This document shows, piece after piece, positions 1 to 64,000 of a stretch of 64,000 nucleotides of DNA. Made by a program: the position numbers and the translations under genes. The DNA comes from Verrucomicrobiota bacterium JB023 (GTDB lineage Bacteria > Verrucomicrobiota > Verrucomicrobiia > Verrucomicrobiales > Akkermansiaceae), in NCBI GenBank assembly GCA_030673895.1, contig JAUTCR010000044.1, positions 1 to 64,000 of the forward strand, written 5' to 3'. The notes beneath the pieces were generated by a model. That model was given only the letters and a program-made list of their open reading frames with translations, searched no databases and was not told the DNA's origin. Positions within the stretch are counted from its first letter, which is position 1; each line of letters starts with the position of its first letter.

Positions 1-789
1 GGTGAGGCCGAGGCCAATCAATGCGAGTGAGGAAGGCTCGGGAATCTGGCTCAACGAGACCGACTGCAGGGAGCCACCGGGGTCGTTGTTGCCTTGAGAG
101 AAGACGGCGAAGTGGAACTCATCATCTGCCGATTCATCAAAGAGAGTGAAGGTGCCGGCAGCATAGGTCGCTGTGCCCGTGCCCAAACTGGCGGAGCCGC
201 TACCATCCGCGTTGACGGTCAAAGTCAAGGTTTGCGTGGTTCCCAAGCTAATCGAGGTGGTGATGTCATCGTTGATCTCGGTGAACGAAGTGTCGGTGAA
301 GACGTCGAAGCCGGCGATGCCGCCGTTACGAGTTGTGGTACCAAAAGCAATTCCGCTCGTGGTGTCACCTGCGATGACATTCCGAAAATTACCTGTCTCG
401 CCAACCAGGCCTCCATTACCGGTCGTGGCCGCGGAGACTTCATCCAAGAGTCCGAATGAGAAGGTGAAAGAGGGATTCCCGGCAGCCACGGTGGTAAAGG
501 TGACGACCATTTCAAAGCCTCCACTGAGGTCAAACTCGGATTGGGTCCAGGCCCAGGATTGCTGGCCTCCACCATTCGTCGAGGCACTCAAGTCTCCATT
601 ATCGGTAAACTCAGTGCCCGAATTTCTCCAGCCGGTATTCAGGCTACCTCCGGTGCCTGAGTTGGCTGCTCCGTCATTGTCGAAGCTGTCTTGATAGACA
701 AGTGTCGCAGCCGTGGCGGGGGAAGACAGGGTGACTAGAGCTGTAAGGGTCAAGGCAAGACCTCGTCCATGTTTAGGTGTTAATTTCAT
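1..789 (-). CDS. PEP-CTERM sorting domain protein, 3' end cut by window edge
   Basis: The reverse strand is open from an ATG at 789 to the window edge, giving 263 codons with no stop. The N-terminus is a signal peptide (basic start, then a hydrophobic Leu/Ala/Thr run ending near an Ala-Thr-Ala site around residue 26). The body is rich in Gly, Thr, Ser and Asp, as in extracellular beta-sandwich proteins. At residues 249-252 it reads I-P-E-P and then begins the hydrophobic C-terminal helix (SSLALIGLGLT), which is the PEP-CTERM signal handled by exosortase. The final Arg-rich tail lies outside the window, so only about ten residues are missing. The function of the body is unknown. No Shine-Dalgarno sequence is evident. 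Confidence 0.85.
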   Translation of the reverse strand, partial: MKLTPKHGRGLALTLTALVTLSSPATAATLVYQDSFDNDGAANSGTGGSLNTGWRNSGTEFTDNGDLSASTNGGGQQSWAWTQSEFDLSGGFEMVVTFTTVAAGNPSFTFSFGLLDEVSAATTGNGGLVGETGNFRNVIAGDTTSGIAFGTTTRNGGIAGFDVFTDTSFTEINDDITTSISLGTTQTLTLTVNADGSGSASLGTGTATYAAGTFTLFDESADDEFHFAVFSQGNNDPGGSLQSVSLSQIPEPSSLALIGLGLT

Positions 790-986
790 AGCTTTTTGAG
801 GATGTACTTCGGGGATACAAAACTGAGAACTATTCAATTTTGATGGAACCACTCTTTGCAAAATGAGATGGAGAGCAAGCAAATACTGGCTTCCTTATCT
901 GGCAATTGATGGATTGGCTGCCGATTCGAAGAGAGAGCAAGCCCTCGATGCGCAATCAAACAGGGAAGGTAAGCCGAAAGGCTGGG

Positions 987-2744
987 TCAAAGAAGGAGCT
1001 CCGGATAGGCTTTCATGGCCAACCGGCGGCAAGATTGCATGATGAGCCGGGACTCGGGCAGGCCGACCGCTTCCTCCGCCAGCTTCCTACATTCTTCGTA
1101 GTTGAGGGCTCGAATCGCGCTTTTGACCAAGGGAAGGCGTGGGGTGCTGACGGAAAGCTCATCAATGCCTAAGCCAATGAGAACGGGCAAAAGGATGAGG
1201 TCGCTGGCCATCTCACCACAGATTCCCGTCCAGATGCCATTGGCTTTGCCGCTGTCGATGGTGTTCTTAATCAGACGCATCACAGCGGGATGCGCGGGTT
1301 TGTAGAGCTGGGAGACGCGTGGATTAACGCGGTCGACGGCGACGGTGTATTGGATCAGATCATTGGTGCCGATGGACATGAAGTCGACCCGGCTGGAGAT
1401 CTCTGCGGCCATGATGGCTGCGGAGGGAACTTCGATCATAGCGCCGACTTCCACATTGTCGGAGAAGGGAATGCCCTTGTCCGCGAGATCTTCGCGGCAT
1501 TGGTCAAGGACATCGAGGGCTTCGATGATCTCGCGCAGGCCGGAAACGAGAGGAAACATGATGCCCACCTTGCCATAGGCAGAAGCCCGAAGGAGGGCAC
1601 GGAGCTGGTCCTTGAAGACATCACGTCGGTCGAGCGAATAGCGAATCCCGCGCCAGCCGAGGAAGGGGTTGGGCTCCGGCTCGGGAAGTGGTTCACCGGG
1701 TAATTTGTCGCCGCCGACGTCGAGGGTGCGAATGATGGCCTGATGGGGAGCCACGGCCTCGACCACGCGACGATAGAGTCCGGCCTGGCGGGCCTCGTCG
1801 GGGAACTCTCCTCCCTCGAGCATGAAGAACTCGGTACGGAAGAGGCCAATCCCTTTCGCTCCCGATTGGGGAACTTGGGCGAGTTCGTGCTCGAACTCGA
1901 TGTTGGCCGAGAGAGTGATCTCGCGTCCGTCCGTGGTTTTGGTGTCGGACTCGCGGATGGAATCCAGAGCCGTGCGGAAGCGACTTTTCTCATCTGAAAG
2001 TCGCTCGTAGTGGGAGCGGGTCGCGGGAGACGGATTGACAATGAGCTTGCCCTCGTAGCCATCGATGATGCAGGGGCTGAGGGTGCGGATATTAAGAACC
2101 GCATTCTTCAGCCCGATGACGGCGGGGATGCCGAGCGAGCGGGCCAGGATGGCGGTGTGGGAGACCGTGGAGCCTCGCTCGGTGGCGAAGCCGAGGGTGT
2201 GCCCGGGCTCCAGGCTAGCTGTATCGGAGGGCGTCAGATCGTAGGCGACGAGGATGTGTCGGTGGTCGGGCTCATCCGCCTCTTCGAAGGTGGAGCCGGC
2301 AAAGTTGTGGAGGACACGCTGGGCGACGTCCTCGACATCGGTGGCACGCTCTCTCAGGTAGGGGTCGGAGACCCGGCGCATGGCCTCCAAAAACGTCTGC
2401 ATGACGGCGTAAAAGCAGAACTCGGCATTCTGCTGGCGGGAGGCGATGGCGTCGTAGACACGGTTGAGCAAGGCCTGATCCTGGAGGACCATGAGGTGGG
2501 ACTCAAAGATGCGGCCCTCGGCCTCCCCGGAGATGGACTCAATTTGATTTCTGAGAGCGGAGAGCTGTTCCTTGGTCTTGTCGAGGGCGCGGCGGAATCG
2601 CTCACGTTCGGCAGGGACTTGACCCTCGGGGACGGGATAGACTTCGGGGGCGGCAAAACCACGGGCCACCACGTGGACCAAGCCAAAGGCGATGCCTTGG
2701 GACACCGCTTCGCCCTCGTAGATCATTTCTCTCGCTTCTGGCAT
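987..2744 (-). CDS. ptsI: Phosphoenolpyruvate-protein phosphotransferase (PTS enzyme I)
   Basis: Enzyme I takes phosphate from phosphoenolpyruvate on a histidine and passes it to HPr in the cytoplasm. The 585 residues match the family length. The phospho-histidine motif GSTVSHTAILAR puts the active His at 196; the PEP-binding barrel follows with MSIGTNDLIQYTVAVDR and the catalytic-Cys motif GICGEMASD (Cys509). An internal Met at residue 7 (start 2726) would give the classical N-terminus MIYEGEAVSQGIAFG and may be the true start. No ptsH, HPr kinase or EII gene lies alongside. A strong hairpin at 2788-2817 separates it from the upstream operon on the same strand, so it probably has its own promoter. 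Enzyme I assignment is secure; whether it serves sugar uptake or regulation cannot be told here. Confidence 0.95.
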   Translation of the reverse strand: MPEAREMIYEGEAVSQGIAFGLVHVVARGFAAPEVYPVPEGQVPAERERFRRALDKTKEQLSALRNQIESISGEAEGRIFESHLMVLQDQALLNRVYDAIASRQQNAEFCFYAVMQTFLEAMRRVSDPYLRERATDVEDVAQRVLHNFAGSTFEEADEPDHRHILVAYDLTPSDTASLEPGHTLGFATERGSTVSHTAILARSLGIPAVIGLKNAVLNIRTLSPCIIDGYEGKLIVNPSPATRSHYERLSDEKSRFRTALDSIRESDTKTTDGREITLSANIEFEHELAQVPQSGAKGIGLFRTEFFMLEGGEFPDEARQAGLYRRVVEAVAPHQAIIRTLDVGGDKLPGEPLPEPEPNPFLGWRGIRYSLDRRDVFKDQLRALLRASAYGKVGIMFPLVSGLREIIEALDVLDQCREDLADKGIPFSDNVEVGAMIEVPSAAIMAAEISSRVDFMSIGTNDLIQYTVAVDRVNPRVSQLYKPAHPAVMRLIKNTIDSGKANGIWTGICGEMASDLILLPVLIGLGIDELSVSTPRLPLVKSAIRALNYEECRKLAEEAVGLPESRLIMQSCRRLAMKAYPELLL

Positions 2745-2787
2745 GCGGGGCGAGTGTGCCCAGAATTAGGCGACACGAAAAGATATA

Positions 2788-2817
2788 AAAAACGCGGACG
2801 TTAGAGTCCGCGTTTTT
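2788..2817 (-). terminator. Intrinsic terminator after the exbB-TPR operon
   Basis: A 12-bp perfect stem (AAAAACGCGGAC paired with GTCCGCGTTTTT) closes a 6-nt loop. Read on the minus strand it ends in a T run and sits about 30 bp past the stop of the gene at 2847-3755. It also lies just upstream of ptsI, isolating that gene from the operon. The symmetric A/T flanks would allow function in either direction. Confidence 0.85.
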
Positions 2818-2846
2818 GAATCTGAAAGAGAAGGGAGCGCAAATAG

Positions 2847-3755
2847 TTAACTGCTCTTCTTGTATTTGGCGAAGGCGCGGTAATCGGCGGGCAGTTTCTC
2901 CCCCGAGCCAAGCGCCTTGTCCCAGAGGTCGGTCAGGGCTGCGGCCTCCGTCAAAAGCAGCGCACCGGAGGAATTCGGGTTCTCATCGGGAGTGCCGTGA
3001 AGAGAGCGGGCCAGTTCGACTTCGGGATGCTTGGAGTAGATCCGGAAGCAGGCGAGGGCGGACTTCTTGGTGATGACCTCGGACGCTGTGTAGTCGGCGA
3101 CGAATGCCTTATTGAAGGCGATCAGCGCATCCTCAAGACGGCCCAAGCCTTCCAGGGCGAGACCGTGGCAATATTCCACTTGAGCGCGCAAGGAGCCGGG
3201 GAGTTCCTTCTCTTCCCAGTTTCCGCAAAGGATCGCCAGGCGTCCCCAGTCCTCGCTCTTCACTGCCGGGTAGAGGGAGTAGAGCTCGGTCTGGGTGATG
3301 TGGACCTGGTGGAGCAATGGCTCGGGCTGGAATTTGGCGAAGAGCGACTCCAGTCCATCGTAGTCTCCGAGGATGCGGGCGCATTCCATCTCGTAGAAGC
3401 CGGAGAGGGTGGAATAGTTGCCGGGCACGTCATCGACGAAGGCATATTTTTCCTTAGCTGCGGCGAACTCGGTGCGGGCCTGCTCGTAGTTTTGGCTCTT
3501 GAAGGTCCTCATCGCCTTTTCGTACTCCGCAGGGATGAAGAAGAAGACGTTGGTCCGGGAAAGCGCGGAATCCGTCCGATTAAGTGAGCGCGGCTGGTCG
3601 CGATGGCGGATGGTCCGCTCGCTGGCGGCTTCGATCCAGACCTTGCTGCTACCGTTCTCATCAGTGATGAAGGCTTCCGCAAGTGGCGGGATGTTCTGGG
3701 CCGCCAGGGGAGCGGCGATTAGTAGAGAGAGGAGTGATGTTTTCATCAGATTCAT
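2847..3755 (-). CDS. Exported helical-repeat (TPR-like) protein
   Basis: About 302 residues with an N-terminal signal peptide (MKTSLLSLLIAAPLAAQ after a short MNL). The start is placed at ATG 3755, or 3746 three codons on, because the longer open frame back to 3857 runs into the upstream gene and lacks a signal sequence. The body contains helical pairs resembling tetratricopeptide repeats, for example around YEKAMRTFKSQNYEQARTEF and ALIAFNKAFVADY. It is the last gene of the exbB-exbD-exbD-TPR operon, 29 bp behind the large TPR gene, and is followed by a terminator. It is probably a periplasmic partner of that protein. No enzymatic motif was seen and the function is unknown. Confidence 0.75.
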   Translation of the reverse strand: MNLMKTSLLSLLIAAPLAAQNIPPLAEAFITDENGSSKVWIEAASERTIRHRDQPRSLNRTDSALSRTNVFFFIPAEYEKAMRTFKSQNYEQARTEFAAAKEKYAFVDDVPGNYSTLSGFYEMECARILGDYDGLESLFAKFQPEPLLHQVHITQTELYSLYPAVKSEDWGRLAILCGNWEEKELPGSLRAQVEYCHGLALEGLGRLEDALIAFNKAFVADYTASEVITKKSALACFRIYSKHPEVELARSLHGTPDENPNSSGALLLTEAAALTDLWDKALGSGEKLPADYRAFAKYKKSS

Positions 3756-3784
3756 CTGTTTCTTAGGTTTCTTGAATCGGGCGA

Positions 3785-6700
3785 TTATTGCTCGGAGGCA
3801 CGCGTGACGGAAGGATTCGCAGCGTAGGTTTCGACGAGGTCCTCGACTTCGTCCCAATATTCCTTCTCCTCGTCGGTGATCTGGCGACCATCCCGGATTT
3901 GCTGGGTTTTTTCCAGATAGCTTTGGCCAATGTTGTAGGCTGACTGACGGTCGGAGGGCTTTCCTTCGCTGCCCGGCTTGTTGCGGTCCCAGAGTAGCTC
4001 CATGTAGCCGGCGAGGGCTTGGGCTGCTACCTTGATGTAGCCGCGGTAAGCGAGGTAGGTCTGGCTGAAGACCGCGATGGCGTTCTCCGTCTCACCCAGC
4101 TGGCGGTAGGCCTTGCCGAGGATGAGGCTGACATCAGGAGCGTAGGTGTTGAAGTTGAGCTTATCGCCCTGCTCCTTGACTCCGGCATCGAGGAAGATGC
4201 GGGCATGCTTCTTGGCTTCCTCCCACTTCTCCTGCTTCGCGAGGATCTCGATAGCGCGGTAGTAAGCGCGCTCGCGCTCCTTCTTGTCCGTCGAGCTGTC
4301 ATAGACATCCATCAGCTGCTCAACCGCCTTGGAAAGGTCGGAGTCGCTGGAGGAATTACCGTAGATATCAGCAAGTCCGAACATGGCTGGGAAGCGGTAG
4401 GAGAGGTCGGTGCGACTGAGGACCTCCTCGTAGTAAGGGATGGCCTGGCGGGGAGAGTTGGTTTTCTCCCGGAGGTAATCACCCACGCTGACCAGAATGA
4501 AGTTGGAGAGTGTCTTCAGGTCGAAGTCCTGCTTCAGGTCATCGAAGAGGACCTTGATGGAGGCATTGGCCTGGCTGATCGCGGAGTCGTTCTTCTCCTT
4601 GCGGGCAACCTCGAGCTTATCCTCATAGACACCAATCAGAGCAATTCGGAGGAGGGCTTGGGCTGCCTTCTCTCCCGAGCCGATGTCGGGGAAGTTGTAG
4701 TAGAGATCCTTCAGCTCTTCGTCGCTGTGGGACTTCAGGTAGAACTTGGTGAAGGAGTTGATTGCTTCCTCAAGACCGAAGGCTCCGGGGGTCTTGGCGA
4801 GTTGGGCGATGACGCCTTGCAGTCGCTCCAGGCCTTCTTCGCCGCGATTGGCGGATTCCAAGGGAGCGAGGCCGGCCACTGCGACCTGGGCCTTGTAAGG
4901 AGAGCTGTCTCCGTAGAGTTCCCAGAACTCGTCGTAGAAGGGAATGGCATCCTGGAGACGGGGGTTGGGCTCGTTGCCCACCTTCTCTTCGCCCAAGAGA
5001 CCGACGAGGTAGTAAAGAGCTTCTCCGGCGACGACGTCGTTCTCCTTGCGCTCGGCGAGGTTGAGAGCCTTGGTGTAGTAGTCCTCGGCTTCCTCGCGCT
5101 GGCCTTGGGTATGGAAGACGTTGCCTTTCAGGTTGAAGACCATTTCGCGATTGTTGGCGTCGGGAAACTCGGACTCGACGCGGTTGAGCTTCTCGAGGGC
5201 TTCCTCAAGCTCATCTTGCGCAAAGTGGCAGTTGGCCCGGTCATAGAGGGCGAAGGGGATGTAGATGTTCTCCTTGGGGCTGGGGAATTCCGCAAGGAAG
5301 CTATCGAGCAGGCTGGCAGCCTTGGGCCAGTTCTGGAGCGCGGCCCAGTTGGAGGCCTCGAAGTAGCGGGAGGCGATCTTGAAGTCGCTCTCTGGATACG
5401 TCTTCACGTGCTCGCTCAGAGGCTTGAGCGCCTTGTCAAATTGGCCGGTGTAGTAGTAGCTGCCACCGAGAACGTGCAGGCAGATATCGTGCTGCTTGGT
5501 GCCTTCGCTGAGGCCGGGCAGCATGACGTTGGCGACCTCGAGACAAGTCTCATACTCCCCGTTGAAGAAGAGGCTGGTCAGCATTAGCTGGCGGACAGAC
5601 TCCTCATACTGACTGCCGGGAAAGAGCTTGAGGAAACGCTGCCCGTGCTCCTCGGTCTCCAGGACGCGACCCACGAGGGAGGAGGTGCGGACCAAGTTGT
5701 AGAGGTACTGCTCACGGCGGTCCTTGGGAGAGTTGCTGTGGAACTTCTCCAGCATGTCGTAGGCGGCATAGGCACCGCGGACGTTGCCGTTCTGCTCATG
5801 AATGTAAGCAGTGGCGGCGAGAGCGGTGATCTCAGGAAGCTGGCCGTTCTTCTCGCGCTCTTTAGTGAGAGAGAGCTGACGTTCGAGGGCTCCTTTATTG
5901 TAGATACGGAAGCCGTCGTTGAAGGTGCGTTCGAACTCGCCGATGGCCTCGAGCTGCGCCCGGAGGTCGTCCTCGGCATCGACCGAGCTAGGAACGAGCG
6001 CATAGAGCTCGAAGGAAGCGCGTGGCATCTCGGCAGCCAAGGCATCAGCGGCGAACTTCATAAAGACGGGTGAGTAAGGCTGGGCCATCCAAGGATCGAG
6101 TGTGATATCGGCCCGATTCTTGTTCACGAAATCGATGAAGGCTTGCTCCTTGTTGCCTGCGATGACCGTTTCACAAAAAGCTTGGAAGCCGGCCATGATC
6201 CCCTGGGGAGGAGTCGGGAACGTGTTTTTATTCTTAATCGCGATTTCAAGATTCTCCACGCCGCCCGCCAGCTTGCCTGACTTGAAGTGGCAGATGGCCA
6301 TGTTCACGTAGAAGGCGCCACGGGGGAACTTGTCGCGATCCGGGTCGCGCTCGGCGAGGAACTTTTTGAACTGGGTGATGGCGGTCTCCCACTGTTCAGC
6401 CCCTTGCGCGGCCTCGCCCCACTTGAGGAGGGACTTCTTGTGGTAGATGTTGGTGTCCTCGGCTCCGTTCTTGTTGGGATATTTCTTATAGCAGGTCTCG
6501 AAGGACTTCATCGCTTCCTCATACCGCTCCAGCTTGAGCTCGCAGAAGCCCTGGTGATACCAGAACCAGCCGAACTTTGGCCCGAAGAGTTGCATGGCCC
6601 GGGCATCGTAGGTGGAGGTGGCTTCGCGGAGGTAGCCCAATGCTTCGGCCCATTTTTCAGCCCCTTCGGGCATCCCCTGGGCTTTGGCGAAGTTCATCGC

Positions 6701-6808
6701 GGTCAGGGCATTGGTGTGGAGTTCGTCGACTCCGGCCTGGGCGCGGAGTGGAGTGGCGGGCAAAATCGCGAGCCCGACTAGAGTGATGGTTTTTAACCAG
6801 ATTTTCAT
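3785..6808 (-). CDS. Large exported tetratricopeptide-repeat protein
   Basis: 1,007 residues starting with a signal peptide (MKIWLKTITLVGLAILPATP, then Leu-Arg-Ala-Gln-Ala). Nearly the whole mature protein is TPR-like: repeated helix pairs such as GSYYYTGQFDKALKPLSEHV, ALYDRANCHFAQDELEEALE and GNVFHTQGQREEAEDYYTKAL. Such proteins are scaffolds that hold partner proteins in the periplasm. It follows two exbD genes and exbB on the same strand, a pairing I recognise as common in Verrucomicrobiota and Planctomycetota, and it likely couples the ExbB/ExbD motor to an envelope process. A hairpin-plus-T-run lies between exbD and this gene (6928-6949), so it may be attenuated or separately promoted. 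The exact role is unknown. Confidence 0.85.
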   Translation of the reverse strand: MKIWLKTITLVGLAILPATPLRAQAGVDELHTNALTAMNFAKAQGMPEGAEKWAEALGYLREATSTYDARAMQLFGPKFGWFWYHQGFCELKLERYEEAMKSFETCYKKYPNKNGAEDTNIYHKKSLLKWGEAAQGAEQWETAITQFKKFLAERDPDRDKFPRGAFYVNMAICHFKSGKLAGGVENLEIAIKNKNTFPTPPQGIMAGFQAFCETVIAGNKEQAFIDFVNKNRADITLDPWMAQPYSPVFMKFAADALAAEMPRASFELYALVPSSVDAEDDLRAQLEAIGEFERTFNDGFRIYNKGALERQLSLTKEREKNGQLPEITALAATAYIHEQNGNVRGAYAAYDMLEKFHSNSPKDRREQYLYNLVRTSSLVGRVLETEEHGQRFLKLFPGSQYEESVRQLMLTSLFFNGEYETCLEVANVMLPGLSEGTKQHDICLHVLGGSYYYTGQFDKALKPLSEHVKTYPESDFKIASRYFEASNWAALQNWPKAASLLDSFLAEFPSPKENIYIPFALYDRANCHFAQDELEEALEKLNRVESEFPDANNREMVFNLKGNVFHTQGQREEAEDYYTKALNLAERKENDVVAGEALYYLVGLLGEEKVGNEPNPRLQDAIPFYDEFWELYGDSSPYKAQVAVAGLAPLESANRGEEGLERLQGVIAQLAKTPGAFGLEEAINSFTKFYLKSHSDEELKDLYYNFPDIGSGEKAAQALLRIALIGVYEDKLEVARKEKNDSAISQANASIKVLFDDLKQDFDLKTLSNFILVSVGDYLREKTNSPRQAIPYYEEVLSRTDLSYRFPAMFGLADIYGNSSSDSDLSKAVEQLMDVYDSSTDKKERERAYYRAIEILAKQEKWEEAKKHARIFLDAGVKEQGDKLNFNTYAPDVSLILGKAYRQLGETENAIAVFSQTYLAYRGYIKVAAQALAGYMELLWDRNKPGSEGKPSDRQSAYNIGQSYLEKTQQIRDGRQITDEEKEYWDEVEDLVETYAANPSVTRASEQ

Positions 6809-6927
6809 ATCTCTAAGCTGGATGGAGTTTTTGGAAGTTGCAAAAAGTTTTCACGAGCTTGCGAATCCCGCCCCCCGGTCGGGGGGGGAGGAGGCGAAGC
6901 AAAAAAATAACGACCGTGGAAAAAGAG

Positions 6928-6949
6928 ACGGCGGCACGAGGGCCGCCGT
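6928..6949 (-). terminator. Hairpin with T run between exbD and the TPR gene
   Basis: An 8-bp stem (ACGGCGGC with GCCGCCGT, 6-nt loop) is followed on the minus strand by TCTCTTTTT, four bases after the stop codon of the second exbD. This looks like an intrinsic terminator or attenuator inside the operon; partial read-through would make more motor protein than TPR scaffold. Confidence 0.65.
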
Positions 6950-6952
6950 TGC

Positions 6953-7414
6953 TTAGTTAACCAGGTCCGTGAAGGTGACGCGGGAGATCTCGTTCTTTTT
7001 CAACGCATTCAAGACGTCGATGACCCGCTGGTGGATCGCGTTGTCCTCGACGTAGATCTGCACCATGGGCTTCTCGCCGGAGGCACTGGCGATGCCATTG
7101 ATCTCCTGCAGTCGTGCGTTGAGGAGGGGGACCTTGCGGTCCTCCGTGTCCGTATCCAGAGTCTCCTGGGAAGGGCCGGTGTTCATGTAAATGGTGCCGG
7201 TCGAATCCACCCGGATGAAGGTAGGCTTGATGGGAGGAGGCTCCTCGGACGGAGCTGCCGCGGGCAAGGACATGTCCACGTCCTGCTCGCGGGGTTGAAT
7301 GGTGCTGGTCACCAGGAAGTAGATGAGGAGAAGGAAACAAATGTCGATCAGAGACGAGATGTCCAAGCCTGGTTCATCCTCTTCGAGGTTCTGCGCTTTA
7401 CTATGGCGGGCCAT
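6953..7414 (-). CDS. exbD: ExbD/TolR-family biopolymer transport protein (second copy)
   Basis: 153 residues with the ExbD layout: a short cytoplasmic tail, one membrane helix (LDISSLIDICFLLLIYFLVT, residues about 18-37) and a periplasmic domain. The key proton-channel Asp is in SLIDICF. ExbD works with ExbB in the inner membrane to turn proton flow into work on an envelope partner such as TonB. It starts 15 bp after the neighbouring exbD; tandem divergent ExbD copies after one ExbB suggest a heteromeric motor. The periplasmic domain ends in a typical VIDVLNALKKNEISRVTF segment. Confidence 0.93.
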   Translation of the reverse strand: MARHSKAQNLEEDEPGLDISSLIDICFLLLIYFLVTSTIQPREQDVDMSLPAAAPSEEPPPIKPTFIRVDSTGTIYMNTGPSQETLDTDTEDRKVPLLNARLQEINGIASASGEKPMVQIYVEDNAIHQRVIDVLNALKKNEISRVTFTDLVN

Positions 7415-7429
7415 GAGAAGTTGTTTCTG

Positions 7430-7897
7430 TCAGTATTTGTTTGAAGTTGCGTAACTGGCGAAGACCACCTGATCGACACCCACCGAAGCGGCGACTTGAA
7501 TCACGCGGCGGCAGTGCTTGAACTCCACGTTCCGGTCGCCCCGGAGGTGGAGCTTGGGCTGGATAGTCGCAGCAACCTTGTCCTTCTCTTCCTGGATGAA
7601 TTGCTTGATGGCCTCATCGTCGGCGAACGGCGTGCCGTCCTCCATTTTGTAGCGGCCTTCGTCGGAATCGTCGTCCGCATAGACGTTGACGACGATTCGT
7701 CCCCGGGCTTCATCCTGGGGAGAGGCGTCGAGAGCGACCGGCACCTCGACGGTGGGGTCCATCTCGACAACCACGAAGGAGGCCGTGACGACGAAGAAGA
7801 TGAGGAGAAGGAAGACCATGTCGATCATTGGCGACATGTCGACCTTGAGTTCTCCCTCATCTCCGCTCATCGCGGATCTGAGCTTTTTCGATGCCAT
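7430..7897 (-). CDS. exbD: ExbD/TolR-family biopolymer transport protein (first copy)
   Basis: 155 residues: a cytoplasmic tail of about 20 residues, a membrane helix (SPMIDMVFLLLIFFVVTASF) with the conserved Asp in PMIDMVF, then a periplasmic domain with an acidic insert (YADDDSDEGRYKMEDG) and a C-terminal RRVIQVAASVGVDQVVFAS segment typical of ExbD. It lies 25 bp after exbB and 15 bp before the other exbD. The two copies differ clearly in the periplasmic part, so they are old paralogs rather than a recent duplication. Confidence 0.93.
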   Translation of the reverse strand: MASKKLRSAMSGDEGELKVDMSPMIDMVFLLLIFFVVTASFVVVEMDPTVEVPVALDASPQDEARGRIVVNVYADDDSDEGRYKMEDGTPFADDEAIKQFIQEEKDKVAATIQPKLHLRGDRNVEFKHCRRVIQVAASVGVDQVVFASYATSNKY

Positions 7898-7922
7898 GGA
7901 AGGTTTCTAGGTAAGGGGCTAA

Positions 7923-8699
7923 TTATACAGCGACGCCCTCGGGGATTTTTGCGAGATAAGCGTCCGCATTCACGGTCTGCAGGGAGGCATTGATCATGTC
8001 TTCAGCAGCGTGGTGGGACTCGGCGACGAGGTTGTTGAGGCGGTTCTTGAAGAAGAAGTAGGCAATGAGCGAGGGAATCGCAGTGATCAGACCCCACATG
8101 GTGGTGAGGAGGGCGACGGAGATCTTCTCAGCGAGGACGGCGGGGTCGGCCATGCCGGTCTGACCGAGGAGGGCGAAGGCGCCGACCATACCGATAACGG
8201 TACCAAGAAGTCCGAGCATCGGAGCCGCCTGGGTGACGAGGGAGATGTAGTTGATCCAGGTCATGTTCTTGCGGTTCTCGTTGATGGAGAAGTCCGCCAT
8301 GGCGTCTTCAATCTGGTCGCGGCCGAGATCCTCGGGGCGGGTGGCGTCGATGTTCGGCAGTGAGTAAGCCATCATGCGGCCAAGGTAGGATGGATGAGAG
8401 GCGGCAAGCTCGATGGCCGAGCGCACACGGCAGGCTGTCATGTGCTCCATGAGCGCGGCGCGGAGATCATCGGGGCAGAATTTACCCTTCGTGAGGTTGA
8501 TGAAGTTGAAGACGCAAAGCGCGATCAGAGCGAGAACGGCAAGACCGATGAAGATCATCGTAGGACCGCCGTCGAGGACATACCGTTGCAGGGCGTTCGA
8601 GTTGTCAGCTTGCGCGAACAAGTTGGAGGAGGAGGCGAAGAAGCTGGCTGTGACGAGACTGGCAGCTGAAGCGAAACGATTGGAGTTCTTAGCAATCAT
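7923..8699 (-). CDS. exbB: MotA/TolQ/ExbB-family proton channel protein
   Basis: 258 residues. An N-terminal segment (ASLVTASFFASSSNLFAQA) looks like a cleaved signal or extra helix, as in many ExbB proteins with a periplasmic extension. Three membrane helices follow: near GGPTMIFIGLAVLALIALCV, near ISLVTQAAPMLGLLGTVIGM and near LLTTMWGLITAIPSLIAYFF. The family signature APMLGLLGTVIGMVGAF is intact. It is the first gene of the operon and forms the channel pentamer around ExbD. No tonB or tolA follows; instead two exported repeat proteins do. Confidence 0.93.
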   Translation of the reverse strand: MIAKNSNRFASAASLVTASFFASSSNLFAQADNSNALQRYVLDGGPTMIFIGLAVLALIALCVFNFINLTKGKFCPDDLRAALMEHMTACRVRSAIELAASHPSYLGRMMAYSLPNIDATRPEDLGRDQIEDAMADFSINENRKNMTWINYISLVTQAAPMLGLLGTVIGMVGAFALLGQTGMADPAVLAEKISVALLTTMWGLITAIPSLIAYFFFKNRLNNLVAESHHAAEDMINASLQTVNADAYLAKIPEGVAV

Positions 8700-9066
8700 G
8701 ATGTTGTATGCTGAATGACGCGGGATACTGGTTTCCTCAGTTGACTAGTAAAGCAAGAAGTCCTGCTTTCCCGGAATCCTGAGGGCCTGCCCGGTCTGTG
8801 CATCCTTCAACGACCAAGGTTTCTGTTTCTTGGTTTTCGTTGGAGAAATTTTTTGAAAGAAGCCGGTCCGCTTATTCTCCCTAATAGAGGGGAAAGGGGG
8901 CTGCGGGGTAAGGGTTGAGAGCATTTTTTTGAGCGCGAACTTTTGACCCGTTTCGGGGGGAGGTTGAGTTGGCAGCTTCTTGGCTCGAACCCGCCGGGGA
9001 GAGATTTTTCGATAATTGGTCTTTCGTTGTTGCAAATGATTCTCAATAAGGTTTCTTTCTCCCGAC
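8700..9066. other. Divergent intergenic region between exbB and feoA
   Basis: About 370 bp separate two divergent operons and must hold both promoters. A Fur-box-like palindrome at 9030-9049 faces feoA, and GATAAT at 9011-9016 is a possible -10 element. A minus-strand frame crosses the region (8745-9068 and on into feoA), but its product is Lys/Pro-rich, low in complexity and antisense to feoA at its 5' end, so I do not call it. Nothing else is recognisable. Confidence 0.5.
9030..9049 (+). promoter_or_regulatory. Fur-box-like operator upstream of feoA
   Basis: The reverse complement contains TTGAGAATCATTTGC, close to the classical Fur core (GATAATGATAATCATTATC family) with two half-sites around a central C. 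It ends 17 bp before the feoA ATG. A 20-bp site identical at 17 positions lies upstream of piuC at 62145-62164, which strengthens the call. Expected role: iron-dependent repression of ferrous iron uptake. Confidence 0.65.
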
Positions 9067-9318
9067 ATGGCACTCACTCCCTCCAAATTGTTTGTCGATA
9101 GCACGGTCTCGCTGACGAAGGCGGCGGCCGGCTGTGACCTGCAGGTGGAGTCGGTGGGAGGGCCTGATTGTTCGCAGCTCCGTGATCTTGGATTCTGCGA
9201 GCAAATGCGGGTGCGCAAGATTGCCAATGGGCGCAATCTGATCTGCACGGTGTGTGGATCCCGGCTCGCGATTTCGAGTCATCTGGCTGACCACATTCAG
9301 GTCAAGCAATTGAGTTAA
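9067..9318 (+). CDS. feoA: FeoA-domain protein, ferrous iron transport
   Basis: 83 residues with the SH3-like FeoA fold: CSQLRDLGFCEQMRVRKIANG followed by a beta strand and SSHLADHIQV. FeoA is a small cytoplasmic partner that modulates FeoB. It carries extra cysteines (CTVCGSRL), common in bacterial FeoA. It is followed after 11 bp by feoB and preceded by a Fur-like box, so it is the first gene of the ferrous iron operon. Confidence 0.92.
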   Translation: MALTPSKLFVDSTVSLTKAAAGCDLQVESVGGPDCSQLRDLGFCEQMRVRKIANGRNLICTVCGSRLAISSHLADHIQVKQLS

Positions 9319-9329
9319 GAGCGGAGATA

Positions 9330-11360
9330 ATGAGTGAGGCCCTCGTGCAAGAGCAGGCCGCACCACGCCTCGCGCTGGTCGGTCATCCTAATGTCGGTAA
9401 GTCGACGTTATTCAATGCGTTGACCGGCAGTCGGGCGAAGGTGGGGAATTATGGTGGTGTGACGGTCGGCGTCAAAACGGGTGAACTCTTTACGCCGCAT
9501 GGTCAGAAGCTGGAGCTTGCTGATTTGCCGGGCTGCCTGTCCTTGGTGTCACGTGCCGATGACGAGGCGGTGACCCGGGATGTTCTTCTGGGGATTAATG
9601 GGGCTCCCGCGCCTGACCTTGTTGTCTGCGTGGTCGATGCCTCCGCGCTTGAGCGGCATCTCCCCCTCGTGCTGCAGGTCATTGAGCTGAGGCTTCCTGC
9701 GGTGCTTGTCCTGAACAAGATTGATTTGGCAGAGAGCCAGGGCGTCTCGGTGGATGCGACCTTGCTCTCGGAAGAAGTGGGTCTGCCCGTCATCCCGATT
9801 CGTGCGGATGAGGGGGTGGGGGTTCTCGATTTGAAGCAAGCTCTCCGGTTCCCCTTTCCCCGCAGTGCGCCCAAAAGCTGGCACGCGGCAAAAAAATCGG
9901 AGCAGGCGATTGGTGAGCTTTCCGAGCGTTTCAATGCGCTCGGTCTAGTCAATCCGGACCGGCAAGCTTGGCTGGCACTCGCGGACGAGGGGTTTCGAAA
10001 AAACTTGAGTAGCGAGGCTCAGGCCGAGGTGCATGGGGTCGTGGAGGAGTCGGACGGCGGATTGACTCCGGGAGAGGATCTGGAGAGCGCTCGTCGCGAG
10101 CGAGTGAGGGAAATCGTCAACATCGCGGTCAATGAGCACGCTGGCGAGCAATCGGCACTGACGGACAAGATCGATGCCGAGCTGCTCCATCCGGTGCGGG
10201 GGCTACTCTATCTGGCTCTCATCTTCTTCCTTCTTTTTTGGAGTATTTTCAAATGGGCGGAGGCGCCCATGACCTTCGTCGAGGATGTCTTCGGTGCCGC
10301 AGGTGACTTTGCCCGCAGCGCATTGCCCGAGGGCCTGTTCACGGATCTGATTGTCGAGGGCATAATTGGCGGCGTGGGCGGCGTGGTTGTTTTTCTTCCT
10401 CAGATTCTCCTGCTGTTCCTGTTTCTCGGCATTCTGGAGTCGACAGGTTATATGGCTCGCGCCGCGTTTCTGATGGATGGCGTCATGAGTCGCGTCGGAT
10501 TGAGCGGTCGTAGTTTCCTCCCGCTCTTGAGCGGCTATGCCTGCGCCATTCCCGGGGTGATGGCGACGCGCTCCGTGCCGAGCGCCAAGGAGCGGTTGCT
10601 GACCATTCTCATTCTTCCATGGATGTCCTGTAGTGCCCGGCTGCCGGTCTATCTCCTGCTGATCCCGCTCATGGTGGCCGGGGTTTTTCAGCAGGCGTTG
10701 GTGATGTTTGGCCTATATGCCCTCGGCACCGTGACTGCTTTTGTCGTTGCCCGCTTGCTGAAAGGTACGGTCGGGCTGGCCAAGGACCATCAGCCCAGCT
10801 TCCTGATGGAGCTTCCTCCCTACCGAGCCCCGGATTGGCGCTATATCGCGCGTCATCTCTTGGAGAGAGCGACTGCCTTTCTTGTCAAGGCGGGCACCGT
10901 GATTCTCGCCATCTCGGTCATTCTGTGGGCTTTGGCAACTTTCCCGAAAGCGCCTTCCGGCGAAGAAAGTGACCAATTCGAGTATTCTGCCATGGGCCGG
11001 ATGGGGCAGGCCATTGAGCCCGTGGTCGCGCCTCTGGGATGGGACGCCCGTCTCGGGACGGCGATGCTGGCCTCCTTTTCCGCGCGAGAGGTCTTCAATT
11101 CACAGGTAGCGATTTCTTATGCGGTCGATGAGGAGGATGATGACGCGGTGCGGGAAGAATTCCGCCGCTCATACGAGCTGCCGACGGTCCTCTCCTTGCT
11201 CGTCTTCTACGTCTTCGCGCTGCAATGCTTCCCGACGACGGTCGTGGTGGCCCGGGAGAGTAAGTCATGGAAGGTGGCGATAGGCCAGCTGGCCGGCATG
11301 AGTATCTTCGCCTATGTAGCAGCGTTGGCGACGTTTCATCTTTCAGCCCTCTTCTTATGA
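9330..11360 (+). CDS. feoB: Ferrous iron transport protein B
   Basis: 676 residues. The N-terminal G domain has G1 GHPNVGKS at residues 18-25, G3 DLPG near 66 and G4 NKID near 131; a spacer and a membrane region with many helices follow from about residue 290 (for example GLLYLALIFFLLFWSIFKW). The core Gate motif CAIPGVMATR and later MSCSARLPVY are the FeoB permease signatures. It imports Fe2+ across the inner membrane. It is shorter than the E. coli protein (773) but complete. It overlaps the next gene by ATGA at 11357-11360. Confidence 0.96.
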   Translation: MSEALVQEQAAPRLALVGHPNVGKSTLFNALTGSRAKVGNYGGVTVGVKTGELFTPHGQKLELADLPGCLSLVSRADDEAVTRDVLLGINGAPAPDLVVCVVDASALERHLPLVLQVIELRLPAVLVLNKIDLAESQGVSVDATLLSEEVGLPVIPIRADEGVGVLDLKQALRFPFPRSAPKSWHAAKKSEQAIGELSERFNALGLVNPDRQAWLALADEGFRKNLSSEAQAEVHGVVEESDGGLTPGEDLESARRERVREIVNIAVNEHAGEQSALTDKIDAELLHPVRGLLYLALIFFLLFWSIFKWAEAPMTFVEDVFGAAGDFARSALPEGLFTDLIVEGIIGGVGGVVVFLPQILLLFLFLGILESTGYMARAAFLMDGVMSRVGLSGRSFLPLLSGYACAIPGVMATRSVPSAKERLLTILILPWMSCSARLPVYLLLIPLMVAGVFQQALVMFGLYALGTVTAFVVARLLKGTVGLAKDHQPSFLMELPPYRAPDWRYIARHLLERATAFLVKAGTVILAISVILWALATFPKAPSGEESDQFEYSAMGRMGQAIEPVVAPLGWDARLGTAMLASFSAREVFNSQVAISYAVDEEDDDAVREEFRRSYELPTVLSLLVFYVFALQCFPTTVVVARESKSWKVAIGQLAGMSIFAYVAALATFHLSALFL

Positions 11361-11509
11361 TTGATTGGCAACTCATCGCGACAGGAGCCGCGATTGGCGT
11401 AGCGCTTGGTTTCCTCTTCCGAAAAAACTTCAGGAAGAAGAAGTCTGGCTGCGGAGGGGGCTGCGGATGTGACTTGGCCAAGAAGAAGTCCGCCACCAAA
11501 GCGGATTAA
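11357..11509 (+). CDS. FeoB-associated Cys-rich membrane protein
   Basis: 50 residues: one N-terminal membrane helix (MIDWQLIATGAAIGVALGFL), a basic patch, and a Cys/Gly cluster CGGGCGCDL. This is the pattern of the small FeoB-associated Cys-rich proteins that take the place of FeoC in many phyla. The ATG at 11357 overlaps the feoB stop (ATGA), which fixes the start; a longer upstream frame lies inside feoB. The cysteines may bind iron or a cluster; this is inference. Confidence 0.85.
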   Translation: MIDWQLIATGAAIGVALGFLFRKNFRKKKSGCGGGCGCDLAKKKSATKAD

Positions 11510-11581
11510 GTGCCCCTTTCGACAGGATAATAAATTCTATCTTTCTCGATCCCCCTGACTTTGTTACCTCTCGGGGGGATA

Positions 11582-12514
11582 ATGGACGGAAACAAGCTGC
11601 CGTTTTTTGAGAAGCTTTGGGCCTCTTGTTACTTCCGGGTGCGATGCCCGGTCGAGGGGGTTCGTCTGCCTGATGAATTGGCGGAGAAGCTCGCCCGTGA
11701 GCTGATGGAGCGTCTCATGAGCCGCTACCCGACCTTACCGGGTCGCTCCGAATTCTCGGCCGCTCTGCTTGATGAGGCCCACGAAGCCTCGCGGTATCAT
11801 GTTCGAGTTGATCGGAGAGAGAATGGCGACCACCAGCTTCATCACGATCCCGAGGATCAACGCTACGAGCGTAATCTTAACCTCGATCATCTCCAGACGC
11901 GGGAGCAAGGCCGGGAAGGAGAGCGGGAGTGGAATGATTTGGCTCCATTGCTCAAGCCATTCGGCCTGGCAATTCTTCATCGCAAGGGGGTCCGCGACCA
12001 GGATGCGGAAGATGTCTTCATGGAGACCTTTGCCGAGCTGCCGCGACCCAAGGGTTCTGACAACAAGGCACCCATCGAGACGATCATGGTTTTTGAGGAG
12101 GTGATTCCGCTCTTCACCAAGATGCTGCAGTTTCGCGCCATTGACTGGCGGCGGAAGCAGTCGGCGTTAAAGAATCAGCCAAACACGCAGCACTCCTTCG
12201 ACGAGCTTACCGACAATCCGGACAACGCCCGCCAATTCGAAGACGAATCCGCCCGCTCGTTTGGTGACGTGGCCCATCTTGGATTCGACCGCATCTACAA
12301 TCTCTGTGAAGAAGCCCTGTCTCCCCTAGAGTGGGAGCTGATCTTCGCCATCTACGTGGCGCAGACCCACACCATGGGGGAGCTCCTTCAAGAGGAGGAA
12401 ATTCTAAAAAAACTCTCTCTCAAGCCCTCCGACTCCACTTCGAAAAAACGCCGAATTCTCAACGACTTGCTCCACGAGGCGCTCCGCAAATTGGCGGCTG
12501 CTCTGCAAAATTAA
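11582..12514 (+). CDS. Possible ECF-type RNA polymerase sigma factor (divergent)
   Basis: 310 residues from the ATG at 11582, which follows a G-rich GGGGGGAT. Residues about 119-195 resemble sigma region 2: a helix ending in RDQDAEDVFMETFAEL, close to the ECF pattern DAEDLVQETF, then MLQFRAIDWRRKQSA. The C-terminal third (LSPLEWELIFAIYVA, then a Lys-rich end with DSTSKKRRILNDLLHEALRK) could be region 4, but its helix-turn-helix is unusual. The N-terminal 100 residues have no sigma counterpart. The next gene encodes a single-pass membrane protein like a sigma-controlling partner. The sigma call rests on one motif and context, so it could be another helical DNA-binding protein. Confidence 0.5.
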   Translation: MDGNKLPFFEKLWASCYFRVRCPVEGVRLPDELAEKLARELMERLMSRYPTLPGRSEFSAALLDEAHEASRYHVRVDRRENGDHQLHHDPEDQRYERNLNLDHLQTREQGREGEREWNDLAPLLKPFGLAILHRKGVRDQDAEDVFMETFAELPRPKGSDNKAPIETIMVFEEVIPLFTKMLQFRAIDWRRKQSALKNQPNTQHSFDELTDNPDNARQFEDESARSFGDVAHLGFDRIYNLCEEALSPLEWELIFAIYVAQTHTMGELLQEEEILKKLSLKPSDSTSKKRRILNDLLHEALRKLAAALQN

Positions 12515-12573
12515 AAAAACAGGCGGGAATCACACGGTAGTTGCCAATGTCCCCCACCCAGACTTGCCCAAAT

Positions 12574-13161
12574 ATGGACAACGATATCCCAGAAGACCTC
12601 AAGGCGATGAAAAGCATGCTCGAACAAAGCCTCCAACCTCCGGCAGGAGAGGATGTGCCTCCCCTTCCCGAGGATCTGAGGGAGCGGCTGCTAGGCCAAT
12701 ACGGCCCGATGCAGAGCCGTGCGGCGGCGACGGCCAAGCCTTCTTTTTGGTCGGCCCTTGGCCAGCTTTTTGCTCAACCCGCCTTTTCGGGCGCTTTGGC
12801 TGCAGTGGTGCTCTTGGCCGTTATCGGCGCCTTGAGCCTGAGACCGGATGGAGCTGTCGGAGAGGGTGTGGATACTGTCCGCGATGTGGCCCCTCCAGCA
12901 GCCCAAGCGCAATCGATCGTGATTCTCTATCAAGTCGAGCCGGAGCAACGGGAGGAGTTCCTTGAGAGCGGTTACTTCGATAAAGAGAGCGTGAAGACCA
13001 CGGCATCGTCGGCCGAACTCGAAGAGCTTGTCGCCCGACCTGGCAAGAGTGTCGTCATTGATGGCGCGGCCGGGGAGATTCGTGGCGAGGATGGCAGCGT
13101 CCGCCCGCTTCCAGAGAAGGCCGAGGAGGTCGCGGAGGTGGTGCTGGAGATGTTAGGGTAA
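12574..13161 (+). CDS. Single-pass membrane protein, possible anti-sigma partner
   Basis: 195 residues from ATG 12574 (other starts: TTG 12541, ATG 12547; none has a Shine-Dalgarno). Layout: a cytoplasmic N-terminal part of about 70 residues with IPEDLKAMKSMLEQS and DLRERLLGQYG, one membrane helix (AFSGALAAVVLLAVIGALSL), then an exported domain of about 105 residues (SIVILYQVEPEQREEFLESG, later KSVVIDGAAGEIRGEDGSVR). This topology and the position 60 bp after a sigma-like gene fit an anti-sigma factor. There is no HXXXCXXC zinc motif, so it is not a classical ZAS protein. The assignment is by context only. Confidence 0.5.
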   Translation: MDNDIPEDLKAMKSMLEQSLQPPAGEDVPPLPEDLRERLLGQYGPMQSRAAATAKPSFWSALGQLFAQPAFSGALAAVVLLAVIGALSLRPDGAVGEGVDTVRDVAPPAAQAQSIVILYQVEPEQREEFLESGYFDKESVKTTASSAELEELVARPGKSVVIDGAAGEIRGEDGSVRPLPEKAEEVAEVVLEMLG

Positions 13162-13197
13162 GAGTCTCCATTCGCTCGCCCGGCCACAGGCATCAGT

Positions 13198-14091
13198 TCA
13201 CTCCGGGCGCCAAGCGAGTTCTTCCAAGAGCGCCTCGAACGCTTTGCCATATTCCACGTAGGAGGAGTAACATTGGTCCCAATCCGGCTCCTCGCCCTCG
13301 GTGGCATGGAAGACGGTGGCCACGTGAGGCTCAATAGCGAGGCCCCCGTCGTAGCCGGCCGCTTTCAATTCGCGGAGAATTTCCTTCACTTTCGCCTGAC
13401 CTTCCCCCGGTAGGGTGTATTGCGCGGGCTCGGTTTCGCCCTCGGGTGGATTGGTGCAGTCCTTGATGTGGACGTGGACGACGTGCTCTCGTACCGCTTG
13501 GAAGAATTCCATCGGGTCTTGCCAAGGGAATGATCCGTCGGGCGATGGTTTGGAGCGATCCTTTTGGAAGACTGGATTGGCGGTATCGAAGATGAGCTTG
13601 AGGCCGGGCACTTCCTCCACCAGGCGGAGGGTGTGTTCCGGGGAGAAGCCGCCCCAGTTCATGCAATTCTCGTGCGCGGCCACCAGGCCGGCTTCCTCAA
13701 AGCGTTTCACGATCTCCCGCAGACGGCGAAAGCGCTCTGCCTCGTGCTGGTCTTCTCCCCAAGGTTTTTGGGCGTAGGACATGATGCGAATCAGCGGGGT
13801 GCCAAGACGCTTCATGCGCGGGATGGCCCGATCGATCTCGGCCAAGGTGAGGTCGAAATCCGATTCGATGGGTTTGGCCCAATTACCAATGAGTGAGCCG
13901 AATTCAGGTATGGTGATGCCGGCATCATCAAGCTGATCGGCGACTTCGGCGAAATCGCCTTCCGGGAGTTCATGAAGATTAGCCCCATTGACGCCCCGAG
14001 CTGAGATCCGGCTCCAGCCGAGTTCTTTGGTAGCCTTGATTTGGGTCGTCAGGTCGCGTGCCGCTTCGTCTGCAAATCCGGTGAGGAACAT
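13198..14091 (-). CDS. Sugar phosphate isomerase/epimerase family TIM-barrel protein
   Basis: 297 residues of the xylose-isomerase-like TIM barrel family (AP_endonuc_2). Barrel strands and probable metal ligands are visible: LIRIMSYAQKP, VAAHENCMNWGG (Glu), LKLIFDTANPVF (Asp), VVHVHIKDCTN (His/Asp) and GGLAIEPHV (Glu). There is no signal peptide, so it acts in the cytoplasm on an unknown sugar or polyol. It lies 51 bp downstream of the MYG1-family gene on the same strand and converges with the membrane protein gene on the plus strand. Confidence 0.8.
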   Translation of the reverse strand: MFLTGFADEAARDLTTQIKATKELGWSRISARGVNGANLHELPEGDFAEVADQLDDAGITIPEFGSLIGNWAKPIESDFDLTLAEIDRAIPRMKRLGTPLIRIMSYAQKPWGEDQHEAERFRRLREIVKRFEEAGLVAAHENCMNWGGFSPEHTLRLVEEVPGLKLIFDTANPVFQKDRSKPSPDGSFPWQDPMEFFQAVREHVVHVHIKDCTNPPEGETEPAQYTLPGEGQAKVKEILRELKAAGYDGGLAIEPHVATVFHATEGEEPDWDQCYSSYVEYGKAFEALLEELAWRPE

Positions 14092-14142
14092 GCGGCTATT
14101 AACCCCGGCGAGGGGGCAATGAACGAGGAATTTTTCCTACTT

Positions 14143-15000
14143 TTAGCCCCCATAGGAGCGGAGGAGCAGTTCCCTCAAGCGTTCCAGCCCGGTGGCCGAC
14201 GTTTTTGCCACGAAGCCCCGATTATGCGCGAAATGCACGTCGTTCTCCTCGCGGATTCGATTGAAGTCGAGGAGGAGGGAGTCGCGGAAGCGGGATAGGG
14301 CGTAGCCTTGGCCGCGCCGGTCCGGATAAATGGTGGCGACAACGGTATCGGAGAACGATTGTGACTCAATATAGCGAGCCACCCCGAGGGATGGATCGGT
14401 GGGGGGCGGATCCTCGCGAGGGAGGAAGAGGGCCTTGTTGCCCCCAGGTAGATCGAGCCATTGAGCGTGATGGGCGATGTCCTCAAGCCGTCCTTTGAGC
14501 TTGCGGAGGTAGGTGAGGGTGTCCTCGCCGATCATGCGCATCAATTCCCATAGCATATCCCCCGGGTGAAGGGTCTCGGCGCGCGCAAAGGCGCGGAGAA
14601 TGGTGCCGTCGATGGGGGAATTGAGCTGGGCCAGGTGCTCGCGGGAGAGGCCGAGCCAGCGGGCTGTCTCGACGGGGCCACGCGTGTCAAAGTATTCAGC
14701 CGGCTCCAGCCACTCGCAGAATTTGCGGGCATCATCGTATAGCTCAAGGTGTTGCAGAACAAGGGAGAGCGCGCAAATCGGGGGGTGATCGGCGGGAAAT
14801 TGGTGGTGGTCGAAGTTATTGGAGTCAGGCTCGTGCTGACCGCCTACGTCGACGACGATAATCTCTGGATCAGCGAGATCCGCCTCGGTGGGTTCCCGGC
14901 GGATGATGGGAACGGGATAGGGCGAGAGGAGCAGGGAACAGGCGAGGAATTCGTCCTTATGGGCTGGTCCCGGATGGGTGACGATTTGAGTGGGTGGCAT
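14143..15000 (-). CDS. MYG1/UPF0160-family protein
   Basis: 285 residues. The N-terminal motif THPGPAHKDEFLACSLL, the DVGG at 51-54 and FDHHQ at 63-67 are the metal-binding signature of MYG1 proteins, which relate to DHH phosphoesterases. Eukaryotic MYG1 is a 3'-5' RNA exonuclease; bacterial members are mostly uncharacterised. The C-terminal half shows the conserved YALSRFRDSLLLDFNRI and GFVAKTSATGLERLREL. It is somewhat shorter than eukaryotic members. Neighbours on the same strand do not suggest a pathway. Confidence 0.8.
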   Translation of the reverse strand: MPPTQIVTHPGPAHKDEFLACSLLLSPYPVPIIRREPTEADLADPEIIVVDVGGQHEPDSNNFDHHQFPADHPPICALSLVLQHLELYDDARKFCEWLEPAEYFDTRGPVETARWLGLSREHLAQLNSPIDGTILRAFARAETLHPGDMLWELMRMIGEDTLTYLRKLKGRLEDIAHHAQWLDLPGGNKALFLPREDPPPTDPSLGVARYIESQSFSDTVVATIYPDRRGQGYALSRFRDSLLLDFNRIREENDVHFAHNRGFVAKTSATGLERLRELLLRSYGG

Positions 15001-15096
15001 GGATAATTCGAGAGATGGGCCGTTTGGCCGGTTGCGTCATAGGTGTGCCAGATTGAATCGCACCGTCGGGTGCGACAAAAAAGAGCGAGAAGGAAA

Positions 15097-15777
15097 TCAG
15101 TCTAGGATGCCGTCGAAGGCAGGGGGGATGATGACCTCATCCCCGACTTGGATGTCAGGAAGGTCGCCCACCGCCTTCACCGAGGCGACGTACTGGCCAT
15201 CACCCGCGCGATCGACGTGGAGTCGGCAGAGGACGCCATTGTTGCGCCGGATGCCAAGCTCTTGGCCAACCGAGAAGTTGGCCGAGGGAGTGGGGTCAAG
15301 GGTCACGAACCCGAATTCCTTGTCGTAGCCCAGTACCGTGGCTTGCAGGATGGCTTGCTCAATGAGCTTGGGCCGGCTGGAGCTCTTGGTAGGCGCTGGC
15401 TCAGGTTCCTCCACGACGGGAGTTGGCTCAGGAGCGGGCGGAGCTGGCTGGGAGGCCAAGTCGCGTAGATCGCGCTCGAGGTTGTTGTTTCGTTCCTCGG
15501 CTTGCGCCAATCGCTGCTTGATGCTTTCAAGCTCTGGATCGGCGGTGGTCGGAGCCTCCACGGGGGTGGAAGGAAGGTAACTGTAGGGGCTGAGGTAGCT
15601 TTGCTTCTGCTTCTCCAGCTCCATTCGTGCGAGGCGCATCTCTTCAAGATCCTGCTTCAGCTCGGCGAGCTCGTCGGAGCTCTGGCCCGACTGCTTGTTC
15701 ATATTCGTGATCGAGAGAACGAGCGCCACCACCAGCAAGCCGCCAGCGGTACCAATGAGGAGTGAAGATGAATTCAT
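15097..15777 (-). CDS. Membrane-anchored coiled-coil protein of unknown function
   Basis: 226 residues: an N-terminal membrane helix (SLLIGTAGGLLVVALVLSIT), a long coiled coil (ELAELKQDLEEMRLARMELE, later LESIKQRLAQAEERNNNLER), a Pro-rich linker (PAPPAPEPTPVVEEPEPAP) and a C-terminal beta domain of about 85 residues (ATVLGYDKEFGFVTLDP, then GQELGIRRNN, then VGDEVIIPP). The last part resembles the paired beta domain seen near the C-terminus of other PVC envelope coiled-coil proteins. It is probably anchored in the inner membrane with the coil outside. It diverges from holA. No function can be assigned. Confidence 0.75.
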   Translation of the reverse strand: MNSSSLLIGTAGGLLVVALVLSITNMNKQSGQSSDELAELKQDLEEMRLARMELEKQKQSYLSPYSYLPSTPVEAPTTADPELESIKQRLAQAEERNNNLERDLRDLASQPAPPAPEPTPVVEEPEPAPTKSSSRPKLIEQAILQATVLGYDKEFGFVTLDPTPSANFSVGQELGIRRNNGVLCRLHVDRAGDGQYVASVKAVGDLPDIQVGDEVIIPPAFDGILD

Positions 15778-15891
15778 TACGGAGCCTTAGAGGAGTCCGC
15801 ATGGTTTTTCCAGCGGATTATTTTTCGACGGCAGGGGGCTGGCTCACTAAAAAAAATCGACGGATCGAGCTGGGCAGGTTGAACTCGTCGC

Positions 15892-16971
15892 GTGGCCATA
15901 CACGCGGTTTTCGGAACAGACGAGGGACGGGTCTCGGAAGAGGCCCATGCTTTGTTCGAGAAGTTGAAGCCGGCGGATGGTGATGAGTTTGCCAATGACC
16001 TGATTGAGGGCGTGGCCGACCATGCCGAGCACGCCCACGAGCTGGCCTCTCGCACGATCGAAGCGATTCAGACGATTGGTTTCTTCGGCGGGGCGAAGGT
16101 GGTTTGGCTCAAGGGCGCGACCTTCCTAGGAGATGACCGCACCGGCGGAGCGGAGCGAGCGAAGCAGGGGGTGGAGAATTTACTCGATTGCCTGAAGGCA
16201 GGGGTGCCGCCTGAGGTGGAGGTGTTGATCTCCGCGCCGGCGATCGACAAGCGCCGAGCCTTCTACAAGTGGCTGGCCAAGAATGCCAATCTCAAGACCT
16301 ACGATAAGATTGATATCTCCAAGGAAGGCTGGGAGGAGGAGGTCGCCGCCATGGTGACTCGCCGGGCCGGTGAGCTGGGGCTGGAGTTTGATGGAGACGC
16401 TCTCGACCTCTTCGTGCAGCTGGCGGGAGAGGATACCCGCCAAGTCAGTAATGAGCTGGAGAAGATCTCGCTCTATCTGGGATCCGGCGGACGGGTCACC
16501 TTGGCTGATGTGCGCACGATGGTGCCTCCCACCCGCAAGGGGGTCATCTGGGAAATTGGTCGGGCAATCGAGCGGGGAGAAGCCGCTCGCGCTGTCGCTC
16601 TCATTGATGCCCAGCTCGACAAGGGAGAAAATGCCATCGGCCTCATGCGGGCGGCTATCATCCCGACCGTGCGCAATCAGTTTTTCGCCAAGTTGGCTCT
16701 GGAGGCAGGAGCCCGCCCCGGGAACTACCGCGCCTTCCAGTCCGCGCTCGAAGGCTTGCCACCAGAGAAACGAGCGGTCTTTCCAAAGAAAAAGGATGGT
16801 GGGATCAATGCCTGGGGGCTAATGCAAGCGGTCGGTAAGGTGAATCAAAAATCTCTTCCCAAGCTGAGGCAGGCCATGGCGAGCGCGCTAAAGGCTGACA
16901 AGTCGCTGGTGACAACTGGACTAGACCACCGCTTGGTCTTGCACCGGCTGGTAGTGGAATTAATTGGATGA
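15892..16971 (+). CDS. holA: DNA polymerase III delta subunit
   Basis: 359 residues with a GTG start (MAIHAVFGTDEGRVSEEA). The delta fold of the clamp loader is recognised from FFGGAKVVWLKGATFLGD, then PPEVEVLISAPAIDKRRAFY, LDLFVQLAGEDTRQVSNELEKISLY (the conserved D-x-R-x-x-x-N-E-L-E-K motif) and IGLMRAAIIPTVRNQF. Delta opens the beta sliding clamp. The divergent length and delayed motifs are usual for non-proteobacterial HolA. Its stop overlaps the next gene by ATGA, so holA, the TauE-like gene and the MOSC gene are probably cotranscribed. Confidence 0.9.
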   Translation: MAIHAVFGTDEGRVSEEAHALFEKLKPADGDEFANDLIEGVADHAEHAHELASRTIEAIQTIGFFGGAKVVWLKGATFLGDDRTGGAERAKQGVENLLDCLKAGVPPEVEVLISAPAIDKRRAFYKWLAKNANLKTYDKIDISKEGWEEEVAAMVTRRAGELGLEFDGDALDLFVQLAGEDTRQVSNELEKISLYLGSGGRVTLADVRTMVPPTRKGVIWEIGRAIERGEAARAVALIDAQLDKGENAIGLMRAAIIPTVRNQFFAKLALEAGARPGNYRAFQSALEGLPPEKRAVFPKKKDGGINAWGLMQAVGKVNQKSLPKLRQAMASALKADKSLVTTGLDHRLVLHRLVVELIG

Positions 16972-17333
16972 AACTCGCAATTACTGCTTTAATCGTTGGT
17001 TTGGCGGCGGGGCTGATTTCCGCCCTCTGCGGAGTCGGTGGAGGCATTTTGCTCGTCCCCGCCTTTGTCATCGGTCTCGGTCTCGACCAAAAGAATGCGG
17101 TCGCGACTTCCCTGGCAATCGTGGTGATCTCTGCTGGCATTGGCACCTTGAATCACACCGTTAAGCAAACGGGATTAATCGAATGGAAGCTGGTCGCGCT
17201 GACAGCACTCGGGACGGCCTTGGCTTCCTGGTTCGGCACCGACCTGATGCGCAGCCTGCAGAGTGCGACGCTAACGAAAATCTTCGGAGTCGCTCTCGTC
17301 ATCGTTGGAGCCCGCATGTTATTCGAGAAATGA
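16968..17333 (+). CDS. Half-size TauE/SafE-family membrane protein
   Basis: 121 residues with four hydrophobic segments and the TauE/SafE N-terminal signature GLISALCGVGGGILLVPAFV, then KNAVATSLAIVVISAGIGT. Full-length members have about 250 residues and two such halves; this one ends after the first half, so it probably works as a dimer or with another half. The family exports sulfite, sulfoacetate or other small anions. It overlaps holA and the MOSC gene by ATGA at both ends. No frameshift or second-half remnant follows, so it is not a broken gene. Confidence 0.85.
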   Translation: MKLAITALIVGLAAGLISALCGVGGGILLVPAFVIGLGLDQKNAVATSLAIVVISAGIGTLNHTVKQTGLIEWKLVALTALGTALASWFGTDLMRSLQSATLTKIFGVALVIVGARMLFEK

Positions 17334-17830
17334 TGATTGAGCTCACCCATCTCTACCGCTCACCCGGGCACGACTTCTTTGGCCGTCACGGCAAGGGGCG
17401 TGAGGAGCATGCCATTGAATCCTGTGATACGCTGGAGCTTGTCGCCGGGAGCGGCATCGTTGGCGACCGCTTCTTTGACTACAAGCCAGACTACAAGGGG
17501 CAGATCACCTTCTTTGAAGAGTCTGTTTATGAGGCGGTGAAGAGTGAGTTCAATTTGCCTGAGCTGAGCTCGTCAGCTTTTCGCCGCAATGTGATTGTCC
17601 GTGGGGTCGAACTCGACAGTTTGATAGGCAGGCACTTCGCGATCGGCGACATCGAGTTCACGGGGAGCGAAGAATCCAAACCTTGCTACTGGATGGATGA
17701 AGCCTGCGCTCCGGGAGTCGAAGAATTCCTGCGCGGTCGGGGGGGGCTGAGAGCCCGTATCCTAACAAGCGGAACACTCACCAAAGGTCGGCATGACCTC
17801 ACCCTCCTCGGCGATATCCCCGTGACTTGA
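17330..17830 (+). CDS. MOSC-domain protein
   Basis: 166 residues starting at the ATG that overlaps the TauE-like stop. MOSC features: GSGIVGDRFFDYKPDYKGQITF near the start, FRRNVIVRGVELDSLIG, IGDIEFTGSEESKPCYWMDE with the conserved Cys, and GLRARILTSG. MOSC domains bind sulfur-bearing molybdenum cofactors or carry sulfur to them; single-domain members are of uncertain function. Its link to a TauE-type anion exporter suggests sulfur chemistry, which is inference. Confidence 0.88.
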   Translation: MMIELTHLYRSPGHDFFGRHGKGREEHAIESCDTLELVAGSGIVGDRFFDYKPDYKGQITFFEESVYEAVKSEFNLPELSSSAFRRNVIVRGVELDSLIGRHFAIGDIEFTGSEESKPCYWMDEACAPGVEEFLRGRGGLRARILTSGTLTKGRHDLTLLGDIPVT

Positions 17831-17863
17831 TTTTCTACCAATAGCCTTAGCAGACCGAACAAC

Positions 17864-18202
17864 ATGATATCACCCGACAAGCCCGAGCCCATGAGATACA
17901 GCATCCTCGGAGAGGACAATTCGACCGATGGAGAGAAGCTGGAGAAATACACCGGGGATGTGGGATGGAACTACCTTCGTCCCCACTATGAGCGGGGTGC
18001 TCTCTACTTTGTTGATGCTGAGGTCGACATGGTCGAGGTGGGCGAAGCGATGGCTGCCGACGAGGCTGAGAAGGTCAAAGGGTGGCTGAAGGCGGGCGAC
18101 TTGGTAAAGATTGAAGCGCTGCATGCCCTTCAATGGGAGGAGAGTGACACCCGCTTCGAGGCGGTTGTGATCTCCCCGTTTGTTCTTTGTCGCCCAATCT
18201 GA
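17864..18202 (+). CDS. DUF2288-domain protein
   Basis: 112 residues. The body YTGDVGWNYLRPHYERGALY, then DAEVDMVEVGEAMAADEAEK, VKGWLKAGDLVKI and FEAVVISPFVLCRP match the DUF2288 pattern of small soluble proteins. The function is unknown. It starts 33 bp after the MOSC gene and ends 46 bp before the cobalamin riboswitch; a GC hairpin (GCCCC-TCGGA-GGGGGC, about 18215-18231) follows it and may act as its terminator. A second Met at residue 10 is a possible alternative start. Confidence 0.8.
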   Translation: MISPDKPEPMRYSILGEDNSTDGEKLEKYTGDVGWNYLRPHYERGALYFVDAEVDMVEVGEAMAADEAEKVKGWLKAGDLVKIEALHALQWEESDTRFEAVVISPFVLCRPI

Positions 18203-18248
18203 TTTGAATTTGCTTGCCCCTCGGAGGGGGCTTGGTTACTCCGGCCGC

Positions 18249-18413
18249 GACGTTGGTGCAGGGATGCATGGAATCCGGTGAAAATCCGGAACAGGCGCGC
18301 TGCGGTGACCGGTTACGAAAGTCCCATCAGCCAATCTTCGTGTGACGAAGGTGAAGGCGGGAGCGGTAGGTTTGAGCCGGGAGTCCGAATACTTCATCCT
18401 GCTGGTCAACGTC
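18249..18413 (+). promoter_or_regulatory. Cobalamin (B12) riboswitch aptamer
   Basis: The core GGAATCCGGTGAAAATCCGG at 18270-18289 followed by AACAGGCGCGCTGCGGTGA is the conserved adenosylcobalamin aptamer centre (E. coli btuB: GGGAATCCAGTGCGAATCTGGAGCTGACGC...). A hairpin CTTCGT-GTG-ACGAAG follows, then the B12-box-like GAGTCCGAATAC...CCTGCTGGTCAACGTC. The ends pair: GACGTTG (18249-18255) with CAACGTC (18407-18413), and GCAGG with CCTGC, closing P1. The remaining 116 nt before the ATG at 18530 form the expression platform, with a 7-bp stem CGTCTTC/GAAGACG. High B12 is expected to repress the genes downstream. Confidence 0.92.
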
Positions 18414-18529
18414 CGGCCTGTTGCAATCCGGGGCAGCTGGCGGCGACGTCTTCTCGCGAGATGGAAGACGACGGGAATTGCCGACACCAATCATGGCGTC
18501 CGTTCTCGCCCGGTCTCATAGAGAACGAT

Positions 18530-19087
18530 ATGAAATTGAAAATTGCCGCCCTTCTCGGGCTCGCGACAGGGATGGCGCAAGCCGTCATCAGCATTGGTAG
18601 TGGTCCCGACTCTAGCTACCTGGTTCTTGAGTCCCCCAACCTTGGCGTTCGGGAGTATGAAGTGTTCTACACTTACGATGCGAACGACCCGATGGATGCT
18701 GGAGACCTTCTCCTCTTGGCTGATGATGCCGATACCGAGATCATCTTCTCCATCTCCAACTTCGGAACTACCGAGCAACCGAATCTTTTTCTTGGTGCGG
18801 TCGAGTTCAACGGAACGACTGAAACCGGCAGCGGCTCAAGCTACTGGGCCCAATGGGTCTCAGGAGGGGAGGCCGGATACCCGACGGCAAATCCAGTAGC
18901 CGACGGAGTCTGGAGTTTTGGGAGCGGGAGCTCCTATCCTTACCGTATCATTGAGCCAGGAAGTAGCGATGCCTTCGTCTTTGGGGATGGTTCGATCAGC
19001 CCCTCGGTGGCCCCGATTCCAGAGCCAGCGAGTTCGGGTCTGGTCTTGCTTGCCAGTCTTTCCCTCCTCGTCCGTCGTCGGCGATAG
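18530..19087 (+). CDS. PEP-CTERM protein under cobalamin riboswitch control
   Basis: 185 residues from ATG 18530, the first start after the riboswitch; the longer frame back to 18278 lies inside the aptamer and is not coding. It has a signal peptide (MKLKIAALLGLATGMAQA), a mature domain rich in Ser, Gly, Tyr, Asp and Glu, and the C-terminal sorting signal: I-P-E-P near residue 163, a hydrophobic helix (SGLVLLASLSLLV) and RRRR. Exosortase would process it and leave it at the cell surface. It has no recognised enzyme motif. Because it precedes a TonB-dependent receptor under one B12 sensor, a surface role in corrinoid capture is a reasonable guess. Confidence 0.88.
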   Translation: MKLKIAALLGLATGMAQAVISIGSGPDSSYLVLESPNLGVREYEVFYTYDANDPMDAGDLLLLADDADTEIIFSISNFGTTEQPNLFLGAVEFNGTTETGSGSSYWAQWVSGGEAGYPTANPVADGVWSFGSGSSYPYRIIEPGSSDAFVFGDGSISPSVAPIPEPASSGLVLLASLSLLVRRRR

Positions 19088-19201
19088 GCGGGAAGACCTT
19101 ATTGTCTGAGTAGGGAGGTCATACGCTTGTGCCCAAGCACAAGTGTCGGATCGGCGTAACAGGGTGTTGCGGCGGTCCTCTGCCTGCTAGGAGATGTGGC
19201 T

Positions 19202-21163
19202 GTGAGCATCCAGCTGTCAGTTTCGATTGTCTTGTCCTGCCTCATCGCGGAGGAAGGCGTGCGTGCGCCATCCTATGAGCTCGATGAGACTTTGGTTGAA
19301 GCGTCGCTGATCCCATCCTCCGATAAGGAGTTCAAGCAGGGCGGAGAAACCCGGTTTGCGAGAGAGGACATTGCCAACTCCACTGCGACTTCGGTTCTGG
19401 ACTTCTTGCAAGATGAGGCTGGGCTGCCGTTCAATTCAATCTACGGGAACTCTCGTAGCGGTGCGCCTGTCTGGCGGGGTTTTGCAGGAGCCCGGCGAAC
19501 TCTTCTTCTCGTTGACGGTCTGCCCAGGAATCGGCCCGACTTGGCGACAATGGATTGGGGGAGCCTGAGTCTCCCTGCCATCGAGAGCCTTTCGCTCCGT
19601 CCGGGCGGGGGCACAGTGAGGTATGGGAGTGGGGCCTTGGGAGGCGTTATCGCAATTCAGTCGCGCGAGCCTGATGATGAGGCCGAGCTCAAGCTCTCAG
19701 GCGCGTCGGGCAATGACGGGGCGCGCAGCGCGCAGCTTGCCCTCAGTCTTCCAGGAGAAGAGCTCTCACTCACCGTCAACGCTGAGAGCGATGAGACGAA
19801 TGGCTTCCGGGAGCATGGCTTCCGCACCGACCAATCGATCCGAGTCGGCCTGGCCACAAGCTCTGAGGGGTGGGCCTCAAGTTCGTTATCGTTCCTCGCT
19901 GCTGAATCGGAATTCGCTAATCCCGGTGGGCTGTCTTACGAGCAATTCCGAGATACACCCCGGGCGAATGCTGGCTACGTGAATGGATTCGAGGAACTCT
20001 ATCAGTCTGAGATTTCCCGACGGGAGTTGGGATACACTCTGCGGCTGAGGCCTGGGCATGCTGATTGGAATCACCAGCTTGTCGCGAGAGCGATGCGCGA
20101 AGAGAGGCTCATCGACCAAGGTGGGTTCTATGCGGATAACAGTCTGAACACTTTTCAAGGTGAGCTGGTTAGCAAATTTCAAGGGGCGAAGCTGAGACTG
20201 GAAGCCGGCCTTCGGTGGAAGGTTGAGGCGCTTGATTTCACTTCCTACGCCGACATCGAGCGAACCTCTCCCTTGCAAGAGGCGGAGCTCTCTCGCTCGA
20301 CTGGTGGGCTTTTCGTTATCGCGGAGCGAGCTCTTGGGGAGCGCTGGCTTGTTCGGCAAGGGCTCGGGGTCGAAGGATATCTACTGAAAGGGGACTCGGC
20401 GGGCGATAGCGAGGCCAGCTCCTTTTCGGAGTCCGATGAGAGACTCAATTGGGCAACCGAATCGGCCCTTGAGTTCAACGATGGTGAAGACCTCCGCGCT
20501 TGGCTTCGTTACGAGCAGGTCTATCGGGCGCCGTTACTTGATGAGATTGCGGGCTATCAGGGATATCTCCTGCAGGTTCCGTTCAATGCTGGACTTCGAC
20601 CTGAGGAAGGCCATCGATTCGAGCTAGGCGGAGAGTTCGGCAGAGAGTCGCTCCGGTTGGGCGGCCTGATCTACGGTACTTGGTTGGAAGATGAAATTGC
20701 CTTCCATGATGAATTGAACCGGAACCTGTCAGCTACCAGAAGAGTCGGAGCTGACTTGTGGTTCGGCTACGAGGAGGAACATTGGTCACTCAATGCACGC
20801 TATGGGTGGGTCGAAGCTGAGCTACTAGACGGGCCGTTTTCAGGTGGAGAATTGCCCTTGGTTCCCACCCATACCCTCTCTGGGGGAGTGGAGGTCAAGC
20901 CGATTGAAGAACTGACGCTTGCGACCAACGTGTCTTACCAAACAGAAGCATGGCAGGGGGATGATTTCGAAAACACTCTCACGCGGGTTCCAGCGCGGGT
21001 TCTGGTCGGCGTCTCCGCGCGCTGGAAGTTCTCGGAGAACTGCACGATTCGAGCGTCGATCTCCAATCTCTTGGATGAAAACTACGCCAGCTATGCGGCC
21101 GCAGGGCAGTTCTATCCCGGTGCTGGGAGGCAATGGTTGGTGGGAGCGAGTTATGAGTTTTAA
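19202..21163 (+). CDS. BtuB-like TonB-dependent receptor, probable cobalamin transporter
   Basis: 653 residues. The GTG at 19202 is preferred because AGGAG lies 8 nt upstream; GTG 19196 is too close, and an ATG at 19194 is out of frame and stops at once. After a signal peptide comes a TonB-box-like DETLVEA, a plug domain (TATSVLDFLQDEAGLPFNSI, RRTLLLVDGLPRNRPDL, then SLRPGGGTVRYGSGALGGVI) and a beta barrel ending in the outer-membrane signature WLVGASYEF. The length is close to E. coli BtuB (614). Riboswitch control points to cobalamin. No btuCDF genes are nearby. A hairpin at 19123-19146 lies in the 114-bp gap before it. Confidence 0.85.
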   Translation: MSIQLSVSIVLSCLIAEEGVRAPSYELDETLVEASLIPSSDKEFKQGGETRFAREDIANSTATSVLDFLQDEAGLPFNSIYGNSRSGAPVWRGFAGARRTLLLVDGLPRNRPDLATMDWGSLSLPAIESLSLRPGGGTVRYGSGALGGVIAIQSREPDDEAELKLSGASGNDGARSAQLALSLPGEELSLTVNAESDETNGFREHGFRTDQSIRVGLATSSEGWASSSLSFLAAESEFANPGGLSYEQFRDTPRANAGYVNGFEELYQSEISRRELGYTLRLRPGHADWNHQLVARAMREERLIDQGGFYADNSLNTFQGELVSKFQGAKLRLEAGLRWKVEALDFTSYADIERTSPLQEAELSRSTGGLFVIAERALGERWLVRQGLGVEGYLLKGDSAGDSEASSFSESDERLNWATESALEFNDGEDLRAWLRYEQVYRAPLLDEIAGYQGYLLQVPFNAGLRPEEGHRFELGGEFGRESLRLGGLIYGTWLEDEIAFHDELNRNLSATRRVGADLWFGYEEEHWSLNARYGWVEAELLDGPFSGGELPLVPTHTLSGGVEVKPIEELTLATNVSYQTEAWQGDDFENTLTRVPARVLVGVSARWKFSENCTIRASISNLLDENYASYAAAGQFYPGAGRQWLVGASYEF

Positions 21164-21269
21164 CGAGCCATTCCCCAGATGACCCCGTCCAAGCCAGGAG
21201 AACGCGCCTTCTCCAATCCGAACGACCTAACCTTGGCGAAAACGCGCAATTGAGCGCTCTGAAGATTTT

Positions 21270-22154
21270 ATGAAAATACGAACAGCATTATTATTGTCGA
21301 CGACGCTCGCCGTAGCTGGTCCTTATGCTCCGAAAGCGGGGACGGAGGGGAGCACTGCCATCGCGCTCGATGATTCACGGATTGTCGCCTGGGCCACGGA
21401 GGTGTCATCCTATCAGCCGGGTTTGGAAGTCGACGAAGCTTGGCAGGATGAGAGCCGCGCCCTAGGGCCCGCTGAGGGTCAGAGCGGGACCATTGTCTCC
21501 CTGGGCCGGGGAGGAGAGATCGTCTTGTCCTTCGCTCAACCGATTGGCGACGGGCCTGGACCTGATTTCGCGGTCTTCGAAAATTCGTTCTCCGATTCCT
21601 TTCTCGAGCTGGCTTTCGTGGAGGTCTCTGCGGATGGGTCGAATTTTGTCCGTTTTCCCAACGATTCGCTCACTGCATCGGCGGTGCCGGCGTTTGGGGT
21701 GAATGATCCAACCAACGTCACCGGCTTGGCTGGAAAATACCGCGGCGGTTACGGGGTTCCTTTCGACTTGGCGGAGGTGGGTCTCGCTTCAGTCCAATAT
21801 GTTCGTCTCGTCGATGTGGTGGGAGGAACCAGTCTCGATTCCTCGGGTGATGTGATTTACGATCCTTATCCCACTGTTGGCTCAGCGGGTTTCGACCTCG
21901 ATGGCGTTGGCGTCCTCAACGAAGACATGGAGGAAATCAAAATCCTCTCGGTGGACGTAGTTAATGGTCAGTTTCAGCTCACTTGGTCTGCAGTGGCGTC
22001 CGTCACCTATGTGGTGGAAGAGTATGATGCCACGAATGGCGAATGGGCGAATTTAACGACCCTTGTCGCCGATGAGGAAACAGCGTCATTCACGACTGAA
22101 ATGGCTGCCAAAAAGCAGCGACTTGTTCGGGTGAAGGTTTCAGCGGAAAGCTAA
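21270..22154 (+). CDS. Exported beta-rich protein of the cobalamin cluster
   Basis: 294 residues with a signal peptide ([20 protein letters not shown]). The body has motifs I recognise from exported proteins beside TonB-dependent receptors in Verrucomicrobiota, Planctomycetota and Bacteroidota: ARALGPAEG-like context, [44 protein letters not shown], and [20 protein letters not shown]. These suggest a carbohydrate-binding-like beta sandwich. The last 70 residues ([20 protein letters not shown]) look like a fibronectin-type domain. It has no PEP-CTERM signal. It begins 106 bp after the receptor gene and is likely the third gene of the riboswitch operon. The function is unproven. Confidence 0.8.
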
Positions 22155-22193
22155 ATTCTCCCCTATCCCAATCTCATAAAAGAGCGATGAGAA

Positions 22194-22232
22194 GCGCGCT
22201 CGGGCTCTCTGCGGGCGAGAGCCTGAGTGCGC
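22194..22232. terminator. Hairpin between convergent genes
   Basis: A 16-bp stem (GCGCGCTCGGGCTCTC with GAGAGCCTGAGTGCGC, two G-T wobbles, 7-nt loop) lies in the 96-bp gap between the exported protein gene ending at 22154 and the oxidoreductase gene ending at 22251. There is no long T run, only AATTTCT on the plus side. It probably ends transcription from both sides. Confidence 0.6.
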
Positions 22233-22250
22233 AATTTCTGGGTAGGTCGG

Positions 22251-23390
22251 CTACGCGCTAGGGACGTTGATCCAGCGCTCCTCTTCATGCGACTTCCATG
22301 AGAGTTCTGCCAGCTGCACGCCCTTCGCTCCCTCGCGCAAGGTCCAGCGGAAGGGGTCATCGCAGACCACGTGCTTGAGGAAGAGTTCCCACTGAATCTT
22401 GAAGGCATTGTCGCAGTCGCCAGGGGACACTTCCTTCCAATCCTCATAGAAGTTGATCGGGCTATCGATATCCGGGTTCCAGACGGGCTTGGGAGTCTCC
22501 TCCATGGATTGAGCCCAGCACTTGCGGAGTCCCACGATGGCGGAGCCTTTTGTTCCGTCGACTTGCATGACGAGCAAATCGTCGCGGCGGACACGAACAT
22601 TCCATGAGGAATTGAATTGGCAGAGAACACCGCTGTCGGTCTGGAAGAGGGCGTAGGCGGAATCATCAGCAGTGCAGGGATAGGGATTACCCTGCTCATC
22701 GACGCGCTCCGGGATGTGGGTCGCCGCGTGGGTGAAGACCTTGGTGACGTTGCCAAAGAGGTTGTCAATGACGTAGCGCCAGTGGCAATGCATATCGACG
22801 ATCATGCCGCCGCCATCCTCTTTCCGATAGTTCCAGCTGGGTCGTTGCGCGGGCTGGTTCTCATCATGGCCGGTGAAGACCCAGTAGCCGAACTCGCCAC
22901 GCACGCTGAGAATCTCACCGAAGAAGCCCTCCTCCTTGAGTTTCTTGAAGGCAATGAGCCCGGGGAGCCAGAGCTTGTCCTGCACGGTCCCATTTTTCAC
23001 GCCCGCCTTCTCAGCGACTTCGGCAATCCGGAGCGCCTCGGAGAAGTCGGTAGCGGTCGGCTTTTCACAATACACGTGCTTGCCTGCGGCGATGGCCCGC
23101 TCAAGGAAGGGGATGCGGTAAGGAGTGCCCGAGGCATCAAAGAAGATTTCGTTCTGGGGATCAGCGAGAGCCGCATCGAGGTCGGTGGTGTAGCGCGCGA
23201 CGCCATGTTTTTCAGCGAGCGCTTTCAGCTTCGCTTCGTTGCGGCCGGTCAAGATCGGCTCGGGCATGATGGTTTCGCCATTGCATTGGACGCCTCCTTG
23301 CTCGCGGATGGCGAGGATGGAGCGGACGAGGTGTTGATTGGTGCCCATGCGTCCGGTGACGCCGTTCATAATGATGCCGATGGTTTTCAT
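22251..23390 (-). CDS. Gfo/Idh/MocA-family oxidoreductase
   Basis: 379 residues. The Rossmann start [12 protein letters not shown] (residues 5-16) binds NAD(P), and EKPT at 109-112 carries the family's conserved Lys110. The C-terminal domain contains [20 protein letters not shown], where His in DMHCHW is a likely catalytic residue. Members oxidise or isomerise sugars and sugar acids. It is the last gene of a three-gene minus-strand cluster after an aldolase-family and a TIM-barrel isomerase gene, under a divergent AraC regulator, so it probably acts on the same carbohydrate. Confidence 0.88.
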
Positions 23391-23432
23391 AAGAGAGAAG
23401 ATTAGGTAGGGATTGAGGGTAGGGTGTTCCGA

Positions 23433-24266
23433 TTAGTTCGTGGATGGTGAGTAAAGGCTATCGTAGGATTGCAGGATGCGGTCGAGGAACTCGTCCTGGT
23501 CTCTGGACCACCAATGTGAGGAGAAGATCTCGATCTCGCGAAGTCCGTCGAAGCCGTTGTCGGCGACGACCCATTGGTCGATTTCGCGAAGGTTGGCGCA
23601 TCCCTCACCCATGATGCCGCGGTCGAGCAGGAGATCGGCAGGTTCCGCCTTGTAATCGCAGATATGATAAGAGCCGAGCCAGCCGTTGGAGGCGCAGCGG
23701 GCGAGCTCGGCTTCGAGGTCATGATCCCACCAGACATGATGAACATCGACCGCGACTTTGAGCGCCGGGTGGTTGAGCTCCGCGCAAAGGTCGTTTGCGA
23801 CCTTTAAGGTTGGCACCGCACTTCGATTACCGCAGTAGCAGGGATGCAGGGGCTCGATGAGCAGGGTGATGCCGAGGTCGGAAGCGTCATTGAGTAGCGC
23901 GGCGATACCATCGCGAATTTGGTTCCGGTTGGTGAGGGGGGATTGCCCGGGATCCGCTCCGCAGACGAGAACCACGGAGGGCATGCCAAGCGCGGATGCG
24001 TCCCGCAACCATTCGCGATTCTTATCGATGTTTTTGGCTCTTTCGCCTGGTTCGGTATGAGGAAAAAAACCGCCCCGAACGTAGGACACGGGGGTCAGCC
24101 CGGCATCGTGGTAATGCTTGCGAACCGCTGCGAGGTCTTCTCCCTCGATGGTTTCCCGCCAGATGGAGATGCCACCGATGCCCCGCCGGGCATAATTCTC
24201 GATGCACTCGGAGATGGACCAGGGCTTGGTGGTGAAGGTGTGGAGGGCGACGTTGGAGTAAGACAT
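23433..24266 (-). CDS. Sugar phosphate isomerase/epimerase family protein
   Basis: 277 residues of the xylose-isomerase-like TIM barrel. Candidate metal ligands are Glu in LLIEPLHP, Asp/His in KVAVDVHHVWWDHD, His in GSYHICDYK and Glu in REIEIFSSHWW. It is soluble, with no signal peptide. It lies 42 bp before the Gfo/Idh/MocA gene and 54 bp after the aldolase-family gene, a combination typical of sugar or inositol-type catabolic clusters. The substrate is unknown. Confidence 0.82.
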   Translation of the reverse strand: MSYSNVALHTFTTKPWSISECIENYARRGIGGISIWRETIEGEDLAAVRKHYHDAGLTPVSYVRGGFFPHTEPGERAKNIDKNREWLRDASALGMPSVVLVCGADPGQSPLTNRNQIRDGIAALLNDASDLGITLLIEPLHPCYCGNRSAVPTLKVANDLCAELNHPALKVAVDVHHVWWDHDLEAELARCASNGWLGSYHICDYKAEPADLLLDRGIMGEGCANLREIDQWVVADNGFDGLREIEIFSSHWWSRDQDEFLDRILQSYDSLYSPSTN

Positions 24267-24320
24267 GGGAGGATGGCTGCCGGAGGGTGCTCTTTTGGGG
24301 CTCTTGGTAAAGGTGAGGAA

Positions 24321-25271
24321 TCAGGCATCGAGCTCGTAGCCGAGGCGCTTGGCGCAGTCTTCGAGGATACCGGCTTCCCAATCCGGGCGCGGTGGGCATT
24401 GGGGATGGGGATTCGAGGTCGGGATGCGACCGAGAAGGTGCTGGAAGACCGCGCAGGAGTGTTTGTAGGCGGGGACCGGAGCGCGGAAGCCCACATTGCC
24501 GAGATATTGCAGTGCATCGGCCAGCTCGTAGTAGGCGGGATCGTTGCTGGCCCAGTAACGGTCGCGCTCCGCAAACTTCTCCGGGCAGAAGGCGGCCAGG
24601 CCCAAGAGGTAGTCCGAGCCATACTCGACCATGTCGATGCCAAGGTCGTTGCCGGTGTAGATCTTGAAGTCCGGGCGAAGCTCGTCCCTGAGCTGGAGGC
24701 GCTTGATCTCCTCCAAGCGGGAGAGGGAGGAATGCTTGATGCCCTTCAGCGAGGGAATGGTCATCAGGCCACGGATTGTTTCCTCGTCGTAGATCATGCC
24801 ATTGGGCGCGAACATGCGGCCCAGCTCGAAGCCGACCACCGAGTCGAAGGGTTCACAGATAGTCGCGTAGAGTTCGACAATCTGTTGAGGCGACCACTCG
24901 TGGAAGCGGGTTGTTTGAAAGAGGATGGGGGTGCCGCCATGCTCGGCGATTTGGTGCATTTGCTGGAGGTAGAGATCGGTCAGTTCGCCTTCGAGGCCTT
25001 CGACAAAGACACCGGCGATGAAGCCGTCGGGCAAGGTTTCCTGAGCCCAGGACAGCATGGTGGCGCGCTCTTCGCTGGTGAGGTAGTTGGCATAGCCGGT
25101 ATCCATATTCACCGCGCAGCCGAGTCCGGCCTGGTGGGTGCGGAGGAGAGCTTCCTTGTATGCAGCTTCGGCGATTGAGCCATCGGCAGCGAAGGGAAGG
25201 AGGATGGCGGCATGGCCTTCGATTTGGCGTCCGGGCTTGCGGAGCGCTTGGAGATTGGGGATCGTCATCAT
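24321..25271 (-). CDS. Dihydrodipicolinate synthase/N-acetylneuraminate lyase family protein
   Basis: 316 residues from ATG 25271; the longer frame back to 25367 would overlap the divergent regulator and lacks family sequence. Family traits: an N-terminal barrel strand around EGHAAILLPFAADGSI, the active-site region AGVFVEGLEGEL, and LKGIKHSSLSRLEEIKR holding the likely Schiff-base Lys. DHDPS itself has a more typical GTTGE motif, which is absent, so this is probably a catabolic aldolase or dehydratase of a keto-sugar acid. It is the first gene of the cluster. Confidence 0.78.
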   Translation of the reverse strand: MMTIPNLQALRKPGRQIEGHAAILLPFAADGSIAEAAYKEALLRTHQAGLGCAVNMDTGYANYLTSEERATMLSWAQETLPDGFIAGVFVEGLEGELTDLYLQQMHQIAEHGGTPILFQTTRFHEWSPQQIVELYATICEPFDSVVGFELGRMFAPNGMIYDEETIRGLMTIPSLKGIKHSSLSRLEEIKRLQLRDELRPDFKIYTGNDLGIDMVEYGSDYLLGLAAFCPEKFAERDRYWASNDPAYYELADALQYLGNVGFRAPVPAYKHSCAVFQHLLGRIPTSNPHPQCPPRPDWEAGILEDCAKRLGYELDA

Positions 25272-25346
25272 TGCCCTGAGCGTAGCGGTAGAGAGGAAGT
25301 TTGATTGAATAATCGCGCCAAAATTGGCAGATAGTCGGCCTTCCTG

Positions 25347-26102
25347 ATGAATCAATGCGACAGTCATTGCGTTCCCAAGTCAATCGCTGACGAGATTGGA
25401 CTGCTCCAACCCTTTCTTGATCGCGTTGAGGGGCTCCGCTGCGTGGTCAAGGACGCGGGCTATCGCTACGAGTTTGTGAGTGATGGCTGGCTGAAGTCGG
25501 TCGGGCTCGACGAGTCCCTGGAGGTCATCGGGCAAACCGTTTTCGAGGTCTTCCCGGTGTGGCGGGCGGAGAGATATCATCGCGAGGAGCGCCGGGTGGT
25601 GGAGGGGGGAGAAATCATCGACACCTTCGAGGAGCTGATGATGGTGGATGGCGGACGGCGGGAGGTCTGGCGAAGCTTGAAGGGGCCGCGGGTACGGGAG
25701 GGGAAAATTGTGGGGATGGTGATTTTCGGGATGTTGGTCGACCCGGAGATGGTGAGGAAGAGGCTTCGTGACGATCGCCCTGAGGCGGTGCGCTTCTTGG
25801 AGCGACATGTGGAGGAGGATTGGTCCATCGCGGACATCGCGGACCGGCTGGGCATGTCCCGCCGCAGCTTGGAACGATACTTCCGGAAGGAGACGGGAAT
25901 GAGTCCCGCCCGTTATCGTCTGCTCTGCCGGGTCACCCGGGCTCGTAACCTGCTGCAGTTTTCGCGCAAGCCGCTCGCCGAGATCGCCTCGGCTTGTGGC
26001 TTTTGTGATCAAAGCCATTTAAGCCGGGCTTTCGCGGCGGAGCATGGCGTGACTCCCGGGCGTTGGCGGGAGAGGATATCATCTCGTGGGTTTACAGAGT
26101 GA
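25347..26102 (+). CDS. AraC-family regulator with N-terminal PAS sensor
   Basis: 251 residues. Residues about 18-125 form a PAS-like sensor (LRCVVKDAGYRYEFVSDGWL, VIGQTVFEVFPVW, MVDGGRREVWRSLKGP). Residues about 145-245 are an AraC DNA-binding domain with two helix-turn-helix units: WSIADIADRLGMSRRSLERYFRKETG and PLAEIASACGFCDQSHLSRAFAAEHG, followed by the typical TPGRWRER. It diverges from the aldolase-isomerase-oxidoreductase cluster with 75 bp between starts, so it is the likely regulator of that cluster. The PAS may bind a pathway metabolite. Confidence 0.88.
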   Translation: MNQCDSHCVPKSIADEIGLLQPFLDRVEGLRCVVKDAGYRYEFVSDGWLKSVGLDESLEVIGQTVFEVFPVWRAERYHREERRVVEGGEIIDTFEELMMVDGGRREVWRSLKGPRVREGKIVGMVIFGMLVDPEMVRKRLRDDRPEAVRFLERHVEEDWSIADIADRLGMSRRSLERYFRKETGMSPARYRLLCRVTRARNLLQFSRKPLAEIASACGFCDQSHLSRAFAAEHGVTPGRWRERISSRGFTE

Positions 26103-26183
26103 CTTGACCCCAAAACCCCGTCGGGCGTGGCAGAGAGGCTGGAGAAGAAAGAAGCCCGGCTGGCCACCGTTTACAGCGGCGTG

Positions 26184-27578
26184 ATGCTCCCCATGACAAT
26201 TCCTCACCAGTCCCCTCGCCGGCAATCCGGAGTCTGGTTATTCCTGATGCTCATCGGACTGGGTCAAACCCTGTGCGGTGACTCCGCTCCCCGGCCGGAC
26301 GTCATTGTCTCCAGCCTCAAAGAGTTGGTGGAAGTCGCCGATGGGCGGAATCAGGTGATCCGAATGAAGCCGGGCACTTACCGTCTCTCCGAGCTGGCGA
26401 CCAAGAGGTGGATCCGCCAGCAACGCAAGGAGGGGAGAAGCCGCTTCATGGAGCTCAAGGGAAGTGGGAATCGCTATCTCATGCAAGACGTGGTCATCGA
26501 GTGGGAGACCGAACTCCGCAGCGAGATGAGAGCGCCGACCCACACCGGGGAGCTGGTGGTGACCGGGGATCGGAATGTCTTTAGTGGATTGACCATCAAG
26601 TGCACCGGGCATGGGGTTTCCCGGGGTGGCCAGTTGGTCGAGCTCAGGGGGAGGGGCAATGTCCTGGAAGATTGTTATTTCGAGATAAAGGGTTCCAGTC
26701 CCTATGGTTACGGAGATGTTTTCGGCAAAGGAGGGGAAGCGGTGATTGGGCATTACAAACATAGCGCAATCCGCGTGGCAGGTGATGATTCCCGCCTGCT
26801 CAACTGCAAGGTGCTGATGCGTTCCTTCGGTCACGGCATCTTCCTGCAGGATGATGCTGCCAATGTACTGATAGAGAACTGCCAGGTTGTTGGCGAGATG
26901 AGGAAGACCGAGGAGATGCTCGCGGAGAGGAAAGGGCGTCCCTTCGAGCGGGATTTCCAGATGGTCTTCCGCACCCGTGAGGGCAGTAACCGGCTGCTGC
27001 CCGGCTACATGAAGAGTCTCTGCGAGGACGGCTTCCGCACCTATGGGCAACATCCGGGCCTCGTCCTGCGGGGGTGCCGCGCGAAGAACGTGAGGGGAGG
27101 CTTCGAGATCCGCTCGGAGGCAGGAGCGATCATAGAGAACTGCAGTGCCATCGGCTGCGAGCGAGGTTTCTGGGTCTCCAGCGGAGCCCGGCTACGGAAT
27201 TGCCGGGCTGATGCGCAATATGGTCCGGCCCTCTTCTTGGAAGGAGAAGAGGCGTCCGTGGAGCTGGAGATTCTGCCCCAAGTCTCCGATCGCAAGGTTC
27301 ATGGACTCGCGATGATTCACGGTCAAGGACACGAGGTCATCCTCAAGGCAGGCCTTGGCGGAGAGAGACGGCGGGCCGTGCCGATCTGGATTGGCTACTC
27401 GGCTCCCGCGAGGGGAGACGGCATGGCATCCTTTGGGGAGAAGAGAGCTCGCCGACTGGACATACGCAATCGAACGAGGATGCCCGTGCGCGTTGGTGAG
27501 CGTGTCGACGGCTTGTCTCTGGAAACTCTCGGACCCGTTGAGGAGAATAAAGGGCGGGGAGTTCAACTGAATAAGTAA
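26184..27578 (+). CDS. Exported right-handed beta-helix protein
   Basis: 464 residues from ATG 26184 (or 26193); the GTG at 26127 is less likely. A signal peptide (GVWLFLMLIGLGQTLC) is followed by IVSSLKELVEVADGRNQVIRMKPGTYRL, the start seen in parallel beta-helix proteins, and repeated coils such as GNVLEDCYFEIKGSSPYGYG, SRLLNCKVLMRSFGHGIFLQ, ANVLIENCQVVGE and AIIENCSAIGCERGFWVSSG. This fold serves pectate lyases and other polysaccharide enzymes, but no catalytic set was identified. It could be a polysaccharide lyase or a binding protein. It stands alone between the AraC gene and the STAS gene. Confidence 0.75.
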   Translation: MLPMTIPHQSPRRQSGVWLFLMLIGLGQTLCGDSAPRPDVIVSSLKELVEVADGRNQVIRMKPGTYRLSELATKRWIRQQRKEGRSRFMELKGSGNRYLMQDVVIEWETELRSEMRAPTHTGELVVTGDRNVFSGLTIKCTGHGVSRGGQLVELRGRGNVLEDCYFEIKGSSPYGYGDVFGKGGEAVIGHYKHSAIRVAGDDSRLLNCKVLMRSFGHGIFLQDDAANVLIENCQVVGEMRKTEEMLAERKGRPFERDFQMVFRTREGSNRLLPGYMKSLCEDGFRTYGQHPGLVLRGCRAKNVRGGFEIRSEAGAIIENCSAIGCERGFWVSSGARLRNCRADAQYGPALFLEGEEASVELEILPQVSDRKVHGLAMIHGQGHEVILKAGLGGERRRAVPIWIGYSAPARGDGMASFGEKRARRLDIRNRTRMPVRVGERVDGLSLETLGPVEENKGRGVQLNK

Positions 27579-27744
27579 GGATGATCGTCCCCGCACAAGA
27601 GGAGGCTCGTCAAGTTGCTATCAATAGAGTGACTTATGCAATTAAAGGAAACTTTTTTGAAATAATGGGCGAATTTTTGTGACCTCTCAAAGATTTGAGG
27701 TAATCTTACGAATAGAACCCGACCGATAACGGTCTTATTAATAG

Positions 27745-28419
27745 ATGACCCTCAGAACTTCCAGAACTTCGGATTTTTCGAAAAAATCTGGCGATGCGTC
27801 CCGGATGGTTGACGAGGCGAAATCGCGTAGGTATTCTGCAGGCTCATCAGAACAAATCGGTGCCAAGGCACGTGACTTAGTGACGAAAGAAAGTTCTATC
27901 GAGGTTGGTGAAGTAGAGGGCTCCCAGTGGGTGAGAGTCCATGGCAAGGGTAACTTCGTGAGCAGCCCTGGTCTGAAGGAATGTGTGGAGAAGCGTCTCG
28001 GCACCAATGGCTGGGATGGTAAGCCCACCGTCGTCGTCGACTTGGATGAATGTCCGGCGATGGACTCGACTTTCATGGGCACCCTGGCGGGTCTTGCCTT
28101 GCAATTGTCTGAGCAAGAAGGCCGCTTGGCCGTCGTCGGCCTGAGCGAGCGCAACCGTGATTCTTTGAGCGATCTGGGCCTTGATGCCTTGCTCGACCTT
28201 GAGGATGAAGACGGAGGCTCGGATTGGGATGGCCGCTTGGGGGAAATCCGTAGCGGACTGCAACAATGGGATGGACGTAACAAGACTGCAGCCGCCGCTG
28301 AAGAGGTGCTTGAGGCGCATCGCAAGCTCTGCGATGTCGACGACCGGAATGTTAAGAAGTTCGGCGCGGTGCTGGACGTTTTGGAGCGTGAGTGTGAGGC
28401 CAAAGGGCCTAACAGTTAG
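27745..28419 (+). CDS. STAS-domain anti-sigma factor antagonist-like protein
   Basis: 224 residues. Residues about 50-150 form a STAS domain: VRVHGKGNFVSSPGLKECVE, then TVVVDLDECPAMDSTFMGTL, where Ser108 is at the usual phosphorylation site, and GRLAVVGLSERNRDSLSDLG. The first 49 residues are Ser/Arg-rich and may be untranslated if a later start is used. The last 70 residues are helical (TAAAAEEVLEAHRKLCDVDD). It is 14 bp before a SpoIIE-type phosphatase gene, the standard RsbV/RsbU pairing. A small hairpin (GACCG-ATAA-CGGTC, 27721-27734) lies just before the start. Confidence 0.85.
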   Translation: MTLRTSRTSDFSKKSGDASRMVDEAKSRRYSAGSSEQIGAKARDLVTKESSIEVGEVEGSQWVRVHGKGNFVSSPGLKECVEKRLGTNGWDGKPTVVVDLDECPAMDSTFMGTLAGLALQLSEQEGRLAVVGLSERNRDSLSDLGLDALLDLEDEDGGSDWDGRLGEIRSGLQQWDGRNKTAAAAEEVLEAHRKLCDVDDRNVKKFGAVLDVLERECEAKGPNS

Positions 28420-28433
28420 CTGGTAGCTTCTGC

Positions 28434-29831
28434 ATGAACGGCTTGGAGCTGAGTCTGATCGCAATTTTACTGGTCGGGCTGGCTTTGCTCATCTGGCGCT
28501 TGCGGGTGACGGAAAGCCAATACCGGGCCAGCGAAGGGCGGCGGACGGCGATCGAGGGTGAGGAGCATCGCATGTTCGATTTTCTCCACCTCCTGGGTGT
28601 TTCGATTGAGGAGGAGCGGTCGTTAAGTCATCTCTACCGGACCATCGTGGAAGGGGTGGAGGAGGTGCTCACTGCCGATGGGGCGGCCCTCTACTTGATT
28701 AAGCAGAATGATTTGGTGCCCGGTCATCTATCGGACAGAGGGCCGGCCTTCATCCGTGTTTCAGGCGAGGTGCGTCAACGCGAGGGCGATTCCCTCATCG
28801 GGTGGTTGCGTCTCCATCGGGCCAAGCTGGAGGGCGAGCCGCTGGCGGCTTCGCTGGAGAAAGAGACCGGGCGCTGGTGGACGCCAATCGACCCGGTCGA
28901 ACTTGATGATATTGATTCTCTCATGGCAGTCCCCCTCTGGCGGGGGGACCAGCCTTTCGCCATTCTTGCCGCCGCCCGGACCAAGGGCACCTTCGAGGAC
29001 TACGATTGGGACACCTTCCGCTCCATGGCAGAGCAATCATCCTTTGCTTTGGGTAACGCTCTCTTGCACAAGGAGGTGCATGAGAAGCGACGCCTCGATG
29101 ACGAGCTGAGGACGGCGCAAGCGGTCCAGCGCGTCCTCTTGCCGGACGGGAACCCCGATTGGGCAGGCTACCGGGTCCGCGGGATGAACGTGGCGGCCCG
29201 TCTAATCAGTGGCGACTATTTCGACTACCTTGATCTCCCCGATGGTAAGCATGGGGTGGTCGTCGCTGACGTCTCTGGCAAGGGGGTGGGCGCAGGCCTT
29301 GTGATGGCGAGCTGCCGTAGCGCCTTGCGGGCGCTCGTCCAAGATAAGGGGACGCCCTTACAAGCGATGGCGGGCCTCAATCGGCTCATCTTTCATGACA
29401 TCCGGCAGGACATGTTCGTGAGTGCCGCCTATGCCGTGCTGGAGAACGAGACGGGTAAATTGACTTTGGTGAGGGCCGGCCACGACGCCCCTCTCCTTTT
29501 CCGTAAGAATACGAACGAAGTCGAGGTGGTGAAGCCCGGAGGTCTCGCTCTCGGTATCGACAAGGGGCCAGTCTTTGAGCGGGTGACCAAGGAGCTCGAG
29601 ATTGAGATGCAGCCGGGCGATGTGCTTCTCTTTTACACTGATGGCATCACCGAGGCAGAGGATCTCGGGGGTGAGGAGTATGGGCGGAAGCGTCTCCGCG
29701 AGGTCTTCGCTTCCCATGGCGCTTACGGCGCCGAGGACGTGCTCGAACGAATCACCGCAGACGTGAGCCAATTCTCTCCGAAGACCACCCGCATGGACGA
29801 CATGACCTTGGTCGCCATCGAGCGGGTCTAA
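28434..29831 (+). CDS. Membrane-anchored GAF / SpoIIE (PP2C) phosphatase
   Basis: 465 residues: a membrane helix (LELSLIAILLVGLALLIWRL, residues 3-22), a GAF domain (about 47-216; HLYRTIVEGVEEVLTADGAA and IDSLMAVPLWRGDQPFAILA), and a SpoIIE-type PP2C domain with metal ligands in SGDYFD, VVADVSGKGVGAG, LFYTDGITEAED and RMDDMTLVAI. It would dephosphorylate the STAS protein encoded just upstream, as RsbU does for RsbV. No RsbW-type kinase gene is beside the pair. The GAF domain is the likely signal input. Confidence 0.92.
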   Translation: MNGLELSLIAILLVGLALLIWRLRVTESQYRASEGRRTAIEGEEHRMFDFLHLLGVSIEEERSLSHLYRTIVEGVEEVLTADGAALYLIKQNDLVPGHLSDRGPAFIRVSGEVRQREGDSLIGWLRLHRAKLEGEPLAASLEKETGRWWTPIDPVELDDIDSLMAVPLWRGDQPFAILAAARTKGTFEDYDWDTFRSMAEQSSFALGNALLHKEVHEKRRLDDELRTAQAVQRVLLPDGNPDWAGYRVRGMNVAARLISGDYFDYLDLPDGKHGVVVADVSGKGVGAGLVMASCRSALRALVQDKGTPLQAMAGLNRLIFHDIRQDMFVSAAYAVLENETGKLTLVRAGHDAPLLFRKNTNEVEVVKPGGLALGIDKGPVFERVTKELEIEMQPGDVLLFYTDGITEAEDLGGEEYGRKRLREVFASHGAYGAEDVLERITADVSQFSPKTTRMDDMTLVAIERV

Positions 29832-30002
29832 TCTCCGTGCCCATCGCGAAGGCCAGGAAAGGGCAGTTGTTGTCCTGATTTAGAAGCTTTGCATTGTTCT
29901 GCGGCTTCCCTTGCGGAGCCGGTTCTTTTCCGGTCGCGCGAGAAGAATATTCGCTCCTCTTTGCAGTGGTTTGATGGCCTGGCTTTCGCTTAGGCTATGC
30001 CC

Positions 30003-30356
30003 ATGGGTTGGATGCGAACACTCTTGTTAGGCGATATCGGGAATCGGATGGATATCGCGGATGCGGAACGTAGTATCGACAGCCTGCGGAGCCAGCAGCA
30101 CTCCGCAAGGTCTGAAATCGTTGCCAAGGAGCGCGAAATCAAGAGGCTCGAGAAGGAGGTGGGCCAGCTCAAGCTCGCCACGCAGGCACTCACGCGGTTT
30201 CTCGTCATGAAGGGGCTGGTGCACGAGGGAGAGCTGAATTCGTTTATCGAAAAAGTGGATGCCGAAGATGGAGTCGTCGACGGTCAGCTTTCCTTGGATG
30301 ACTCCCAAGTGAGATTGAAACTCGTCCGACCGGATGCTCACACTTGGGAGATCTGA
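30003..30356 (+). CDS. Small coiled-coil protein
   Basis: 117 residues from ATG 30003 (an ATG two codons earlier at 29997 is possible). It begins GWMRTLLLGDIGNRMDIADAE, an opening I associate with a conserved PVC small-protein family, followed by a coiled coil (SEIVAKEREIKRLEKEVGQL) and an acidic C-terminal part. There is no signal or membrane helix. The function is unknown. It precedes the amphi-Trp gene by about 30 bp. Confidence 0.7.
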   Translation: MGWMRTLLLGDIGNRMDIADAERSIDSLRSQQHSARSEIVAKEREIKRLEKEVGQLKLATQALTRFLVMKGLVHEGELNSFIEKVDAEDGVVDGQLSLDDSQVRLKLVRPDAHTWEI

Positions 30357-30385
30357 GCCTGCGCTAATTGAAGATAAAACTGACC

Positions 30386-30604
30386 ATGAAAGCAGACCGC
30401 GACTTGGAGAAAACTTATCCGTTGGACCAATTTATCGCCAAACTTCGTCGCTTGGCCGACAGCTTGGAGAATGGGGAACCCTTTGAGATCCAGATTGCCA
30501 ACGAGCGAATCTACGTGCCTGTGCGGGCACGTTACAATATCGAGCACGAGCGGGAGGAGGGGTCCGAGGAGATCGAATTCCAAATCAAGTGGGAGGCTGA
30601 GTAG
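30386..30604 (+). CDS. Amphi-Trp domain protein
   Basis: 72 residues from ATG 30386 (a TTG at 30368 would add six). The pattern LEKTYPLDQFIAKLRRLADS, then GEPFEIQI and the final EIEFQIKWE is the amphi-Trp domain, named for its conserved Trp in an amphipathic strand. The function is unknown. It sits between the coiled-coil gene and the DinG-family helicase gene. Confidence 0.78.
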   Translation: MKADRDLEKTYPLDQFIAKLRRLADSLENGEPFEIQIANERIYVPVRARYNIEHEREEGSEEIEFQIKWEAE

Positions 30605-30672
30605 AGCGGACCACGTCTGCAGCACACCTTGGCATTGCCGACCTCGCTCCGCTGCGGCATGAATGGCGGGCG

Positions 30673-32685
30673 GTGATATCGATTTCAGAAAATGCCGGCC
30701 AGCTAGGCTGGCTGCGGGAAGAGATGCGGGAGGCCTTCTCGGAGACGGGGATGCTTTCCCAGTCTGCTGATTTCGAATTCCGCCCTCAACAGCAGGAGAT
30801 GGGCATGGCTGTCGCCCGTGCTCTCGAGAATGGTGAGCCGGTCGCGGTGGAAGCAGGGACCGGTGTGGGCAAGTCGCTCGCGTATCTTTTGCCTTCGGTC
30901 CGTTTCGCGATTGAGGAAGGCCGGAAGGCAATCATCTCCACCCACACGATCAATTTGCAGGAGCAGCTCGTGGGCAAGGATCTACCCTTGGTGAAGAAGC
31001 TTCTCCCCGGCGATTGGGAAGCGGTCCTCCTCAAGGGGCGTAATAACTACCTCTGCCCCCTGCGGCTCACCCGGGCGATGCAGCAGCAAGGCGATCTCTT
31101 CAGTCAGGGCGAAGCGGAGGAGCTCCGCGCTATCTGGAACTGGGCCGAGGGAACAAGCGAGGGGACCCTTAGTGATCTCGACTTCCAGCCGAGTCCCAAG
31201 GTCTGGGCGCAAGTCTGCAGCGAATCCCAGATCTGCACCCAGCGCCTCTGCGGGGTGAAGGGGAATTGCTTCTTCCAAAAGGCATGGAAGCGAGCCGGGG
31301 AAGCCCGCGTCCTGGTCGTCAATCACACCTTGTTCTTTGCTCTTGCTGATTTGGAGGGACTGATCGAAGCCGGGGGCGAGGATGGTGGTTTTCTATTTCC
31401 TCGGGATTTCGTTGTCTTCGATGAGGCCCATACCCTGGAGAATGTGGCGGCGAGCCAACTGGGTATCCGGCTTGCGGAAGGAGGGATGAAGTTCGACCTG
31501 CAACGGCTCTACAATCCGAGGTCGCGAAAGGGCATTCTACGTACACTGGGCGACGCGACGGCCATGCAGGGCGTCGAACTCCTGCTCAGCCAAGTCGGCG
31601 AGTTCTTTCAGCTCGTCAACGAGGTGGCCGAGTTCAAAGGTGAATCACGCGAGAGCCGTATCCGGCGTTCCGGACTCGTGCCCAATTCATTGGCTCAACC
31701 GCTGAAAGACCTCTGGACCCGCCTGGAGGAATTGGCTGACGGCATGGAGAAGGAGAACTCAAGTCGGGGAGAGTTGTTAGATGGCGTGCGACGCCTGCGC
31801 GAGGCTCATGGAGCCCTGCGCATGTTCCTCGACCAAGAGGATGACGGCAGCGTCTATTGGGTCGAGAAGTCAGGCTATCAGCGGGATACCATCACCCTGC
31901 GTTCCGCTCCCGTGGAAGTCGCCGATCGATTGCGGGAGAGTCTTTTCGATCGGGGTAAGCCGGTCATCCTCACCAGTGCCACCTTGGGCACCGGGGATCG
32001 CGAACTCGCCTACTTCAGGAATCGGCTGGGAGCCGAACGAGCCGAAGCTGTCAAAATCGGCAGTCCCTTCGACTACGAGAAGCAGATGAGGGTCTTTGTG
32101 GCGAAGGGGATGGTGGAGCCCTCTCATCCCAAGTTTGCGGATGAGACTCCGAAGTGGATTGAGCACTTCATCCGGCGCACCGATGGTAAGGCTTTCGTTC
32201 TCTTCACCAGCTACGGTCTCATGCGTAAGACGGCGGAGGCGATGCGGGGCTTTTTCCAACGGAGCGGAATTCGGCTGCTCGTGCAGGGTGAGGGAATGCC
32301 GCGTCACCGGATGGTCTCCGAGTTCCGTGAGGACGTGGATAGTGTTCTCTTCGGGACGGATTCCTTCTGGACGGGAGTTGATGTCCCCGGGGAAGCGCTG
32401 AGCAATGTCATCGTCACGCGCTTGCCCTTCGCGGTGCCGGATCATCCGGTGACGGCCTCGCGTATCGAGGCCATTGAAGCTGCAGGGGGAAATTCCTTCA
32501 TGGATTATTCCGTCCCCGAGGCTGTAGTGAAGCTCAGGCAAGGGGTGGGTCGCTTGATTCGTTCGGCCAAGGACAAAGGCATCGTCGCCATCCTCGACAA
32601 TCGGGTCGTGACGAAGCGATATGGCCGCATCTTTCTAGAGTGCCTCCCTGAGGGAGCCATCGTCGAGTATGTCGACCGGGTGTGA
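30673..32685 (+). CDS. dinG: DinG/XPD-family ATP-dependent helicase with Fe-S cluster
   Basis: 670 residues with a GTG start. Walker A AGTGVGKS at 61-68, DEAH at 250-253, and four to five Cys in the iron-sulfur segment (Cys128, Cys182, Cys188, Cys193, Cys199) match the XPD/DinG fold. Later motifs include SATLGTG, FTSYGLMRKTAEA, DSFWTGVDVPGEALSNVIV and LRQGVGRLIRS. DinG unwinds 5'-tailed DNA and R-loops. The length is near the E. coli value (716). Five Cys make the exact four ligands uncertain. Confidence 0.92.
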   Translation: MISISENAGQLGWLREEMREAFSETGMLSQSADFEFRPQQQEMGMAVARALENGEPVAVEAGTGVGKSLAYLLPSVRFAIEEGRKAIISTHTINLQEQLVGKDLPLVKKLLPGDWEAVLLKGRNNYLCPLRLTRAMQQQGDLFSQGEAEELRAIWNWAEGTSEGTLSDLDFQPSPKVWAQVCSESQICTQRLCGVKGNCFFQKAWKRAGEARVLVVNHTLFFALADLEGLIEAGGEDGGFLFPRDFVVFDEAHTLENVAASQLGIRLAEGGMKFDLQRLYNPRSRKGILRTLGDATAMQGVELLLSQVGEFFQLVNEVAEFKGESRESRIRRSGLVPNSLAQPLKDLWTRLEELADGMEKENSSRGELLDGVRRLREAHGALRMFLDQEDDGSVYWVEKSGYQRDTITLRSAPVEVADRLRESLFDRGKPVILTSATLGTGDRELAYFRNRLGAERAEAVKIGSPFDYEKQMRVFVAKGMVEPSHPKFADETPKWIEHFIRRTDGKAFVLFTSYGLMRKTAEAMRGFFQRSGIRLLVQGEGMPRHRMVSEFREDVDSVLFGTDSFWTGVDVPGEALSNVIVTRLPFAVPDHPVTASRIEAIEAAGGNSFMDYSVPEAVVKLRQGVGRLIRSAKDKGIVAILDNRVVTKRYGRIFLECLPEGAIVEYVDRV

Positions 32686-32756
32686 AGGGTGATACAGCTG
32701 AAAACTGCTTGGAATGAGGCTTTCCCCCGACTCGCCGGACTGAGAGAATGCGTGGC

Positions 32757-33440
32757 ATGAAGCCTTGGACCAATGTTGCCGAAACGCGCGCTCCCGATGG
32801 GGCGCACTTCCGCCTGATGGAGCATGATGGCGACTACTATCTTTACATGAATGACCGGCAGGTCATGAGCACGAAGATGACTCTCTCCGAGAGGATGCTG
32901 GCCGATGTTGGCTGTGGCCATGATGCCAAGGGGAGGTCCATGCGAGTCCTCGTTGGAGGCTTGGGGCTGGGGTTTAGTCTTCGCCGTGCGCTGGAGCTCA
33001 CAGGTCCAGGTTCCGTTATCCACGTCGCCGAGCTCCTTCCGGAGGTCGAGCGATGGAACCGGGAGCTCATGGGCGGTTACAACGACGACATCTTGAACGA
33101 TGAGCGTACGGAAATTCTAGTAGAGGATGTCTATGAGGTCATCCGCCGCGCGGCCCAGCAGGGGCCTCGCTATGATGCCATCCTCCTCGATGTGGATGAT
33201 GGACCCTCGTCTCTCCTTCAGCCGCAGAATTCGCAGCTTTACCGGCAGGAAGGATTGGACTTGCTCAAGCAAGCATTGACCACCAGCGGGCGGGTGGCCT
33301 TCTGGGCAGTCGAGAGAGATCCCCGCCTTTTCCGGAGCTTGAAGAAAGCGAGATTCTGGGCCGAGGAATTCCCCGCAGCCAAGCACGAACGCGCGAAGCG
33401 GAAGGAGCACGCCATCTATCTGGGTGCGCGCCGAACGTGA
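32757..33440 (+). CDS. Spermidine-synthase-like methyltransferase-fold protein
   Basis: 227 residues from ATG 32757 (MKPWTNVAETRAPDGAHFRL); an ATG three codons earlier is possible. The fold is that of SpeE: LVGGLGLGFSLRRALE (motif I), HVAELLPEVERWNREL, and YDAILLDVDDGPSS, where the aspartates would bind the diamine. Members without the full polyamine set are annotated only as spermidine-synthase-like. It lies about 70 bp after dinG and may share its promoter. Confidence 0.8.
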   Translation: MKPWTNVAETRAPDGAHFRLMEHDGDYYLYMNDRQVMSTKMTLSERMLADVGCGHDAKGRSMRVLVGGLGLGFSLRRALELTGPGSVIHVAELLPEVERWNRELMGGYNDDILNDERTEILVEDVYEVIRRAAQQGPRYDAILLDVDDGPSSLLQPQNSQLYRQEGLDLLKQALTTSGRVAFWAVERDPRLFRSLKKARFWAEEFPAAKHERAKRKEHAIYLGARRT

Positions 33441-33459
33441 GCCGGCCGATGGCCATTAG

Positions 33460-34176
33460 TCACAGCCGGGCGAGAAGCTCGCTCTTTTTGTTATTGAACT
33501 CCTCATCAGTCAGCACCCCTGCATCACGTAGCTCTCCCAGCTTCCGCAGGTTCTCATAGATATCCTCATTCACTTGCTTGTCCGGCTGTGGCGGAGCCGG
33601 CGGCAGAGGGGCTTGCGACGGAGCCGCCAACCCCGGTCCAGAAACAAGGGGCAGACTGAGGGTGGTGAAGGTCCCAAATTGGCTGGTGAAGGTGAGCGAG
33701 TCGTTGGAGCCCTGTTGCTGGCTGACTCCACCGATCTGATGGTCCATGGTGTCGAAGATGGACACCTGCCCATCGCGCTGGACTGCCAGACGGCGGGTCT
33801 GTGGAAAGATGGCATACCGGCTGTTGTTCTGCGCTCCGGTCGAGGACGGTGTCCCTAGCTCGACCGGCCACCAGTGATTGCCGCCTTGCCCTTGTGGCTG
33901 GGGCCGAAAGATCTGACGGGTCGCGAGAGCGGAAGAAAGCTCTTCACACAGGTTGTTCACGTTGGCCTTCAGCGCGTTGTTGAAGAGATCGCCGACCATC
34001 GTCATGCCGCCACGCATCCATTGGCCGCTCCCATATTCGGGGATCGAAAATTGCGCCATGGTGCCTCCACCATTATTGACCGCGACGAGCATGTGGAGCA
34101 CGGAGTCGAAGCTGAGACCATAACGATTGGCGATGTCATTGACCACTTGTTGGCCATCGGGTGTGAGGGAATTCAT
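33460..34176 (-). CDS. SHOCT-domain protein
   Basis: 238 residues. The C-terminus DIYENLRKLGELRDAGVLTD and EEFNNKKSELLARL is a SHOCT domain, a short oligomerisation module. The N-terminal half (SGQWMRGGMTMVGDLFNNAL, and ALATRQIFRPQPQGQGGNHW) belongs to a family of about this length whose function is unknown. A Pro/Ala-rich linker joins them. There is no signal peptide or membrane helix. It diverges from the S1-domain gene. Confidence 0.82.
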   Translation of the reverse strand: MNSLTPDGQQVVNDIANRYGLSFDSVLHMLVAVNNGGGTMAQFSIPEYGSGQWMRGGMTMVGDLFNNALKANVNNLCEELSSALATRQIFRPQPQGQGGNHWWPVELGTPSSTGAQNNSRYAIFPQTRRLAVQRDGQVSIFDTMDHQIGGVSQQQGSNDSLTFTSQFGTFTTLSLPLVSGPGLAAPSQAPLPPAPPQPDKQVNEDIYENLRKLGELRDAGVLTDEEFNNKKSELLARL

Positions 34177-34346
34177 GGGATGGGTTTTCGCTTCCTCAAT
34201 AGCACTGCGCAGCGCGTTAGCGACCTATTTCTTGCCGGCCTCAACCGTCAGGGGGAGCTTGCTCTGATCCCAAGGGCCACTCTGCCCACGAGTTCAAGCT
34301 TGTGATGGCTTCATACCGACCTTAGCTTGAAAGCCGAAGAGAAGAG

Positions 34347-35183
34347 ATGGCTGAGATCGGTGAGCGGGCAAGTTTGAGGATGGTGCGGGAGGCCCCTCCG
34401 GGAGTTTTTCTCGATGCAGGTGATTTGCTGGGGGAGGTTCTCCTGCCGAGGCGAGAACTCCCAAAGACTTGGCAAATCGGGGACGAGGTCGATGTCTTCA
34501 TCTACGTCGATTCGGAAGACCGCCCGGTGGCGACCCTGAAGTCTCCCAAGGTGATGCCGGGAGAATTCGGTTACCTCGAAGCCGTGCAGACGACAGCCAT
34601 CGGGGCATTTCTGGACTGGGGACTTCCCAAGGATTTGCTGCTCCCCTTTGCCGAACAAAAGGAAGAAGTCAACGTAGGGCAATCCTATGTCGTCCGCGTT
34701 GCCTTCGATGTTTCGACCGAACGTCTATTCGCTTCCCGCAGGCTGGCCCGCTATCTCAGCGAGCATCGTGATGAGCTTCAGGAAGGAGAGGAAGTCGACC
34801 TTCTCATCTTTGGTAAGACCGAGCTAGGTTACAAGGCGATCATCAATCACCGCTTTAGCGGCCTTCTCTTTGCCAACGAGGTCTTCCGTCGACTCAATGC
34901 CGGAGAGAAGACCAAGGGTTACGTGAAGAAGGTCCGGGAGGACGGCAAAGTCGATCTCTCACTCTACGCACCGGGTCGGGATCGGATTGAGGAACTGGCC
35001 GGGCGAATCATGCAGGAGCTCGCTTCGCGGGGAGGCTCGTGGTCGATTTCGGATAAGAGCTCGCCGGAAGAAATCTCGAAAGCACTCGGGGTGAGCAAGA
35101 AGGATTTCAAGAAAGCTCTTGGGCTTCTCTTTAAGGAGCGTCGCCTTGTTATCGAGGACGAGGGCATTCGAGCCGTCGTTTAA
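34347..35183 (+). CDS. cvfB: CvfB-like S1 RNA-binding protein
   Basis: 278 residues with the CvfB layout: three S1-type beta barrels and a C-terminal winged helix. The first repeat starts MAEIGERASLRMVREAPPG and includes GEVLLPRRELPKTWQIGDEV; the second is EAVQTTAIGAFLDWGLPKDL; the third is DEVDLLIFG-like with TELGYKAIINHRFSGLLFAN. The winged helix is SPEEISKALGVSKKDFKKAL followed by LLFKERRLVI. The family binds RNA and affects virulence or growth regulators in Firmicutes. It ends 45 bp before the convergent SNF2 remnant. Confidence 0.88.
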   Translation: MAEIGERASLRMVREAPPGVFLDAGDLLGEVLLPRRELPKTWQIGDEVDVFIYVDSEDRPVATLKSPKVMPGEFGYLEAVQTTAIGAFLDWGLPKDLLLPFAEQKEEVNVGQSYVVRVAFDVSTERLFASRRLARYLSEHRDELQEGEEVDLLIFGKTELGYKAIINHRFSGLLFANEVFRRLNAGEKTKGYVKKVREDGKVDLSLYAPGRDRIEELAGRIMQELASRGGSWSISDKSSPEEISKALGVSKKDFKKALGLLFKERRLVIEDEGIRAVV

Positions 35184-35227
35184 CGGGGTGTCTAACAATC
35201 GATGAGTTGGCTTCCGCTGCTCGGATG

Positions 35228-37128
35228 TCAAGGGAAAGGCTCGAAGAGCTGTGAAAGGGTCTCTGAATCAATAGTCAGTTTCGAGGTTTCTTTGGAGAGC
35301 AGGGATTTGACCAGTTTGGCTTTCCGCTTCCGGAGGGTGAAGATATGGTCTTCGATGGAGCCTTGGCAGATGAGTTTGTGAACGAAGACGGGCTTGGTTT
35401 GTCCGATGCGGTGAGCCCGGTCGGTGGCTTGGTTCTCGGCTGCAGGGTTCCACCACGGGTCATAGTGAACGACGGTGTCGGCTGCGGTCAGGGTGAGGCC
35501 AGTTCCGCCCGCTTTGAGGGAAATGAGGAAGAGAGGAAATTTCCCTGTCTGGAAGCTTTTTACCAAGGCGGAGCGGTTCTTCGTTTGGCCAGTGAGTTTA
35601 AGATGGGGAATATTTTTGGTCTGGACATTATTTTCGATCAGTTTGAGGACGGATGTGAACTGGGAGAAGAGGAGGATGCGACGACCTTCTTCAACTAGTC
35701 CGGGCAGAAGCTCTTCGGTGAGGAAGGTCATCTTGCTGGCAGTCCTAACCTTCTTGGCAGACTCCGTTTTGAGGAGAGAGGGGTGGCAGCAGATTTGGCG
35801 GAGCTTGAGCAGGGCGTCGAGAATGATGATTTGGGACTTGGCAATCCCTTTGGCCGCCAACGCGTCCCGCACACGCTTGTCCATGGCGGCACGCACGGAT
35901 TCGTAAAGGTCGCTCTCTTTCTTGCTCAGTGAGATGTGGTGCAGCAATTCGGTCTTGGGTGGAAGGTCTCGGGCGACTTCATCCTTGGTGCGGCGGAGAA
36001 GGAGTGGGGACACCCGGCGATTGAGGATCTTCTGAACTCCGGTGTCCTGATGACGCTCGATGGGGCGGCGGAAGTTCGTAGAAAAGGAATTTTCGTCACC
36101 TAGGTAGCCAGGCATAGTGAAGCGCATAAGGGACCAAAGCTCGCCAAGATGATTCTCCATCGGTGTGCCGGAGAGGCAAAAACGGTGCTCACTTTTTAGC
36201 TGGCAGGCGACCTGGGCAGCATTGGTTTTCGGATTTTTGATGTATTGGGCTTCGTCGAGAATAATGGTTTTCCATTCTTGCTTGAGCAAGACTTCCCGGT
36301 CGCGATGGAGGAGGGGATAGGAGGTAAGGACGAGATGCTGATCGGGAATTTGGGAGAAAAGGAGACTCCGCCCAGCTCCTTGCAGAAGGAGGGTCTTGAT
36401 GCTGGGGGTGAAGCGCTCGGCCTCTAGCTCCCAATTCGCGATAACGGAAGTGGGGGCCACGATGAGCGAGGGGAGGGCGTCTTGGTCCTGGCGGGGTAGG
36501 GTCGCAAGATAGGCGAGGGTTTGCACGTTCTTTCCGAGGCCCATATCGTCTGCGAGGATACCATTGAGATGGTGGGAGGAGAGAAAGTGAAGCCAGCGAA
36601 AACCATCTAACTGGTAGGGGCGGAGGGTTGCTTCGAAGGAGCTGGGAGGAGAGACTTTCGGCAGCTCGGTAATCGATGAGAGTGTTTTACCAAGCCGGGC
36701 CAGGGCCTTGGTGGTCTGATTTTTGTTGATCTCAAGCTCGTTCGCGAGTGAGGCGGCAGCAAGTCGGTCAATACGCAGATTTCCGCTTCTTTCAAATTGG
36801 CTAATAAGGCGACTGCGTGTTTGCAGTCCTGCTCCACTGGGCAAGTACATTCCGTGGAAACAATTTGAAAATGTAAGCCCCGTTTCCGAGTCGAACAGAA
36901 GAGGACTTCTGTCCGATAGGTGTCCGTTCCCTTGACCTTACCGATGAGGTTGTATTCACCCTCTCCCTCAATCGTGAGCGAAGAGGAGGCGACAGCACCT
37001 TGGTGAGCATAACGAAGGCCCCGTCCCAATGTGGCCTGTTCGAACCATCTTTCCCACTAATCTCCTCGAATCCATTTCGAGAGGTTGGGGATCTCAGAAA
37101 CTAGTTGATGGAGTTCGTCGTCGGGCAC
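35228..37128 (-). pseudogene. Broken SWIM-zinc-finger / SNF2 helicase gene
   Basis: Reading from GTG 37128, 36 bp after the uvrA stop, one frame gives PDDELHQLVSEIPNLSKWIR, a TAG at 37057-37059, then ERWFEQATLGRGLRYAHQGA and a SWIM zinc finger (C-x-C ... C-x-H in ECTCPVEQDCKHAVALL). About 36740-36800 the coding frame shifts; the other frame carries the SNF2 domain (540 residues) with motifs LDEAQYIKN, SGTPMENHLGELWSL and QATDRAHRIGQ. Walker A reads DDMGLGKN instead of the usual DEMGLGKT. Family members usually have several hundred residues between the SWIM finger and the helicase; here only about 40 separate them. An early stop, a frameshift, missing middle and an altered P-loop point to decay. 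A shorter helicase could still be made from a start near 36850. Confidence 0.8.
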
Positions 37129-37164
37129 TAGTGGCAGTGGTTGTCTTACCCCTTGAGAGGTCGG

Positions 37165-40100
37165 TTAGAGTGCTGTTTTGAGAAACGGGGCGGTGCGGGA
37201 TGTTTTGGCTTTCGCGACTTGTTCAGGGGTGCCTTTGGCGACGACGGTTCCTCCGTCAGCTCCGGCCTCGGGCCCGAGGTCGAGAATGTAATCCGCCTGT
37301 GCGGCGAGATCCATGTGATGCTCAATGACGATGACGGTATGGCCCTCCTCAACGAGACGATGGAGGACATCAATCAGCTTGGCGACGTCGTCGTGGTGCA
37401 GGCCAATGGAAGGCTCCTCAATGAGATAGAGATTGGCTTGCTTGAGGCCGGAGAGTGCCGCCTTGGGGGACCGGCCCTTGATGAGCTGTGAGACCAGCTT
37501 GATGCGCTGGGCTTCGCCGCCCGACAGGGTGGGGCTGGGTTGCCCGAGTTGAAGGTAGCCCAAGCCGGTATCGGCCAGCAGGGAGAGGGTCTTGTTCAGC
37601 TTGGGGACGGCCGAGAAGAAGTCGGCAGCTTCGGCAATGGTCATCTGGAGAACATCTCCGATACTGCGCCCGTCGTAGGTGACCTCCAGAGTCGCCGGGT
37701 TGTAGCGAGCGCCGTGACAGGAATCGCAATCGATCCAAGTGGAAGGAAGAAAGTCCATCTCCAGCTTGATGCGGCCGTTGCCCTTGCACTCAGGGCACTG
37801 TCCTTCCTTGTTATTGAAGGAGAATCGACCCGCATCGAAGCCCCGCATGCGTGCTTCAGGCAATTGGGCGAAGAGTTTGCGAATCTCATCAAACAGTTTC
37901 ACATAGGTCGCGGGACAAGAGCGCGAGGTTTTGCCAATAGGAGTTTGGTCGACTTCGAAGCAGTTCTTCACCTGGTCGAATCCGGAGATGGTCTTCCAAG
38001 CCTTGTCGCTGGTGCGCTTGGTGAGCGAATCGAAGGCCGGCTTGATGCACCCGCGCATGAGGGATGACTTCCCGCAACCGGAGACACCGGTCAGCACAGT
38101 GAGGCGGGAGAGCGGAATGGCCACATTAAGGTGCTTGAGGTTGTTCGCGTGGCAGCCTTTAAGGCGCAGCCAGCCCTCGCGGGAATTCGCGGCTGGAATC
38201 TTGCGGCGCGGTGGAGGAGGAAGCTTGGTGAAGGGAGGAGGAGTGGTAATGAGCTCCCCCCCGAGGCGTCCGGCCCCGGGACCGAGGTGGATCTGATGAT
38301 CAGCACGGTCCATCGTTTCATCATCGTGCTCGACCACGAGGAGCGAGTTCCCCTTCTGCTGCAGCGCCCTGAGAGTGTCTAACAGCTTCACGTTGTCGCG
38401 TGGGTGCAGGCCGATGGTTGGCTCATCGAGGACGTAGAGGACGCCACGGAGATTCGAGCCGAGCTGGGCCGCAAGGCGGATGCGCTGAGCCTCACCGCCG
38501 GAGAGGGTATTGGCCGAACGGTCGAGGGAAAGGTAGCCGAGGCCGACTTCCCTGAGGAAGTGAAGTCGCTGGGTGAGCTCGGGCAGGATATCGCGGGAGA
38601 TGAGTCCTTCCCGCCCCGTGAACTTGAGAGAGGCGAGCAGCTCCTGCGCTTCCGTTACGGGAAGGGCGGTAATGGCGGGCAGGCTGAGCTTCTCGGTTCC
38701 GCTTGCGGACCGACCGCGTTGGCCTGCGGACCCCGGCCCCGGAAGGAAGACATTCCTTGCGACCTCATTGAGTCGGGTGCCCTCGCAGTCCGGGCAAGTT
38801 TGGAGCGCTTCGTCCTCGGCTTTGTCGAGCTTCCGATCGTATTCGATCTCGGCTTCCGCCACGGAGTTGTGGGGTGAATTATCGCGACTTTCCTTGCGGC
38901 GGCGACCAGCGGCGATGAGACCATAACCTCGGCAGGTGTGGCACCAGCCACGGGGGGAATTGAAGGAGAAATGAGCGGGATCAGGCTCCTCGAAGGAACG
39001 CCCCGTCACGGGAGAGACCCGGGCGGTGGAAAGGGTCTTGAATGCCTTCTCAGCAGTGAGGATGCGGCAAGTTCCTTTGCCAATCCGCAGCGTCTCAGAG
39101 AGCAATTTGCTTGTCTCTGCTTGACTCGTCTTGTTGGTGATTTCCGCCACCACGACATCAATGTCGTGCTCGACGAAGCGCTCGAGGCGCTGAAAGCCAG
39201 CGACCTCTTTGAACTGCTTGTCCACCAATAGTTGGGTATAGCCGTGTCGTTCGGCCCAGGTGGCAACCTCGGTGTGATAGCCCTTGCGGCCCCGGATGAC
39301 GGGAGCGAGGAGCGTGACCGGCCCCTTGCGCACTTCGCTTCGCACTGATTGGAGGATGGCGTCTTCAGTCTGAGAAACCACGGGAACTCCCGACTCCGGG
39401 CAATGCTGGATGCCGAGCTTGGCAAAGAGAAGGCGGAGAAAGTGGTAGAGCTCAGTGATGGTGGCAACGGTGGATTTGCCGCCTCCCCGGGAGACCCGTT
39501 GCTCGATGGCAACGGTGGGAGGAAGGCCGGAAATCTTATCGACGTCGGGTTTCTCGAGTTGTTCGGCAAACTGTCGAGCGTAGGGCGACATGGAATCGAG
39601 AAAGCGACGTTGGCCCTCGGCGAAGATGAGGTCGAAGGCGAGGGTGGACTTGCCGGACCCCGAGAGGCCGGTAACGATCACGAGTTCATCTCGCGGGATA
39701 TCCAGGGTGAGGTTCTTGAGATTGTGGTGCCGGGCGCCTTGGATGGTGATGGCGTTGGAGGTAGCGGGGGCGGCTTTCTTTTTTGAAGGCTTCGGCGAGG
39801 TCTCCTTGCCGGAGAGATGAGCTTTGAGATGGCGGCCCGTCAGGGTCTTGGTTTTGGCAACGTCCTGGGGCGCGCCTTCCGCGACAATTTGCCCTCCGTT
39901 GATGCCCGCCTCAGGGCCTAGGTCAATGAGGTGGTCGGCAGATTTGATCACATCAAGATTGTGCTCGATGACGAGCAGGGTGTGCCCGCTGTCGACGAGA
40001 CGTTGGAAGACGGTCGACAGCTTCTCGATATCGCCGAAGTGAAGGCCAGTGGTGGGCTCGTCGAGAATAAGCAGAGCTGGTCCGGCCGTTGTTGTCTTCT

Positions 40101-42813
40101 GACTGTCGAGCTTCGATTGGGAGAGGAGTTGGCAGAGCTTGAGGCGCTGGGATTCTCCGCCTGAGAGGGTGTTCAGAGGTTGACCGAGGCGGAGGTAGTC
40201 GAGGCCGACGTCGAGGAGAGGCTGGAGGAGGGCGGAGGCCTTGGTGAGGAGATTTTGCGCTTTCTTGGTGGACGCTTGCGGCGCGGCGTCTTTCCCAGAG
40301 GTGTTGGCCCACTCGATGAACTCGGCAATGGTGAGATCGAGAATGTCGGAGATACTGTGTTCGTCGTAGGTGTAGGCGAGGGCGGTTTGGTTGTAGCGTT
40401 TGCCTTCGCATTCCGGACAGGTGAGATAGAGATCGGAGAGGAATTGCATCTCAACCTTTTCGAACCCGTTGCCCCAGCAACGCTCGCAGCGTCCGGCGCC
40501 TGAGTTGAAGGAGAAATAGCCGGGCTTGAGGGCGGCAGCCTTGGCGTCAGGGGTGAGGGTGAAGAGCTGCCGAATCAGCTCGAAGGCTCCGAGGTAAACA
40601 GCGGGCGTGCTCTTTGGAGTTTTGGCGAGCGGGGTCTGGTCTACTAATTGGACCGAGCGGAGTGCTTTCCGGGGGTAAGTGAGGGAAGAGATGGGAGCTG
40701 GCTCATCCTGAATCTCCTGTCCCAACTGGCGGGCGAGATTGAGGTAAAGAAGGTCGTGGGCCAAGGTGGATTTTCCCGAGCCTGAGACACCCGTGAGGCA
40801 ATTAAAGACGCCCAAGGGAAGCTTTAGGGTGAGATTGCGGATGTTGTTTGCCGAGGCGCCGGCGAGGGTGAGGTGGGAGCTGGGTGCTCTATATTGTTCG
40901 GGAAGGGCGATGGTTTTCTCGCCCGAGAGGTAGGCGAGGGTGGGTGAGGAGGCGGCGCCGCTGGGAGGGCCTTGATAAATAAGATTGCCTCCGTTTTGTC
41001 CCGACTGGGGTCCAATATCCAGCAGGTGGTCGGCCTGACGCATGACGGCTTCGTCATGCTCGACCACGACGAGGGTGTTCCCTTTGTCACGGAGATTGTG
41101 CATGACCTTGGTCAGGGCATCGATATCGCGGGGGTGAAGCCCAACCGTCGGCTCATCAAGAACGAAGAGAGTTTGCGACAGGCTGGTGCCTAGGCAGGTG
41201 GTGAGGTTGACGCGGGCAATCTCGCCCCCGCTCAGGGTGCGCGCCGGCCGGTCGAGAGTGAGATAGGAGAGCCCGACCTGGAGGAGATACTGCAATCGGG
41301 AGCTGATTTCGGTCAGGATGAGGCCGAGGGTCTTGTCGGATGCCAAGAGGAGCGCGTATTGCTCCTCTGCTTGCAGGGACTGGATGAAGTCGTGCAGATC
41401 ATTGATGGGGAGGAGCCAAAGGTCGGGCAAGGTCTTGCCCTTGATTTTGAAGGCGAGAGCCTCGGGCGAGAGTCTGCGGCCCCGGCACTTCGGGCACTCG
41501 GTGTAGGAGCGGTAGCGGGCGAGGAAGACGCGGACGTGCATCTTGTAGGCTTTGGTTTCCAGCCAATCGAAAAAGCCGCGGACTCCATACCAATCGCCGC
41601 CCTGCCAGAGCTCCTCGGAGCTGCGATTACTATTTTCCCCGTAGAGCAACCATTCTTGTTGGTCGGGGGTGAGATCTTGAAAAGGTTCGTTGATGTCGAT
41701 GCCTGCTTCCGGGGCCAAGCGGAGGAGGTCGCGTTGGCATTCTTCCCCCCGTTCTCCCTGGAAGGGTTTGACACAGCCATCGGCAATGGAGAGGGAGTGA
41801 TCCGGGACAGCCTTCTTGAGGTCGATGCCAATGACGCGGCCGAATCCACGGCAGTGAGAGCAGGCGCCGAGAGGGTTATTGAAAGTGAAGAGGGCGGAGG
41901 TCGGCTCCCGGAGAGGCGACCAAGAGGTGGAGAAGTGGTGAAGAAGGGGCTCCGCAGTGGATGAATTGCTCTGCCCCTTGGGTTTCTTGTTTTGAGTTGG
42001 GTGAGTGGGTTTGTTCATCGTCCGCGCCGTGGCGTGGCCTTTGCCGAGGCGGAGGGCGGTCTCCAGGGCTTCAAAGAGGCGAGACCGATTGCGCGAACTG
42101 GCCTTAAGACGGTCTTGGATGACGTCGACGGACTTGATGCCGCCGAGGTCGAGATCGGGCGCTGGGTCATCGGTGCGGAAGATGGCGGGGTCTTCCTCTC
42201 CAGAGCCGGGGAGGAGAATGCGGAGGTATCCTTGATTCTGAAGAAATGGGAAGAGATCCGCGGCCGAAGTGTCAGCAGGGATGGGGACGGGGAAGGTGAT
42301 GAGAACCTGTTGATCGGCCTGGTTCTCAAGGACCCATTGAGTCGCGGAGGCCGGGGTATCGGGCCGAATTTCCTCGCCGGTGGCCGGATGATAGCCGATG
42401 GCGAGCCGGGGGTAGAGTAGCTTCAGGTAGTCATTGATTTCGGTGAGGGTGCCGACGGTCGAGCGTGTGGTGCGGATCTGATTTTTCTGCTCAATGGCGA
42501 TCGCCGGGGGGATGTTCTCGATCTTATCAACGACCGGCTTGTCCATGCGGTCGAAGAATTGGCGAACGTAGGGAGAGAAGGTTTCGACGTAGCGGCGCTG
42601 CCCCTCGGCGTAGAGGGTGTGGAAGGCGAGAGACGATTTACCCGAACCAGAGGGGCCGGTGATGACGGTGAGACGCCCCAGGGGAATATCGACATCGAAC
42701 CCCTTCAGATTGTGCTGGCGCACTCCCCGGACCTGGATGCTCTCGCGATCCTTGCCGGGGGGCGTTGCTTTCTTAGCGGAGGTCTTTCTCGGGGTGCGCT
42801 TTTTCTGAGCCAC
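37165..42813 (-). CDS. uvrA: Giant UvrA with four ABC ATPase modules
   Basis: 1,882 residues, about twice E. coli UvrA (940), in one frame with a GTG start. Two UvrA units are fused. Walker A motifs are at about 53-60 (GPSGSGKS), 675 (GVSGSGKS), 1045 (GLSGSGKS) and 1575 (GVSGCGKS). Signature and Walker B pairs are [18 protein letters not shown] near 523/549, [18 protein letters not shown] near 880/916, [18 protein letters not shown] near 1434/1461 and [18 protein letters not shown] near 1761/1797. The first signature and the fourth Walker B deviate. CxxC zinc fingers ([64 protein letters not shown]) are present in both units. It recognises DNA lesions in nucleotide excision repair. Same-strand neighbours are two kinases upstream (65 bp) and the SNF2 remnant downstream. 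Confidence 0.95.
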
Positions 42814-42878
42814 CCGTAGATGTTAGCGAGGACCTTGAGGTTGGCTAATGGATATTTGCCGACTTCCCAGCCGGAGTC

Positions 42879-44981
42879 TCATTTCATCCTGACCAGAGTC
42901 CGCTTCGAGCCGCTGGCGTTCTTGGACTCCAGCACGTCGTCGGAGACGGGGTAGAGCTTGATCCAGCCCGACCCGACTTCCCAAGTGACGTGATAATGGT
43001 CGGGCCTTTCTTCCCAGTATCCCTTGGCTCTCCAGACTCCGTTGTCAGCTTTCTTGTCGGCGGTGAGGGTGAAGACAACCTGAGGCTTGGTTCCCTCAAT
43101 GGTCCACTTTCCGACGATGCTGCCGCCGGAAGGACTATCGCCGAAGCGCGGAGGCTGCAGGTCGCTGCCCTTCATAACCGCAATGAAACGCTCGATATCT
43201 CTCTTCGTTGCATCGGCTTCGCTTTGCAGGATGTCCGCATCATGGTCGCGGCCTTCTTCGCGGAGAGCTTCGACCTGCCTCTCGATACCGGTGACGTATA
43301 GGTCGCGGGGAGCCTGTAGGTCGGCCCGGAGCTTCAGATCGGTGGTGGCTTGCGCCTCGATGGCCTCGTGCAGGGCCATCTTGGTTTCTTCCGAATTGTA
43401 GGTCAGGTCACCGAGAGCCTCGGGGAGATACTCGGGCATCTTCTCAGGCAGGCGGACCTTATCGGTGAGCTCTTTGATGTAGAGCTCGAGATTGTGCTCG
43501 CGGGCTCGCTCGGTATCCCGGCTGATGTAGTCGACATTGCGCAGCACGCGCTTGCAGTCGCGCTCCAAGCCATTGATGTGCTTGAGGATGCTCTCTTGGT
43601 GCTCGTCAAAGTATCGCTTCGTCTGCGCACGTAGGGTGGTGCGGCCTTTGGCAAGGAATCCCATGTGGTCGAAGGCAGGGACTTCCGGCTCAGGCTCGGC
43701 TGGGCGAGCCGCCACCCGGGGTTGAGCCTTTTCCTCCTTTTTTGTCTCCTTGGCGGCGACTTCGATCACCTCGGGTTTTTCCGGCTCGCTGTTCTCCTCA
43801 ACTTCAGCCACTCGAGCGATCGCTGAGTCGGCCATTTCAGCAGGCTCGTCATCGACCGGCTCTACGAGAGGCGTTTCGATATCCTCCTCTTCTTCTGCTG
43901 CAGCAATGGTCTCGGAAGTGGGTGCCGCAGGCGGGGCCGTGGTCGCGATTGACGGGAGGTCATCCGTCGGTTCGATGACCACGACGGGATTTTCATTTTC
44001 AGCGTCAGCTTGTCCCGAGCCGGCTTGCTCGGCCTCTTCGTTGCCGCCCATCATGAGAAAGGCGCCCAAGCCGACCGCGCCGAGAACGAGAACCGCCACC
44101 AAGCCCATGGGGAAGCCTCCCTTCTTGCTTGATGGAAGAGAGGTGCGAGCCGCGGGACGATAAGGAGCGGCCGCTACGGCGGAGCCCGCCGGAGAGTCGA
44201 TGATGTCGTTCAGTTCAGCAGCGAATTCCTCCGCGTCCTGATGCCGCTCGTTCGGGTCAGGCTGGAGCGCCTTGGAGAGGAGATTGTCGAAGCGGCGGTC
44301 GCATTGAACGAGTTGGGAAGGATGGAAGTAAGGATCGCCGGGTAGCTGGCCGGTCAGCAATTCGTAGAGGATGACGGCGGCGGCGTAAGTGTCCGAGCGG
44401 GTATCGCCCGCGCCCTCATAAACCTCCGGGGCAGCATAGCCCGGGGTGCCATAGATGGGGCCATCGTCCTCGCCGTCCATCTGGAGGGCGAGCCCGAAGT
44501 CACCCAGACGGGGATTCGCGTCAGGACCGAGGAGAATGTTGGCCGGCTTGACGTCACGGTGAAGGATCTCGTGCTCGTGTGCGTGATGCAGCCCCCGGCA
44601 GGTAGCGGCCACGATGCGGGCGGCTTCGGTCGGGTCAATCTGCTTTCCGTAAGCGGAGTGGTAGAGGGACTTACCCTCCACATATTCCATGATGATGAAC
44701 GGCATGCCGTCGACTTCGCCGAAATCGTATACTCCGATCAGGTTGGGGTGATTCAATTTGGCCATGGCCTTCGCTTCGGCCTCGAAGGCGGAGCGGAAGG
44801 AGGGGTCGGCACCGAGTTCACGGGGGAGAATCTTGATGGCGACCTGTCGATCCAGCGATTTCTGGGTCCCGAGGTAAACGGCTCCCATGCCGCCCTCAGC
44901 GATGAAGGCGTCGATGGAATAGGCAGGGAAGAGCGGTGCAAGCTCTTCGAGAGTGGGTGCGTTGAAGCTGTGTTCGGACAT
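42879..44981 (-). CDS. Receptor-type Ser/Thr protein kinase
   Basis: 700 residues. The kinase domain spans about 21-265: glycine loop AEGGMGAVYLG, Lys50, HRDVKPANIL with Asp143, DFG at 161-163 and APE at 184-186. An Ala/Ser/Pro-rich juxtamembrane part, one membrane helix (PMGLVAVLVLGAVGLGAFLM, about 291-310), an acidic Pro/Glu-rich stalk and a helical plus beta C-terminal domain (IVGKWTIEGTKPQVVFTLTA) follow outside the membrane. All catalytic residues are present. It lies 48 bp after a paralogous kinase gene and 65 bp before uvrA on the same strand. Substrates are unknown. Confidence 0.92.
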   Translation of the reverse strand: MSEHSFNAPTLEELAPLFPAYSIDAFIAEGGMGAVYLGTQKSLDRQVAIKILPRELGADPSFRSAFEAEAKAMAKLNHPNLIGVYDFGEVDGMPFIIMEYVEGKSLYHSAYGKQIDPTEAARIVAATCRGLHHAHEHEILHRDVKPANILLGPDANPRLGDFGLALQMDGEDDGPIYGTPGYAAPEVYEGAGDTRSDTYAAAVILYELLTGQLPGDPYFHPSQLVQCDRRFDNLLSKALQPDPNERHQDAEEFAAELNDIIDSPAGSAVAAAPYRPAARTSLPSSKKGGFPMGLVAVLVLGAVGLGAFLMMGGNEEAEQAGSGQADAENENPVVVIEPTDDLPSIATTAPPAAPTSETIAAAEEEEDIETPLVEPVDDEPAEMADSAIARVAEVEENSEPEKPEVIEVAAKETKKEEKAQPRVAARPAEPEPEVPAFDHMGFLAKGRTTLRAQTKRYFDEHQESILKHINGLERDCKRVLRNVDYISRDTERAREHNLELYIKELTDKVRLPEKMPEYLPEALGDLTYNSEETKMALHEAIEAQATTDLKLRADLQAPRDLYVTGIERQVEALREEGRDHDADILQSEADATKRDIERFIAVMKGSDLQPPRFGDSPSGGSIVGKWTIEGTKPQVVFTLTADKKADNGVWRAKGYWEERPDHYHVTWEVGSGWIKLYPVSDDVLESKNASGSKRTLVRMK

Positions 44982-45029
44982 CCTTAGTGCGTTGTTGATG
45001 CGCGACGGGTGCTTCCGTCGTCGTGGTTT

Positions 45030-47948
45030 CTAGGGAATGGTGAGGGTTTGTCCCTCAGGAATGGTTTTGGTTCTCGTGCTCCCGTCCATCTCATACTCGA
45101 CTTTCAGGTCGTGGTATTGCGAAGGAGCCGGTTCTCCGAGAAGGTTTTTGCTGGCGGTGAGGTTTATCTTACCGTCGAAGATATTCTCTTTAATCAAAGA
45201 ACTGACGTCAGCCCGCGTGGAGCCGGAGCCCCAAGTGGCTGAGAGGATGGTGAAATTGGCGATAGGGAAGGGATTGAGCTCCAAATGTCGCAGGAAGTCG
45301 CGGCCATCTTGGCCGGAAGCGTCGATTTCGGCCTCGAATTGCTGGACCTTGGTATTGAGACCGCGCTCCTCAAGCAGGTCGATTTCTCCTTCCAGCTTGC
45401 TGATGTAGGACTTTCTGATCTTTTCGGCCAGCTCGATGAGTTGCTCGTCCGCTTCCATCTGACGCTTGTAATAATCGTCCAGAATCTCGGCACCTTCCGC
45501 TGGCAAGCTGATCATCTGCACGGTGCTGGGATGAGGCATTCTCCCCGTCGAGCCATCGATGGAGCCCAGATAGAGCTGGATGCCGGGCTCATAGAGATCG
45601 GATTGATTCTGGGAAATACCGCGGAGCCATTGACGGATGCGCATGCCCAGGCCGGTCGAATTGCCTTTGACCAGTTTGTCGATGGCAGCCTTTTCCCGCA
45701 CGATGAAGTTCTTCGCGGTTTCGCGGAGACTGGAGAGGTCGCTGCCTGCAGTGGCGTCGGGAGTGATGGGGCCGGATTCCGCGCTTTCTTGGTCTTCCGA
45801 CCACTCGATGATGTAGCCCGCGATGGCACCGGAGGGTCTGAGCGCCTTCCATCCATCGGCTGAAAAGACGAGGGCGGAGCCGTTGGGAGCGGGCTCGTCG
45901 GTGGCCCAATTCGCGAAGGTCCATCCTTCTCCGGTGGACCAGGCCCATTCACCATCCTTGAGGAAGGCTCCTCCCCAGACGGCGGGCAGCCCGGCCTCTT
46001 CCACGACATCGGACAGGAAGGCGGCCTCCAGCTCATTGGAGGCCACGGCGAGGTGGCCGCCGTAGCCCGCGGCTTCCGCCATCGCTTCGGTGTGGCTCAG
46101 CTCCTCGGCGACAATGTAGAAACGGCGGTCGTCCATGCAGAGGACGCCGGGAGGCCAAGAGGGATTGGATGAGTCCTTGGATTGGTGGTAGCGGGTGAGC
46201 AGCGCATTGCGGCTGCCGGAGTTGCTGCCGTCACCATCCCATTCGAGGAAGAAGGGAAGCTTCTTCGCCGGATCCGCTGCCTTAAGGATGCCGATATCGG
46301 TCAAGGTGCCTGCTGTGCCGAGGCTGATGCTCGGCTTGCGATGAGAGAATTCCGTTCCGTCAATCCAGCCCCAGTCATCCCGGGAGGTGGCTCCCGCTCC
46401 GAGCCACATCTCCTCGGCATCAGGCATCTTGGATCCCAGCCAACGGAGGTCGGACTCCTTGGCCAAGGTGGGGAGGTGGGCTCCATACTCTTCCGCGAAG
46501 CGCAGGGCCGCGTGCCAGCTCATCGGCTCATTGACGAAGAAGAAGTGCGAGCCGCCACGCTGGATGGTGCCCTCCGGAAACTCGGAGCGCCCTCCGCTGG
46601 CCAGTCTGCGCTGCAAGTCGTCAAGCTGCTCACGGGGAGTGAGCGGTTCGGGCTCGGGGGCTGGCTCAGGGGTGGATTGGCCGCTGGAAGGGGTCGCTCC
46701 CGGCGTGGCCGCGATATCGGCGGGATTCTGCCTGCTTGGATTGGCTTGCTCTTGCGCGGCCTTGACCGCCTCGGCATCCCGCTTCTGCTGTTCGTCGATT
46801 TCCTTTTGCTTGGCTGCTTGGGCGGCCTTCTTGGCATCGAGAGCCTGCAGGGCGCCCCAGATGGCGGCGCAGAGACCAGCGATGATGATCAGATTACGAT
46901 AGAGCGACCAGTCCGGTCCCACACTCTTCTTACCTCCACCGCTTGGCGATGGTCTCGCAGGAGCGGCGGGAGGACTGGCAGGAGCAGAGGCTTTCGGCTG
47001 ACGAGCGGGAGCGGGTGGCGCGGCGACGGCAGGCCGCGCTGTCGCCGCCTTGGCAGGAGCAATTTTGGTCGGGGCGACCTTGGCGGGCGCGCTCGCAGGG
47101 CGATTAGCCCCCGTGGAGAGCTTGCGACGGCCAGCGGTCTGCAATTGATGGAGAAGCTGTTTCAGCTCCGCCTCGAGGGAAGATGCGGAGGCGTGGCGTA
47201 GCGCGGGGTTGGGGGAAATTGCCTTCCGGATGACGGCATCGACCCGGGCATCGCAGCCGATGAGGCGGGAAGGAGTTTGATAAGGGCTGCGGGGCAGCTC
47301 ACCCACCAAGAGCTCATGCAAGAGAACGCCAACGGCAAAGACGTCGGAGCGTTCGTCGAAGGACTCTGGATCCTGGAGCACCTCCGGAGCTGTGTAGCCT
47401 GGGGTGCCGAACATGAGCTCGTCGCCCTCCGCCTTCTCCCCTGCGTGGGCTAGGCCGAAGTCCCCGAGCTTGGGCACATTCTTTTGGTTGAGGAGGATGT
47501 TGGCGGGCTTGATGTCACGGTGCAGAACATGCGCCTCGTGGGCATGAGCCAAGCCCTCGGCAACCTGCAGGGCGAAGGCGACGGCCTCAGCTTCAGGCAA
47601 GGTCTTGCCATAGGCGTAATGATAGAGAGATTCCCCCTCGACGAATTCCATGACGAGATAGAGCAATCCGTCGATTTCACCAAAGTCGAAGATACCGACG
47701 AGGTTGGGGTGATTGAGCTTGGCCATCGTCTTGGCCTCAGCCTCGAAGCGGAGGCGGAAGGCGGTGTCCTCCCCGAACTCCCGGGGTAAGACCTTGATTG
47801 CCACTGGACGGTCAAGCGATGTCTGGACGGCCCGATAAACGGCCGCCATACCTCCCTGAGCGAGAAATGTTATCTGACTGTAGCTAGGGAGAAGTTCGGC
47901 GAGCTCGTTCTCGCTCGGAAGTTCAAATTGGGGCGCGGGCTCCGACAT
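45030..47948 (-). CDS. Receptor-type Ser/Thr kinase with two C-type lectin domains
   Basis: 972 residues. Kinase domain about 25-265 with Lys52, HRDIKPANIL (Asp145), DFG 163-165 and APE 187-189; then an Ala/Pro-rich linker, a membrane helix (NLIIIAGLCAAIWGALQAL, 352-370), a charged coil and an extracytoplasmic region. Residues about 464-570 (HFFFVNEPMSWHAALRFAEE, DWGWIDGTEFSHRKP) and about 610-725 (RFYIVAEELSHTEAMAEAAG, EWAWSTGEGWTFANWATDEP) are C-type lectin-like domains, followed by a coiled, Ser/Thr-poor C-terminal region. The layout implies sensing of a surface carbohydrate or protein ligand. It is probably the first gene of the kinase-kinase-uvrA group. Confidence 0.9.
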   Translation of the reverse strand: MSEPAPQFELPSENELAELLPSYSQITFLAQGGMAAVYRAVQTSLDRPVAIKVLPREFGEDTAFRLRFEAEAKTMAKLNHPNLVGIFDFGEIDGLLYLVMEFVEGESLYHYAYGKTLPEAEAVAFALQVAEGLAHAHEAHVLHRDIKPANILLNQKNVPKLGDFGLAHAGEKAEGDELMFGTPGYTAPEVLQDPESFDERSDVFAVGVLLHELLVGELPRSPYQTPSRLIGCDARVDAVIRKAISPNPALRHASASSLEAELKQLLHQLQTAGRRKLSTGANRPASAPAKVAPTKIAPAKAATARPAVAAPPAPARQPKASAPASPPAAPARPSPSGGGKKSVGPDWSLYRNLIIIAGLCAAIWGALQALDAKKAAQAAKQKEIDEQQKRDAEAVKAAQEQANPSRQNPADIAATPGATPSSGQSTPEPAPEPEPLTPREQLDDLQRRLASGGRSEFPEGTIQRGGSHFFFVNEPMSWHAALRFAEEYGAHLPTLAKESDLRWLGSKMPDAEEMWLGAGATSRDDWGWIDGTEFSHRKPSISLGTAGTLTDIGILKAADPAKKLPFFLEWDGDGSNSGSRNALLTRYHQSKDSSNPSWPPGVLCMDDRRFYIVAEELSHTEAMAEAAGYGGHLAVASNELEAAFLSDVVEEAGLPAVWGGAFLKDGEWAWSTGEGWTFANWATDEPAPNGSALVFSADGWKALRPSGAIAGYIIEWSEDQESAESGPITPDATAGSDLSSLRETAKNFIVREKAAIDKLVKGNSTGLGMRIRQWLRGISQNQSDLYEPGIQLYLGSIDGSTGRMPHPSTVQMISLPAEGAEILDDYYKRQMEADEQLIELAEKIRKSYISKLEGEIDLLEERGLNTKVQQFEAEIDASGQDGRDFLRHLELNPFPIANFTILSATWGSGSTRADVSSLIKENIFDGKINLTASKNLLGEPAPSQYHDLKVEYEMDGSTRTKTIPEGQTLTIP

Positions 47949-48032
47949 AATGTGAGGTTAACGTTAGCTTAGCGTGCTGCGATGAGATTTTTTGTGGCAA
48001 TTTCTACCGGAAAAACTCTGATGGGGGAGCGA

Positions 48033-48404
48033 ATGAACGAGGAACGCTTATGGGAAGAGTTGGGGCCGGAAGGATTTGAAAGGGTCGTGGCCGCATTTTA
48101 CCGTCGGGTCAAGACAGATGACCTCATTGGCCCGATGTATCCCCAAGATGATTGGAAAGGGGCTGAGCGACGGTTAGCGGGTTTTCTGAAGTTCCGGATC
48201 GGAATGGACCAAGCATATCTCAATGAGCGGGGACATCCCCGCCTGAGAGCACGTCACATGCCGTACGAAATTGGAGAGGCAGAACGCGACCGCTGGCTGC
48301 AGCTCATGGGGGAGGCTCTGGATGAGGAGGAGGTGGCAGGAGAGGCGCGAGCCGAGCTGGATGCTTTTTTCGCGCAAGTCGCTGATTTTATGAGGAATCG
48401 ATAA
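48033..48404 (+). CDS. Truncated hemoglobin, group II
   Basis: 123 residues from ATG 48033, with GGGAG just upstream; the longer frame from 47982 adds residues not in the family. Tyr23 (VAAFYRRV) is the B10 Tyr, the proximal heme His75 lies in RGHPRLRARHMPYEIG, and Trp88 (RDRWLQLM) is the G8 Trp typical of group II. The pattern MYPQDDWKGAERRLAGFL is intact. These heme proteins bind O2 or NO, or detoxify NO. It diverges from the kinase gene at 47948; no partner enzyme lies beside it. Confidence 0.9.
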   Translation: MNEERLWEELGPEGFERVVAAFYRRVKTDDLIGPMYPQDDWKGAERRLAGFLKFRIGMDQAYLNERGHPRLRARHMPYEIGEAERDRWLQLMGEALDEEEVAGEARAELDAFFAQVADFMRNR

Positions 48405-48473
48405 GGGGGCTGCCGCCGCTGCGAACGATAGGCCCTCTCGGAGCCGGTGCCGACGAGCGGCCCTGGCCGGCAT

Positions 48474-48507
48474 AAAAAAAGAGCGAGCGGCTCACGCCGT
48501 CGCTCTT
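48474..48507 (-). terminator. Intrinsic terminator after the PVC cytochrome gene
   Basis: On the minus strand AAGAGCGACGGC-GTGA-GCCGCTCGCTCTT forms a stem (one bulged base) followed by seven T. It lies about 30 bp past the stop of the gene at 48536-50959. On the plus strand it could also end the hemoglobin transcript, although its T run there is short. Confidence 0.85.
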
Positions 48508-48535
48508 CTTGTCGATGAATATCGCGGTCTGCTGC

Positions 48536-50959
48536 TTATTTCTTGAGCAAGAAGCCCATGAGGTCGCGCAGCTCTTCTTCGTTGAGCTGATTGACGAGCG
48601 CTCCGGGCATCGGTGAGAGCGGCGAAGGCTCGATTGACTTGAGCTCGGCCCGCGAAATTTCGACCGTCTTTGAGAAATCGAAGGGGTTCACCGCGATAAC
48701 GAGAATCTCATCCTTCTCTGCCATGACCTTGCCCACGGTGACGGCGCCGTCCGTCTTGGTGAAGATCTTGAACTCGTATTGGTCGGAGATGGCCTTGTTC
48801 GGCTCGACGATAGCGGTGGCGAGGTCGTAAGCATTGAAGCGACCGGCGACGTTGGTCAGATCGGGGCCTGCGGCTCCACCTTCCGAGCCGTAGCGGTGGC
48901 AGGAGGCACAGAGCGCGGCCTTGAACATTTTCTGACCGTTCTCGCGGTCATACTCGGTGATGTTATCGGCAATCTCGACGATTTCCTCGATGGTGTAATT
49001 CTTGCCCGGGCCTTCTGCCTTGGGGAGGTCGCGGAAGGGGCTGGTTTCGGTGACGAGGCCCCAGGTCGCAATCATCTTGCGCTCCTCGGAGGTCGCAGTC
49101 TCGAGGGTGTCGTTGCGCATCTTCACGAGGGCTCGGCCTGCACTGCGGGCGCCCTTGCCGTTGATCATCTGGGAGTACCACTCCATCAGCTGGCGACGCT
49201 CGGACTCCTTCCAAGGGCCTTCGACAACGCGCAGGCAGTAAGCGTAATGCATGTCGCGGGGTGAGCCGGATTCACGGAGAACGGCGGCGACATCCTTACC
49301 GTAGCGGCCATTACGCTCGACGAGGCGGACCCAGTCTCCGAGGTCGTTGCCTTCGTCTTCCTGAGCCATCTTGGCCAAGGTGCGGGAGACGATTCCGGGG
49401 GCCTGGAAGTAGCAGAGGATGCGGCAGAGCTCGGCATCAAGGTCCGCGTCCTCGTTCGGGAAGGAAGAGTCGAGCATGTCGATGAAGAGCTTGCGCTCGT
49501 CTTCGCTTGGCTCGCCGAGGCGAATGAAGACGAGGCCGGCGGCACGGAGCCAGCAGAGTTGCTCTTCTTTGTTGAGCGCATTCCAATCGAAGGACTTGAG
49601 GGTCTCGATGCAATTCGCGCGGTCTTTCTCGGAATTGAGGCGGGCGAGGGCGATGACGCCGTTCAGCTTCTCAAGAGGGGCGGAGGAGGTGAGGAACTCA
49701 CGAGCGGCTTCCGGCCCCTTGTGCTCCGCTGCGGTGCGGCGCAGGTAGCGGTCCCAGCGGTCGCCTTCTTTGGCAGGGTGCTTGTCCTTGGGCTCCCAGG
49801 CATCGGAGGTGTCAGCGTCTCCCGTGTAGCGGACCCGCCAGAGAGAGGAGGCACCACGGCGTCCCCCGGTGGCGAAGTAGAGGTCTCCATCCTTGCTGAC
49901 CGCATCAGTGAGCGGGAAGCCAGCAGCCGAGAAGAATTCCTCCCACTCACCGCTGTATCCGGTGCCGGAGGGAGAGAGATTGACGGCGTAGATGGTGGCG
50001 AAGGTCCAGTCGAAGCAGAAGATGGCCTTCTGATACTTGGCGGGGAACTCCAGTCCCTTGCCGCTCAGCACACCTGTCGGGCTGCCGGGGCCGAAGGCTG
50101 TGACGCCGGGCAGGCTGTCCTCGTAGTAGGCCGGCCACTTGCCGCTACCATGGCGCCAGCCATATTCCGCGCCAGGCACGGACCAGCAGACCCGGGTCGG
50201 GCGATACCATGGCGTGCCCATGTCCCACTCCATATCCGCATCATAGACGAAGAATTCGCCGTCCTCGTTGAAGGCGCCGTCGTAAGGATTCCGATAGCCG
50301 GAGCTGATCAGCTCCCACTGGGTGCCGCCGGGGCGGAAGCGCAGGACGAAGCCACCGGGGGCGCGGATGGATGAGGCATGCCCAAGGCCGTCGGGATTGC
50401 GGGGGAGAAGTTGGTCCTCTTCCCACAGCTCGGGCACGTGACTGTGATCAAGCTCGGGGAGTTTGCTGTAGTTCCCGGCCACCACATAGATCCACTCGCC
50501 ATCCGGAGAGGGAACGAGGGCATGAGTGCCGTGCTCGCCGGGCGAGCCGAGAGCGGTCAACTTCTCAATGGACTCGAAGCTTCCGTTCTGGTCCTTATCC
50601 TTGGCCATGTAGATCCCGCGGTCGGCGGTGACGTTCTCATTGACTGAGATGTAGAGAGTTTCATCGTGCCAGAGGAGGCCATGGGCCCCGCCAATCTCGA
50701 TATCGAGAGGCTCCACGGTGGTCGTCTCACCATCGATGGAGATGGTGTAGATGCCGCCATATTGGTCTCCCGCGAGGATCTTGCCCTCCTTGTAGTTGGC
50801 GAGAGAGACCCAGCTTCCGAGTTCCTTGGGAACCTCGAAGACTTGATCAAGCGTGAATCCAGCGGGCAGGGAAACCTCCTGCTCAGCAGGGGTAATTTGC
50901 TGGCTGACAGGTTCCGCCTGGAGGCAGGCGGTCAAACAGAGCGGCAGAAGTCGGCGCAT
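48536..50959 (-). CDS. PVC-type exported beta-propeller / cytochrome c protein
   Basis: 807 residues from ATG 50959; a TTG at 50986 adds nine residues ahead of the signal peptide and is less likely. A signal sequence (RRLLPLCLTACLQAEP) is followed by a propeller like soluble sugar dehydrogenases (GGAHGLLWHDETLYISVNEN, GSPGEHGTHALVPSPDGEWI, GFVLRFRPGGTQWELISSGY), a helical-repeat part (about 400-640), and a cytochrome c domain with CASCH (Cys684, His688) and a likely axial Met784 in SPMPG. Such fusions are abundant in Planctomycetota and Verrucomicrobiota and are assumed to oxidise sugars in the periplasm. The gene stands alone and has its own terminator. Confidence 0.88.
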   Translation of the reverse strand: MRRLLPLCLTACLQAEPVSQQITPAEQEVSLPAGFTLDQVFEVPKELGSWVSLANYKEGKILAGDQYGGIYTISIDGETTTVEPLDIEIGGAHGLLWHDETLYISVNENVTADRGIYMAKDKDQNGSFESIEKLTALGSPGEHGTHALVPSPDGEWIYVVAGNYSKLPELDHSHVPELWEEDQLLPRNPDGLGHASSIRAPGGFVLRFRPGGTQWELISSGYRNPYDGAFNEDGEFFVYDADMEWDMGTPWYRPTRVCWSVPGAEYGWRHGSGKWPAYYEDSLPGVTAFGPGSPTGVLSGKGLEFPAKYQKAIFCFDWTFATIYAVNLSPSGTGYSGEWEEFFSAAGFPLTDAVSKDGDLYFATGGRRGASSLWRVRYTGDADTSDAWEPKDKHPAKEGDRWDRYLRRTAAEHKGPEAAREFLTSSAPLEKLNGVIALARLNSEKDRANCIETLKSFDWNALNKEEQLCWLRAAGLVFIRLGEPSEDERKLFIDMLDSSFPNEDADLDAELCRILCYFQAPGIVSRTLAKMAQEDEGNDLGDWVRLVERNGRYGKDVAAVLRESGSPRDMHYAYCLRVVEGPWKESERRQLMEWYSQMINGKGARSAGRALVKMRNDTLETATSEERKMIATWGLVTETSPFRDLPKAEGPGKNYTIEEIVEIADNITEYDRENGQKMFKAALCASCHRYGSEGGAAGPDLTNVAGRFNAYDLATAIVEPNKAISDQYEFKIFTKTDGAVTVGKVMAEKDEILVIAVNPFDFSKTVEISRAELKSIEPSPLSPMPGALVNQLNEEELRDLMGFLLKK

Positions 50960-51263
50960 GGCAGCATTTACGTTATCTTTTTTCAAAATTTTTCCAAAAA
51001 GCGTTTTTTAGGCGAAGTTGTTGTGGGCAGCTACCCATGCAATTGCCGAGCCAAAAAGCTCATGCTTTTTCACAAAGTGGACCCCGGCCTCGGAATAGCG
51101 ATGGGCTCCGGCAGATTAAGACGCCTCCTCGGGGCGATTTCTTCACAAGAATTTCCGATGCCGCGGCCGCCCCGTGCAAGGCCTTCCAGCGCTTTTTGTT
51201 GCTCTCGTAGTGATTGATGATTCCTTAGGGGCACCCAAAACCTTCCCCCCTCTCCCCCTCGCT
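50960..51263. other. Divergent intergenic region with a small hairpin
   Basis: About 300 bp between the cytochrome gene and the methyltransferase-like gene. At 51053-51070 a perfect AAAAAGC-TCAT-GCTTTTT hairpin is the only structured element; its T run resembles a short terminator, but no gene leads into it. T- and A-rich tracts at 50976-51010 may be promoter DNA. No open frame with clear coding character was found. Confidence 0.4.
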
Positions 51264-51854
51264 ATGCCCCATCGATTCCTGCAGAAGCTGAAATATCTTT
51301 TGAAGTGGCGACGCCACTATGACGCCGAGTTTGCCTCCCTTCCTGATCGCCAGATATACGACGAGGAGATCTTGCCTTATTTTTCCCAACTTCTTGGTAA
51401 CGAGGACCGCATCCTCGATATCGGCTGCGAATGGTATAACCTCCATCACCAGCGTCACTTCCGGGCCAAGGATTATCACACCCTCGACATCTTGCCGGAT
51501 CGCGCCGCCTTTGGTGGCAAGAAGCACGTCGTGGGATCGGCCCTTGAACTGGACCAGCATTTCCCGCAAGGCTCGATGGCGCTGGTGCTTCTCAACGGCA
51601 TCTTCGGATGGGGCGTCAATGGTGAGGAAGAGCAGAAGCAGCTGGTCGTCCAGCTAGCCCACGTCCTTCGGGAGGGGGGCTATCTCCTCGTGGGATGGAA
51701 TGATACGGAGGCGAATCGTCCCGAGCGTCCCCCGGGCGAGCTCCTCGTCAATGCGGGCTTCCAGCCCTGGGTCTTCCCTCCCCGGGGAGCGGAGACCCTG
51801 TTGGCCAATGAGGCAACCGGGCACACCTTTGAATTCTATCGCTTGTCCTCCTGA
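51264..51854 (+). CDS. Class I SAM methyltransferase-like protein
   Basis: 196 residues from ATG 51264; the upstream in-frame residues have no family character. The first part KLKYLLKWRRHYDAEFASLP leads to EDRILDIGCEWYNLHHQRHF, which occupies the place of motif I (usually DIGCGxG), then YHTLDILPDRAAFGGKKHVV (motif II region), ALVLLNGIFGWGVNGEEEQK and LAHVLREGGYLLVGWNDTEA (post-motif). The altered glycine motif (GCEWYN) leaves SAM binding uncertain. It is followed after 116 bp by hrpA on the same strand. Confidence 0.65.
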   Translation: MPHRFLQKLKYLLKWRRHYDAEFASLPDRQIYDEEILPYFSQLLGNEDRILDIGCEWYNLHHQRHFRAKDYHTLDILPDRAAFGGKKHVVGSALELDQHFPQGSMALVLLNGIFGWGVNGEEEQKQLVVQLAHVLREGGYLLVGWNDTEANRPERPPGELLVNAGFQPWVFPPRGAETLLANEATGHTFEFYRLSS

Positions 51855-51970
51855 GGAGCGCGCCGAGCTTAGCGCGTCAGAAAATTAGCTCGCTCCGTTC
51901 TTGCTGGTAAGGCGGATCTGTCTGAGGACTGGGCAGTCCCGCGTCCGTGGCAGAGGGCGTGCCATCTCTC

Positions 51971-54900
51971 ATGAAGATTACCTATCCAGAACTCCCGGTC
52001 TCGGCACGGAAGGAGGAAATCATTGCTGCGATGAAGCAATCGCAGGTCGTCGTCGTGGTGGGAGAGACCGGCTCGGGCAAGACCACGCAGCTGCCCAAGA
52101 TGGCTCTGGAGCTGGCCCTCGCGGAGGGGCGGCGCGGGATGGTGGGATGCACCCAACCCCGTCGCTTGGCGGCTACCAGTGTCGCCGCGCGGGTGGCTGA
52201 AGAATTGGCCGTCGCTCCGGGAGCCGAGGTCGGCCATGAAGTGCGCTTCGATAAACGGACGAACAAGGACACCCTGGTCAAGTTCATGACGGACGGGATC
52301 CTTCTCGCCGAGCTGCAGAGCGACCGGCGGCTCAAGAAGTATCACACCATCATCATCGATGAGGCTCACGAGCGTTCGCTCAACATCGACTTCCTGCTCG
52401 GCATCCTCAAGACACTGGTGGAGAAGCGGCGGGACCTGCGTGTTCTCATCTCTTCCGCCACCCTTGATGCGGGACGCTTTGCGGAGTTCTTCGGCTCCGG
52501 CGGACCGGAGGGCAAGCCCGCGCCCGTGGTGATGGTGGAGGGCCGCACCTTCCCGGTGGAAGACCATTTCCTTCCTCCGTTGGATGGCGAATGGCTGGCC
52601 GACCAGGTGGTGCGTGGAGTGGAGTGGGTCGATGCTTACGACCGTAATGGCGATGTCCTCGTCTTTTTGCCGGGAGAGCGGGAGATCCGAGAGGCCGCGA
52701 AAGCGGTCGAGAACCGGGGCTTCCGCAATACCGAAGTGCTGCCGGTCTTTGCCCGACTTTCCATCGCCGACCAGCAGCGGGTCTTCTCCCCCAGTCGCCG
52801 CCGCCGCGTGGTGCTGGCCACCAATGTGGCGGAGACCTCGCTCACCATCCCGAACATCGTCTGCGTGATCGATAGTGGTCTCGCGAGAGTCAGCCGTTGG
52901 GCACCCCAGCGAGGGGTCCAACGTCTGCAAATTGAGCAAATCTCCCAAGCCAGTGCCCGTCAGCGTCGCGGCCGTTGTGGCCGGGTGAGGGAAGGGGTCT
53001 GTGTGAAGCTCTACGAGGAAGAGGACCTGGCCGATGCCCCCGAGTTCACCGACCCGGAAATCCGGCGGAGCTCTCTGGCAGGGGTCATCCTCAAGATGAA
53101 GTCCCTTGGCCTCGGTGAGATCGGCTCCTTCCCCTTTGTCGATCCGCCCAATGTGAAGGCGATCCGCGAGGGGATGAAGACGCTTGAAGAGGTCGATGCC
53201 ATCGAGCCCGACGGCCGCCATGGTCTCTCCGAGATCGGTTGGCGCCTCGCTCGTCTGCCGCTCGATCCCCGTCTGGGGCGCATCCTGGTGGAAGCCGATC
53301 GTAGGGGCGTCCTGCGGGAGCTCCTGATCATTGTTGGAGGCCTGAGCGTGATGGACGTCCGCGAGCGGCCGGATGGCAAGGAAGACGCGGCCGATACCGC
53401 GCAAATGAAGTTTCATGACCCCAAGTCGGATTTCCTGAGCCTATTACACCTCTGGAATGCCTTCGCCGAGATGCGGGGCGAGAAGGGGCGCTTCCGTTCC
53501 AACCAATTGCGTAAATGGTGCGGGAAGAACTACTGCAACTTTCGTCGTATCATCGAGTGGGATCAGGTTGTGGGCGAGATTTCGCGCGAGTTTGGTCTCA
53601 AGCGGGAGGCTGATGCCCGGGTGACAGATATCCGTCGCTTGGAGAAAAAGAAGGCTGCGGCCTTCTACAAGGAGATTCACTGCGCGCTGCTCGCCGGCAT
53701 GCCTCGCTCGGTGGGGATGTGGGATAAGGAGTCGGGCTCCTACAAGGGAGTCGGCGGGATGAAGTTCTCCATTTTCCCCGGCTCGGGGCTGTTCAAGGCC
53801 AAGCGCAAGCCGGAGTGGGTGCTGGCCTTCGAGCTGGTGGAGACCTCCCGCCTATGGGCCCGTAAGGTGGCCGACCTTCAGCCGGGCTGGGTGGAAGAGG
53901 TGGCCCCTCATCTCTGCCGGCGTCGCTATCACTCGCCGGAGTGGAATGAGCAGCAGGGGGCCGTCTATGGGAAGGAGACGGTCCTGTTAGGCGGGTTGAC
54001 CATCGTGCCGGGGCGGCAGGTTTTCTTTGGCAAGGTGTCGCCCAAGGCCGCGCATGAGGTCTTTGTCCGTGAGGCCATCCTGGAGGGACGTTTGCGGGGG
54101 CAAATTCCGTCGCTGGACCAATTGGCCAGAGTGCGGCGCCAGGTTGCCGCAGCGGAGCGAAAGCTTCGCCGGGTGGGTGGCCTGTGGATGGAGGAGTATG
54201 CCTTCGACTTCTATTTCAGCCGCGTCCCGGTGGAGGCGACCACCGCCAAAGCCTTCCATCAATGGCGTCGCAAGGATGGCAATGAAGAGAAGCTGATGAT
54301 TCGGCTCCAGGATGTTGTTTGGGAGGAAGGATTGGAAAGTGAACTCCTTCTCTTCCCCGATGTGGTCGAGCATGACGGGCGGGAATGGATGGTGGAATAC
54401 CTCTGCGATCCCGAGGCCCCCGACGACGGCTTGGTCTTCGAGATCGAGCTGCCCGAGTTGCCCCTATTTCCCGACTACCTGCCGAGCTGGGCCGTCCCGG
54501 GCTTGCTCGAGGAAAGGGTCGAATTGCTGGTGCGTAGCCTGCCGAAGGATTGGCGGACCCGCTTCCAGCCGGTCAAGGAGCACGTGCAGGCCTTTCTCCA
54601 TGAGTGGACCGGATGGGAGCCGCAGACGGGCTTGTTAGATGCCTTGAGCGATTATCTCTCTGGAGTTTGTGGCACCGCGATCACTCCGGACATGTTCGAT
54701 GAAAGCCGGCTGCCCAAGTGCCTGCGCCCCGCCGTGCGAGTGCGGGATGAGAAGGGCAAGGATTTGGCCTTTGGCGAGGATGTCCGTAGTATCAAGGATA
54801 AGCTTGCCGGTCTCTTGCGGAGCCGTCGTGAGGAGGCGGCCAATGAGGAGTGGGCGCTTACTGGGGGAACCTTCTGGAGCTTTGGTCCCGTGCCGAAGGA

Positions 54901-55678
54901 GGCGGACGGCGTCTATCCCGCGCTCGTTGATGAGGGGGAGACGGTGGGGACGCGCGCATTTCTTGACGAGGTAGAGGCCTACGAGAGTCATCGTGCTGGA
55001 TGCGTCCGGTTGTTCTGGTTGGATCACGATTCCATGTTGAGGGGCTTCATGAAGAGAGGGCTTGTTCCCGCGATGGCCAAGCTGGTCTTTGGACCGGAGC
55101 AGAAGGAAAACCTGGACCTGCAGGTGATGCGCGCCGCCGTTGAGGGCGCTCTGCTCAAGCATGGGGACGCCTTGCCCCGGACTGCTGATGACTTCGCCGC
55201 AGCCAGCGAGAAGGCGCGCGGTTGGGTGCTCGATATTGCTCGCGGATATGGCCGGGAGCTGGAGCATTGCGCGGAGGCCTACGAGGCCTACCGTCGCTGG
55301 GCCAAGGGGAAGGAGAAGGATAGCCACTTCAAGGACACACTCGCTGACTTGCGCGAAGAGTTTGAGTGGTTGACGAGGGAAAGTTTCGTCTGGCGTGCGG
55401 GTGCCTCGCGGCTGGGACGATACCGGCGCTACTTCGACGGGGTGACCGAGCGGATTGCGCGTATGGAGTCACTTCCCTTGGTCAAGGATGAGGAAAAGCG
55501 CCGGCAGATCGACTCGGTTTGGGTCAAGTGGTTTGATCAATGGAAAGAGTTTCCTGAAGCCGTCCGCCTCTGGGAAGTGGGCTGGATGCTGGAGGAATGG
55601 CGCATCCAGCTCTTCGCGCCGGGAGTTCCCCGCGCGATGAAGGTGAGCGAGAAGATGATCAGCAAGGCGCTCGATTAA
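51971..55678 (+). CDS. hrpA: DEAH-box ATP-dependent RNA helicase HrpA
   Basis: 1,235 residues from ATG 51971 (a GTG at 51947 adds eight). Walker A GETGSGKT at 31-38, DEAH in IIIDEAHERSLNIDFLLG, SAT in LISSATLDAGRFAEFF, and motif VI RQRRGRCGRVREGV are the DEAH helicase set. The helicase-associated domain (LTDPEIRRSSLAGVILKMKS-like) and a long C-terminal DUF3418-type region give the HrpA layout (E. coli 1,300). HrpA rescues collided ribosomes and processes fimbrial mRNA in E. coli. It converges with the GHL15-like gene with only 9 bp between stops. Confidence 0.93.
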   Translation: MKITYPELPVSARKEEIIAAMKQSQVVVVVGETGSGKTTQLPKMALELALAEGRRGMVGCTQPRRLAATSVAARVAEELAVAPGAEVGHEVRFDKRTNKDTLVKFMTDGILLAELQSDRRLKKYHTIIIDEAHERSLNIDFLLGILKTLVEKRRDLRVLISSATLDAGRFAEFFGSGGPEGKPAPVVMVEGRTFPVEDHFLPPLDGEWLADQVVRGVEWVDAYDRNGDVLVFLPGEREIREAAKAVENRGFRNTEVLPVFARLSIADQQRVFSPSRRRRVVLATNVAETSLTIPNIVCVIDSGLARVSRWAPQRGVQRLQIEQISQASARQRRGRCGRVREGVCVKLYEEEDLADAPEFTDPEIRRSSLAGVILKMKSLGLGEIGSFPFVDPPNVKAIREGMKTLEEVDAIEPDGRHGLSEIGWRLARLPLDPRLGRILVEADRRGVLRELLIIVGGLSVMDVRERPDGKEDAADTAQMKFHDPKSDFLSLLHLWNAFAEMRGEKGRFRSNQLRKWCGKNYCNFRRIIEWDQVVGEISREFGLKREADARVTDIRRLEKKKAAAFYKEIHCALLAGMPRSVGMWDKESGSYKGVGGMKFSIFPGSGLFKAKRKPEWVLAFELVETSRLWARKVADLQPGWVEEVAPHLCRRRYHSPEWNEQQGAVYGKETVLLGGLTIVPGRQVFFGKVSPKAAHEVFVREAILEGRLRGQIPSLDQLARVRRQVAAAERKLRRVGGLWMEEYAFDFYFSRVPVEATTAKAFHQWRRKDGNEEKLMIRLQDVVWEEGLESELLLFPDVVEHDGREWMVEYLCDPEAPDDGLVFEIELPELPLFPDYLPSWAVPGLLEERVELLVRSLPKDWRTRFQPVKEHVQAFLHEWTGWEPQTGLLDALSDYLSGVCGTAITPDMFDESRLPKCLRPAVRVRDEKGKDLAFGEDVRSIKDKLAGLLRSRREEAANEEWALTGGTFWSFGPVPKEADGVYPALVDEGETVGTRAFLDEVEAYESHRAGCVRLFWLDHDSMLRGFMKRGLVPAMAKLVFGPEQKENLDLQVMRAAVEGALLKHGDALPRTADDFAAASEKARGWVLDIARGYGRELEHCAEAYEAYRRWAKGKEKDSHFKDTLADLREEFEWLTRESFVWRAGASRLGRYRRYFDGVTERIARMESLPLVKDEEKRRQIDSVWVKWFDQWKEFPEAVRLWEVGWMLEEWRIQLFAPGVPRAMKVSEKMISKALD

Positions 55679-55687
55679 GATCTGGCG

Positions 55688-56884
55688 TCAATCTCCCTCT
55701 TTCTCGCTGGGAGAGAGCCACTTGATTTCTGCCGACCTTGTCGCGAGATCGAGTTCCACGCGGGCGTGCTCGAAGCGACGGCTGTAACGATAGCCATCTC
55801 GGCGAGCCTTACCCAAGGGTGGTCCAAGCGGGCGGTCATACTCGGGGAACCATCGCATCCAGCGATCATCGCCATCGGCAGAGTAGCCCTCGTGGACCCG
55901 GAAGTAGCTGTGCTCGCCAGCGGCGATGAGAAAGATGGCGAGCGGGTAGATTAAGTTAGCATGGGCTTGTTCGTCGTTCGCGACCTTCCCGTGGCTCTCA
56001 TCAATACCCATCGCGCTCTGGTTCGCCTGGCCCGCGAGGTTGGTGGTGAAGGCGACAATCTTCCCTCGGTCGGCTGCCTCCTGCATGGCCGTGATCCCCT
56101 TGGCGACGTAGTCCTCGTAGCTCATACCCTTCACATTGTGGAAGAAGCCCTCCAGATACGATCCGTCAAAGGGGGCCAAATGCTCCAGACCGGCGTTTCC
56201 AAAACGGGCTCGCAGAATGTTAGCTACCATGAGTTCATCGGGACCGATGGCTTCGCGTAGCTCCCGAACAAGCGCGTGGTATCCAGCCGTGACTTCCTGC
56301 TTCTTGGATGCGCCGATTGCTCCGCGCAGGTATTTGGGCTCCAAGGCTTTGATATTGCCATCGAGGAAGACTCCATCGATGGCAGGGTCTGCGGTCATCC
56401 GGCGACTGTTCTCCACCCACCAGGCGCGGAGGTCGGGATTAGAAAGATCATAGGCCGGGACTTTTCCCCGGACCAGCTTCTCCTCGCCATCACGTCCGGA
56501 GAGGATTGCTCCCGGTATCTCCATCAGCTTTTCAATATCCGCATAGCCGCCGTAGTGAACGAAGACGTTCCGATAGTGGAGAATCGTCGCTGCGGGATTG
56601 AGCTTCTTGACAGCGCGAGCGGAGGCGAGCGTGCCAGCCTCGATGGAGCCATGCTCGCGGTGTCCGTTGGCCTTCTCGAATGTCAACAGGGGGAACCGCG
56701 CAAGAAATTCAAGCTCCTCTTCGCTGAAGGAGCTTGCCTTGCGAATGTGCATGTAGAGGGGGATTCGATCCCAGCTGAAGGATGGCATGGCGGCGTTGTC
56801 CTGGAGGTCCTTTGTGACCGACTGGGATGAAAGGGGGCAAGACAAGAGAAGAGGGAGGAGAAACAAGCAAAGGAAGCGTGGCAT
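55688..56884 (-). CDS. Exported putative glycoside hydrolase (GHL15-like)
   Basis: 398 residues with a signal peptide (FLCLFLLPLLLSCPLSSQS). The barrel features ILHYRNVFVHYGG, DLSNPDLRAWWVENSRRM and IDGVFLDGNI (with the Asp-rich DGVFLDG motif), then LVRELREAIGPDELMVANIL, GSYLEGFFHNVKGMSYEDYV and HSYFRVHEGYSADGDDRWMR match the hypothetical glycosyl hydrolase family 15 pattern. Its substrate is unknown; candidate catalytic acids are Asp in FLDG and Glu in YLEGFF. It is placed opposite the hrpA 3' end. Confidence 0.7.
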   Translation of the reverse strand: MPRFLCLFLLPLLLSCPLSSQSVTKDLQDNAAMPSFSWDRIPLYMHIRKASSFSEEELEFLARFPLLTFEKANGHREHGSIEAGTLASARAVKKLNPAATILHYRNVFVHYGGYADIEKLMEIPGAILSGRDGEEKLVRGKVPAYDLSNPDLRAWWVENSRRMTADPAIDGVFLDGNIKALEPKYLRGAIGASKKQEVTAGYHALVRELREAIGPDELMVANILRARFGNAGLEHLAPFDGSYLEGFFHNVKGMSYEDYVAKGITAMQEAADRGKIVAFTTNLAGQANQSAMGIDESHGKVANDEQAHANLIYPLAIFLIAAGEHSYFRVHEGYSADGDDRWMRWFPEYDRPLGPPLGKARRDGYRYSRRFEHARVELDLATRSAEIKWLSPSEKEGD

Positions 56885-57074
56885 TGTTTTCTTTTTACCT
56901 CGCCGCTCGTCTCATTTTTACAAGCGGGCCGTCTCTTTCACGGGAAAGTCGGAAATGGCATTTGTGCGACAAAATGTAGCAATTCACCGCCATCGATCGC
57001 CCTGATCATCCATTACTGTCCAGACCTTCCGCGCCTGCGGCAGTCAACACAGCAAAGCGCAAAGAACCAGTATC

Positions 57075-59228
57075 ATGAAACACACCACTAGTAACCTGAG
57101 GAGCCGGGTCGTGCCGTTGAGCTCACTGGCATTCTCGGGAGCAGTCGTCTCCCTGACGGGGGCCGACGAAGCCAATGCACAATCGACCAATGAAGCCAAT
57201 GTCCTCGATGAGACCGTTGTCGAAGCTGATCGGGTCGAGGATGAGGAAGAGGTTCTCTACAAGCCGGAGAACCTGACATCGCCGAAGTTTCAGCAGCCGG
57301 TCGCGGAGATTCCGCAGACCCTCACGGTTATCCCCGAGGAGGTCATTCGGGAGCAGAATGCGGATTCGCTCTCCGACATTCTACGCAACGTCCCGGGCAT
57401 TAGCTTGCAAGCGGGTGAGGGCGGAGCTGCTCCCGGAGACAGTCTGACAATGCGTGGCTTTGCTTCTCGCAATGACATCTTCGTCGACGGAGTCCGCGAT
57501 CTGGGAAATTACAACCGTGACCCTTTCAACGTCGAACAAGTGGAGGTAGCCAAAGGTCCTTCCTCGTCCAACACCGGTCGGGGCTCGACCGGCGGTTCCA
57601 TCAACCTGGCAACCAAGAAAGCTCAGCTCGACGACTTCACCCGCCTCAATCTCGGGATCGGCACGGATGAGTATTACCGGGGCACCATCGACTTGAATGG
57701 TCAGATCCAAGCCTTGCCCGGAGCTGCCTTTCGCCTGAATGGTCTCTATCACAGCGCCGACACACCGGGTCGGGGAGGTCCTTTCGAGGAGCGTTGGGGA
57801 ATCGCTCCCACAGTGAGCTTTGGTCTCGACAGCCCGACTCGCATCCACCTCAGTTATCAATACTATGGCGAGGATAATCTGCCTGACTTCGGGGTGCCTC
57901 GCCAGGTCCTCAACGACGAACAATACTATGATAACTTCTACGGTCTGAACTTCCGGGACTACGAGGAGATTTCCTCTCACTCGGCTTCGCTTGAGGTCGA
58001 GCATGACTTCTCTGAGACCTTCAAGGTTCGCAATCTTTCCCGATTCCAGACCACCAATATCGACCTGAGCGTGACGGCTCCCCGCTTTGTTACCGGCTCG
58101 GAGACCTTGGTCCGCCGAACGGATTGGAAGGACCGCGATCAGACGGATAGTAACTTCGTCAACCAGACTGATTTTAATATCGAGTTCGATACCGGCTCCA
58201 TCCGTCACCAGGTGTCTGCAGGGGTTGAATTCGGTCTTGAATGGCACGAAAACACCGACCGAGCTGATGGCAACCTCAGCCTCGCGCCCGAGACACCACT
58301 CGCTGATCCGGATCCAAGTGATACTTACGATACCGATATCTACGAGACCGGTGCGGACCGTGAGGGCGAGGGAACGTCCTATGCCTTGTATCTCTTCGAC
58401 CGCATCCAGCTCAACGAGCAGTGGGCAATCGATGCCGGTCTTCGTTGGGATCGCTATGATCTGGATCTCATCTCCTCGGACCTCGAAACCTCTACCGATG
58501 GGTTCAGCTATCGCATCGCGGCGACCTATAGTCCGGTGGAGAACGGGATGTTCTATGCTGGCTACTCGACCTCGTTTGATCCGGCCTCGGCGACGGCGGC
58601 TTCCTCAGTGAGTTCACGAACCCCGGCTGAGAATTTAGAATTGGATCCAGAGGAATCCTGGACGGCCGAGATTGGGACGAAGTGGGAACTCTTTGACGAG
58701 CGAGCCCTCCTGAGCTTCGCGGCCTTCCACACCGAAAAGCAGAATGCCCAGACCGTGGACCCGGTTACTGACCTTCTCGTACTTGAGGGCAATCGCACGG
58801 TGCAAGGTTTTGAGGTGGGACTGAGCGGAGAACTCACCGACTGGTGGCGCGTGAATGCCGCTTACACTTACCTCAACTCATCGATCGATGAGTCGAATGA
58901 CGAGACGGAAGAAGGCAATGTGCTCGCTAACAGCCCGGAGCACTCCTTCAGTGTTTGGAATGTGTTTGAGTTTGATAGATTCTCTGCCGGAATTGGAACC
59001 AGCTTCATTGGCGAACGCTATTCGAATGACTCCAATGACGCGGACCGTCTGGTCGAGAGCTATATGCTCTGGGATTCGATGCTCGCTTATCAGGTGTCGG
59101 ATTCCTTCGCTCTGCAATTGAATGTGAACAACATCTTTGATGCTCGCTACATCGACAAGGTGGGTGGTGGCCACATGATTCCAGGGGAGGGTCGTTCGGC
59201 CGTGCTGAGCGCTTCCTACGAATTCTGA
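57075..59228 (+). CDS. TonB-dependent siderophore receptor
   Basis: 717 residues. The first 40 residues are a signal sequence of unusual composition (SSLAFSGAVVSLTGADEANA), followed by a TonB-box-like LDETVVEADRV, a plug (FQQPVAEIPQTLTVIPEEVI, DILRNVPGISLQAGEGG, LTMRGFASRNDIFVDGVRDL, EVAKGPSSSNTGRGSTGGSI) and a 22-strand-type barrel ending in GRSAVLSASYEF. The plug pattern QTLTVIP...RGF...DGVRD is that of ferric-siderophore receptors. No Fur-like box was seen upstream, unlike piuC. It converges with the piuC operon across a terminator at 59262-59297. Confidence 0.9.
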   Translation: MKHTTSNLRSRVVPLSSLAFSGAVVSLTGADEANAQSTNEANVLDETVVEADRVEDEEEVLYKPENLTSPKFQQPVAEIPQTLTVIPEEVIREQNADSLSDILRNVPGISLQAGEGGAAPGDSLTMRGFASRNDIFVDGVRDLGNYNRDPFNVEQVEVAKGPSSSNTGRGSTGGSINLATKKAQLDDFTRLNLGIGTDEYYRGTIDLNGQIQALPGAAFRLNGLYHSADTPGRGGPFEERWGIAPTVSFGLDSPTRIHLSYQYYGEDNLPDFGVPRQVLNDEQYYDNFYGLNFRDYEEISSHSASLEVEHDFSETFKVRNLSRFQTTNIDLSVTAPRFVTGSETLVRRTDWKDRDQTDSNFVNQTDFNIEFDTGSIRHQVSAGVEFGLEWHENTDRADGNLSLAPETPLADPDPSDTYDTDIYETGADREGEGTSYALYLFDRIQLNEQWAIDAGLRWDRYDLDLISSDLETSTDGFSYRIAATYSPVENGMFYAGYSTSFDPASATAASSVSSRTPAENLELDPEESWTAEIGTKWELFDERALLSFAAFHTEKQNAQTVDPVTDLLVLEGNRTVQGFEVGLSGELTDWWRVNAAYTYLNSSIDESNDETEEGNVLANSPEHSFSVWNVFEFDRFSAGIGTSFIGERYSNDSNDADRLVESYMLWDSMLAYQVSDSFALQLNVNNIFDARYIDKVGGGHMIPGEGRSAVLSASYEF

Positions 59229-59261
59229 TAGTCATCTAACAAGATTTCCTCGCTGTCTGGT

Positions 59262-59297
59262 AAAGAGGTCGCTTCTTAGGGAGCGGCCTCTTTTTTT
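59262..59297 (+). terminator. Intrinsic terminator after the siderophore receptor gene
   Basis: Stem AAAGAGGTCGCT with AGCGGCCTCTTT (12 bp, one G-T wobble, 8-nt loop) runs into TTTTTTT. It starts 34 bp after the receptor stop and, being A-rich on its left side, can also serve the convergent operon that ends at 59317. Confidence 0.88.
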
Positions 59298-59316
59298 CTC
59301 AGAGGGGAAGAGCGAG

Positions 59317-60336
59317 TCATTGACGATTCGGCAAGGCTGAGATCGTTGAGGCGAGGTCTCTCACTTGCGCTCGGAGGCGGATGGTTTTCTCAAGTTTCTC
59401 ACCGACAAGAAGGCTTGGTTGGTTGTGGCTCGCGTAGGTGGTTTCCAGCGCTGCGAGTGCTGCCTCACGAAACATTCTTTCCAAGTATTGTCGGTCTTTG
59501 ATGAAGTCCTGAATGAAAGCTGCCAGCCCATGAGGTCGGCAGATGCGATGGATGCGGAGGCCCAGGCGGAAGAGGTCGAGCGTGACCTCGCAAAAGGCTT
59601 CCGGGTCTTCTTGGTGCCAGTAGTTAGCCAAGCGAAGAGCGGAGGTGATTCCATCCACGGTGGTCTGGACCCAGTCTCTTTCCTGTGAGTGGGGTAGCGA
59701 GGCCTCAAGCTCGAGGCAACGGGCCTTGGCCAGCGTGTGGCTGGCATGGAGGTTGATGCGGGCCGCGAGGATAGATGACTTGGTTTGGTGGCCTGTTAGG
59801 TTGAGGGCTTCCGTACAGAGTTCCATGGCCTCCGCGCCTTTTGTGAGACGACTCAGGTGGAGAAGTGTGGTAGCACGAGTGAGGTGACATTCTGGGTGTT
59901 CGGCCGAGAAGAGGGTGTCAGAGGCACGACGATAACATTCGGCTGCTTTCCCTTGTTCGGAAAGCTCTTCAAGAAAGAGACCCTGGTTGTTCCAGGCGAT
60001 AGCGATGCGATTGAGCACCGCGGGAGAGGGGGAGAGCCTGTCGAGCTGGTCAATGCCCTGCCGGAAGGAGGTGATCGTTTCATGAGGATTACCCGACAAC
60101 TTGGCCAAGGCGTTTCCTCGTTGGATATAACCCGCCGCGAGGCCCCAGCGATAGAGCGGGTTCTCGTCCAGAGGAAGAGATTCCCGGAGAGCAATGGCTC
60201 GATTGAAATTCTCCAGCGCTTTGCTCGCTGATCCTCGGGCGAGGAGTTCGATGCCTTCGAGCGTGAGCCGGTTGGCTTCAAGCTGGGCGGGTGCTTCCTC
60301 CGGGCTGGGTGATGATTGGGCACTTGGCTCGCTCAT
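59317..60336 (-). CDS. Helical-repeat protein in the piuC operon
   Basis: 339 residues, soluble. TPR-like helices cover the middle: LTLEGIELLARGSASKALEN FNRAI (first repeat, read with its neighbour), AGYIQRGNALAKLSGNPHET, IAWNNQGLFLEELSEQGKAA and LHLSRLTKGAEAMELCTEAL. The C-terminal third is helical without a repeat. The start overlaps the stop of the alpha-hydroxy-acid oxidase gene by ATGA (60333-60336), so the two are translationally coupled. It has no motif of its own; it is likely a partner or scaffold of the iron-linked operon. Confidence 0.72.
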   Translation of the reverse strand: MSEPSAQSSPSPEEAPAQLEANRLTLEGIELLARGSASKALENFNRAIALRESLPLDENPLYRWGLAAGYIQRGNALAKLSGNPHETITSFRQGIDQLDRLSPSPAVLNRIAIAWNNQGLFLEELSEQGKAAECYRRASDTLFSAEHPECHLTRATTLLHLSRLTKGAEAMELCTEALNLTGHQTKSSILAARINLHASHTLAKARCLELEASLPHSQERDWVQTTVDGITSALRLANYWHQEDPEAFCEVTLDLFRLGLRIHRICRPHGLAAFIQDFIKDRQYLERMFREAALAALETTYASHNQPSLLVGEKLEKTIRLRAQVRDLASTISALPNRQ

Positions 60337-61427
60337 GACAGCTGGAGAGTGTCCGGGGTGATGTCTTGCAATTGCGGAGTTCCGGCGAAGACCATGGTGA
60401 GGGCGAGCTCGGCGTGTAAGATGCGCAGGATGTGAGCCACCCCGACCGCACCGGCGGAGGCTAAGCCGTCAACAATGGGTCGACCAACCAGAACGGCTTG
60501 GGCGCCAAGAGCAATGGCCTTGAAGACATCGCTTCCCCGCCGGATGCCACCATCGATGAGGATGGGGTAGTCCGGTCCGGTCGCCTCACGAATTGCTGGG
60601 AGGACGGTCAAGGTCGCAGGCACCGTATCGAGCGTGCGACCTCCGTGATTGGAGACGATAAGCCCGTCCATGCCTGCTTCCCGAGCCATCAGCCCATCGC
60701 CCGGATGCATCACCCCTTTGAGGATAAGCGGAAGGGAGGTTTGTTGGCGTAGCCAGCGCAGGTCGTCCCAGGTGGGAGCCTGGCGTACGAGGGGGCTACT
60801 AAAGATATCATTGCTTTCGGAGGCCGCCGGGGCAGGGGGATGATTGACGGGCTGAATGTGGGGTGGGAGCTGGAATCCCGCCCGTTGTTCCCTGTTCCTG
60901 AGTCCGTGAAGAGGGGCGTCCGCCGTCACCACGATGGCATGGTAGCCGGCGGCTTCGGCTCGCCGGAGTAGGGCCACGGTCGCGGCCTTGTCTGGTTGGA
61001 TGTAGAGCTGGAACCAAGGAGGGTTCTGGCAATGCCGGGAGATGTCCTCCAGCGTCTCCGTGGCCGAGGTGCTTACGACCATGAGCCCCTCCAGGGCGGA
61101 GATGCCCCGGGCGGTTGCGATCTCGCCCTCTGGGTGGAAGAGGTGGTGAAAGGCGGTGGGAGCGGCGAGGATGGGGTGGGCCAGCGATTGGCCGAAGAGT
61201 TCCAAGCGGGTATTTCCTTCCCCGAGGTCGCGGAGGATTCTGGGAATGATCGCAGTCTGCTCGAAGGCCTGGCGATTGGCCTTTAAGGTGATTTCATCGC
61301 CACTCCCGCCGTGCAGGTAGGCTTGGGCCATGGAGCTTAAGCGTTCCTTGGCAAGCGTCCGGTAATCCTCGACTGCCACCACGTGAGGCGGGATGGTGGT
61401 GAGCGGTGGCTTCACATCTCGGCCCAT
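60333..61427 (-). CDS. FMN-dependent alpha-hydroxy-acid oxidase/dehydrogenase
   Basis: 364 residues of the glycolate oxidase / L-lactate dehydrogenase family. FMN and substrate motifs: Lys237 in [11 protein letters not shown], the catalytic His261 and Arg264 in [32 protein letters not shown] and [36 protein letters not shown] and [15 protein letters not shown] complete the barrel. It oxidises a 2-hydroxy acid to the keto acid; lactate or glycolate are likely substrates. It overlaps piuC by 16 bp at its start and the next gene by 4 bp at its end. Family is certain, substrate is not. Confidence 0.92.
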
Positions 61428-62101
61428 TGTCGCAGGAGGTTGTGGTAAACACCAGTGAGCTGGACGGTGGAATCGTTCACCGCCTGATTGTCTGGTCCTG
61501 CTTGAGCGAGCCGTTGGATGGAAATGTCCAGATCGAAGAGGAGGGAGCGCTGCTCGTCAGAGCGAACCATGCTTTGAATCCAGAAGAACGAACAAAGCCG
61601 GGCACCTTTGGTCACCGGGGTGACTTGGTGAAGCGAAGTGGAGGGATAGAGAATGAGATGTCCGGCGGGGAGTTTGACCTCCTTCGAGCCATAGGTGTCT
61701 TCGATGATGAGCTCGCCCCCTTCATACTCGTCCGGCTCGGCGAAGAAGAGGGTGCAGGAGAGGTCGGTGCGGATGCGTCGTCCGTCGGGCAGGGTGCGAA
61801 TCGCGTTGTCGACGTGGGTGCCGAAGGATTCGTTGCCGGTGTAGAGATTGAACATGGGAGGCAGGATCTCCTTCGGCAGAGCTGCGGTGAGGAAGAGAGG
61901 GTTGGAGGAAAGGGCGGAGAGGATGAGTTGTCCAACCTCCTTGGCGACGGGATGCTGGGTTGGAAGTTGCTGGTTGTTCTTGGTCTGAACGGCTTGGTGA
62001 CCAGCTGTCTTTTTCCCATCTTCCCAATCGGCGGATTCCAAGCGTCGACGGGCGTGGGCGATTTGCTCGGTAGAGAGGATATCGGGAATCTCGATGATCA
62101 T
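61412..62101 (-). CDS. piuC: PiuC/PKHD-type Fe(II)/2-oxoglutarate dioxygenase
   Basis: 229 residues from ATG 62101, matching the PiuC/YbiX length (about 226); the longer frame to 62164 runs through a Fur-like box and has no family sequence. The double-stranded beta helix binds iron through His96 and Asp98 ([10 protein letters not shown]) and His158 ([10 protein letters not shown]); Arg168 would hold 2-oxoglutarate. [20 protein letters not shown] is typical. PiuC is usually linked to siderophore receptors (piuA) and iron starvation, which fits the receptor gene at 57075 and the box upstream. It is the first gene of the operon. Confidence 0.92.
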
Positions 62102-62144
62102 GGAAAAGAGCGGCTGGTTGCGGAGCCGGAAGGCGACGCTACTC

Positions 62145-62164
62145 TTATTGAGATTCGTTCGCAA
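62145..62164 (-). promoter_or_regulatory. Fur-box-like operator upstream of piuC
   Basis: Read on the minus strand this is TTGCGAACGAATCTCAATAA, identical at 17 of 20 positions to the site upstream of feoA at 9030-9049 in the same orientation relative to its gene. It lies 44-63 bp before the piuC ATG. Two near-identical copies before two iron genes support an iron-repressor site, although the right half-site is the better conserved. Confidence 0.65.
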
Positions 62165-62205
62165 TAGTGTTTTCCCATCATTGCGAGGACGGTGGTCGCC
62201 TGCAA

Positions 62206-62709
62206 TCAGGGACTGTTGAGGGAGGTCGGCCAGACGAGGTCGTCTTCGCTGTATAGTATGCCATCTGAACCGGGGCCTCGCAGTTGGAAGGACTTGCTGG
62301 AGAGATGGTGGATAAAGACTTCGCCCCCATGGGGATCGACAAGGCGGCCATCTTGGATGGCAGGATTCGTGAGGGAAAAGGTGGCCGTGGGGGGGCTGGT
62401 GAGCAGGGTGGTGAGCTGGCTGTTGGTCGACCAGTGCCGGGGATCAATACCTTTGTGGAGAAGATGGAAGTTGCTGATCGCGCCGTATAGTCTGCGGAAG
62501 TCCTGCTTGTCTTCCTCGGGGTCGACTCCGTAGCCGGTGAGCATCCGGTCTCCCGGGAGAGGGAGGGGTGGAGGCTGGGAGGCAGGGACTTGGGAAGGGG
62601 ATGGTTCTGCGACGGGTGGGTCTTCCTGCGAGAGGGCGGGCCTTCGCCAGATCAATCCCGCCAGGATGAGCAGGAGGACGATGAGGAGCACGACCGCTAT
62701 CCGCTTCAT
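62206..62709 (-). CDS. Membrane-anchored protein translationally coupled to the DUF1501 gene
   Basis: 167 residues: an N-terminal membrane helix ([18 protein letters not shown]), a Pro-rich stretch ([20 protein letters not shown]), then a globular part ([57 protein letters not shown]). The end resembles the C-terminal calcium-site region of type II secretion pseudopilins (DPWG...GPDG...DDI). The ATG overlaps the DUF1501 stop (ATGA), so the two are probably made together. The function is unknown. Confidence 0.75.
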
Positions 62710-64000
62710 GACTCGAAGGTGCCCGGCTTCAGAAAACCGAGGGGCAAGGTCGTGGGGTCGAGCGGGTTCGCTTGGGCGACGTCATAGAAGCTGGAGAGAT
62801 TCGGCAGAACGTGCTCGAAGTTTGAGCGGCCTTTCACCCCGAACCAGAGGAGCAGTTCCGCGAAGAATTCGTCCACCGAAGTGGTGGGGAGAAGGCGTCC
62901 GCCGTAGCCAACATCGTCGGCACCATCAAGGGCGAGGGAAGGGTAAGTTCCGTGGATGCGGCCTCCGTCCACGGGGCCGCCAAAGACCATCTGATTTCCC
63001 CCCCACGCATGGTCGGTCCCATTGCCATTGCTTCGTAGAGTGCGGCCAAAATCACTGGCCGAAAAGGTGAGCACGGAATCCTCCAGGCCCAGCTCCTCGA
63101 TTCCGTTCTGAAAGGCGAGGATGGCCGGCGCCAGTTGCTCCAGCATCCCGGCTTGGGTATTGAGCAGCTCGCTGTGGTGGTCCCAGCCTCCGTATGAGAG
63201 GAAGATGGTTTGCCGTCGCAGCCCGAGTGATTCTCTCAAGTGGATCATCTTCAGTGCGCTACGAAGCTGGCTGCCGAAGGAGGTGGAAGGAAAGGTCGTG
63301 CTCACGAAGTCATCCGAGACGGAGTCGAAGACCTGTTGGACGAAGGCTTGCTGCTCAATGCTGTTCTTGGTCAGGGAGGCGTAGGCCTCCTCCATCAGAT
63401 TGTGATAATGCCGGTTGATGAGGCTCTTGAAGGCTTCGTTCTTCACCTGGGTGACGTGGTTGGCATCTCCGCCTCGTTCGCTGAAGGTGAGGGCCCCATT
63501 GGCCGTCATGACAAATTGCTGGGTCGAGTCACCCACCTGGAAGGGGTTGTTGCCGGCGAAGGATAGGCTCATCGAGAGGAGGTCCTCATTGTAAGTGTCG
63601 TGCAGGACATCAGCGGCTCTTCCGGCCCAGCCGGTGAGCTCCGTCATTCCCTGGGGCACCGAGGTCTGCCACTGCTCAATCTGGTCGATGTGGGAGAAGA
63701 GCGCACGAGGTAGGGGGGCGGTTCCGTTATGGTAGTCCGCCATGGACGTTGGCTGCACCAGGGTGCCAATGTTAGAGATGAACGACAGGCGGCGCTTGGC
63801 CTCGTCGCCCCCGAGGCCATTGAACAAATCCTGATAGCCAGCGGTAGCGGGATGGAGGCCATAGAGCTTGCCATCTCCTCCGGTGGCTTGCTGGAGCGAG
63901 AGCAGATCGCCTTGCGCGATGGCGAGATTGGTGCGGCTGCTGAGATATTCCTGATAGCGGTCATCCCGGGGGATGAGCAGATTGAAGCTGTCGATGCCAC
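62706..64000 (-). CDS. DUF1501-domain protein, 5' end cut by window edge
   Basis: 430 residues remain; the frame stays open to the window end, starting GIDSFNLLIPRDDRYQEYLS, the beginning of the DUF1501 domain after its usual RGG. Later features are LSFISNIGTLVQP, RRQTIFLSYGGWDHHSELLN, VLTFSASDFGRTLRSNGNGT and DHAWGGNQMVFGGPVDGGRI, all typical. DUF1501 proteins are exported by Tat, belong to the alkaline-phosphatase-like fold and are abundant in PVC bacteria, often next to DUF1800 genes. A Tat signal would lie outside the window. It is translationally coupled to the next gene. Confidence 0.9.
   Translation of the reverse strand, partial: GIDSFNLLIPRDDRYQEYLSSRTNLAIAQGDLLSLQQATGGDGKLYGLHPATAGYQDLFNGLGGDEAKRRLSFISNIGTLVQPTSMADYHNGTAPLPRALFSHIDQIEQWQTSVPQGMTELTGWAGRAADVLHDTYNEDLLSMSLSFAGNNPFQVGDSTQQFVMTANGALTFSERGGDANHVTQVKNEAFKSLINRHYHNLMEEAYASLTKNSIEQQAFVQQVFDSVSDDFVSTTFPSTSFGSQLRSALKMIHLRESLGLRRQTIFLSYGGWDHHSELLNTQAGMLEQLAPAILAFQNGIEELGLEDSVLTFSASDFGRTLRSNGNGTDHAWGGNQMVFGGPVDGGRIHGTYPSLALDGADDVGYGGRLLPTTSVDEFFAELLLWFGVKGRSNFEHVLPNLSSFYDVAQANPLDPTTLPLGFLKPGTFES

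Follow-up and report, generated by a model that had tools for sequence, protein, structure and literature searches.

The first gene behind a cobalamin riboswitch in the stretch of Verrucomicrobiota bacterium JB023 DNA analyzed here (the window, 64,000 nucleotides) encodes a secreted PEP-CTERM protein whose mature domain is predicted to adopt the fold of the transcobalamin/intrinsic factor beta-domain. Judged by this predicted fold and by the context of the locus, the product of this gene (gene 1) is probably a cell-surface corrinoid-binding protein.

Layout of the locus

The riboswitch is followed by three genes on the same strand. The features of the locus are:

18270..18392, + strand: RF00174 cobalamin riboswitch aptamer, compact form (model positions 47-167)
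18393..18529, + strand: leader between the aptamer and the start codon
18530..19087, + strand: gene 1, secreted PEP-CTERM protein of 185 aa (ATG at 18530, stop at 19087)
18530..18583, + strand: probable signal peptide of gene 1, residues 1-18 (hydrophobic N-terminus, cleavage after AQA; read by eye)
18584..19015, + strand: mature domain of gene 1, predicted transcobalamin/intrinsic factor beta-domain fold (profile match 18569-19018)
19016..19087, + strand: PEP-CTERM sorting segment of gene 1 and stop codon (TIGR02595)
19196..21163, + strand: gene 2, TonB-dependent receptor of 655 aa (PF00593, PF07715)
21270..22154, + strand: gene 3, secreted protein of 294 aa, from a family similar to the H domain (B12-binding) of Bacteroides BtuG1

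The aptamer scored 65.1 bits (E 8.1e-14; gathering score 31.5) and was the sole RF00174 match from that search of the 4.03-Mb genome. The C-terminus of gene 1 matched TIGR02595 with 16.7 bits (cut-off 16) and with 21.1 bits in a six-frame search, while Pfam PF07589 gave 14.7 bits, under its cut-off of 20.7. The PEP motif, the hydrophobic segment and the basic end fit the PEP-CTERM pattern, with TIGR02595 above cut-off. The RF00174 and TIGR02595 matches thus bear out the first-pass annotation of a PEP-CTERM protein as the first gene after a cobalamin riboswitch. In the same genome, PF09721 (exosortase) matched twice, and a search for PEP-CTERM segments gave 45 matches at E up to 0.1.

Five terminator-like sites were found between positions 17800 and 22400 (4.6 expected), none of them in the leader, and the fold z-score of the leader region 18393-18545 was −0.94; by the terminator-site scan and this z-score, no expression platform can be named in the leader. 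Directly 5′ of the riboswitch lies a gene for a DUF2288 protein (17864-18202).

Outside its sorting segment, gene 1 matched no Pfam family at E up to 1, in agreement with the earlier remark that its mature domain belongs to no recognized family. A search of PHROGs returned no match below E 0.07, and PF14717 (DUF4465) matched neither the gene 1 protein nor the window's genome.

Riboswitch linkage among relatives

A search with the gene 1 protein in 98 genomes (its own included) gave matches at E up to 0.001 in 21 genomes, most of them short and located in the C-terminal part. Four homologs other than the window protein itself are nearly full length (45-51% identity). These were found by protein similarity alone, and a cobalamin riboswitch lies ahead of all four. 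RF00174 was matched in 71 of the same 98 genomes at E up to 0.001, in 60 of them above its cut-off, and 40 stretches around riboswitches, a part of the riboswitch loci found in relatives, were fetched. By our own reading, the first gene is of the PEP-CTERM type in 21 of these 40 stretches and a TonB receptor in 13, the latter being without a gene-1-type protein. Most of the 21 PEP-CTERM first genes fall into three groups: the window group (four besides the window), group A (eight aligned, plus a further two) and DUF4465 proteins, of which four were scanned. Compared as profiles from which signal and sorting segments had been left out, the window group and group A are related in their mature domains (probability 96.6, E 6.8e-10). 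In one stretch (L067), a member of the gene-3 family takes the first place behind the riboswitch, and its end is PEP-CTERM-like.

Since a scan of genome contigs with the close family yielded too few loci (three), the survey was based on genomes of the order and of the phylum. The order profile, which comprised 13 domains, eight of them chosen for their position after a riboswitch, was searched against 386 genomes and matched 39 at E up to 0.001, with one match each. The matches divide by strength into 33 with E up to 2e-14 and six weaker ones (5.7e-6 to 4.5e-4). The first-pass annotation had held that homologs lying mostly outside B12 loci would speak against it; this outcome did not appear, as the domain is preceded at 114-241 nt by a same-strand cobalamin riboswitch in 30 of the 33 strong matches, and the remaining three are located at contig ends where the riboswitch would lie. 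Among the 20 strong matches that were no seeds of the profile, 17 are linked and three are cut by contig ends. None of the six weaker matches is linked (0/6).

The family to which the gene 1 domain belongs extends through the phylum: 40 of 387 genomes match, 34 of them new. The best 25 of the 34 were checked for linkage, and a cobalamin-clan riboswitch was present at 20 of the 25 loci, 97-308 nt upstream in 19 cases and 1879 nt upstream in one. At five loci (L175, L178, L180, L185 and L194) no riboswitch reached the gathering threshold; L175 and L178 were inspected with 1.5-kb flanks only, and a TonB receptor gene and a homolog of gene 3 lie close by in L180 and L185. Since the linkage recurs in counts over relatives, the setting of gene 1 is more than a chance neighborhood.

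Several observations were made alongside. L179 and L187 have the gene 1 slot after riboswitches of the cobalamin clan other than RF00174, namely RF01482 and RF01689. The six weaker matches of the order survey (L137-L142), which are without a riboswitch, all have a prepilin-type ORF, called by motif, in their stretches; in L137 and L141, a neighboring ORF was read by eye as threonyl-tRNA synthetase.

The slot behind the riboswitch is held by DUF4465 PEP-CTERM proteins in L068, L069, L078 and L094. The four scanned proteins matched PF14717 at E-values of 1e-41 to 8.5e-56, and a profile of the four retrieved 9hmu first from the PDB (E 1.2e-56). Five genomes with DUF4465 were covered by the riboswitch search as well (G027, G031, G039, G052 and G071), and by position all five are linked. 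The first-pass annotation had assumed that PEP-CTERM proteins, which the entry IPR013424 describes, are usually linked to exopolysaccharide or floc formation and not to vitamins. This premise is out of date: according to passages of PMC12751083, where the name BtuJ is given, 88 of 824 DUF4465 proteins carry IPR013424, and passages of PMC13398666 report B12 binding by DUF4465 proteins, including those from Haloferula luteola and Coraliomargarita akajimensis (structure 9HMU). DUF4465/BtuJ (9HMU, 9FCT, 9I2L) has the slot behind the riboswitch, PEP-CTERM sorting and neighbors in common with gene 1, but it is described in passages of both papers (PMC12751083, PMC13398666) as a jelly roll, unlike the predicted beta-grasp of gene 1. 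Relatedness of the gene 1 family to DUF4465 was rejected, the profile comparison giving a probability of 0.5%. The two domains, present in 39 (gene 1) and 23 (DUF4465) genomes, were found together in none of 386, and both surveys appear to cover the same 386 genomes; by numbers, this mutual absence is not significant (hypergeometric P 0.08-0.12, phylogeny ignored).

Predicted fold of the gene 1 domain

The idea of a transcobalamin-type domain arose from a sequence pattern, before the structure search. Gene 1 residues 11-163 (153 residues) were modeled from a 48-row alignment, with a mean pLDDT of 93.7 and a pTM of 0.88; an earlier five-sequence model was poor (pLDDT 49), and no fold claim is based on it. 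The top five rows of a Foldseek search against the PDB were three transcobalamin chains, among them rat transcobalamin and the human transcobalamin beta domain, and two chains of 3u7z, all with probabilities of 0.95-1.00; the sixth row had a probability of 0.07. The E-values of the top rows were 0.014-0.11 and their query-normalized TM-scores 0.41-0.44, and none of the rows reached E 0.001 (best 0.014).

VIA-align, which re-examines Foldseek's list only, placed haptocorrin, intrinsic factor or transcobalamin at ranks 1-14, with Z 9.7-11.4 and rmsd 2.1-2.6 Å. Its best row was haptocorrin 4kki (Z 11.4, rmsd 2.1 Å over 99 residues), and the carrier rows show 10-17% identity over 99-104 of the 153 residues. 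Rank 15 was the bacterial protein 3u7z of Ruminococcus gnavus, which we take to be a DUF4430 protein and whose fold is likewise similar to that of gene 1 (Z 9.1). The first other row, which we assume to be a ubiquitin-like protein, followed with Z 6.2.

The order of elements in the model and in the transcobalamin beta domain is alike (strands, a helix, two strands, further strands). Strands 61-67 and 76-83 come after helix 47-57; judged by strand positions, this would agree with the beta-hairpin insert that the transcobalamin-like clade of the SLBB superfamily has immediately behind its helix. In the connector between strands 4 and 5, 15 of 34 positions are invariant, compared with 26 of 111 elsewhere (five sequences, P 0.03); the boundaries of the connector were set after the model had been seen, and its higher conservation is only suggestive.

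PF14478 (DUF4430) found no match at E 10 in the window's genome, and the 48-row profile found no chain at E 10 among PDB sequences. Neither the close family nor group A gave a useful match when searched against PDB sequences, and when profiles were compared with two of the phylum's DUF4430 proteins, the result was no better than with shuffles. Assignment of gene 1 to DUF4430 as a sequence family was rejected, as no similarity is detectable by sequence. Since sequence methods are blind to the transcobalamin tie, we infer common ancestry from the fold alone. The predicted model has the beta-grasp that characterizes the transcobalamin-like clade of the SLBB superfamily (PMC1796856); given that sequence homology is not detectable, it is the fold that we claim, and not membership in this clade.

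The first-pass annotation had proposed comparison with BtuG, BtuH and carbohydrate-binding folds and had counted a clear unrelated enzyme fold as evidence against it. No such enzyme fold emerged; the predicted fold is that of a B12-carrier domain, and it is other than those proposed. A few lectin chains appear in the Foldseek rows, only with probabilities of 0.02 or less. BtuG, BtuH and BtuJ lie outside the rows shown for Foldseek and VIA-align, which excludes nothing. BtuG is a seven-bladed beta propeller; judging by the model, a 153-residue beta-grasp, a propeller would seem unlikely.

Both the transcobalamin-type carriers and gene 1 are secreted. Unlike the carriers, gene 1 is without the alpha/alpha toroid, is PEP-CTERM anchored, adjoins a TonB receptor and is missed by PF14478. 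The human transcobalamin beta domain has been crystallized by itself with cyanocobalamin, as stated in passages of PMC5599065, and the beta-grasp fold serves other ligands too, according to passages of PMC1796856. The latter describe bacterial transcobalamin-like proteins together with CbiO/CbiQ-type genes, unlike gene 1. Two PF14478 matches were retrieved from the 387 phylum genomes, with no riboswitch in the fetched stretches.

Neighboring genes and proposed function

Gene 2 matched PF00593 (1.4e-23) and PF07715 (3e-13). Its match to TIGR01779 (BtuB) had an E-value of 2.3e-20, yet its 72.7 bits fall short of the cut-off of 599.7, and the three chains found in the PDB are all siderophore receptors; gene 2 can be called BtuB-type by context only. 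A profile of the gene-3 family (31 sequences) had one PDB match below E 1, residues 373-497 of 8blw_B (E 3.1e-4), which spans 107 of 241 profile positions and hence a part of the domain. According to passages of PMC10404256, 8BLW is BtuB1G1, and BtuG1 has a C-terminal extension of ~250 residues that is homologous to BtuH2, a B12 binder. Going by its name and length (663), chain B of 8blw should be BtuG1, which would place residues 373-497 within this extension. In Bacteroides, the BtuH protein and BtuG1's H domain (7BIZ, 8BLW) serve surface B12 capture in riboswitch loci, as is proposed for the window, and the likeness to them belongs to gene 3, not to gene 1.

The gene-1 and gene-3 domains are found in one open frame at 12 distinct loci (L080, L175, L181, L184, L186, L188, L190, L191, L193, L194, L195 and L196). 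In L080, a PEP-CTERM segment lies between the fused domains, so this fusion may be read-through. Two open frames, L181 2799-5282 and L193 3316-5859 (both on the − strand), hold two tandem gene-1 domains followed by a gene-3 domain. L073-L076 and L088 have two gene-3 family proteins each, in open frames of 628-841 residues from stop to stop.

Among 64 distinct loci with gene-1 or gene-3 domains, a TonB receptor was found in 13, a prepilin-type ORF in 33, both in none and neither in 18; the counts cover the fetched stretches, and prepilin-type ORFs were called by motif. An H-x-DG end is also present at 30 of the 33 loci with a prepilin-type ORF, and two such ORFs that were checked belong to TIGR02532. 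The pattern of pilin or receptor is seen in L066, L069, L070, L072, L080, L089, L137-L142, L144, L146, L149-L153, L174, L178, L181-L184, L186, L188 and others. It looks as if a pilin-like gene takes the place of the TonB receptor.

In our best reading, gene 1 would encode an exosortase-anchored, riboswitch-controlled, transcobalamin-type corrinoid binder that serves the TonB receptor. When cellular cobalamin is low, the riboswitch would permit expression of the operon; the gene 1 protein would be exported, processed by exosortase and placed at the surface, where its beta-grasp domain, alone or with the BtuH-like product of gene 3, would bind corrinoids and hand them over to the gene 2 receptor for import. 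The riboswitch step and the anchoring would follow from known properties of such systems, corrinoid binding is predicted, and the hand-over is modeled on Bacteroides, as described in passages of PMC10404256. The working mode would be like that of BtuG, BtuH and BtuJ of Bacteroides, with gene 1 bringing a transcobalamin-type domain and not a propeller or jelly roll. The window's genome (rated 97.5% complete) gave no match for CobS, the one biosynthesis gene looked for, and one protein with a B12-binding domain; it follows that an imported corrinoid is likely needed. The predicted fold and the locus context thus support the earlier guess that the protein binds or presents corrinoids.

A more specific version of this mechanism, which we put forward tentatively and consider rather doubtful, is a two-part clamp, in which the gene-1 beta domain and the BtuH-like domain would sandwich a surface corrinoid, in a manner resembling the alpha and beta halves of transcobalamin, and pass it on. 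The halves would be two proteins, as in the window, or one fused polypeptide, and the corrinoid would go to the TonB receptor or, in receptor-less loci, take a route through the pilin-like protein.

One can also imagine that gene 1 encodes a surface adaptor for the receptor or for polysaccharide, which docks B12 binders or shields the receptor without contacting corrinoids. The lipoproteins BtuL and BtuK2 of Bacteroides B12 operons did not bind, according to passages of PMC12751083, and the fusion of the gene-1 domain to a BtuH-like domain in 12 loci could point to a scaffold. However, the matched folds are B12-carrier domains, clearly apart from the generic ubiquitin-like rows, and the same slot can hold DUF4465, a B12-binding family; we regard an adaptor as unlikely. 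Alternatively, the ligand may not be complete cobalamin but cobalt, another tetrapyrrole or a precursor such as cobinamide. Passages of PMC1796856 propose that bacterial transcobalamin-like domains scavenge B12 or precursors and remark on cobalt-transport neighbors, and haptocorrin binds cobinamide and analogues well (passages of PMC5599065). Some gene 1 relatives are also without a riboswitch, but every riboswitch found belongs to the cobalamin clan. CobS is needed for completing cobinamide, and the failure to find it in the window's genome likewise makes another ligand improbable.

It is, finally, highly improbable that gene 1 encodes an ordinary floc or biofilm PEP-CTERM protein lying behind the riboswitch by chance. 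Residues 87-185 do match floc_PepA (NF033554) at E 9.8e-6, and the genome is rich in PEP-CTERM matches, as given above (45). However, the floc_PepA score of 25.5 bits, to which the shared sorting segment contributes, is far under the cut-off of 80, and we rejected this identity; moreover, the riboswitch linkage recurs throughout the phylum.

Bacterial transcobalamin-like domains were proposed in 2007 as B12 scavengers of low-GC Gram-positives, planctomycetes and euryarchaea (passages of PMC1796856), and the main text of that paper contains no word starting with Verrucomicrob, no TonB and no riboswitch. Searches of the literature, with most subscription journals outside their scope, turned up no description of a riboswitch-linked, transcobalamin-like PEP-CTERM protein. 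In the relevant passages of a paper that names both PEP-CTERM and the cobalamin riboswitch, the PEP-CTERM genes adjoin c-di-GMP riboswitches, which is unrelated.

The gene 1 protein, a corrinoid binder in our preferred reading, would be a variant among known B12-capture proteins, tied to transcobalamin by fold and not by sequence. If this is true, a fold of animal B12 carriers would be present on the surface of a Gram-negative phylum, held there by exosortase and encoded in riboswitch-controlled TonB loci, and it would add a further scaffold to the propeller, the BtuH domain and the jelly roll of the Bacteroides surface B12 binders. The family is without a Pfam entry, and a new kind of PEP-CTERM protein would gain a role in vitamin uptake. 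The gene 1 family also provides new sequences for the question of the origin of transcobalamin.
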